This document shows, piece after piece, positions 1 to 33,432 of a stretch of 33,432 bases of DNA (its first letter is position 1; every line of letters begins with the position of its first letter). This DNA comes from Rikenellaceae bacterium. Lineage in GTDB: Bacteria > Bacteroidota > Bacteroidia > Bacteroidales > Rikenellaceae. Location of the stretch: contig JAUMXM010000023.1 in assembly GCA_030529085.1 (NCBI GenBank), positions 1 through 33,432 of the forward strand, read 5' to 3'. Under the pieces are notes generated by a model. The model saw only the letters and a program-made list of their open reading frames with translations, ran no database searches and had not been told where the DNA came from. The position numbers and the translations under genes were made by a program.

Positions 1-46
1 CTTCTGATCCGTAGTCAGATGCTCTATTCAATTAAGCTACGGTGCC
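1..46 (-). tRNA. tRNA-Arg (anticodon ACG), 3' part cut by window edge
   Basis: Read on the minus strand, the 5' acceptor strand GGCACCG is followed by TA, a D-arm GCTT...GAGC and an anticodon stem TCTGA/TCAGA enclosing the loop CTACGGA. This places ACG at positions 34-36, which decodes arginine CGN codons. The variable loop, T-arm and 3' acceptor strand lie beyond base 1, so the gene is incomplete only because the window ends. Confidence 0.9.
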
Positions 47-58
47 GAATTGCGAATG

Positions 59-90
59 CAAATGTAGGGCGAAAAAGGGAATTGTGCAAA
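59..90 (-). promoter_or_regulatory. Bacteroidetes-type promoter of tRNA-Arg
   Basis: On the minus strand, TTTG (87-90) is followed after 20 bp by TACATTTG (59-66), a full match to the TTTG / TAnnTTTG consensus. The predicted transcription start falls a few bases before the tRNA 5' end at 46. Confidence 0.7.
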
Positions 91-160
91 TAAATTGAGG
101 AAAAAATTTTAAAAATTTCATTGTCTGAAGACGTAAAAACGCTGCAAATAGCTGATACTG

Positions 161-1309
<1,149 letters not shown>

Positions 1310-1314
1310 CCTGG

Positions 1315-1346
1315 TTTGTTATTAATGAAAAATTGCGTTATTTTTG
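1315..1346 (+). promoter_or_regulatory. Putative promoter for the DUF4290 gene
   Basis: TTTG (1315-1318), a 20-bp spacer and TATTTTTG (1339-1346) match the Bacteroidetes consensus. The next plus-strand gene starts at 1536, which would give a leader of about 185 bases. Confidence 0.5.
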
Positions 1347-1350
1347 CCTT

Positions 1351-1358
1351 CAAAAGTA
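1351..1358 (-). promoter_or_regulatory. Putative -7 box for the sigma-54 activator gene
   Basis: On the minus strand the sequence reads TACTTTTG, matching TAnnTTTG, about 42 bases before the start codon at 1309. It sits back-to-back with the plus-strand promoter at 1315-1346, so the two transcripts would start in overlapping DNA. The -33 element is weak (TTTC rather than TTTG). Confidence 0.45.
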
Positions 1359-1535
1359 CAAAATCCCCCCACCGAAACCCAATCGTGGGTGCGAAGAGAG
1401 GGTGGGGCGCAGTGGGAGTAAAAGGGGGCGCAAATGGCGTATCGATGAGCCCCGAAAAGTGGCCGTGAGGCAGAATATGAGGTATGCAATGTAACCGAAT
1501 GGCTCCCGAATCAGGTAAACGGTATCATCCAACGT

Positions 1536-2213
1536 ATGAAAAAGAACTATAACTACACACGACGCAAGTTGTATCTGCCCGAGTATGGCCGACACATCCA
1601 TGAGATGATCGACTCGTTGCTCGAAATCGAGGATCGCTATGAGCGTAACCGCCAGGCCCGTGCCGTGATTGCCGTGATGGGCAATCTCTTTCCGCTGCTG
1701 CGCGATACGGCCGATTTTGCCCACAAGCTCTGGGATCACCTCTTCATTATGTCTGATTTTAAGCTCGATGTAGATTCTCCCTACCCGCGTCCCACGCGCG
1801 AAGAGCTGACCATCCGTCCCCGCCCGTTGTCCTATACGCAGGGGCGCATCGCCTATAAGCATTACGGCAAGTATGTCGAGCGCATCGCCCGCAAGATTGC
1901 CGAGGAGGCTCCTGCCGAGGGGGGTGCGCAGGCCATCGATAACCTGGCTCGCTACATGCGCACGAAGAGCTACGAGTACAACGAGGAGCACCCCAACAAC
2001 GAGACGATCGTAAGAGACCTCAAGCGGATGACCAACGATGCTATCCGTGTCGACGAAGAGGCCCTCAATAACCTCCGAAGCGACTATAAACAGCACCATT
2101 CGGCGCATGCTCAGAAGGGTCATGCCATGCGAAACAACCGTCAGCAGAAGGGACGTCAGCATCCGCACGGGCGTTCGAAAAACAACAATCAACATCGCAA
2201 TTTCACCAAATAA
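1536..2213 (+). CDS. DUF4290 family protein
   Basis: This 225-residue soluble protein has no signal peptide or membrane segment. It matches the DUF4290 family, conserved across Bacteroidetes and of unknown function. Visible family features are the Tyr/Arg-rich start with LPEYGRHIHEM (about 14-24), a long helical region with the ERNRQARAVIAVMGNLFP segment (37-54), and the FAHKLWDHLFIMSDF stretch (61-75). The last 40 or so residues form a low-complexity tail rich in His, Gln, Asn, Arg and Lys, suggesting a disordered nucleic-acid-binding tail (inference). The start is the ATG preceding KKNYNYTRRK, the usual family start. It is followed by the TlpA-like gene with its own promoter-like box. Confidence 0.85.
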   Translation: MKKNYNYTRRKLYLPEYGRHIHEMIDSLLEIEDRYERNRQARAVIAVMGNLFPLLRDTADFAHKLWDHLFIMSDFKLDVDSPYPRPTREELTIRPRPLSYTQGRIAYKHYGKYVERIARKIAEEAPAEGGAQAIDNLARYMRTKSYEYNEEHPNNETIVRDLKRMTNDAIRVDEEALNNLRSDYKQHHSAHAQKGHAMRNNRQQKGRQHPHGRSKNNNQHRNFTK

Positions 2214-2237
2214 GCCATAGGAAATAAAAAAAATGGT

Positions 2238-2245
2238 TATCTTTG
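2238..2245 (+). promoter_or_regulatory. Putative -7 box (TATCTTTG) for the tlpA-lpxH-thyA-folA run
   Basis: TATCTTTG matches the consensus and lies 23 bases before the ATG at 2269, predicting a leader of about 20 bases. No clear TTTG is seen 19-21 bp upstream, so the -33 element is weak or absent. Confidence 0.5.
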
Positions 2246-2268
2246 CTTTTTGAATTAGATATAACCCA

Positions 2269-3411
2269 ATGAATAAACAACTGATTTTTTCGTGTGCAGC
2301 GGCTGCTCTGATGTGTGCCGCCTGCCAATCGTCCAAAGTGGAAATCGACGGCCGTCTGCTCTCGGGCGAGGCCCAGGAGGTCTATCTCGAGCAGGTCAGC
2401 TCGATGCGCCAGCAGGTGATCGACACCGCTACGCTCGATGCCGAGGGTAACTATCGTTTTGCCCTCGAGGAGGCTTCGACGACCCCTTCGCTCTACAATA
2501 TTCTCTACGATGGCGAGCGTATTCCGCTCTTCGTGGCTGCCGGTGATCGTTTGACGGTCAATTCGGTGGGCAACCTGGTGCGTAACTACACGGTCGAGGG
2601 TTCCGATGAGTCGGAGCTGATGCGCCAATTCTACCAGGCGTTCATCGCCGGTGCGCAGAAGTTGGAGAACATCGCCAAGCAGGTTTCGGTGCAGTCGCTG
2701 CCCGCCACCGAGCGTGAGTCCCTGCTCCAGCAGTACACCGAGGAGTATTACCGCATCCGCCGCGAGCAGCTTCGCTTCATCGCCGAGCACAAGGCTTCGC
2801 TGGCGGCTGTCTATGCCATCTATCAGCGCCTGCCGGGCGACCAGCACCTGGTTGACGGTGTGAGCGACCTGATTCACTACCGCACCGTAGCCGAGGCGAT
2901 TGCCGAGAGCTATCCCGAGACCCCCTACCTGGTGATGCTGCGCGGCGATATCAGCCGCATGGAGGCTGCTCAGCGCCTGGCCGAGGAGATCACCGAGTCG
3001 ACCTTCCCCGATCTCGAGATGTCGAATATCTATGGCCAGAAGGTGAAGCTCTCGTCGTTGCAGGGCAAGGTGATCATGCTCGACTTCTGGTCGGCCGAGC
3101 TAGGCAACAGCAACCAACTCAATGCCGAGCTGAAGGAGATCTATGCCAAGTATAAGGATGCCGCTACGCCGTTTGAGGTCTATCAGGTGGCTGTCGATAC
3201 CTCGAAGCCGCTCTGGATCAACACCGTACAGGAGCAGCAGCTGCCCTGGATCTCGGTGAGCGATCTGCGTGGTCGCGCCTCGACGGCTCTGGGTACCTAT
3301 AACGTAACGAAGCTCCCCACCTCGTTCCTGATCGACAAGGAGGGTGAGATTGTGGCACGCGACCTGCGTGGCGCAGAGCTGGAGCGCAAACTCCAAGAGC
3401 TGACCCGCTAA
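2269..3411 (+). CDS. TlpA-like lipoprotein, thioredoxin fold without CXXC
   Basis: This 380-residue exported protein has a signal peptide ending in the lipobox MCAAC, with Cys19 the lipidated residue. Residues 23-110 look like the DUF4369 beta domain common in Bacteroidetes TlpA proteins, followed by a helical linker. Residues about 245-380 form an AhpC/TSA-thioredoxin-like domain, with VKLSSLQGKVIMLDFW before the active-site position and the cis-proline segment KLPTSFLID. The active site that normally reads WCxxC is WSAELG (274-279), so both redox cysteines are missing and disulphide chemistry is unlikely. It may act as a binding or scaffold protein in the periplasm (inference). Its stop overlaps the next start by one base (TAATG at 3409-3413), implying translational coupling. 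Confidence 0.85.
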   Translation: MNKQLIFSCAAAALMCAACQSSKVEIDGRLLSGEAQEVYLEQVSSMRQQVIDTATLDAEGNYRFALEEASTTPSLYNILYDGERIPLFVAAGDRLTVNSVGNLVRNYTVEGSDESELMRQFYQAFIAGAQKLENIAKQVSVQSLPATERESLLQQYTEEYYRIRREQLRFIAEHKASLAAVYAIYQRLPGDQHLVDGVSDLIHYRTVAEAIAESYPETPYLVMLRGDISRMEAAQRLAEEITESTFPDLEMSNIYGQKVKLSSLQGKVIMLDFWSAELGNSNQLNAELKEIYAKYKDAATPFEVYQVAVDTSKPLWINTVQEQQLPWISVSDLRGRASTALGTYNVTKLPTSFLIDKEGEIVARDLRGAELERKLQELTR

Positions 3412-4148
3412 TGCACTACTTCGCCTCCGATATTCACCTGGGCGCCGGCTCCGAGAGCGAGGCGCGGGCTACCGAGCAACGCTTCGTGGCTTGGCTCGAC
3501 CGTGTGGCCGAGGATGCCGAGACGGTGATTCTGGCGGGCGATATCTTCGATTTTTGGTTCGAGTACCAAGAGGTCGTCCCCAAGGGCTTTGTTCGCACAT
3601 TGGGGCGCCTGGCTGCGATGACCGACAAGGGCATCCGCGTCATCTTCCTCACCGGTAACCACGATATGTGGATAGGCGACTACCTGCATCGCGAGTGTGG
3701 GGTAGAGCTCTATACGGCCCCTGTCGAGTTGACGCTGGGGGCTAAGCGCCTCTTTGTGGCGCACGGCGACAACATGAACATCGAGGGGCAGTGGGTGTTG
3801 CAGGCGATGAACGCCATGTTCCGCTCGAAGTGCCTGCGTTGGCTCTTCTCGTGGTTCGTGCATCCCGATTTGGCCCTCAAATTCGGTCATTGGTGGAGCG
3901 GCCACTCGCGCAAGCAACATGCCAAGCACGACAGCCTCACCGAGAAGCTCACCGAGCCGCTAATCCGCTATGCGCGCACCTATGCCAAGTCGCACGAGAT
4001 CGACCACTTTGTCTTTGGCCACATGCACTACGCCCGTGACTACCGCGAGGGCGATTTCCATGTCCTCTCGCTGGGGGCCTGGGATTGCACCCCCTCCTAT
4101 GCGGTGCTCGATCGGGAGGGTGCGTTGACTTTGAAAATGCTCGAATAA
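3411..4148 (+). CDS. lpxH: LpxH-like UDP-2,3-diacylglucosamine diphosphatase
   Basis: This 245-residue calcineurin-like metallophosphoesterase has all five metal-binding blocks: D7-x-H9 (SDIHLG), GD..D at 43-47 (D44), GNHD (82-85), HGD (118-120) and GHMH (203-206). In lipid A synthesis LpxH hydrolyses UDP-2,3-diacylglucosamine to lipid X and UMP on the inner face of the cytoplasmic membrane. Length and the W/F-rich central region (140-165) fit the LpxH/YbbF group common in Bacteroidetes. The second block reads GNHD rather than the GNRD of E. coli LpxH, so assignment to exact substrate is from family resemblance only. The start overlaps the upstream stop by one base, and thyA begins one base after its stop. 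Confidence 0.8.
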
Positions 4149-4149
4149 G

Positions 4150-5043
4150 ATGAAACAATACCACGACCTATTGCGCCGCATTGTGACCGAAGGTGTTGTG
4201 CGCGGCGACCGCACGGGTACCGGCACGAAGAGTGTCTTTGGCCACCAGATGCGTTTTAATTTGGAGGAGGGCTTCCCGCTGCTGACCACCAAGAAGGTCT
4301 TCTTGAAGGGTGTCATCCACGAACTGCTCTGGTTTTTGAAGGGCGACACGAATATCGCCTACCTGGTGCAGAACGGGGTCCATATCTGGGATAACGACGC
4401 CTTCCGCTACTACAACGAGCTTTGTGTGCAGCACGCCGTGTTGCCCGTCGATCGTGATACCTTCCTGGCTGCAGCCGGTGAGGAGTCGCCCATCGAGGGG
4501 TATCGCTTTGGCGACCTGAACCACGTCTACGGCTATCAGTGGCGCTCCTGGCCCAAGGCCGATGGGGGCATCATCGACCAGATCGAGTCCGCCGTCGAGC
4601 TCATCAAGCGCAACCCCGAGTCGCGCCGCATCCTCGTCTCGGCGTGGAATGTGGCCGAAGTGGAGGAGATGGCCCTGCCCCCCTGTCACGTCTTGTTTCA
4701 ATTCTATGTGGCCGATGGGCGCCTCTCGTGCCAGCTCTACCAGCGCAGTGCCGACACCTTCTTAGGTGTCCCCTTCAATATCGCTTCGTATGCCCTGCTG
4801 ACGATGATGATGGCGCAGGTCTGCGGCCTCAAGCCGGGTGACTTTGTCCACACGCTGGGCGATACGCACCTCTATCTGAATCATATGGAACAGGTCGAGG
4901 AGCAACTCGCACGCGAGCCGCGCAAGCTGCCCGTGATGAAGCTCAACGAGGCCCGCACTTCGATTTTCGACTTTGTCTACGAGGACTTCACGCTGGAGGG
5001 CTACGACCCCTATCCCGCGATTAAGGCCCCGATGTCTTTCTAA
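4150..5043 (+). CDS. thyA: Thymidylate synthase
   Basis: This 297-residue classical ThyA makes dTMP from dUMP using 5,10-methylenetetrahydrofolate and releases dihydrofolate. Visible motifs are the phosphate-binding RGDRTGTGT near residues 18-26, the LLWFLKG segment (59-65), the nucleophile Cys179 in [13 protein letters not shown] shortly after it, and the C-terminal KAPMSF. It is about 33 residues longer than E. coli ThyA because of an insertion around 85-120, as seen in several other bacterial and eukaryotic forms. It lies one base downstream of lpxH and three bases before folA, whose product recycles the dihydrofolate made here, a standard thyA-folA pairing. Confidence 0.97.
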
Positions 5044-5046
5044 TAT

Positions 5047-5535
5047 ATGGTATCCGTCATCGTAGCAGTCGCCGCCAATGGCGTAATAGGCGACAAAAAC
5101 ACCCTCCTGTGGCGCCTCTCGGAGGATCTGAAGCGCTTCAAAGCCCTCACCGAGGGTCATCCCATTGTGATGGGACGCAAGACCTTCGAATCGCTGGGTC
5201 GCCCCCTGCCCAAGCGCGAGAATGTGGTTATCACGCGACAGGATATCGCCCTCGAGGGGTGCACTGTGGTCCACTCACTGGAGGAGGCACTCGCGCGTTT
5301 CAGCCCTGAAACAGAGGTCTTTATTATCGGTGGCGGCGAGATTTACGCCCAGGCTATGCCCCTGGCCGATCGCTTCTACTTAACGGTGGTCGAGGCCGAC
5401 TTCGAGGGCGATACGAGCTTTCCGGCATGGGATCGCGAGGCTTGGGAGCTGGAGTCGGTCGAGCGTCTGGAGCAAAACGAGAATCGCCCCTACAGCTTCC
5501 GATTCGAGAATTACACGCGCAAGGCGAAAAAATAA
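5047..5535 (+). CDS. folA: Dihydrofolate reductase
   Basis: This 162-residue type I DHFR reduces dihydrofolate to tetrahydrofolate with NADPH. The N-terminal strand VSVIVAVAANGVIG, the W22..D27 region (LLWRLSEDLKRFK), the GRKTFESLG segment (43-51) and the FIIGGGEIYAQA NADPH-binding segment are all present. The catalytic acid corresponds to Asp27. It is the last gene of the tlpA-lpxH-thyA-folA run. The ATG three bases after the thyA stop gives the usual family start. A short hairpin GCCGT-CCT-ACGGC at 5538-5550 follows, but its T-tract is poor, so it is at most a weak terminator. Confidence 0.96.
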   Translation: MVSVIVAVAANGVIGDKNTLLWRLSEDLKRFKALTEGHPIVMGRKTFESLGRPLPKRENVVITRQDIALEGCTVVHSLEEALARFSPETEVFIIGGGEIYAQAMPLADRFYLTVVEADFEGDTSFPAWDREAWELESVERLEQNENRPYSFRFENYTRKAKK

Positions 5536-5601
5536 TTGCCGTCCTACGGCTTTGATTATCAGCCGGTAATCTTTGGGGGTGAAAAAAACTCGCCTCCAAA
5601 G

Positions 5602-5633
5602 TTTGGTTTTGACTTATTTTTGCCTTATCTTTG
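5602..5633 (+). promoter_or_regulatory. Promoter of initiator tRNA-Met
   Basis: TTTG (5602-5605), a 20-bp spacer and TATCTTTG (5626-5633) match the Bacteroidetes consensus, about 18 bases before the mature tRNA 5' end. A second possible -7 box TATTTTTG lies at 5615-5622. Confidence 0.65.
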
Positions 5634-5651
5634 CATCACCAAACGATACAT

Positions 5652-5724
5652 CGCGGGGTAGAGCAGTTGGTAGCTCGTCGGGCTCATAACCCGGAGGCCG
5701 GAGGTTCGAGTCCTCCCCCCGCTA
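5652..5724 (+). tRNA. Initiator tRNA-Met (anticodon CAT)
   Basis: A complete 73-base cloverleaf without encoded CCA. The acceptor strands are CGCGGGG/CCCCGCT, the D-arm is GAGC/GCTC, the anticodon loop is CTCATAA and the T-arm is GGAGG-TTCGAGT-CCTCC. Two hallmarks mark it as the initiator rather than elongator form. The first acceptor pair is mismatched (C1 opposite T72), and the anticodon stem ends in three G-C pairs (GGG/CCC). It seems to be transcribed alone, with a promoter at 5602-5633 and a terminator directly after it. Confidence 0.95.
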
Positions 5725-5727
5725 CTC

Positions 5728-5762
5728 AAAAAGGAGAAACAATCAAGTTTCTCCTTTTTTTT
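5728..5762 (+). terminator. Intrinsic terminator after tRNA-fMet
   Basis: AAAAAGGAGAAAC (5728-5740), loop AATCAA and GTTTCTCCTTTTT (5747-5759) form a 13-bp perfect stem running into a T-tract. Confidence 0.85.
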
Positions 5763-5766
5763 CGTA

Positions 5767-5904
5767 TCGGGGGGGGGATTCCCCCGACCATATAGACAAT
5801 CCACCCCAACCCCCTCCTTTGATAAGGAGGAGCTTCAGTTGCGACTCGGGTACAAGAAACCCCGTAGTTCGAGGCATAGCGGTCTATGCGATGAACTACG
5901 GGGT
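5767..5904. repeat. Cluster of palindromes between tRNA-fMet and eno
   Basis: Three separate hairpins occupy this gap. TCGGGGG pairs with CCCCCGA around a G9 homopolymer (5769-5777). CCTCCTT-TGAT-AAGGAGG lies at 5813-5830. An 11-bp perfect stem CCCCGTAGTTC/GAACTACGGGG (5860-5870 with 5893-5903) encloses GCATAG-CGGT-CTATGC. The last could end the leftward eno transcript, though only a short T-rich stretch follows on that strand. The C-rich string beside the second hairpin resembles intergenic palindromes dispersed in Bacteroidales genomes (from memory, not tested). Confidence 0.5.
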
Positions 5905-5947
5905 AGTTGACACAACGCCCTGAGGCGTGGAATCTATTCTTGCAGGA

Positions 5948-7264
<1,317 letters not shown>

Positions 7265-7365
7265 TTATAGAATTTGTCCTTGTTTCCGTCGCTTTCCATC
7301 GAAAAAAAACACCTCGGTATCGCCATCGTTTCGCACCCAGGGCCACTTTTTCCCAATTTGCGCCA

Positions 7366-7373
7366 CAAAGATA
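7366..7373 (-). promoter_or_regulatory. -7 box of the eno promoter
   Basis: On the minus strand this reads TATCTTTG, a full TAnnTTTG match, upstream of eno. The -33 region has no clear TTTG. The rest of the 7235-7585 gap is A/T-rich and holds only this box, the plus-strand box at 7489-7496 and no gene I can support. Confidence 0.55.
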
Positions 7374-7488
7374 CACTTTTATGAATAAAAAACGAAATCC
7401 TACACCCTGATTTTTTGCGCAAAAAGAGGTTAAATCGGATTTTTTTTCGATTTCTGCTCCGAATGAACTAGAAATGACAAAAAAATGC

Positions 7489-7496
7489 TATATTTG
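7489..7496 (+). promoter_or_regulatory. -7 box for the small peptide / fimbrillin-like pair
   Basis: TATATTTG matches the consensus and sits 90 bases before the ATG at 7586. No convincing -33 element is seen. Confidence 0.45.
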
Positions 7497-7585
7497 CCAA
7501 ATATTGTTCTTTTTTTGGGGTGTCTATCACCCCCTTTGGAACAAGCAAACCGAACTTAAAACAAAAACTTCAAACACTACTAAAA

Positions 7586-7735
7586 ATGCAACTTAAAAAT
7601 CTTTTGGAGGCCTACGTGGCCCCCACGTTCGATGTCGTAGACATCGCAGTAGAGCAGGGCTTCGCTTTGAGCGACAGTGCTCCGGGCTCGTACGACGACG
7701 GCAATATCGAGGACGACTCCGATTCGTGGAACTAA
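7586..7735 (+). CDS. Small acidic 49-residue peptide of unknown function
   Basis: The internal ATG at 7586 is preferred to the one at 7520, because the residues before it are A-rich leader sequence without coding character and the protein then opens with MQLKNLLEAY. The peptide has an N-terminal amphipathic part, a middle block APTFDVVDIAVEQGFALS (12-29) and a very acidic Gly/Ser-rich tail ending in SDSWN. It has no classical signal peptide, membrane segment or cysteine. It resembles the short peptides with a P-x-V/F-x-V-V...E-x-GF-A-x-S core that precede surface lipoprotein or fimbrillin genes in Bacteroidales (recollection, not a search). The next gene starts 14 bases after its stop, so they are probably co-transcribed. 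Whether it is a chaperone, a secreted peptide or a translational-coupling leader is unknown. Confidence 0.65.
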   Translation: MQLKNLLEAYVAPTFDVVDIAVEQGFALSDSAPGSYDDGNIEDDSDSWN

Positions 7736-7749
7736 TATCGGTCAAGGCT

Positions 7750-9441
7750 ATGAAAAATCTCTTTACCAAATGGATGTTGATTGTCGCAGCGGCAACCGCA
7801 TTTGCCTGCTCGACCGATGAGCAGGATACGTTCATCGAGAAGGAGAGCGTACCGGTTTCGATCACGGCTACGGCCGCCTACGAGGCCGAGGCCGACACGC
7901 GCGCCACGCTCACCCCGAACGAGGCCGAGAACCTCTTCACGGCTGCCTGGGAGGTGGGTGACGCACTCGCCGTACGCACCGAGGTTTTGACCGATGGTAC
8001 CACCTTTGAGGGCAAAGAGTCGCAGGCCAAGCTGACCTACGACGGCTCGAGCTTCACGGGTACATTCAAGACCCAGGAGGGTGCCGTAGCGTGGAACTAC
8101 TACGCCTACTACCCCTACACGGAGAGCAACAGCGCGATTCCCTTTGGCGACCGCGTACAGAACGGCAACAACTACAACAGCGACTACGACCTGATGTTCG
8201 GCTCGACGCTGGGTATCGAGAGCGTAACCCCGGGCCAGACGGCCGACGGCGGCAACATCGCCATCGATATGCAGCACTCGATGGCCCTGGTTTACTTCCA
8301 CCTGACCAACACGGCCGAGTGGGCAGCCAACGAGAAGATCGTGAAGGCTGTTCTGACCTCGAATAAGTGGTTCTCGGGCGAGTATGCCAAGTTCAGCACC
8401 TCGGACTACGAATGGTCGATCGAGAGCGACTACCGCTCGACGGAGATCGGTATGACCTTCGAGGAGGGCACCAACCCGACGGCCGACGATGTAAAGCTCT
8501 ACTTCCACATCTTCCCGTACGCCGAGCCGAAGCTGACGCTGACGCTCTACACCGCTTCGCACAAGATGGTCATTGCCAACACCACCCCGAAGGCTTACAA
8601 CGCCGGCGTACTCTACAAGATCAGCAAGGATTGCACCGAGAAGTGGGTTGAGAATCAGCTTGGTCAGCTTGCAGCTCCCGTCATCAATGCCGAGGCAGGC
8701 GTGACCTATAACAGCGTCACCTTTACCTGGGATGCCGTAACCAACGCCGAGGGCTATGCCTACTCGATCAACGGCGGTGCCGAGCAGACGACTGCTTCGA
8801 CTTCGGTAACGATTTCGGACCTCACGCCCGAGACGGCCTACACCTATGCCCTGACCGTTCGCGCACTGGGTGATGGTGCCCTCTACAGCGACTCGGAGAG
8901 TGCTACGCAGAACTTCTCGTTCACCACCCCCGCAGCTCCCGCCGATGGTGAGGTAACTGAAAAGACCTTAACATTAGACCCCGCCGTTATGGATGCTTCC
9001 GAATTAGGAATCCCCACGGGTAAATCTGCACTTCAAGCAGCAACCGGTACGACTCACAAATGGACATATGGTGATATCGGATTTGAGTCGTTTATGTGTT
9101 TGACCACATCGGGGAACGCTGCAGGAGATAAAGTCCCGGTATTCTACTTCTATAAAGCCTCAACTGCAGGTCAGACGATGCTGAAGAACACCACCTCGCT
9201 GGGCGAGATTATCTCTATCACTATTACGTTGATTGACAACGGCACAAAGAAGGGTAGCGTCTTTACAATGAATGAGACTGCAAACGGTACTACGCAAGCC
9301 GTTGCATCAAACAAAGCTTCGACCAAAGCACAGGAGCACATTTACACCTTCACCGAAGGTAACAATGGAATGTTTGAATTCTTTGGTGCTCAAGAAGACG
9401 ATGGAAAAATCACTTCGATCGTAATCAACTACAAGAATTAA
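7750..9441 (+). CDS. Fimbrillin-like lipoprotein with FN3 and foreign-looking C-terminus
   Basis: The preferred start is the ATG at 7750, giving a signal peptide with Cys20 as the lipidation site. An upstream in-frame ATG at 7726 overlaps the preceding gene. The 563-residue product has three parts. Residues about 30-300 form a fimbrillin/Mfa-like beta-rich domain, marked by the EADTRATL segment typical of proteins cleaved or anchored during type V pilus assembly, a W-x-x-GD-x-hydrophobic block, and NYYAYYPY. Residues about 307-396 form a fibronectin type III repeat, APVINAEAGV... to ...SFTTPA. Residues about 400-563 are a Thr/Gly/Ser-rich beta domain I do not recognise. From about base 8955 onwards codon choice shifts towards A/T (TTA, GGA, AAA, ATA) and away from the strongly GC-ending codons upstream, suggesting recombination. 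It is probably a cell-surface adhesin or pilus tip component (inference). Confidence 0.75.
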   Translation: MKNLFTKWMLIVAAATAFACSTDEQDTFIEKESVPVSITATAAYEAEADTRATLTPNEAENLFTAAWEVGDALAVRTEVLTDGTTFEGKESQAKLTYDGSSFTGTFKTQEGAVAWNYYAYYPYTESNSAIPFGDRVQNGNNYNSDYDLMFGSTLGIESVTPGQTADGGNIAIDMQHSMALVYFHLTNTAEWAANEKIVKAVLTSNKWFSGEYAKFSTSDYEWSIESDYRSTEIGMTFEEGTNPTADDVKLYFHIFPYAEPKLTLTLYTASHKMVIANTTPKAYNAGVLYKISKDCTEKWVENQLGQLAAPVINAEAGVTYNSVTFTWDAVTNAEGYAYSINGGAEQTTASTSVTISDLTPETAYTYALTVRALGDGALYSDSESATQNFSFTTPAAPADGEVTEKTLTLDPAVMDASELGIPTGKSALQAATGTTHKWTYGDIGFESFMCLTTSGNAAGDKVPVFYFYKASTAGQTMLKNTTSLGEIISITITLIDNGTKKGSVFTMNETANGTTQAVASNKASTKAQEHIYTFTEGNNGMFEFFGAQEDDGKITSIVINYKN

Positions 9442-9467
9442 CAAATAGCTTGATCCCTTTATTTATT

Positions 9468-9501
9468 TCCCTCGACCTTTGCGGGTCGGGGGATTTTTTT
9501 T
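9468..9501 (+). terminator. Intrinsic terminator after the fimbrillin-like gene
   Basis: TCCCTCGACC (9468-9477), loop TTTGCG and GGTCGGGGGA (9484-9493) form a 10-bp stem with one G-T pair, followed by eight Ts. Confidence 0.85.
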
Positions 9502-9514
9502 GCGGGTGAAGGTT

Positions 9515-9544
9515 TTTGCAGTTTCGATATTTTTTTTATCTTTG
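9515..9544 (+). promoter_or_regulatory. Promoter of the mannonate oxidoreductase / uxuA pair
   Basis: TTTG (9515-9518), an 18-bp spacer and TATCTTTG (9537-9544) match the consensus closely. The first gene starts at 9704, so the leader is about 155 bases. It contains CGCTT-GCGCA-AAGCG and CTTGTT...AACAAG hairpins and the phased repeats at 9631-9666. Confidence 0.7.
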
Positions 9545-9630
9545 TAGATTGGAATACCAAATGGCCGCCGCTCGCCGTTAAGAGGGCAGCCGAGGCAGGG
9601 TATTTCGGCAGCAAGGCGGGGCCGCTTGCG

Positions 9631-9666
9631 CAAAGCGACCCATAGCGACTTGTTGCGACCTATAAC
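9631..9666 (+). repeat. 10-bp-phased direct repeats upstream of mannonate oxidoreductase
   Basis: Three GCGAC pentamers recur at exact 10-bp spacing (9635, 9645, 9655) within AAAGCGACC, CATAGCGACT and TGTTGCGACC, followed by TATAACAAGG. Bases 9641-9666 match 10552-10577, upstream of uxuA, at 21 of 26 positions. Confidence 0.6.
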
Positions 9667-9703
9667 AAGGCAAAAACAAGTTAAACTAAACATAAAAAAA
9701 ACT

Positions 9704-10522
9704 ATGAAAAACTTATTCAGCGTAGAGGGTAAGGTGGTAGTGATGACGGGTGCCTGCGGCATCCTCGGCGCCACGATCGTAAAACATTTCGCCGAGCAGG
9801 GTGCCAAGGTGGTGCTGCTCGACCTGGAGCGCACGGCCGAGGTGGCCGAGGCGCTGATCGCCGAGATCAAAGCCGAGGGCGGTGAGGCCTGCTTCTTTGC
9901 CACGAACGTACTCGACAAGGAGGTGCTGGAGCAGAACTACAACGACATCATCGCCAAGTATGGCACGATCGACATTCTGCTGAACGCCGCCGGTGGTAAT
10001 ATGGCCCGCGCTACGGTGCAACCCGACCAGACGATCTTCGACCTGGATGTGGAGGCCGTGAAGCTCTGCACCGAGCTCAACCTCTTCGGCACGATTCTCC
10101 CGACGATGGTCTTCGCCAAGGCTATGGTCGAGAAGAAGTGTGGCTCGATCATCAACTTCTCGTCGGAGTCGGCCCTGCGTCCCCTGACGCGCGTAGCAGG
10201 TTACGGCGTAGCCAAGGCGGCCGTATCGAACTGGACGAAGTACCTCTGCGGCGAGCTGGCACTCAAGTTTGGTGACGGTCTGCGTGTGAACGCCATCGCC
10301 CCGGGCTTCCTCCTTACGAACCAGAACCGCGCCCTGCTGACCAACCCCGACGGCTCGCTTACGCCCCGCTCGCACACGATTCTCTCGCACACGCCCTACG
10401 GCCGTTTCCTCGAGCCCGATGAGCTGGTAGGTACCCTGCAGTGGCTCGCCTCGGATGCCTCGAAGGCCGTGAGCGGTACGGTCGTGGTAGTCGATGGCGG
10501 CTTCGATGCCTTCAGCATCTAA
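9704..10522 (+). CDS. SDR-family D-mannonate oxidoreductase (fructuronate reductase)
   Basis: The 272-residue protein starting MKNLFSVEGKVVVMTG is preferred to an upstream ATG at 9626, whose extra residues fall in leader DNA. It is a classical short-chain dehydrogenase. The dinucleotide-binding TGACGILG is at 15-22, with Asp40 ending the second strand. NAAGG is in the fourth strand, the catalytic Ser is in INFSSESA, and Y167-x3-K171 is YGVAK. The C-terminus keeps GTVVVVDGGFDAFSI. Because uxuA follows, the likely reaction is NAD(P)H-dependent interconversion of D-fructuronate and D-mannonate in glucuronate breakdown. Bacteroidetes use an SDR here instead of the long-chain UxuB of E. coli. The substrate is inferred from context; the fold is directly visible. 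Confidence 0.85.
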   Translation: MKNLFSVEGKVVVMTGACGILGATIVKHFAEQGAKVVLLDLERTAEVAEALIAEIKAEGGEACFFATNVLDKEVLEQNYNDIIAKYGTIDILLNAAGGNMARATVQPDQTIFDLDVEAVKLCTELNLFGTILPTMVFAKAMVEKKCGSIINFSSESALRPLTRVAGYGVAKAAVSNWTKYLCGELALKFGDGLRVNAIAPGFLLTNQNRALLTNPDGSLTPRSHTILSHTPYGRFLEPDELVGTLQWLASDASKAVSGTVVVVDGGFDAFSI

Positions 10523-10551
10523 TAGAGAGGAGAGAGCTGAGAGGAAAGCCC

Positions 10552-10577
10552 TATAGCGACCTATAGCAACCTATAAC
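10552..10577 (+). repeat. 10-bp-phased direct repeats upstream of uxuA
   Basis: CTATAGCGAC, CTATAGCAAC and CTATAACTCC are three near-identical decamers laid end to end from 10551, one helical turn apart. They sit 53 bases before the uxuA ATG and match the element at 9641-9666. Candidate regulator-binding or dispersed-repeat sequence. Confidence 0.6.
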
Positions 10578-10629
10578 TCCCTCTCCCCAACTTTGAACTT
10601 AGAATTTTGAATTAAAACCAATAGCAGCT

Positions 10630-11808
10630 ATGTATCTTTGCAAACAATCGTGGCGCTGGTACGGTCCGAATGATCCCGTATCGCTTGCCAACATCCGTCA
10701 GGCAGGTGCGACGGATATCGTACACGCCCTGCACCACATCCCCAACGGCGAGGTTTGGACCGTCGAGGAGATCCAGAAGCGTCAGGCGATGATCGCCGAG
10801 TATGGCATGGTATGGTCGGTCGTAGAGTCGGTGCCCGTACACGAGCACATCAAGACCCGCGAGGGCGCGTACCAGACCTACATCGAGAACTACAAGCAGT
10901 CGATTCGCAACCTGGCCGCCTGTGGTATCAAGTGCATCACCTACAACTTTATGCCCGTCTTGGACTGGACCCGTACGAACCTCGCCTACACGGTCGAGGA
11001 TGGTTCGAAGGCACTCCGCTTCGAGCGTGCCGCCTTCATGGCTTTCGACCTCTTCATCCTGAAGCGTGAGGCCGCCTACACGGAGTACACCCCCGAGGAG
11101 CAGGCTCGCGCCAAGGCTCGCTTCGAGGCGATGGACGACGCGGAGAAGGAGCTCATCACGCGCAATATGATCGCCGGTCTGCCGGGTGCCGAGGAGAGCT
11201 TCACGATCGAGCAGTTCCGCCAGGCCCTCGACCGCTACAAGGATGTGGACGCCGAGACGTTGCGCGCGAATCTGATCTACTTCCTGAGCGAGGTATGCCC
11301 CGTGGCCGATGAGGTCGGTGCCGAGATGGTGATCCACCCCGACGATCCCCCCTATCCGATTCTGGGTCTGCCGCGCATCATGTCGACGGCCGAGGATTTC
11401 CGCAAGCTCATCGCTGCCGTGCCCAACAAGTCGAACGGCCTCTGCCTCTGCACCGGTTCGTTTGGTGTGCGTGCCGACAACGACCTGCCCGCCATCATGC
11501 ACGAGTTTGGCGAGCGCGTAGGCTTCGTGCATCTGCGCTCGACGCGCCGCGATGCCGATGGCAACTTCCAGGAGGATAACCACCTCGAGGGCGACGTGCC
11601 GATGTATGAGGTGATGAAGGCCTTCCTCGAGATTCAGCAGAAGTACCAGCGTTCGATCCCGATGCGCCCCGACCACGGCCATCAGATGTGCGACGATCTG
11701 AACCGCAAGTCGAACCCCGGTTACTCGTGCTACGGCCGTATGCGCGGTCTGGCCGAGCTGCGCGGTCTCGAGATGGGTATCGCCTGCTCGCTCTTCGCCG
11801 AGAAGTAG
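10630..11808 (+). CDS. uxuA: Mannonate dehydratase
   Basis: This 392-residue UxuA-family TIM-barrel enzyme dehydrates D-mannonate to 2-keto-3-deoxygluconate, with Mn2+ or Fe2+. Family features include the N-terminal [18 protein letters not shown] segment (here [13 protein letters not shown]), [15 protein letters not shown], the [18 protein letters not shown] strand, the metal-site stretch [19 protein letters not shown], the LCLCTGSFG segment, and the C-terminal HGHQM...[18 protein letters not shown]. It is full length. It follows the SDR gene by 107 bases and shares its probable promoter; no separate promoter is obvious, but the phased repeats lie just upstream. Together the pair converts fructuronate to KDG. 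The uronate isomerase and KDG kinase/aldolase are not in this window. Confidence 0.96.
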
Positions 11809-11831
11809 CAGCCGTCCGCGCCCAAAGCGAT

Positions 11832-11870
11832 GCGACCCCTCAGCCTTATTGGCTGAGGGGTCGCTTTTTT
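11832..11870 (+). terminator. Strong intrinsic terminator after uxuA
   Basis: GCGACCCCTCAGCC (11832-11845), loop TTATT and GGCTGAGGGGTCGC (11851-11864) form a perfect 14-bp stem followed by six Ts. The T-tract overlaps the -33 element of the next promoter. Confidence 0.93.
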
Positions 11871-11899
11871 GGTTTATAACAGAACTTTTTCTACCTTTG
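11868..11899 (+). promoter_or_regulatory. Promoter of the LPS-kinase-like gene
   Basis: TTTG (11868-11871), a 20-bp spacer and TACCTTTG (11892-11899) match the consensus. The start codon at 11905 is only six bases from the box, so the transcript would be leaderless or nearly so. Confidence 0.65.
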
Positions 11900-11904
11900 C
11901 CACG

Positions 11905-12657
11905 ATGAAACTCTATGTCAATGAATCGATGGCGAAATTTCGCCCCTTTATCGAGCAGCTGCCCGCGCTGTTCGACGAAGGTGATTTGATCTTCCAGGGA
12001 CGCAACACCATTCGTTCGTTCGTCGTCGAGGGCGAGCGTATTACCGTGAAACGCTTCCGCAAACCCTCGGGATTCAATGCCTTCTGTTATGGCCATCTGC
12101 GCAAGAGCAAAGCGCGACGTGCCTTTGAACACGCCACCGAGCTGGTGCGCCTCGGCATCCAGACGCCCGAGCCGATCGGCTATCGCGAGGATTACCACGG
12201 CATCTGGATTCGCGAGACCTACCTCATCACCCGCTTCTCGGACTATCGACCCATCTCGGAGATTACCAATCGCTTCCCGGCCGAGGGTACAGCCGAGGCG
12301 CTCGATGCCTTCGCAGCCTTCGTGGTTACGTTGCATCAGAAGGGTGTCCTGCATGGCGATTTCAACAACAGCAATACGCAGTGGAAGCGCGACGAAAAGG
12401 GAGATTATCGCTTCGAGCTGATCGACATCAACCGCATGCAGTTCCGAGGTCGCGAACTTACGCGCAAGGAGAGTCTCCACAACCTGCGTCGCATCACCTG
12501 CCAGCTTACGGCCTACAGCTACATCGCAGGGCGTTACGGCGAGTTGCGCGGTTGGGATAGCTACTACACCCAGTTGGCATGCGCCAAACGATTGAGCACA
12601 TTCATCGCCCAGCGCAATCGCCGCTATGCACTCAAGGCCTTTTTGCGCCGTCGATAA
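11905..12657 (+). CDS. Lipopolysaccharide core (Kdo/WaaP-type) kinase family protein
   Basis: This 250-residue protein has a small protein-kinase-like fold. Lys49 in ITVKRF is the beta-3 ATP-binding lysine. Glu76 is a candidate helix-C glutamate. HGDFNNSN (150-157) is the catalytic loop, with Asp152 as base and Asn155 or Asn157 as metal ligand. LIDINRM, with Asp174, replaces the DFG segment. These features place it in the Kdo-kinase/WaaP superfamily, which phosphorylates Kdo or heptose residues of the LPS inner core at the cytoplasmic face. The start at 11905 (MKLYVN) is preferred to 11869, which lies inside the upstream terminator. It is monocistronic. The substrate is inferred; a general small-molecule or protein kinase role cannot be excluded. 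Confidence 0.75.
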   Translation: MKLYVNESMAKFRPFIEQLPALFDEGDLIFQGRNTIRSFVVEGERITVKRFRKPSGFNAFCYGHLRKSKARRAFEHATELVRLGIQTPEPIGYREDYHGIWIRETYLITRFSDYRPISEITNRFPAEGTAEALDAFAAFVVTLHQKGVLHGDFNNSNTQWKRDEKGDYRFELIDINRMQFRGRELTRKESLHNLRRITCQLTAYSYIAGRYGELRGWDSYYTQLACAKRLSTFIAQRNRRYALKAFLRRR

Positions 12658-12699
12658 CCTTTTTTGGGGGTCTGTAGTGGATTTTTTTTCGATTAGCCG

Positions 12700-12729
12700 T
12701 TGGTTGATTCGATTTTTTGATTAAATTTG
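12700..12729 (+). promoter_or_regulatory. Promoter of the pheA attenuator and operon
   Basis: A TTGG-type -33 element (12700-12703) is followed by TAAATTTG (12722-12729). The predicted start is only a few bases before the leader-peptide ATGs at 12738 and 12741. Confidence 0.5.
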
Positions 12730-12737
12730 CTGTTGAA

Positions 12738-12818
12738 ATGATGAACTTTTTTGCATACGCATTTTTTTACTTCTTTTTTGGTACGGAGAAAAGGGGCGAG
12801 ATAGCGTGTGTATGCTAA
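12738..12818 (+). CDS. Phe-rich leader peptide of the pheA operon
   Basis: A 26-codon reading frame opens with two consecutive ATGs (12738, 12741). Within codons 3-14 it reads NFFAYAFFYFFF: seven Phe and two Tyr codons, including runs of two, two and three Phe. It then continues with GTEKRGEIACVC to a TAA at 12816-12818. The Phe codons occupy 12747-12752, 12762-12767 and 12771-12779. Sixty-odd bases downstream is a terminator hairpin, and 71 bases downstream is the pheA start. This is the same logic as enterobacterial pheL, whose leader also carries seven Phe codons. The peptide itself is unlikely to have a function other than being translated. Confidence 0.85.
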   Translation: MMNFFAYAFFYFFFGTEKRGEIACVC

Positions 12819-12850
12819 TAGAGGATATGTGAATCATAAATCCCGCTCCT
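12792..12850 (+). promoter_or_regulatory. Candidate antiterminator pairing of the pheA attenuator
   Basis: AGGGGCGAGA (12792-12801, 13 bases after the last Phe codon) can pair with TCCCGCTCCT (12841-12850), the left arm of the terminator. Nine of ten positions pair, counting one G-U. The two structures are mutually exclusive, as attenuation requires. The exact ribosome positions that favour each fold are inferred. Confidence 0.6.
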
Positions 12851-12875
12851 GCAACAAGCAAGAGTGGGATTTTTT
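12838..12875 (+). terminator. Attenuator terminator upstream of pheA
   Basis: AAATCCCGCTC (12838-12848), a 13-base loop and GAGTGGGATTT (12862-12872) form an 11-bp stem with one G-U pair. A run of six Ts (12870-12875) completes the signal, which ends 15 bases before the pheA ATG. Its place between promoter and gene marks it as a regulated rather than end-of-gene terminator. Confidence 0.85.
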
Positions 12876-12889
12876 AATAAAAAACGAAG

Positions 12890-13729
12890 ATGAAACAGGT
12901 AACCATACAGGGTATAGCGGGTTGTTTCCACGAGACGGCCGCCCATCGCTTCTTCGATCGCGACGAGATCGAGGTCATCGAGTGCGATACCTTTGCGGTG
13001 TTGTTCGATCGCTTGGCAGCCGATCCGGCTTTGCTGGGGGTAGCAGCCATCGAAAATACGATTGCCGGCTCGCTGTTGCAGAATCTGGAGTTGCTGCGCC
13101 AAAGCAACCTGAAGATTATCGGCGAGGAGAAGATTCGCATCTCACATGTGCTGTGCGCGCTGCCCGGTGAAAGCCTCGATACGATCGAGGAGGTGCGCTC
13201 GCACCCCATTGCGTTGATGCAGTGCGGTGATTTCCTGAAAAAACTCCCTGCGGCCCGCATTGTGGAGCGCGACGATACGGCCGGCTCGGCTCGCGAGATC
13301 CAGCAAGGTGGGTTGCGCCACACGGCCGCCATTTGTGGTGCCGATGCCGCCGCGATGTATGGCTTGGAGATCCTTGCCCCCGCCATCGAGACCAACCGTC
13401 ACAACTTCACCCGCTTTTTGGTGTTGGCCGATGAGTCGCAGGCCGAGGTCGATACCGCGCAGGCCAACAAAGCCTCGTTCCTCTTCACGTTGCCCCACAC
13501 ACAGGGGTCGCTCTCGAAGATTCTTACCGTCTTGTCGTTCTACGATATCAACCTGACGAAGATCCAGTCGATGCCCATTATCGGCCGCGAGTGGGAGTAT
13601 CGTTTCTATATCGATGTCACGTTCGACAACTACACCCGTTATCGCCAGTCGGTCGAGGCGGTGCGCCCCCTGACGAGCGACTTTACAATCTTGGGCGAGT
13701 ACCGCGAGTGCCCCAATCCCGAAATTTAA
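12890..13729 (+). CDS. pheA: Prephenate dehydratase with ACT domain
   Basis: This 279-residue monofunctional enzyme converts prephenate to phenylpyruvate, the committed step of phenylalanine synthesis. The catalytic domain (1-180) has AAIENTIAGSL near 52-62 and the essential TRF motif at 174-176 (HNFTRFLVL). Residues 196-275 form an ACT regulatory domain with the GSL turn (206-208). The Phe-binding motif that reads ESRP in enterobacterial PheA appears here as IQSMP (225-229), so feedback inhibition may be altered (inference). No chorismate mutase is fused to it; that activity lies on the next gene, 27 bases downstream. Expression appears to be controlled by the Phe-rich leader and attenuator at 12738-12875. 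Confidence 0.95.
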   Translation: MKQVTIQGIAGCFHETAAHRFFDRDEIEVIECDTFAVLFDRLAADPALLGVAAIENTIAGSLLQNLELLRQSNLKIIGEEKIRISHVLCALPGESLDTIEEVRSHPIALMQCGDFLKKLPAARIVERDDTAGSAREIQQGGLRHTAAICGADAAAMYGLEILAPAIETNRHNFTRFLVLADESQAEVDTAQANKASFLFTLPHTQGSLSKILTVLSFYDINLTKIQSMPIIGREWEYRFYIDVTFDNYTRYRQSVEAVRPLTSDFTILGEYRECPNPEI

Positions 13730-13756
13730 TCCGTGAAACCTTAAAACAAGATAGCT

Positions 13757-14818
13757 ATGAACGATTTACAACCTATATTGCTGCCCGATCTCGATCTTTC
13801 GCGTCCGCTGGTGATTGCAGGCCCCTGCAGTGCCGAAACTGAAGAGCAGGTGCTTGCCACCGCTCACTCGTTGGCCCGCCATGGTGTTCAGATCTTCCGT
13901 GCCGGTGTCTGGAAACCTCGTACCAAGCCGGGAGGCTTCGAAGGGGTAGGCGTGGAGGGCCTTGCCTGGCTGCAGCGCGTAAAGCAGGAGACGGGGATGT
14001 ATACCGCCACGGAGGTGGCTACGCGTGCCCATGTTGAGGCGGCTCTCGCTGCCGGTATCGACCTGCTCTGGATCGGTGCCCGCACGGCGGCTAACCCCTT
14101 TGCCATGCAGGAGGTGGCCGACGCCCTCAAGGGACACGACGTTCCGGTGCTGGTGAAGAACCCCGTGAGCCCCGACCTGGAGCTCTGGATCGGCGCCCTG
14201 GAGCGCATCTACAATGCCGGTATTCGCCGTTTGGGCGCTATTCATCGCGGCTTTACCTGGGTCGATAAGTCGATCTATCGCAACCACCCCTATTGGTCGA
14301 TTCCCATCGAGTTGCAGCGCCGTATTCCCAACCTGCCGATCTTCTCCGACCCGAGTCACATCGGTGGTAAGCGCGAGTTGATAGCCCCCCTTTCGCAGCA
14401 GGCGATGGATTTGGGCTTCGATGGTCTGATTATCGAGGCACACTGCAAGCCCGACGAGGCGTGGAGCGATAAGGCTCAGCAGGTGATGCCCGACACGCTT
14501 GCCTTTATTCTTAGTAACATCATAATCCGCGATATGAATACCACGACCGATAATTTGAACGAGCTGCGTCATGAGATTGATAAGCTCGATGATGAACTTT
14601 TGACCCTTTTGGCTCGCCGTATGCAGGTGGCCGACGAGATTGGCCGCTACAAGAAGGCGCACAATATGTCGGTGCTGCAGTCGCAGCGTTACGAGGAGAT
14701 TCTGGCACGCCGCGCCCGTCAGGCTGTGGAGCTGGGTATGGACCGCGAATTTATGCGTTCGGTGATGCAGGCCATCCACGAGGAGTCGATCCGCCACCAG
14801 CAGAAGGTGATCGGATAA
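13757..14818 (+). CDS. DAHP synthase / chorismate mutase fusion
   Basis: This 353-residue bifunctional protein carries both the entry and branch-point reactions of aromatic amino-acid synthesis. Residues 1 to about 255 are a type I-beta (KDO8P-synthase-like) 3-deoxy-7-phosphoheptulonate synthase. They include VIAGPCSAET (19-28), FRAGVWKPRTKP, the metal-binding IFSDPSHIGGKRE and GLIIEAHCKPD. Residues about 262-353 are an AroQ-type all-helical chorismate mutase: LRHEIDKLDDELLTLLARRM, then ADEIGRYKKAHN, QRYEEI and a long last helix. The fusion is common in Bacteroidetes. It shares an operon with pheA, so the chorismate mutase feeds prephenate to PheA. The usual companion tyrA (prephenate dehydrogenase) and aminotransferase genes of this operon are not next to it here. 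Confidence 0.95.
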   Translation: MNDLQPILLPDLDLSRPLVIAGPCSAETEEQVLATAHSLARHGVQIFRAGVWKPRTKPGGFEGVGVEGLAWLQRVKQETGMYTATEVATRAHVEAALAAGIDLLWIGARTAANPFAMQEVADALKGHDVPVLVKNPVSPDLELWIGALERIYNAGIRRLGAIHRGFTWVDKSIYRNHPYWSIPIELQRRIPNLPIFSDPSHIGGKRELIAPLSQQAMDLGFDGLIIEAHCKPDEAWSDKAQQVMPDTLAFILSNIIIRDMNTTTDNLNELRHEIDKLDDELLTLLARRMQVADEIGRYKKAHNMSVLQSQRYEEILARRARQAVELGMDREFMRSVMQAIHEESIRHQQKVIG

Positions 14819-14872
14819 GGCACAGAAAAGTGAAAATTTAGCAAGAAAACGTATAAAATACGGATTTTTTAC

Positions 14873-14880
14873 TACCTTTG
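14873..14880 (+). promoter_or_regulatory. -7 box of tRNA-Ser
   Basis: TACCTTTG matches the consensus 11 bases before the tRNA 5' end. No clear TTTG lies at the -33 distance. Confidence 0.5.
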
Positions 14881-14891
14881 TGCTCCGAAAC

Positions 14892-14979
14892 GGAGAGGTG
14901 CAGGAGTGGTTGAACTGGCTCGCCTGGAAAGTGAGTAAACGCCAAAAGTGTTTCAGGGGTTCGAATCCCCTCCTCTCCG
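14892..14979 (+). tRNA. tRNA-Ser (anticodon GGA)
   Basis: A complete class II tRNA of 88 bases without encoded CCA. The acceptor strands are GGAGAGG/CCTCTCC with discriminator G. The anticodon stem CTCGC/GTGAG encloses the loop CTGGAAA. A long variable arm follows, and the T-arm is AGGGG-TTCGAAT-CCCCT. Confidence 0.95.
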
Positions 14980-15004
14980 CAAAAGGTCGCAAGATGAGTT
15001 GCAT

Positions 15005-15035
15005 GGCTTCAGCAGACAGCTGAAGCCTTTTTTTT
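15005..15035 (+). terminator. Intrinsic terminator after tRNA-Ser
   Basis: GGCTTCAGC, loop AGACA and GCTGAAGCC form a perfect 9-bp stem followed by eight Ts. The T-tract also begins a 15-bp inverted repeat: TTTTTTTGTGTATAG (15029-15043) is matched by CTATACACAAAAAAA (15073-15087). Confidence 0.88.
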
Positions 15036-15080
15036 GTGTATAGGTTTGCCCAAACTTGTTTGAAGGCATGAACTATACAC

Positions 15081-15105
15081 AAAAAAATGAGGCTCTCAAA
15101 GAGCC
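15081..15105 (-). terminator. Leftward intrinsic terminator
   Basis: Read on the minus strand, GGCTCT-TTG-AGAGCC (15091-15105) is followed by CTCA-less spacer TCA and seven Ts (15081-15087). No convincing gene lies upstream on that strand, so it may end a small RNA or a decayed transcript unit. Confidence 0.6.
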
Positions 15106-15336
15106 ACGCAACTCGGTCTTGCTTCGCTTTGCAGGGAGGCCGTCGGCAGGCAGGGGAAAGGCGTCACGGAGCAAGCTATGGCTTGCGAAGTAGCCAATCC
15201 CACACACCCGGCGGCCTCCCGCAAAAAGCGACCCTTTAGCGGAGAGGAGGGGATGGCCTGCGGCCACCCGATACTTAAAATCCTCCCCAACCCCTCCATA
15301 AAACCATGGTAAAACTATAAGAACTCGCTAAAGATA
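15106..15336 (-). repeat. Non-coding or dispersed-repeat segment, possible small RNA
   Basis: This stretch has no gene I can support. On the minus strand a box TATCTTTA (15329-15336, one mismatch to TAnnTTTG) could start a transcript that ends at the terminator at 15081-15105, giving an RNA of about 240 bases. The GC-rich middle (15110-15300) yields short overlapping minus-strand frames of about 65 codons. Translations like these recur as spurious ORFs in Alistipes-type genomes in my recollection, which suggests a dispersed element. This was not tested by a search. Confidence 0.35.
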
Positions 15337-15373
15337 TGCCGATTATTTGTTATATTATTACAAATCAGCATAT
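15334..15373. repeat. 40-bp imperfect inverted repeat upstream of recombinase remnant
   Basis: ATATGCCGATT (15334-15344) pairs with AATCAGCATAT (15363-15373) at 10 of 11 positions; the inner part is A/T-rich and only partly symmetric. The repeat ends six bases before the recombinase ATG. Size and position fit a serine-recombinase crossover (att/res) site or an autoregulatory operator. Confidence 0.4.
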
Positions 15374-15378
15374 TATGA

Positions 15379-15963
15379 ATGAGAAAGGCGATTATTTTAA
15401 GTAGAGTAAGTACCTTGCAGCGGGATCTAAGGCAACAGACAGAGGAGATTTTGCGGGAGGTATACAAAGATGGATACAAGAAGGAGGAGGTAATCGTAAT
15501 TGAGGATAAGGAGTCGGCCATTAAACTTTCCGAGGAGGAACGGCGTGGGCTGAACAAACTCAAAGAGCATATTCGTACCGATCCGACCATTACGGCGGTG
15601 TATATTTACGAACTATCGAGATTAAGCCGTAGGCAGTTGGTATTATTCAGCATTCGAGATTTTCTGATTGAGCACAACATCCAGCTCATTTGCCTAAAGC
15701 CCTATTTCAAACTGCTTGAACCCGATGGTAAAATGTCCCAAACGGGGTCACTGATGTTTTCGATCTTCTCTTCGATGTCTGAATCGGAGATGGCATTGGC
15801 CAAAGAGCGCATGATGAGAGGGCGAAAATTCAACATAGCGATGGGAAAATCGGGAGGAGGCAGAGCGCCATTCGGCTATACTAGAGATAAGGACAAGGGA
15901 TATGTAATCCAGCGTATTTTATTCCCTTTTTTTTCGTCCCACCCCGCTCAAAAGCGCGTGTAG
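15379..15963 (+). pseudogene. Truncated serine recombinase (resolvase/invertase family)
   Basis: The 194-codon frame begins MRKAIILSRVST, with Ser9 as the catalytic nucleophile. It retains the rest of the resolvase domain: YIYELSRLSRRQ, LMFSIFSSMSESEMALAKERMMRG and GGGRAPFGYTRDKDKGYVIQ (ending near 15914), which is the entry to the recombinase/zinc domain. The last dozen or so residues (RILFPFFSSHPAQKRV) are unrelated and run into non-coding DNA, so the DNA-binding C-terminal part, a few hundred residues in large serine recombinases, is missing. Base and codon use (ATA, TTA, AGA) are more A/T-rich than the neighbours, indicating transfer. It lies 400 bp from tRNA-Ser and is probably the scar of an excised or decayed mobile element. 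The catalytic domain alone is unlikely to recombine DNA. Confidence 0.8.
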
Positions 15964-16035
15964 CGCGGTTTTAAGGATTTCGTGTCCGCCTATTGTGCAA
16001 TTTCGTCCCCACCCATGCAGCATTTTTTCGCCACC
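15932..16035 (+). promoter_or_regulatory. Four copies of a TTTCGTCC(C)CACC motif upstream of susC
   Basis: Related sequences occur at 15932-15943 (TTTCGTCCCACC), 15978-15990 (TTTCGTGTCCGCC), 16001-16013 (TTTCGTCCCCACC) and 16026-16035 (TTTCGCCACC). Their starts are 46, 23 and 25 bp apart, roughly multiples of two helical turns. The last copy abuts the likely susC -7 box. They are candidate direct-repeat binding sites for an AraC-type regulator such as the nearby HTCS. Confidence 0.45.
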
Positions 16036-16072
16036 TTTGTAATTGAAAAATTGCGGGATTAATCAATCTCGC
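16032..16072 (+). promoter_or_regulatory. Probable susC promoter box and leader hairpin
   Basis: CACCTTTG (16032-16039) is one mismatch from TAnnTTTG and predicts a leader of about 90 bases. In that leader GCGGGATT (16053-16060), loop AATC and AATCTCGC (16065-16072) form an 8-bp stem with one G-U pair, without a T-tract. Confidence 0.4.
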
Positions 16073-16131
16073 ATTTTGGCCACAAGCGAAACCTATTAAT
16101 AACCTAAATGTTTAACTAAAAAAACAACAGC

Positions 16132-19100
16132 ATGAAAAACAATTCTACGAATCATGCGTTCACGGCAGTAGTCCGCAAGCTCTCGTTTACGGTGTGCTTC
16201 CTGGCTCTCTCCGTGTTTGCATTCGCACAGCAGCGCGTCACCGGTACGGTTACCGACGCTGCGGGTGAACCGGTGATTGGTGCCAGTGTAGTCGTTGAAG
16301 GTACGACTACGGGTACGACGACCGGTGTGGACGGTCAGTACTCGCTCGCGGTACCTGCCAAATCTACGCTGGTCTTCTCGTTCCTGGGCTACAAGGAGGT
16401 GAAGGTCGAGGTGGCCGGCAAGACCTCGATTGATGTCACGATGGCCGAGGATGCGGCCGCGCTGGACGAGGTGGTGGTAATCGGTTACGGTACGGTAAAG
16501 AAGCGTGACCTGACGGGTGCCGTTTCGTCGGTGAAGTCGGATGTGGTGAAGCTCACCCCGTCGGCTAACCCGATGGAGTCGCTGCAGGGCCGCATCGCCG
16601 GTCTCGACATCACGAAGTCGAGCGGTCAGGCCGGTGCTGGCGTATCGATGCAGTTGCGTGGTAACCGTTCGATTTCGGAGGGTGGTAACCCGCTGATCCT
16701 GATCGATGGTATGCCGGGTGACTACTCGTCGCTGAACCCCAACGACATTGAGTCGATCGACGTACTGAAGGATGCTTCGGCTACGGCAGTTTACGGTTCG
16801 AGCGGTTCGAACGGTGTGATCATCATCACCACCAAGAAGGGTAAGGCTGGCAAGCTCAACGTGAACTTCGATGCTTACGTTGGTATCAGCGACTGGTCGG
16901 TTCTTCCCAAATCGACCCCCGAGCACTACGTTTCGACGGTTATCGAGGCTCAGACCTGGGCAGGTACCTATGATGAGTCACAGGACGTGCTTAACGAAGC
17001 AATGCGTGAGGCTTATGACAAGGGTAATGTGATTGATTGGGCCGATGCCATCCTGAATACGGGTGTTACGCAGAATTACTCGGTGTCGGTATCGGGCGGT
17101 AACGACCGCACGCAGGCCTACTTCTCGGCCAACTACTCGGAGGAGCAGGGTCAGTACAAGCGTGACAACTACAAGCTCTACTCGTCGATGATCCGCCTGA
17201 ACCACAATGTAAATAAGTGGCTCTCGGCCGGTATCCACACACAGTTGGCTTATTCGGACAAGGAGAGCTCGTACTCGAAGCTCGAGCAGGCTATGCGTGC
17301 TAACCCGTTTGGTCAGCTCTATAAGGAGGATGGTTCGGTGAACGAGTATCCGGTTATCGACGACAACCGTCAGGTGAACCTGTTGCTCAACGAGAATCGC
17401 GACGCTTATCGTCGTCCTTCGCACAACTTTAAGCTCTACTTCCAGCCCTATGTGAAGATCACGCCACTGAAGGGTATGACCATCGAGTCGCGTCTGAGTG
17501 CTGCTTTGAACTACCGCAACTCGAAGTCGTGGGTAGGTTACGGTTCGTACCAGTTCTACGATCAGGCCGGTACGGGTGCCGTAGGTCGTCCCAACTCGGA
17601 GCTTGCTAACTACACCTCGGCTTCGATCTCGAACAGCCGTAGCTGGGGTTACACCTGGGAGAACATACTGACCTATAACTTCTCGATTGCCGATGATCAC
17701 GACTTCACGGTAACGGGTGTTACGACCTATTCGCATAGCCAGAACGAGTCGTCGAGCCAGTCGGCAACCGGTATTCTGTCGAATGTAGAGAAGTGGACCA
17801 ACATGGCCAAGGCTACCGGTACGAAGAACCTCAGCTCGGGCTACTCGATGGGTAAGTCGATGGGCTTCGTGGCTCGTTTGAACTACTCGTACCAGGGCAA
17901 GTACCTCTTCTCGGCTTCGGTACGTCACGACGGCAACTCGAAGCTCGCCAAGGGCAAGAAGTGGGATACGTTCCCCGCTGTTTCGGCCGGTTGGCGTATT
18001 TCGGAGGAGAAGTTCATGGATGGCACGAAGGGCTGGTTGGACAACCTGAAGCTGCGTGTCGGTTATGGTGAGACGGGTGCTGCCGGTATCGGTGCTTACT
18101 CGTCGTGGTCGATCCTGCAGCAGGGCCAGATGTCGCTCGGTGGTGTCTTGACGACCAACTACAACTTCCCGAACCCGATTACGAATGCCAATCTGACGTG
18201 GGAGCGCTCGAAGTCGACCAACATCGGTTTGGATGCTTCGTTCCTCAACAACCGCATCGAACTCTCGGCGGAGTACTATATTGTAAATACGGATGACGTT
18301 ATCTGGAACCTGACGCTTCCCGTAAACAACGGTGGTCAGAACGCTTCGACCTACTTCACGACGACGGCTAACATGGCCAAGACGCAGAACAAGGGTGTCG
18401 AGATGACGCTGACGACGCGCAACATCGTCAAGAAGGACTTCCAGTGGACCTCGACCATCACCTTCGCCAAGAACAAGGAGCAGGTGAAGGCCTTGGGTGA
18501 GGGTGCTGCCGAGTTCGTACAGCAGGATTCGCGCGACGAGAAGTCGTACACGCTGCATGTAGGCGATCCCGTGAAGTCGTACTGGCACTATAAGCTCGAC
18601 GGCGTATGGCAGAAGGGCGAGGAGGCAGATGCTGCCGCCTTTGGTAAGATTCCGGGTGACCTGAAGGTAAATGTTCCGGGCATGGAGAAAGTTTCGGACG
18701 GTGTATGGAAGAAGGGCTATGAGCAGGAGGACGGCACGATAGCTTACAACGAGTACACGGCTGAGAATCCCTACACGGTATCGGCTGACGACAAGCAGAT
18801 GATCGGTCACGCTTCGCCCGATTGGTCGTTCGGTTTCCAGAATACCTTTACCTATAAGTGGTTCGACCTTTCGATCTACATGTATGGTCGCTTCGGTCAG
18901 ATGATGTACTACGATCCGCTCGTATGGTACTCGTCGAGCGGTGGTAACTTCCCCGACTACTACAACTACTGGACGCCCGAGAACCCCTCGAACGATTTCC
19001 CGTCGCTGAACTCGTCGCGCAACTGGAAGGACGACTCGTACTACACGGCTCGCGCATTCGTCGATGGTTCGTTCTTCAAGATCAAGAACATCACGCTGGG

Positions 19101-19287
19101 TTACACGCTGGGCAAGAAGGCCGCTTCGAAGATCGGTATTCAGCGCTTCCGTGTATACGCTACGATCACCAACCCGCTGGTAGTTGCCAAGAGCCACCTC
19201 GTTCAGGATTACGATCCCGAGATGGCCGGTTCGCTCGACTTCCCGCTCACGAAGCAGGTGGTATTTGGTGTTAATCTCTCGTTCTAA
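16132..19287 (+). CDS. SusC/RagA-family TonB-linked outer-membrane transporter
   Basis: This 1051-residue protein carries oligosaccharides or peptides across the outer membrane using TonB energy. A signal peptide covers about 1-33, ending SVFAFAQ. A carboxypeptidase-regulatory-like domain (about 35-115: VTGTVTDAAGEPVIGASV, then the FSFLGYKEV strand) precedes the TonB-box-like LDEVVVIGYGTVKKRDLTGA, the hallmark of SusC proteins. A plug domain (about 130-235, including ESLQGRIAGLDI, LILIDGMPGD and NDIESIDVLKDASATAVYGS) and a long beta-barrel ending in the aromatic FGVNLSF follow. There is no N-terminal STN domain, so it is unlikely to signal through an anti-sigma factor. It is the first gene of a susC-susD-plug unit. 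The substrate is unknown. Start chosen at the ATG before KNNSTN, giving a proper signal peptide. Confidence 0.95.
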   Translation: MKNNSTNHAFTAVVRKLSFTVCFLALSVFAFAQQRVTGTVTDAAGEPVIGASVVVEGTTTGTTTGVDGQYSLAVPAKSTLVFSFLGYKEVKVEVAGKTSIDVTMAEDAAALDEVVVIGYGTVKKRDLTGAVSSVKSDVVKLTPSANPMESLQGRIAGLDITKSSGQAGAGVSMQLRGNRSISEGGNPLILIDGMPGDYSSLNPNDIESIDVLKDASATAVYGSSGSNGVIIITTKKGKAGKLNVNFDAYVGISDWSVLPKSTPEHYVSTVIEAQTWAGTYDESQDVLNEAMREAYDKGNVIDWADAILNTGVTQNYSVSVSGGNDRTQAYFSANYSEEQGQYKRDNYKLYSSMIRLNHNVNKWLSAGIHTQLAYSDKESSYSKLEQAMRANPFGQLYKEDGSVNEYPVIDDNRQVNLLLNENRDAYRRPSHNFKLYFQPYVKITPLKGMTIESRLSAALNYRNSKSWVGYGSYQFYDQAGTGAVGRPNSELANYTSASISNSRSWGYTWENILTYNFSIADDHDFTVTGVTTYSHSQNESSSQSATGILSNVEKWTNMAKATGTKNLSSGYSMGKSMGFVARLNYSYQGKYLFSASVRHDGNSKLAKGKKWDTFPAVSAGWRISEEKFMDGTKGWLDNLKLRVGYGETGAAGIGAYSSWSILQQGQMSLGGVLTTNYNFPNPITNANLTWERSKSTNIGLDASFLNNRIELSAEYYIVNTDDVIWNLTLPVNNGGQNASTYFTTTANMAKTQNKGVEMTLTTRNIVKKDFQWTSTITFAKNKEQVKALGEGAAEFVQQDSRDEKSYTLHVGDPVKSYWHYKLDGVWQKGEEADAAAFGKIPGDLKVNVPGMEKVSDGVWKKGYEQEDGTIAYNEYTAENPYTVSADDKQMIGHASPDWSFGFQNTFTYKWFDLSIYMYGRFGQMMYYDPLVWYSSSGGNFPDYYNYWTPENPSNDFPSLNSSRNWKDDSYYTARAFVDGSFFKIKNITLGYTLGKKAASKIGIQRFRVYATITNPLVVAKSHLVQDYDPEMAGSLDFPLTKQVVFGVNLSF

Positions 19288-19314
19288 TTGTAAACAGGTA
19301 AAAAAGACTATATT

Positions 19315-21405
19315 ATGAAAAAGATATTTCTTGCAATCGTTGCTGTCGCAGGACTGACGTTTACCGCCTGCGATTTGGACGAGCACAACCCCAGCGCCGG
19401 TGATGCGTCGCTGACCGCATTCTCGGCTTGGTCGGGTCTGCAGGCCTATTGCTACTCGTGCTTGGCCGACGAGCTCTACACCGCTTCGGACTGGATGTTC
19501 GCTTCGGAGGGTGGTACGGACTGCTGGGTGGCTAAGGCCAACGGTACCGGTACGAAGGATCTGTTCTACTACGAGGACATGTCCCCTTCGACCAACGCCA
19601 CGAAGAAGCTCTTCAAACAGTGCTACTCGATGCTGACGACCTGTAACACGGTTATCAACGAGGCTGCCAACGTAACGATCGACCGCAACGAGGAGCGCAT
19701 GGAGATTCTCGTTGCTGAGACCAAGGCACTGCGCGCTTTCTACTACTACATCCTGGTTTCGAACTATGGCCCTGTAACGCTGACCCTCGACTCGAACGCT
19801 TCGGTTTCGGGTGTTGTGGAACGTCACCCCAAGCGTACGAGCGAGAAGGTGATCTACGATCAGGTGATTAAGGACCTCACGGAGGCTATCGAGGTACTGC
19901 CCATTGAGCCGCTCGACGGCAACAAGGCGCGTTTCACGAAGAAGGCCGCCATAGGTATCCTGGCTCGCGTATATGCACAGCGTGCCGGTCTGGGCGACTC
20001 GAAGTATGGCGACGGTCAGACTTACTGGCAGCTCTGCTTCGACACGGCCAAGGGGCTGATCGACAATGCAGGCATGTATGGTGCTGCGCTTTACGACGAT
20101 GTTTACGACACGTGGGCCGATGCCAACAACCGCAACAACAAGGAGGCGCTCTTCATTGCTGCCGGTCTGGATGCCAACGATCCTTCGAGCCAGTACGGTT
20201 CGTGGCGTAACAAACTCTCGGCTTACTCGGCCGCAGGTGCCGGTAGCTGCTCGGAGTTCTGGAACATGAATCACAAGCCGGGTGACAAGGGTTACTACTA
20301 TGGCCGTCACAACGCCCAGACATGGATGCCCACCAAGTACCTGATGTATTGCTTCGATCCTACCTGGGACAAGCGTTGGGAGGCTTCGTGGCAGTATGCT
20401 TACGGTGAGTGGTCGATGGTTCAGTGCGGCTGGGCAGCCTACGACAAGGGTTGCATCACGATTACCGAGGCCATGTGTACGAAGTATGGTATCGATCCCT
20501 CGAACGTAGGCAAGGTAATCAGCCCGTTGGCTGACTGCCACGCTATCCCCAGCGGCTTTAACGGCAACCAGTACCCTGCCAAGATTTGGAAGAAGGGTAC
20601 GACCGCCGAGACCGCTACGGTTGACAACCTGCTCCACGTTGACGATCCCGAGTGGGGTACGCGCAAGGCCTACTCGGTTCCCTATCCGGTAGCTGCCGAC
20701 GACAACCGCTTCAACATCGTATCGGTTCACACCGACGAGGAGTTGCAGGTTTACAAAGATGGCAAGAGCCAGTTCTTCGCATTCAAACTTTCGGATCTCT
20801 ACGGCACGGACGACCTTCCGTATGGTAACATCGAGAAGGGTTCGGATGCAGCCAAGGCACCCATTGGCGGTATTGATCCCGAGACAGGTCTCTATATGAC
20901 CAACGCTCACCAGGCATATCCTTCGCTGACGAAGTTCAACTGGTCGTTTGAGGGCGTATTTGCCGGTTCGAACCTGCAGGTTAAGGGTGGTGACATGTTC
21001 ATTATGCGTATGGCCGAGGTTTATCTGCTGGCTGCTGAGGCTGCCGAGATGCTGGGCCAGGGCGGTGTTGCTGCCAATTACCTGAACGTACTGCGCGAGC
21101 GTGCTGCTCGTGAGGGCGTTGCCGAGTCGGTATGGAAACTCTCGACGGCCACCGAGGAGGACGTACTCGACGAGTATGCTCGTGAGATGTGCGGTGAGTT
21201 CTCGCGCTGGGCTCTGCTGAAGCGTCACAACAACATTAAGGAGCGTCTGGAGAAGTACAACAAGCGTGCTGCCAAGTCGTTCCAGCCCCACCACTACAAC
21301 CGTGCTATCTCGATCGATTTCCTGCAGACGATCCTGAACGCCGAGGAGTATGGTGATAACGGTTACGGTGCAACGGCTGCATCGGGTATTGACGGTATTG
21401 AATAG
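19315..21405 (+). CDS. SusD/RagB-family glycan-binding lipoprotein
   Basis: This 696-residue surface lipoprotein acts as the lid of the SusC barrel and binds substrate. The signal peptide ends at the lipobox FTAC, with Cys19 lipidated and DLDEHNP following, typical of SusD. TPR-like helices include LFKQCYSMLTTCNTVINEA, VAETKALRAFYYYILVSNYG and FTKKAAIGILARVYAQRA. The C-terminal SusD block has FIMRMAEVYLLAAEAAEMLG, NYLNVLRERAA, and EYAREMCGEFSRWALLKRH. It is longer than the 550 or so residues of typical SusD proteins, with extra loops in the 250-480 region rich in Trp, Tyr and Gly that could shape the binding site (inference). It starts 27 bases after susC and surely belongs to the same operon. 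Confidence 0.95.
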   Translation: MKKIFLAIVAVAGLTFTACDLDEHNPSAGDASLTAFSAWSGLQAYCYSCLADELYTASDWMFASEGGTDCWVAKANGTGTKDLFYYEDMSPSTNATKKLFKQCYSMLTTCNTVINEAANVTIDRNEERMEILVAETKALRAFYYYILVSNYGPVTLTLDSNASVSGVVERHPKRTSEKVIYDQVIKDLTEAIEVLPIEPLDGNKARFTKKAAIGILARVYAQRAGLGDSKYGDGQTYWQLCFDTAKGLIDNAGMYGAALYDDVYDTWADANNRNNKEALFIAAGLDANDPSSQYGSWRNKLSAYSAAGAGSCSEFWNMNHKPGDKGYYYGRHNAQTWMPTKYLMYCFDPTWDKRWEASWQYAYGEWSMVQCGWAAYDKGCITITEAMCTKYGIDPSNVGKVISPLADCHAIPSGFNGNQYPAKIWKKGTTAETATVDNLLHVDDPEWGTRKAYSVPYPVAADDNRFNIVSVHTDEELQVYKDGKSQFFAFKLSDLYGTDDLPYGNIEKGSDAAKAPIGGIDPETGLYMTNAHQAYPSLTKFNWSFEGVFAGSNLQVKGGDMFIMRMAEVYLLAAEAAEMLGQGGVAANYLNVLRERAAREGVAESVWKLSTATEEDVLDEYAREMCGEFSRWALLKRHNNIKERLEKYNKRAAKSFQPHHYNRAISIDFLQTILNAEEYGDNGYGATAASGIDGIE

Positions 21406-21428
21406 TTAGACATTAGATGTTACCGTCA

Positions 21429-21476
21429 GGGGTTGTGGAGTGCTTTTCATAGGCGACGCTCCACACCCCACTTTTT
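21429..21476 (+). terminator. Terminator or attenuating hairpin after susD
   Basis: GGGGTTGTGGAG (21429-21440) pairs with CTCCACACCCC (21459-21469) with one bulged T; five Ts follow at 21472-21476. It lies between susD and the plug-only gene, so it could reduce expression of the third gene relative to susCD. Confidence 0.65.
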
Positions 21477-21495
21477 ATAAAAGCATTTTTTTGAC

Positions 21496-22179
21496 ATGAA
21501 ACGATTAATCTCGATAGTGGCTGCCCTGGTATGGGTGGCGATCGGCTGGGCACAGCAACCCAAGCTCCCCTTCAACGGCGAGCTTTTGGATGGGAACGGC
21601 AAACCGATTCGCTCGGCGCGCATCTATACCGCATCCGCCAAGGATTATGCGCTCACGGATCGCAGTGGTCGTTTTGGTTTGAGCGATGTTCAAGGAGGCG
21701 ACACGCTGCATATTCAGCTAAAGAAGCAACTCTACACTGTTCCCGTGGAGGGGAAGCAGAGCATTCGCATCTTCCTGAGCGATCTACAGAGCGAGATCAA
21801 GAGCGAGGAGGTGCCCGAATTTGTATCGCTCGGCTATGGTTTTGTGAGTCGTCGTGAGCGCACCAATGCCACGAACTACATCTCGGGCGACGATTTGCGC
21901 AAGAGTGGTTATACGAACATCATCGAGGCGTTGCAGGGGCGTATCCCCGGCCTGGATATTGTCGGTTCGCACGGCCAGATGCAGATGTCGATGCGTGGTA
22001 CACGCAGTTTCAAGGCCGATTCAACGCCTGCCTTCGTAGTCGATGGCGTGATCGTTCCCTCGTTCGAGGGGATCAACATCAACGATGTGGACTATATCGA
22101 GGTGATGAAAGAGGCCACGGTTTATGGCTCGAACGGAGCTAACGGAGCAATTCTACTCCATACGAAAATGGCTCGTTAG
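21496..22179 (+). CDS. Stand-alone SusC-type N-terminal plus plug protein, no barrel
   Basis: This 227-residue exported protein has a signal peptide at about 1-20 (ending WAQ). A carboxypeptidase-regulatory-like domain covers 25-95 (FNGELLDGNGKPIRSARIYT and RSGRFGLSDV). The TonB-box-equivalent LGYGFVSRRERTNAT precedes a complete plug domain (about 125-225): IIEALQGRIPGLDIV, RGTRSF, AFVVDGVIVP, NDVDYIEVMKEATVYGSNGANGAIL. It stops cleanly right after the end of the plug, where a SusC beta-barrel of some 700 residues would begin, and the next DNA is a terminator. There are no frameshift remnants of a barrel downstream, so it looks like a genuine short gene rather than a broken one. Possible roles are exchange with the SusC plug, TonB/ExbBD titration or sensing (all inference). 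It is third in the susCD unit, 90 bases after susD. Confidence 0.8.
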   Translation: MKRLISIVAALVWVAIGWAQQPKLPFNGELLDGNGKPIRSARIYTASAKDYALTDRSGRFGLSDVQGGDTLHIQLKKQLYTVPVEGKQSIRIFLSDLQSEIKSEEVPEFVSLGYGFVSRRERTNATNYISGDDLRKSGYTNIIEALQGRIPGLDIVGSHGQMQMSMRGTRSFKADSTPAFVVDGVIVPSFEGININDVDYIEVMKEATVYGSNGANGAILLHTKMAR

Positions 22180-22219
22180 TGAGTTAATAAGTTGGGAGCG
22201 CATTTATTTGCGCATATGG

Positions 22220-22250
22220 AAGAGGGGTGCTGTCGCAGCACCCCTCTTTT
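22220..22250. terminator. Bidirectional terminator between plug gene and HTCS
   Basis: AAGAGGGGTGCTG (22220-22232), loop TCG and CAGCACCCCTCTT (22236-22248) form a perfect 13-bp stem with Ts to 22250. It serves the plus-strand operon. On the minus strand it lies just past the HTCS stop codon. Confidence 0.85.
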
Positions 22251-22251
22251 G

Positions 22252-25200
22252 TTACGCCGTTTCCTCGTCCGACGATCTTCGCTCCTTACACTCGGCGATG
22301 AAGGCCGAGGGGGTCATTCCGAAGCGTTTCTTAAAGACGCGACCGAAGTATTTTGGATCGGAGAAGCCGACCATGTAGGCCACGGTGGCAATCTCATGGT
22401 TGCCGGCCAGCATCAGACGGCGTGCCTCCTTGAAGCGGATTTCGCGCACGAACTCTACGGCCGTAATGCCGACAATGTGTTTCAGCTTCTGATTCAGCAG
22501 CGAGTAGGAGATGTTCATCTCCGAGGCAAACTGCTCGACCGACCAGTCGGCTTCGTCGAGGTGGCGCTCGATCAACCGAATGGCCTGCTGCGTAAAACGA
22601 TCTTCGCTGCAGGCCACAGGCAACTCCTGCTCGGAGAGCGTCTCGCCGCTTTGCTCCAAAACCAGACGCAGGTAACGCTGTTGCAACTCGTGACGACGCG
22701 CCAGGAGTGTACGGATACGCGCCACCAGGTAACCGGCATGGAAGGGTTTGGGGATATAGTCATCCACACCCTCCTCCAAACCTTCGATGCGCTCATCCAA
22801 CGAGGATTTGGCCGAGAGCAGAATGATCGAAAGGTGGGAGGTCGCAGCCTGCTGCTTGAGTGCGCGGATCATCTCCAGACCATCCATGCGGGGCATGATG
22901 ATATCGCTTAGGAGCAGATCGGGCTGCACCTCTTCGGCCATCTGCAGACCCTCCACGCCATCCACCGCTTCATAGACGGTATAGTCGTCCGATAGGATAT
23001 CGCGCAGGACGGTGCGCAACTCGTCGTTGTCCTCGACAATGAGGATGCGTGGTCGTTGTTCGCCCTGCTCCGACTCGTTGTTCCTCGCTACGACTCGCTC
23101 GCGCGGCTCCTCGTTGGAGCTGTCGCTGAGGATAAACTCGGCGTGCGGCAAGACGGTGAAGGCTTCGTGGCTCAGGGGGAGTCGAAGGGTGAAGGTGCTT
23201 CCCTTACCCGGGGTGCTTTCAACCCCGATCTCGCCACCGTGCAGATCGACCAGCTCCTTAACCAGCGCCAGGCCGATGCCCGTCGATTGGCGGAAGAGAC
23301 GATTCGTATTCAGCGTGTTGTAGCGTTCGAAGATCGTGGCCTGCTGTTTGGCCTCGATGCCGATACCCTCATCCACGACCCGTACCACCAAGTGCTCTTT
23401 CTCCTTCGCGGCCTCGATCGTAATGCGCTTACCCGACGGGGTGTATTTGAAGGCGTTGGAGATCAGGTTGAAGAGGATCTTCTCCAACTTATCGCTGTCG
23501 ATCCATCCCGTCAAGGTGCGCTGGCTGCACTTCAGCGAGTAGGCGATGTGCTGCTTTTTGGCCATCTGCCGGAAGTTCTCCTTCACGCTGCGGATGATCG
23601 TCAGCGCATCTTCCTCGCGGAGCAGAAGTCGCATTTTGCGGTTGTTCAGTTTGCGGAAATCGAGGATTTGATTCACCAACTGCAGCATGCGGTAGGTGTT
23701 CGTGCGCACAATCTCCAGGTGGCGGCGACTCCTGTCGGAGAGCTTCCGATCCTCGGCCAGCAGATCCAGCGGCGAGGAGATGAGCGTCAGGGGTGTACGC
23801 AACTCGTGTGAAATGTCGGTGAAGAAGCGGAGTTTGATATCGGTCAGCTGCTGCTGGAAGTCGATGCGCGTCTTGAGGCGGAAGATGTAGAGCGGAATAC
23901 CGATCGCAAGGGCCAAGAACAATACGCCCAACACACACCACAGCAGGGTTGCCCACCCCGTCTCCCAGAAGGTGGGGATCACGCGGATAGTCAGGCGACG
24001 CAGGTTATCCACCGCCCGACCATCGCCATTCGTTGAGCGAATTTCCAGGGTGTAGGTGTTCGGCTTGAGATCCATGTAGGTCACGCTGCGATTCGTGCCG
24101 ATTTGGTGCCAGGTATCCTCCAGTCCCACCAGGCGGTAGGCATAATCGATTTGTGTGCTGTTGTAGTCCAGAGCTGCAAATTCGACGGCCAGGTTGCGCT
24201 CATTGGGGCGTAGGAGCAGCTCATCGAGGTAATTTGCCCCCTTGATCGGTTCGCCATTGATGCGAATCTCCGAAAGTGCTATGGGCGGAATGTAGGTGCT
24301 CTGCTCCAGCCGATCGGTTTTGACGCGACAGAAACCTCCGGTCGTACCCAGCCACAGCTCGTGGCCCAACATGAGCGGTTTGGACTCGCCGTAATAGAAG
24401 TGCTCGCCGTGGTAGCGGTTACCATAGGTCCGGAATTGCTTCGTGGCGGGATCGAAACTGAAGAGTTCGTTCTCGGCCACGATCCACAGCTGTCCGTGTT
24501 GGTCCTCGCTCATGGCCAACAAATCCTCCGAGGGGAGCCCCTCTTTGTGCGTGTAGTGCTCAAAGCGGAGCGGCTCTTCGGAGAGGATGCGGCTCAAGCC
24601 TCCCGTAAAGGAGAGCACATAGCCCTCGCCACTTGCCGTGTAGAAGATATCGCGCACATCGGGGGCGATCAAGGACGCTTCGAGCGGACCGTTCGTGTCG
24701 GTCGCAACGAAGCGGATCGAGGCGGGATCCTCAAACGCCAGGTCGAAGGTCACCATGCCCTCGGTCGTTCCGATGTACATCCGACCATTCATCTCCCGCA
24801 GCACACGAATGTCGGCGTAAGGCTCCATCGGATAGTTCAGACCGTTGCCGGCGTGGAGGAATTGCAGCTTGCCGTTCTCCTCCTCCTGCACCAGGTTCAG
24901 TCCTCCCTCATACGAACCAATCCACAGCCTTCGATGGCTGTCGCGCAGGATCGAGTAGACGGCATCTTCGCTCAATGATGCGGGGTCGTTCTCGTCGTGC
25001 ATATAGTGCTCGATGCGGTATCGTTGCGCATCCGCTTCGCGCAAGCGGAACAAACCATGAAAACGCGACCCAATGTAGATGCTTTGATCCTTCGGGTCCT
25101 CATACAGGCAGTAGGCGTGTGCCCCAAAGCGAACACGCTGTTTGGTGATGCGGCCGTCGGGCGCCAAATAGCCGATACACTCCCCCGTGGGGGTGAAGAG

Positions 25201-26553
25201 GTGGATCTCGCCGTTGCGGGAACCGATCCAGATTCGATTGTGCCGATCGCGCATCATCGCCTTGGTCTCCACATTGGAGGCGAGAATCGTATGTTGTAGG
25301 GAGGCCGGTGACGAACTGATCTTCATCACGCCGGACTCCAAAGCACACCACAGATTCCCTTGCCGATCCTCGGCATACAATCGGGTAACGGGTGCATAGA
25401 CGGATGCGGGATCGGCAGGGTCGAGTAACAGGGGGCTGATCTCCTTCCGCACCGGATCGTAGTAACCGATGCGACCGTGACGAGGCACCACCCAGACCGT
25501 GCCGTATTGATCTTCGCGCCAATAGGCCCAACTATTCTTATCCCCCTTATATTTGGTGACGGGGTTATGCGTGAAGTGCTTCAGCTGCTTGGTGGTTAAG
25601 TCGTAGCGATAGACACCCGACTCCTCCGTGAAGACCCATACGGCCTGGTGGGAGTCGCGGTAAATCTTATCAACGCGTGTGGTGATTCCGATCTGCTCAA
25701 AGCGATGTTGGGAGGGATAATAAAAGAGCAAACCGCGATGGTGGCCGATAGCAAGCGTGTCGGGGGCTATGTAATTTATTTCGCGGCTCCACCCCTCTTC
25801 GATCGGTATCTCGATCAGTTGCGGTCGCTTGTTGTTGCCGCGAAAACAGGCAATTTTGTTGTTGCGATCCAGCAGGTAGACACGATCACCATCTTCACAC
25901 ATCGCCACCGCCTGCAGTCCGTCGATCTGCAATGTGTCACCCACCAGGTGAACCTCCTTGTTGGTCATGATCCACTCGCGGTTGCGCGAGTCGATGACAA
26001 TCTTCTCGATGCGTGAGCAGTTAAATCCTTCTTCATCGTAGCCGTAGCGCGTCATCCCTTCCGTGCCTTCGGGTTGCCAGCGGTGTTCGTCAATGCGGTA
26101 GGCCTCCCCTTTGCGGGCAATCCAGGTGATGCCGTTCGGGAAGGTGTAGATCCATTGGATGTTGGGCGATTGCCCTAAATCCGCCGACTGGTTGAGCGGA
26201 TCGTAGAACTGTTCGGTCGCGGGATCGAATACATACCCGTTCTTGTCGTGGGTCGTGCACCAAAGTTTATTGGTGGCGCTGACGGCCAGGCGATCGATGC
26301 GGTTGGTGGTCAGGCGGCACTTTTCGCCCGGGTAGTTTTTGTGATAGGTAAACTCGTAGCCGTCGAAGCGCGAAAGGCCGTTGCGCGTGGCGAACCAGAC
26401 CATGCCGGTCGAGTCTTGGGCAATGTCGTTTACGAATCGTTGGGAGAGTTGTTTCGAAAAGAGCTCAATCTGAAAATCGGAGGCGTGCCCGATCCCGAAG
26501 TTCGTCATGATGATCAAACTAACAATCAGACAGATATAGTGTTTTCTTTTCAT
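22252..26553 (-). CDS. Hybrid two-component system (HTCS) sensor-regulator
   Basis: This 1433-residue single-chain two-component system regulates glycan-use loci in Bacteroidetes. A signal peptide (about 1-24) is followed by a large periplasmic sensor of two-component propeller (Reg_prop) repeats, such as DSTGMVWFATRNGLSRFDG and DSRNREWIM, to about residue 780. A Y_Y_Y domain (NLAVEFAALDYN to LEIRSTNGDG) and a single membrane helix (about 862-885) follow. The kinase has His916 in DISHELRTPLTL, an N-box NLISNAFKYTPSG, and G boxes DEGIGI and GIGLAL. The receiver has the acidic pair in VEDNDE and the acceptor Asp1217 in LLSDIIMPRMDG. An AraC-type HTH closes the protein: VEQFASEMNISYSLLNQKLKHIVG and VAYMVGFSDPKYFGRVFKKRFGMTPS. 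All catalytic residues are present. It converges on susC-susD and is the best candidate for their regulator. Confidence 0.96.
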   Translation of the reverse strand: MKRKHYICLIVSLIIMTNFGIGHASDFQIELFSKQLSQRFVNDIAQDSTGMVWFATRNGLSRFDGYEFTYHKNYPGEKCRLTTNRIDRLAVSATNKLWCTTHDKNGYVFDPATEQFYDPLNQSADLGQSPNIQWIYTFPNGITWIARKGEAYRIDEHRWQPEGTEGMTRYGYDEEGFNCSRIEKIVIDSRNREWIMTNKEVHLVGDTLQIDGLQAVAMCEDGDRVYLLDRNNKIACFRGNNKRPQLIEIPIEEGWSREINYIAPDTLAIGHHRGLLFYYPSQHRFEQIGITTRVDKIYRDSHQAVWVFTEESGVYRYDLTTKQLKHFTHNPVTKYKGDKNSWAYWREDQYGTVWVVPRHGRIGYYDPVRKEISPLLLDPADPASVYAPVTRLYAEDRQGNLWCALESGVMKISSSPASLQHTILASNVETKAMMRDRHNRIWIGSRNGEIHLFTPTGECIGYLAPDGRITKQRVRFGAHAYCLYEDPKDQSIYIGSRFHGLFRLREADAQRYRIEHYMHDENDPASLSEDAVYSILRDSHRRLWIGSYEGGLNLVQEEENGKLQFLHAGNGLNYPMEPYADIRVLREMNGRMYIGTTEGMVTFDLAFEDPASIRFVATDTNGPLEASLIAPDVRDIFYTASGEGYVLSFTGGLSRILSEEPLRFEHYTHKEGLPSEDLLAMSEDQHGQLWIVAENELFSFDPATKQFRTYGNRYHGEHFYYGESKPLMLGHELWLGTTGGFCRVKTDRLEQSTYIPPIALSEIRINGEPIKGANYLDELLLRPNERNLAVEFAALDYNSTQIDYAYRLVGLEDTWHQIGTNRSVTYMDLKPNTYTLEIRSTNGDGRAVDNLRRLTIRVIPTFWETGWATLLWCVLGVLFLALAIGIPLYIFRLKTRIDFQQQLTDIKLRFFTDISHELRTPLTLISSPLDLLAEDRKLSDRSRRHLEIVRTNTYRMLQLVNQILDFRKLNNRKMRLLLREEDALTIIRSVKENFRQMAKKQHIAYSLKCSQRTLTGWIDSDKLEKILFNLISNAFKYTPSGKRITIEAAKEKEHLVVRVVDEGIGIEAKQQATIFERYNTLNTNRLFRQSTGIGLALVKELVDLHGGEIGVESTPGKGSTFTLRLPLSHEAFTVLPHAEFILSDSSNEEPRERVVARNNESEQGEQRPRILIVEDNDELRTVLRDILSDDYTVYEAVDGVEGLQMAEEVQPDLLLSDIIMPRMDGLEMIRALKQQAATSHLSIILLSAKSSLDERIEGLEEGVDDYIPKPFHAGYLVARIRTLLARRHELQQRYLRLVLEQSGETLSEQELPVACSEDRFTQQAIRLIERHLDEADWSVEQFASEMNISYSLLNQKLKHIVGITAVEFVREIRFKEARRLMLAGNHEIATVAYMVGFSDPKYFGRVFKKRFGMTPSAFIAECKERRSSDEETA

Positions 26554-26579
26554 GGTTTTTCAGCATTCCGTTTAGGCCT

Positions 26580-26587
26580 TAAAGATA
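26580..26587 (-). promoter_or_regulatory. -7 box of the HTCS gene
   Basis: On the minus strand this reads TATCTTTA, one mismatch from TAnnTTTG, 27 bases before the HTCS start codon. The intact gene's upstream DNA ends close to here, and from 26641 a gene fragment begins. Confidence 0.45.
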
Positions 26588-26640
26588 GCAAAAATAATCG
26601 AAAAATACGCGGTCTTTCGGTTGGATATTTTGTGGCCTTT

Positions 26641-27066
26641 AACAACGGCCGTCTGCTGCTGAATCTCTCTCCGATGGCCGATGGTACGATTCCCAAGGAT
26701 CAGCAGGATGTGGTGCAGAATGTGGGTGTTTGGCTCTGGTCGTATGGTGAGACGATCTACGGCACGCGACCCTATGTTGTATCGGGCGAGGAGGCTTCGG
26801 GTTGCGAGGTGCGCTACACCCAAAAGGAGGATGCGCTCTACGCCATTTTCCTCGATTGGCCCGGGCAGGGCGTGACGGTCGAGCTGAAGGAGATCCTGCC
26901 CGAGCGCCTCGATGGCAGAACGATCCGCAAGGCAACCCTGCTGTCGGTCAAGAAGAACTACGATTGTCCCTTCACGCAGCAGGCAGACGGCCTCCGACTG
27001 ACCATCCCCCAAAACGGTCGCTATCCGTCGGATGCGGCGCAGGTGGTACGGCTGGAGCTGGAGTAA
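26641..27066 (+). pseudogene. C-terminal remnant of a GH29 alpha-L-fucosidase
   Basis: From base 26641 the frame reads NNGRLLLNLSPMADGTIPKD, then QQDVVQNVGVWLWSYGETIYGTRPY. This corresponds to the conserved end of the GH29 catalytic barrel (family form NGNLLLNVGP.ADGxIP...GxWLxxNGExIYGTRP). A beta-sandwich C-terminal region of about 95 residues, ending RLELE and a stop, follows. The N-terminal 300 or so residues, with the nucleophile Asp, are absent. The DNA just upstream is the HTCS promoter region, and in-frame sequence before 26641 does not resemble GH29. No start codon or signal peptide serves it. It is therefore a deletion remnant, suggesting that this locus once carried a fucosidase. 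Confidence 0.8.
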
Positions 27067-27156
27067 CGCAATCTCCGCATCCATCCACCAACCTCGCTCG
27101 TCAATTCTTATATTCTTGCCAATGTTTTATCCTTCGTTAAGGAGGGGCTTGCTGTC

Positions 27157-27268
27157 CCTTGGCGTACTCTTTATCCAGCTCATCAAGATGCTTGTCGTGC
27201 CCCTTGTGACTGTCTCGATCGTCATGGGGCTGCCTTGTTGGGCGGATCGTGCCGATTCGATTTTGTAA
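27157..27268 (+). pseudogene. Decayed partial copy of the downstream symporter gene
   Basis: Bases 27157-27242 match 28733-28819 of the intact symporter gene with about six substitutions and one deleted base. One frame reads LGVLFIQLIKMLVVPLVTVS and then IVMG, compared with LGALFIQLIKMLVVPLVAVS and IVMG in the intact gene. The intact gene has five Gs (ATGGGGGCTGCC) where the fragment has four, shifting the frame. A stop follows at 27266-27268. No other part of the gene is recognisable nearby. It is a scar of duplication or of a second paralogue that was deleted. Confidence 0.85.
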
Positions 27269-27292
27269 ATTGGTCGGCAATGACTATTTTTG
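27262..27292 (+). promoter_or_regulatory. Promoter of the GH3 gene
   Basis: TTTG (27262-27265), a 19-bp spacer and TATTTTTG (27285-27292) match the consensus very well. The start codon is at 27332, giving a leader of about 35 bases. The -33 element lies inside the end of the decayed symporter fragment. Confidence 0.65.
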
Positions 27293-27331
27293 TCTATTAT
27301 ATCCGGTCTAATTTTCTTGTGTAGATACCTT

Positions 27332-28468
27332 ATGAAGCACTCCTATATTGTCAAGTTGGCCCTTGTGGTTTGTGTCGCATGCTTGTTTGGGCGATGCAAC
27401 ATCGAAACCCTCTTTGCCCCTTCGATCGAGGTGCAGATCGATGAGCTGACCCTGGAGGAGAAGGTGGGCCAACTCTTTGTGGTGACCCCGGAATACCTGG
27501 CGGCCTATGGCGCACCGAAAGGAGCCGTCACCCACCTCTCAAGGCAATATAAGACCCTCTATGCCGCCCATCCCGTAGGTGGTGTGTGTCTCTTTGCCGA
27601 GAATATCAAGAACCCCGAGCAGCTCGAGGAGCTTTGTGAAGATCTGCACGAAATGGAGCTCCCGCCCCTGATCTGCATCGACGAGGAGGGTGGGCGTGTT
27701 GCCCGCATTGCCGGCAATAGGGCCTTCGACGTGAAGCGATTCAAGAGTATGGCCGATGTGGCCAAGTCCGGCTCGCTGGGCGACGCCTTCAAGGCTGGCA
27801 AGCAGATTGGCGACTACTTGGAGGAGTATGGCATCGATATCGATTTTGCACCGGTGGCCGATGTCAATACCAACCCGAAAAACAGGGTGATTAACGATCG
27901 CGCCTTCAGCTCCGACCCCGAGAAGGCGGCCCCGATGATTGTTGCCTTTTTGGAGGGCTTGGAGCGTAAGGGGATCTCGGGCTGCATCAAACACTTCCCC
28001 GGACACGGCGACACCTATGCCGACTCACACGTGGGCTATGCCAAGACCGAAAGAACCCTCGCTCAGATGGAGCAATGCGAGTTTATACCCTTCCGTGAGG
28101 CGATTGATGCCGATGTGAGGATGGTGATGGTAGCCCATATTTCGGTTCCGAAGGTGCTGGGCGATATGACCCCCTCGACACTCTCTCCGAAGATGGTCGA
28201 CGAATTGTTGCGCGAAGAGTTGGGCTTCGATGGGGTGATCATCACCGACGGTATGGCGATGGGAGCCATTGCCAAGCACTACAAGTCGGGTGAGGCCGCT
28301 GTGTTGGCCCTCGAAGCGGGTGTCGATATGTTGTTGATGCCCGAGGATTTTGTCGCGGCCTATGAGGGCGTCTTGGCCGCCGTGCGGTCGGGCCGCCTTA
28401 CCGAGGAGCGCATCGATCGCAGCCTCCAACGCATTCTGAAGCTCAAAACCGACCACGGACTCTATTAA
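27332..28468 (+). CDS. GH3 beta-N-acetylhexosaminidase-like lipoprotein
   Basis: The ATG at 27332 is preferred to one at 27290, which lies inside the promoter. It gives a 378-residue protein with a signal peptide and lipobox LFGRC. The single GH3 barrel domain without the C-terminal sandwich resembles NagZ. Visible motifs are LTLEEKVGQLFVV, the substrate loop IDEEGGRVARI, KHFPGHGDTYADSH with the NagZ-type His-Asp pair, and GFDGVIITDGMAMGAI, where the Asp is the nucleophile. NagZ-type enzymes remove non-reducing N-acetylglucosamine from muropeptides or chitooligosaccharides. The lipid anchor suggests periplasmic or surface glycan trimming rather than cytoplasmic wall recycling (inference). It has its own promoter, and a weak hairpin AACTCC/GGAGTT (28475-28495) follows. 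Confidence 0.88.
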   Translation: MKHSYIVKLALVVCVACLFGRCNIETLFAPSIEVQIDELTLEEKVGQLFVVTPEYLAAYGAPKGAVTHLSRQYKTLYAAHPVGGVCLFAENIKNPEQLEELCEDLHEMELPPLICIDEEGGRVARIAGNRAFDVKRFKSMADVAKSGSLGDAFKAGKQIGDYLEEYGIDIDFAPVADVNTNPKNRVINDRAFSSDPEKAAPMIVAFLEGLERKGISGCIKHFPGHGDTYADSHVGYAKTERTLAQMEQCEFIPFREAIDADVRMVMVAHISVPKVLGDMTPSTLSPKMVDELLREELGFDGVIITDGMAMGAIAKHYKSGEAAVLALEAGVDMLLMPEDFVAAYEGVLAAVRSGRLTEERIDRSLQRILKLKTDHGLY

Positions 28469-28613
28469 AAAGCCAACTCCCCGAGGCGCGGAGTTTGTAT
28501 GTTGAAACCGCAGGGGCATCGGGGAATCTCAGTAGGGTGGTCGTCGGGCGGTGCTGCGTAGGCGAATGTGACGATTTCTTCCATTTTCGTGTCGACCCTT
28601 TGTGCAAAAATCT

Positions 28614-28621
28614 TATCTTTG
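28614..28621 (+). promoter_or_regulatory. -7 box of the symporter-rhodanese operon
   Basis: TATCTTTG lies only five bases before the preferred ATG at 28626, predicting a leaderless or nearly leaderless transcript. A TTTG at 28599-28602 is too close to act as the -33 element. Confidence 0.5.
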
Positions 28622-28625
28622 CGAT

Positions 28626-29858
28626 ATGCTAAAGAAATTAGGAACAAATCTCGGTTTTTGGATTCTGGTGGCGATGGTCGCCGGTGTTATTGTGGGCATT
28701 GGGATGGGACCCGAGGCCAAGCTCTTTGTGCCCCTTGGCGCGCTCTTTATCCAGCTTATCAAGATGCTTGTCGTGCCCCTTGTGGCTGTTTCGATCGTCA
28801 TGGGGGCTGCCTCGTTGGGTGGGAGTCGCTCGGCCGGTCGAATTGGTGTGGTGAGCATCGGTTACATCCTGCTCTCGACGTTGGTGGCCGTAGCTATCGC
28901 CATTGTAGCCGGTGAGCTCTTTAAGCCCGGCTCCGGGTTGAGTGTTGAAGGGATCGCCGCGATTCAAGCTACGGCGGAAGTGGCGGGACAAATGCCCCAA
29001 TCGCCCACCTTCTGGGATCAAATCATTGGGATGATACCCGAAAATCCGATTCGGGCATTGACCGATGGCAACATCCTGCAAATCATCGTCTTTGGACTCT
29101 TTTTCGGGTTTGGTATTGCCGCCCTTGCCCCCGAGAAGCGCGATAAGATGATCGGTGGATTGACCTTGGTGCTCGATGCCCTGATTTGGTGCATCGGCAA
29201 GGTGATGCTGATTGCCCCGATCGGTGTCTTTGGTCTGATGGCCGAGGCTACCGGTACCTTTGGCTTTGATGTGCTGCTCAAGGTGGCCAACCTCTTGTGG
29301 GTCGATCTGCTGGCTGTGTTGGTGATGGCCCTGGTGATCTATCCCGCATCGCTCAAACTCTTGAGTCGTGTTCCGCTCCACACCTTCTTCCGCGCCATGG
29401 TGCGTCCACAAGTGATTGCCTTTTCGACCGCCTCGTCGATGGCGACGCTGCCCGTCACCCTGCAGGCGTGCGATAAGATAGGACTCTCGAGCCAGACCTC
29501 GGGCTTCGTGATCCCCCTGGGAGCTACGATCAATATGACGGGTAATGCGATCTACTATACGTTGGTGGCGATCTTCTTTGCCCAGTTTTACGGCATCGAA
29601 CTCCAGATGAGCCACTATGTGGCCATTGCCGTTACGGCCTCGCTTGGCAGCATTGGCCAGGCGGGAGTTCCCGGCCCTACGTTGATGGTGGTTGCAGTCT
29701 TGGCTGCTGCCGGTATTCCGATCGAGGGTCTTCCTCTGCTCTATGCGCTGGATCGTATCTTCGATATGATCCGTACGGTACTCAATATTACGGGCGATGT
29801 GGTTTGTGCGGCTGTCACCGACCGCTTTGCTCATCAAGAAGCCGATTTAAATCAGTAG
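28626..29858 (+). CDS. Dicarboxylate/amino acid:cation symporter (DAACS, GltP/DctA type)
   Basis: This 410-residue inner-membrane transporter couples uptake of acidic amino acids or C4-dicarboxylates to Na+ or H+. Several hydrophobic helices begin at the N-terminus (LGFWILVAMVAGVIVGIGMG), with LFIQLIKMLVVPLVAVSIVMG following. The family's first hairpin loop, AFSTASSMATLPVTL, and the second, SLGSIGQAGVPGPTLMVVA, flank the substrate site. The seventh-helix motif GATINMTGNAIYY and DRIFDMIRTVLNITGD are present. The second hairpin reads SIGQAGVPG, a common variant. Start chosen at MLKKLG. An upstream in-frame ATG at 28602 sits before the promoter box. It overlaps no gene and is followed six bases after its stop by the rhodanese gene. 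Confidence 0.93.
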   Translation: MLKKLGTNLGFWILVAMVAGVIVGIGMGPEAKLFVPLGALFIQLIKMLVVPLVAVSIVMGAASLGGSRSAGRIGVVSIGYILLSTLVAVAIAIVAGELFKPGSGLSVEGIAAIQATAEVAGQMPQSPTFWDQIIGMIPENPIRALTDGNILQIIVFGLFFGFGIAALAPEKRDKMIGGLTLVLDALIWCIGKVMLIAPIGVFGLMAEATGTFGFDVLLKVANLLWVDLLAVLVMALVIYPASLKLLSRVPLHTFFRAMVRPQVIAFSTASSMATLPVTLQACDKIGLSSQTSGFVIPLGATINMTGNAIYYTLVAIFFAQFYGIELQMSHYVAIAVTASLGSIGQAGVPGPTLMVVAVLAAAGIPIEGLPLLYALDRIFDMIRTVLNITGDVVCAAVTDRFAHQEADLNQ

Positions 29859-29864
29859 ATCACA

Positions 29865-30239
29865 ATGAAAAACCTTGCTTTATTTTGTATGTTCAGCCTC
29901 TTTGCCACCCTCTTTGGTTGTCAAGCGAAGGTCCCTTTTCGCTCGGTGGATGCCACTGCTTTTAGCCACGAACTCGCAAATCCTGCGATGCAGCTCATCG
30001 ATGTCCGCACAGCGGCCGAGTACGCCGAGGGGCATATCCCCGGAGCGACGTTGATGGATGTGGGTAGCGAAAATTTTGATGCGATGATCCGTGGGCTTGA
30101 TAAGGAGCGCCCCGTAGCGCTCTATTGCCGCAGTGGTCGTCGCAGCAAGATGGCGGCCGAGCGTGTTGCCAAGGCGGGCTACGAGGTTGTAGAGCTCGAT
30201 GGCGGCATCCTCTCGTGGAAGGGCGAGGTGGAACGATAG
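29865..30239 (+). CDS. Rhodanese-domain lipoprotein
   Basis: This 124-residue exported lipoprotein (Cys19 in LFGCQ) carries a single rhodanese domain. DVRTAAEYAEGHIPGA (46-61) is the CH2A motif, and YCRSGRRS (87-94) carries the catalytic Cys88 in a six-residue active-site loop. SKMAAERVAKAGYEVVELDGGILSWK is the C-terminal helix and strand. Such proteins transfer sulfane sulfur or act in periplasmic thiol reactions; the donor and acceptor here are unknown. It starts six bases after the symporter stop, so the two are co-transcribed, which hints at but does not prove a link to transported sulfur amino acids. Confidence 0.92.
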   Translation: MKNLALFCMFSLFATLFGCQAKVPFRSVDATAFSHELANPAMQLIDVRTAAEYAEGHIPGATLMDVGSENFDAMIRGLDKERPVALYCRSGRRSKMAAERVAKAGYEVVELDGGILSWKGEVER

Positions 30240-30299
30240 GGAGTCGTTTCGCCCTTTTTCCCTGCGAGGCTTGCCTGTTTGAAGGCTCGTTGCGAAATT

Positions 30300-30353
30300 T
30301 TCACCCCCACCCTCCAACATCTTAGGTTGGAGGGTGGGGGTGAAGTGTTTTTT
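30300..30353. terminator. Very long terminator hairpin between convergent genes
   Basis: TTCACCCCCACCCTCCAAC (30300-30318), loop ATCTTAG and GTTGGAGGGTGGGGGTGAA (30326-30344) form a perfect 19-bp stem, with a T-rich tail GTGTTTTTTG on the plus side. It separates the rhodanese and the second HTCS. Such C-rich palindromes also appear as dispersed intergenic elements in Bacteroidales (recollection, not tested). Confidence 0.8.
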
Positions 30354-30378
30354 GTTGCTTCAAGGGCTCCGAATCGCT

Positions 30379-33300
30379 TTATTCGGAGCTCTTTTCGTTG
30401 CGTAGGATGTACTCCGAGGGGGATACGCCGTAGCACTTCCTGAAGGCGGTCGAGAAGTGCGACTGGCTGCTGAATCCCAACATGTAGGCTACCTGCGAGA
30501 TGTTGACCTTGCGCTCGGTGAGCAGCTCGGCGGCCTTCTTGAGGCGGATGTTGCGGATAAATTCGCCCGACGATATGCCTGTCAACTCCTTCAATCGGCG
30601 GTGGAGCTGGGTGCGGCTCAAGCCCACCTCCTCGGCCAGCATCTCGACCGAGAGCTCGGGGTTGTCGAGGTGTTCGTTCACGATCTTCATCACGCGCTCC
30701 ATCAGCACCTCGTTGTTGGCGCGCAACTCCACCTTTTTGATCTTATCCTCCTGGTGTGAGCCGGAGAATTTACCACGCAGGCGCAGGCGGTTCTTCAGCA
30801 GGTTGTCGATGAGCGTGCGCAGCTCCTCGATGCGGAAGGGCTTGGCCATATAGCCGTCGACACCCGTCTCGAGGCCCTCGATGCGATCCTCGGCCTCGGC
30901 CTTCGAGGTGAGCAGCACAATCGGGATGTGGTTGGTATTGGTCGTAGCCTTCAGACGGCGCACCAACTGCAAGCCATCCAATCCCGGCATCAGCACATCC
31001 GAGATAATCAGGTCGGGCAGCTCCGTGAGGGCAATCTGCAGACCCTCGTCGCCATCCTTGGCCAGGAGCAGGCGGTAGTAGGGGGCCAACTCTTCGTCGA
31101 GGAAGGTGCGAATCTCCACATCGTCGTCGATGATGAGCAGTGTGCAGGAACTCTTGGCGCGCACGGAGCGTTTGGGGCGCTCCTCGCCTTCGCTGCCGGG
31201 GGTCGCGGTGGGGACGAAGTTGACCGCCGTAGCCTCCTCTACGAGCAACTCCTCGGGGGCGAGGTGGTCGCAACCGAGCGGCAGTCGCACCGTGAAGGTT
31301 GTTCCTCGGCAATCGGTGCGGTTGGCGGCTGTGATGGTGCCGTGGTGCAGCTCGATAAGCAGGCGGCAGAGGTTGAGTCCGATACCGAATCCCGCCGTTG
31401 AGCGTCGCTCGGCAGCCCTCACCTGATAGAAGCGCTCGAAGATGTGCTCGAGGTGCTTCTCGTCGATACCGATCCCCGTGTCGCTTACCACCAAGACCGC
31501 TTCGTTGGTCGCTTGATTCGTGGTGAGGATCACCGCGATTTGGCCCCCTTCGGGGGTGTATTGCAGGGCGTTGTTGATCAGATTCGAGACCACCTTTTCG
31601 ATGCTTTCGGGGTCGACCCACAGTTCGTTTGCGCTCTCCGAGTGGGTGAACGTAAGGGTCGTGCGACGCTGCTCGGCACGCAACTCGAAGCTTGTCAGGA
31701 TCTCGCGGATTAGAATCGTGGGGTCGATTTTGCGGCAGTGGAGTTGCAGCTGACCCTTGTCGAGTTTGCGGATGTCGAGGAATTGGTTGATCAAGCGCAG
31801 AATGCGGTGTGCGTTGCGCTGCATGGTATGCAGGGCGCGTTCTGTGTCGCTGTCGTGCGGGCGCTTCAGCAGGCTCTCGATCGGGCTCAGGATCATCGTC
31901 ATCGGCGAGCGAATCTCGTGCGAGAGGTCGGCAAAGAGTCGCAGGCGAGCCTCGTTGATAATTTGGCGCTGACGGCGGCGGTGCGAGTAGACAACCTGGC
32001 AGAGCACGATGCAGCCAATCAGCGCGTAGCAGATGTAGGCAAACGTGGTGCTGTACCAGGGGCGTTTGATGCGAATGGTGAGTCGCTTGGCGCCGGTCGG
32101 CTGACCCTCGAGATCGGCAAAGATGTCGAGCGTGTAGTTGCCCGGACGCAGGTGGTTGTAGGCGATGCGGTTCGAGCCGTCGAGGGTCGAGTAGAGCTCC
32201 GAGCTGCCGCCCGTCAGTCGGTAGCGGTAGCGGATGTTCTCGATATCGCAGAAGGTGAGGGTCGAGAACTCGAGCGTAAAGCTGTTCTGGTTGTGGCGCA
32301 GCGTGAGGTGATCACTCTCGGCCAAGGGCTGCTGCAGAATCGGTTTGCCCGATTCGGTGCGCGACTCCATGGTGACGGGCTTGTTGTCGAGGTAGAGCGC
32401 CGTGAGAGTGATCGTCAGTGTGCGATTGGTGGGCGGAATGGGCGGCGTGAAACAGGTGATACTGTAGCTGTCACCAAAGTAGAGGGTACGACCGTTGCCG
32501 TAGTAGGCTCCGCGTGTATATTCGCGCCCTCGTCCCTCGATGCCCATCTGATAGGAGGTGATTCTGTCGTCTTCGTAGCGCAGACGGTTGATGCCGGAGA
32601 AGGTGCTGCACCAGATGTGGCCGCCGAAATCCTCGGCAATGCCGCAGATGATGTTACTCGAGAGGCCGTTTTCGGTCGTGTAGCGGTTGTAGTCGCGTCG
32701 CACCTCGTTCCAGGCGTAGAGGCCGTTGTTGGTGCCCACCCACATCGAGCCGTCGCGCGACTCGGCCAACGCGTAGCAGATCGAGCTGTTGAGCAGCTCA
32801 TCTTTGGCGACATCCAGGAAGCAGTCGTTGGTGATGTCGTAGCACGAAACACCGAGGTAGTGGCCGATCCAGAGACGATTTTTCGAGTCGATGCAGAGAA
32901 CGTTGATATAGCTGTTGCGCAAAAGCGTCGCATTCTCCTCGCTGACGCGATCCGTCAGCTGATAGGCCGTTGTCGAATTGCGATCCATACACCACACACC
33001 CGCCCCCAGCAGGGCGGCATAGAGGCGACCATTATGATCCTCGATGACGCATTTCACGCGGCTGTGGTTCGAGCTATCTATATAGGTGCAACGTCCCGTC
33101 TTACGATCGACTTGGCAGACTCCCTTATAGCCGACACCGACCCAAAGGCGGTTTTGGCTATCGACATAGATGGTCGAGGGGTCCGATCCGACCGAGAAAC
33201 GGTCGATGAATGTTCCCTCGGCCGTCAGGTGGAAGAGCGAGCCATCCTGTGTGCCGCACCAAATCGAGCCGTCGGTGTCGGCGTGGATGGCCGTCACGGC

Positions 33301-33432
33301 ACCGTGATCCGAGAGGTAGGGCAGCCCCTCGATGGTGGCCATATCCCACTGCTTGAAGGGCGAGGGTGTGGCATCGATCAGCAGCGCGCCGCGCATAAAG
33401 CATCCACACCAAAGATTCCCCTCGCGGTCCTC
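30379..33432 (-). CDS. Second HTCS sensor-regulator, N-terminus beyond window
   Basis: The frame stays open to the window end, so the 1017 residues seen are the C-terminal part. The first visible residues, DREGNLWCG, are already a propeller repeat. The sensor continues with many Reg_prop repeats (ADTDGSIWCGTQDG, DSQNRLWVGVG, SRDGSMWVGTNNG) and a Y_Y_Y domain. One membrane helix (TFAYICYALIGCIVLCQVVY) precedes the kinase, with its phospho-His codon at 31918-31920 (DLSHEIRSPMTM), N-box NLINNALQYTPEG and G box DTGIGI. The receiver Asp codon is at 30997-30999 (LIISDVLMPGLDG). A C-terminal AraC HTH follows (VEMLAEEVGLSRTQLHRRL, then ISQVAYMLGFSSQSHFSTAFRK). It is intact as far as seen. It does not face a susCD pair in this window; its target is probably beyond the right edge. 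Confidence 0.96.
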   Translation of the reverse strand, partial: EDREGNLWCGCFMRGALLIDATPSPFKQWDMATIEGLPYLSDHGAVTAIHADTDGSIWCGTQDGSLFHLTAEGTFIDRFSVGSDPSTIYVDSQNRLWVGVGYKGVCQVDRKTGRCTYIDSSNHSRVKCVIEDHNGRLYAALLGAGVWCMDRNSTTAYQLTDRVSEENATLLRNSYINVLCIDSKNRLWIGHYLGVSCYDITNDCFLDVAKDELLNSSICYALAESRDGSMWVGTNNGLYAWNEVRRDYNRYTTENGLSSNIICGIAEDFGGHIWCSTFSGINRLRYEDDRITSYQMGIEGRGREYTRGAYYGNGRTLYFGDSYSITCFTPPIPPTNRTLTITLTALYLDNKPVTMESRTESGKPILQQPLAESDHLTLRHNQNSFTLEFSTLTFCDIENIRYRYRLTGGSSELYSTLDGSNRIAYNHLRPGNYTLDIFADLEGQPTGAKRLTIRIKRPWYSTTFAYICYALIGCIVLCQVVYSHRRRQRQIINEARLRLFADLSHEIRSPMTMILSPIESLLKRPHDSDTERALHTMQRNAHRILRLINQFLDIRKLDKGQLQLHCRKIDPTILIREILTSFELRAEQRRTTLTFTHSESANELWVDPESIEKVVSNLINNALQYTPEGGQIAVILTTNQATNEAVLVVSDTGIGIDEKHLEHIFERFYQVRAAERRSTAGFGIGLNLCRLLIELHHGTITAANRTDCRGTTFTVRLPLGCDHLAPEELLVEEATAVNFVPTATPGSEGEERPKRSVRAKSSCTLLIIDDDVEIRTFLDEELAPYYRLLLAKDGDEGLQIALTELPDLIISDVLMPGLDGLQLVRRLKATTNTNHIPIVLLTSKAEAEDRIEGLETGVDGYMAKPFRIEELRTLIDNLLKNRLRLRGKFSGSHQEDKIKKVELRANNEVLMERVMKIVNEHLDNPELSVEMLAEEVGLSRTQLHRRLKELTGISSGEFIRNIRLKKAAELLTERKVNISQVAYMLGFSSQSHFSTAFRKCYGVSPSEYILRNEKSSE

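Follow-up and report, generated by a model that had tools for sequence, protein, structure and literature searches.

A putative phenylalanine/tyrosine attenuator upstream of pheA in a Rikenellaceae bacterium and its relatives among the Bacteroidia

Introduction

Enterobacterial pheL is a Phe-rich leader ORF accompanied by competing antiterminator and terminator structures, and phenylalanine is its sole regulatory amino acid. In the classical trp and phe attenuators, closure comes about through a ribosome that is held at, or released from, the stop codon of the leader, and attenuation of this sort needs a ribosome travelling close behind RNA polymerase. The subject has reportedly been treated in comparative studies of 2004 and 2010.

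Within the Bacteroidota, several published observations touch on the same theme. The Bacteroides thetaiotaomicron operon pheA>hisHb>aroA-aroQ>tyrA was credited in 2005 with a putative attenuator, taken from an attenuator database (PMC1173090, Table 7); this is very probably the device described below as it occurs in a relative, although the listing itself gives the operon and the prediction without leader peptide, codon content, mechanism, or distribution. Bacteroid-trp RNA (RF01692; PMC2864571) is likewise found in Bacteroidetes and is marked as cis-regulatory in Table 1 of its source, its link to trp being apparent from its name, but the DNA studied here has no match to it at gathering score. 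Short ORFs with notable Phe and Tyr content precede shikimate-metabolism genes elsewhere (PMC6429828, Fig. 6b), although these are two in number and come from a survey of five other genomes. Further, the authors of a Flavobacterium psychrophilum transcriptome see strong clues that leader peptides attenuate its amino-acid operons (PMC9723704), and the B. thetaiotaomicron transcriptome contains short ORFs in long 5' UTRs that are reminiscent of leader peptides (PMC7366714).

Here we analyze the region upstream of pheA in 33,432 nucleotides of a Rikenellaceae bacterium (the whole stretch is referred to as the window) together with the corresponding regions of its relatives. The mechanism proposed is the ordinary one of ribosome-mediated attenuation, and what appears to be new, as far as the literature was searched, is a described, class-wide family. 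No description of this attenuator family was found in that search, which covered largely non-subscription papers, and an earlier notice is possible. The points of interest suggested by the comparisons are dual Phe and Tyr codons that follow operon content, a fixed distance between codons and antiterminator with a freely placed stop codon, and units arranged in series.

Architecture of the pheA locus

The elements of the locus are collected in Table 1. An earlier note, made from the sequence of the window, had described a frame at 12738-12818 with seven Phe and two Tyr codons in twelve; the translation, MMNFFAYAFFYFFFGTEKRGEIACVC*, confirms it, the coordinates are right, and the aromatic residues lie within codons 4-15 (FFAYAFFYFFFG). 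The note had also placed an 11-bp terminator hairpin and a T-tract before the pheA ATG, and folding bears this out: the stem comprises 11 pairs, one mismatch, and 3 pairs, its run of six T ends 14 nt 5' of the start codon, and its energy of -20.4 kcal/mol (z -7.2) is equaled by none of 200 shuffles. The hairpin is absent from the plus-strand list of a simple promoter and terminator scan based on sigma-70 hexamers and was found by the folds, in which the stretch 12730-12889 as a whole folds far better than its shuffles (z -4.99).

Table 1. Features of the pheA locus, in window coordinates
Feature	Position	Strand	Basis or remark
Kdo/WaaP-family kinase gene	11869-12657	+	Upstream of the attenuator unit; profile match
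Promoter -7 box TAAATTTG	12722-12729	+	Exact match to Bacteroidota TAnnTTTG
Leader peptide ORF MMNFFAYAFFYFFFGTEKRGEIACVC	12738-12818	+	Open reading frame; alternative start at second ATG, 12741
Control codons FFAYAFFYFFF (region 1)	12747-12779	+	Leader translation and fold model
1:2 protector hairpin, control codons with remaining leader ORF; holds region 2	12753-12815	+	Fold
Region 2, 5' strand of antiterminator	12792-12802	+	Partner strand is 12840-12850; found at a comparable place in relatives and covarying
Region 3, common to antiterminator and terminator	12840-12850	+	Pairing, covariation
Intrinsic terminator hairpin (regions 3:4)	12838-12872	+	Fold; U-tract 12870-12875
pheA, prephenate dehydratase	12890-13729	+	PF00800, E 2.3e-49
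DAHP synthase/chorismate mutase fusion	13757-14818	+	PF00793 and PF01817; starts 27 nt past pheA stop
Possible end-of-operon terminator	15005-15027	+	Terminator-like site, then 8 T (scan)

Two further helices compete for this sequence. Regions 2 and 3 pair at 10 of 11 positions, with one G-U pair and one A.C mismatch, so that the competing pairing of 12792-12801 with 12841-12850 given in the earlier note is right and extends by one pair. The segment from 12780 to 12850 folds with -19.1 kcal/mol (z -1.94), its best fold containing seven of the 2:3 pairs, and the window's own 2:3 pairing reaches p 0.07 against shuffles of its linker. The 1:2 hairpin has -23.0 kcal/mol (z -3.67), with 1 of 200 shuffles as good. 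Helices 1:2 and 3:4 are compatible with each other and 2:3 excludes both, which is the classical order.

The operon includes the DAHP synthase/chorismate mutase fusion claimed by the note, as the two domain matches within its second gene attest. In the source genome, which is 85% complete, this DAHP synthase is the single PF00793 match, and an attenuator placed before the only such enzyme found would gate entry to the aromatic pathway. The operon is without tyrA, which lies on a separate contig (C72) behind an ORF with a resemblance to peptidase E; no aromatic leader was found around it in a stretch of 3447 nt. TrpE and HisG have no match in the same 85% complete genome. Between the pheA operon and the long ORF at 16132-19287, which we take to be SusC-like from its appearance, sits a 194-aa ORF (15379-15963), possibly truncated, whose N-terminal domain is that of a serine recombinase (PF00239). 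Among the best 80 of 219 loci, the closest PheA relatives of the window belong to Alistipes and Rikenellaceae, with at most 83% identity, and many are of animal-gut origin.

An Rfam search, which the earlier note had suggested, gave only a tRNA at gathering score in the whole window, and no riboswitch or T-box reached that score either there or in 20 related loci; a known element of either kind was accordingly rejected. The Phe_leader family of pheL-pheA (RF01859) aligns weakly and over its full length to 12747-12878 with 18.3 bits (E 0.88), but its gathering score is 55 and PyrR scores higher (21.6), and the window is therefore no member of it. The likeness to the enterobacterial system consists in a Phe-rich leader ORF, a competing antiterminator and terminator, and a prephenate dehydratase gene downstream; the differences are the additional Tyr codons, the DAHP synthase/chorismate mutase in the operon, and the Bacteroidota promoter box.

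Conservation of the unit in relatives

Relatives were drawn from widening taxonomic circles. A pheA match was present in 100 of 150 genomes of the family, of which 30 loci and 20 of the remaining 70 were used; the order contributed 50 of 51 further matching genomes (G155, with its match split in two pieces, was excluded), the class 20 of 44, mostly the more similar, and more distant members of the phylum 20 of 127, one per family label. Additional pheA relatives were the best 80 of 219 loci. The 20 more distant loci were considered separately; the 200 others gave 184 distinct upstream regions, and exclusion of five shorter than 200 nt left 179. The relatives are not independent, and counts across loci share their kinship. 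As a separate observation, a pheA match is absent in 50 of the 150 family genomes, and the 20 listed among these all belong to the window's genus and are 93-99% complete, so pheA looks patchy within that genus.

At least seven Phe or Tyr codons within 12 codons of an ORF occur in 154 of the 179 upstream regions. Of their reverse complements, 4 of 179 reach this density, as do 21 of 1790 dinucleotide shuffles, and these controls rule out a chance ORF. With a threshold of at least six, the count is 163 of 179 (controls: 16 of 179 reverse complements and 86 of 1790 shuffles); the 16 regions that fall below it count against the reading. The aromatic-codon frame is kept in relatives while the flanking sequence changes. 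All 20 loci from the rest of the class (L161-L180) have at least six aromatic codons and 18 have at least seven, whereas among the 20 more distant loci of the same phylum, with about 700 nt upstream inspected, a clear unit is seen in three (L209, L215, and L218) and is missing from 17, L207 having six aromatic codons and no good hairpin. Given this contrast, the device looks typical of Bacteroidia and their near kin. Plasmid records contain no match to the unit at E 1e-5.

The hairpin is as persistent as the frame. In the set of 164 loci with at least six aromatic codons and at least 130 nt upstream, every one has a terminator-like hairpin of -10 kcal/mol or better, which 4.1% of 492 shuffled stretches attain (13.6% reach -7 kcal/mol). 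Likewise, 140 of 163 loci have an exact TAnnTTTG no more than 60 nt from the leader ATG, as against 10 of 163 base-shuffled stretches. The earlier note had set promoter, leader peptide, antiterminator, and terminator in that order, and all of them do recur together in relatives, provided that the promoter is read as the Bacteroidota box.

In the window this box ends 8 nt before the leader ATG, or 11 nt before the second ATG, and the gap is similarly short (7-11 nt) in 19 loci, including the closest relatives of the window (L002-L007, L034, L036, and L037); the other 121 loci have gaps of 13-50 nt. Such short gaps suggest that the leader-peptide message is nearly leaderless in the window and its close relatives. 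About 3.7% of 5' UTRs in B. thetaiotaomicron are shorter than 10 nt (PMC7366714), and 5.5% of F. psychrophilum mRNAs are leaderless (PMC9723704).

Covariation and spacing of the competing helices

Region 2 was sought in 163 loci as the best complement of the terminator 5' arm anywhere in the linker between codon run and hairpin. The median complementarity score is 21 for a locus and its own partner, 15 when partners are swapped between loci, and 12.5 for shuffled linkers, and in 128 of the 163 the pairing reaches p<=0.05. At the second position past the CCC core, the 127 cells from 143 loci comprise 57 G-C, 28 C-G, 23 A-U, and 7 U-A pairs; region 2 was itself chosen by complementarity in this count, so only the variety of pairs is informative. 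In a structure-blind MAFFT alignment of 85 loci (loci up to L110), 74% of the cells are paired and 81 double changes are seen for helix 2:3, with 91% and 126 for helix 3:4, values that neither 200 shuffles nor six slid registers reach. By these comparisons, region 2 is conserved and covaries with the terminator 5' arm.

Although region 2 was free to lie anywhere in the linker, it starts 5-16 nt past the last aromatic codon in 127 of the 128 loci with a significant pairing (SD 2.5 over the 128), whereas the stop codon may lie as much as 19 nt ahead of the end of region 2 or as much as 26 nt beyond it, and in one locus 48 (SD 11.4). In these loci, the conserved distance is that from the codon run to region 2, not one from the stop codon.

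For helix 1:2 the evidence is of another kind. In 135 of 163 loci it shows more pairing than synonymous recodings do on average, and 36 loci are significant by themselves (p<=0.05), with a mean of 15.3 expected pairs in the real sequences and 13.2 in the recoded ones; the excess persists in 71 of 83 loci when one locus is taken per peptide cluster. In the structure-blind alignment of 85 loci, covariation of this helix is not above controls, perhaps because U-rich codons let the register slip, and the 1:2 helix is consequently the least certain part of the device. An outer stem of the form GCATAY/RTATGY fits several Bacteroidales by eye, but only 35 of 163 loci contain the two motifs together.

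The elements by which a leader-peptide attenuator would be recognized computationally are thus all found: an aromatic leader ORF, an intrinsic terminator, a conserved antiterminator, and the placement of control codons. The comparison that the earlier note had proposed, of relatives' upstream regions for conserved Phe codons and covarying stems, came out in its favor, with the frame in 154 of 179 regions and covariation in both 2:3 and 3:4. The recurrence of leader ORF, antiterminator, terminator, and promoter box with covarying stems supports the attenuator reading.

Which amino acids the leader would sense

Operon content was surveyed by tblastn with PDT, aminotransferase, DAHPS/CM, TyrA, AroB, and AroD queries, and 50 of 164 loci, in which the end of the operon lay outside the available stretch, were set aside. 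Five pheA genes stand alone (L070, L072, L123, L138, and L151), and their leaders have 6-9 Phe codons and 0, 0, 0, 1, and 0 Tyr codons, respectively; L070 and L072 have nearly the same leader (FRFFFFFAFFF) and are probably close kin, and their leaders look to us much like enterobacterial pheL. The 107 DAHPS/CM operons with a visible end have 1-6 Tyr codons (mean 4.0), and the mean share of Tyr, Y/(F+Y), is 0.45 in the 66 with tyrA and 0.40 in the 41 without. The operon of the window is without tyrA but makes prephenate, which feeds both branches, and this fits its seven Phe and two Tyr codons. There are exceptions: L012, of the same genus and among the 50 loci set aside, has a run without a Tyr codon though DAHPS/CM follows, and L128 has four Tyr codons where an aminotransferase and neither DAHPS/CM nor tyrA was detected.

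The link between Tyr codons and operon content supports a Phe/Tyr attenuator rather than one for Phe only. Consequently, the phenylalanine attenuator of the earlier note stands as an attenuator and gives way as to specificity, since most leaders carry both kinds of codon. In some lineages, Trp codons also occur in or beside the Phe/Tyr run (for example in L136, L154, L162, L168, and L172); aroB is present in the operons of L136 and L154.

Proposed mechanism and its alternatives

Taken together, the comparative and modeling results make us confident that the unit is a ribosome-mediated transcription attenuator that would sense charged tRNA-Phe and tRNA-Tyr and thereby control pheA and the DAHP synthase/chorismate mutase. 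We infer that transcription starts a few nucleotides past the -7 box, leaving the leader ORF almost leaderless. When Phe or Tyr is short, a ribosome would stall in the control codons and open the 1:2 hairpin; region 2, which starts 12 nt past the last control codon, would then be free to pair with region 3, the terminator would be blocked, and RNA polymerase would read into pheA. When both amino acids are plentiful, the ribosome would pass the run and cover region 2 within one or two codons, and where no ribosome is present the control codons themselves would pair with region 2. With region 2 occupied in either way, region 3 would pair with region 4 and transcription would presumably stop near 12875.

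This scheme was explored with a fold model in which the ribosome hides the 14 nt preceding the P site and 14 nt starting with the A site, with region 4 not yet made; it is an equilibrium calculation, not a kinetic one, and used 149 and 148 of the 163 loci (region 2 at p<=0.15). In the window, 2:3 forms whichever codon the A site occupies as far as the last Phe (0.63 of its 11 pairs); a single codon farther on it drops to 0.16, and from the codon after that until the last sense codon it is 0.00-0.01. Across 148 loci the modeled switch is open for a mean of 97% of the aromatic codons and closes one or two codons past the last of them in 126. The timing depends on the footprint: covering 10 nt downstream makes the window close later, and with 18 nt closing begins on the last Phe (0.24). 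Without a ribosome, 2:3 in the window is 0.00 and the control codons hold region 2. Averaged over 149 loci, the 2:3 fraction is 0.85 on aromatic codons, 0.12 at the stop codon, and 0.56 without a ribosome, the last value indicating that the 1:2 lock of the window is not general across loci in the model.

How the switch closes when amino acids are plentiful is the point on which a serious alternative exists. Closure might come, as in the classical attenuators, from a ribosome held at or released from the stop codon and not from the 1:2 hairpin, a version that we consider unlikely, though deserving of weight. Of 149 loci, 116 have a stop codon no more than 12 nt past region 2, and in these a ribosome placed there in the model leaves a mean 2:3 fraction of 0.00-0.01, just as this version would have it; yet the stop codon is scattered around region 2 as described above, and in the 33 loci where it lies farther away, the window included, the mean is 0.52. 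For the window itself the fraction is 0.62, 0.43, 0.03, and 0.12 with 14, 15, 16, and 17 nt covered upstream, so that in the model a ribosome parked at its own stop codon remains a weak spot of the attenuator reading. With 2:3 largely formed there, closure must come earlier, during passage of the ribosome over the codons that follow the run, or once it has been released. The earlier note had raised this very difficulty and had suggested timing or re-pairing of the T-rich codons. In the fold model, these codons do re-pair with region 2 once no ribosome is present, and coverage during the one or two codons past the run offers a second means of closure, but the parked ribosome still leaves 2:3 largely formed.

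Alternatives that dispense with the stalled ribosome fare worse. Regulation of the terminator through a metabolite, a protein, or a tRNA that binds to the leader RNA, with the ORF incidental, would draw on the fact that untranslated leaders are already split between the two structures in the model (the mean of 0.56 above). Against it, however, the aromatic frame is kept while its surroundings change, the distance from codons to region 2 is kept as well, Tyr codons are nearly absent before the five stand-alone pheA genes, and Rfam offers no riboswitch or T-box at gathering score for the window or the 20 related loci searched, which together render such regulation highly improbable. The hairpin does lie about 180 nt past the stop codon of the upstream kinase gene, on the same strand, but that it is merely the terminator of that gene, with a chance ORF beside it, is the least credible of all and already contradicted, as most of the Bacteroidia sampled keep the unit beside pheA and a promoter box precedes the leader.

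Returning to ribosome-mediated attenuation, a more far-reaching version can be offered tentatively, and we rate it as somewhat more doubtful than probable. Bacteroidia may use a modular attenuator for aromatic amino acids, a codon ruler for which the position of the stop codon is immaterial, in which the control codons double as the protector hairpin and closure occurs without a ribosome held at the stop; the message that carries the leader would be nearly leaderless in the window's clade, the mix of Phe and Tyr would be tuned to the enzymes behind it, and serial units behind one promoter in several lineages would sharpen the response. In any event, a mechanism is predicted by which many Bacteroidia may adjust Phe and Tyr synthesis. 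The phylum is described as lacking Shine-Dalgarno sequences (PMC9723704), and a conserved attenuator makes transcription-translation coupling directly testable there. Natural variants, such as Phe-only leaders before a lone pheA and units in tandem, are ready tests of specificity and of serial logic.

Apparent units in series

Among 174 loci with at least 400 nt upstream, 13 look like leader-terminator-leader-terminator (L077, L079, L085, L112, L127, L134, L139, L145, L146, L154, L159, L161, and L175). L042 was dropped as a tandem, since about 280 nt lie between the start of its first ORF and the hairpin assigned to that ORF. Region 2 reaches p<=0.05 in both units of seven of the 13 (L077, L079, L085, L112, L127, L154, and L175); it falls short of that level in the first unit (A) of L134 and L139, the second (B) of L146 and L161, and both units of L145 (0.055 in A) and L159. 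A published likeness is the Salmonella mgtCBR leader, in which two leader ORFs stand in series on one leader mRNA; its source regards it as a singular case of tandem attenuators that respond to different signals (PMC3641672). As presented there, mgtCBR responds to two different signals and its stem-loops are unlike intrinsic terminators, whereas here both units are aromatic and each has a terminator-like hairpin. An exact -7 box lies within 60 nt of eight of the 13 first units and of none of the 13 second units, and seven of the ten loci without a box in the promoter survey are in fact second units of tandems.
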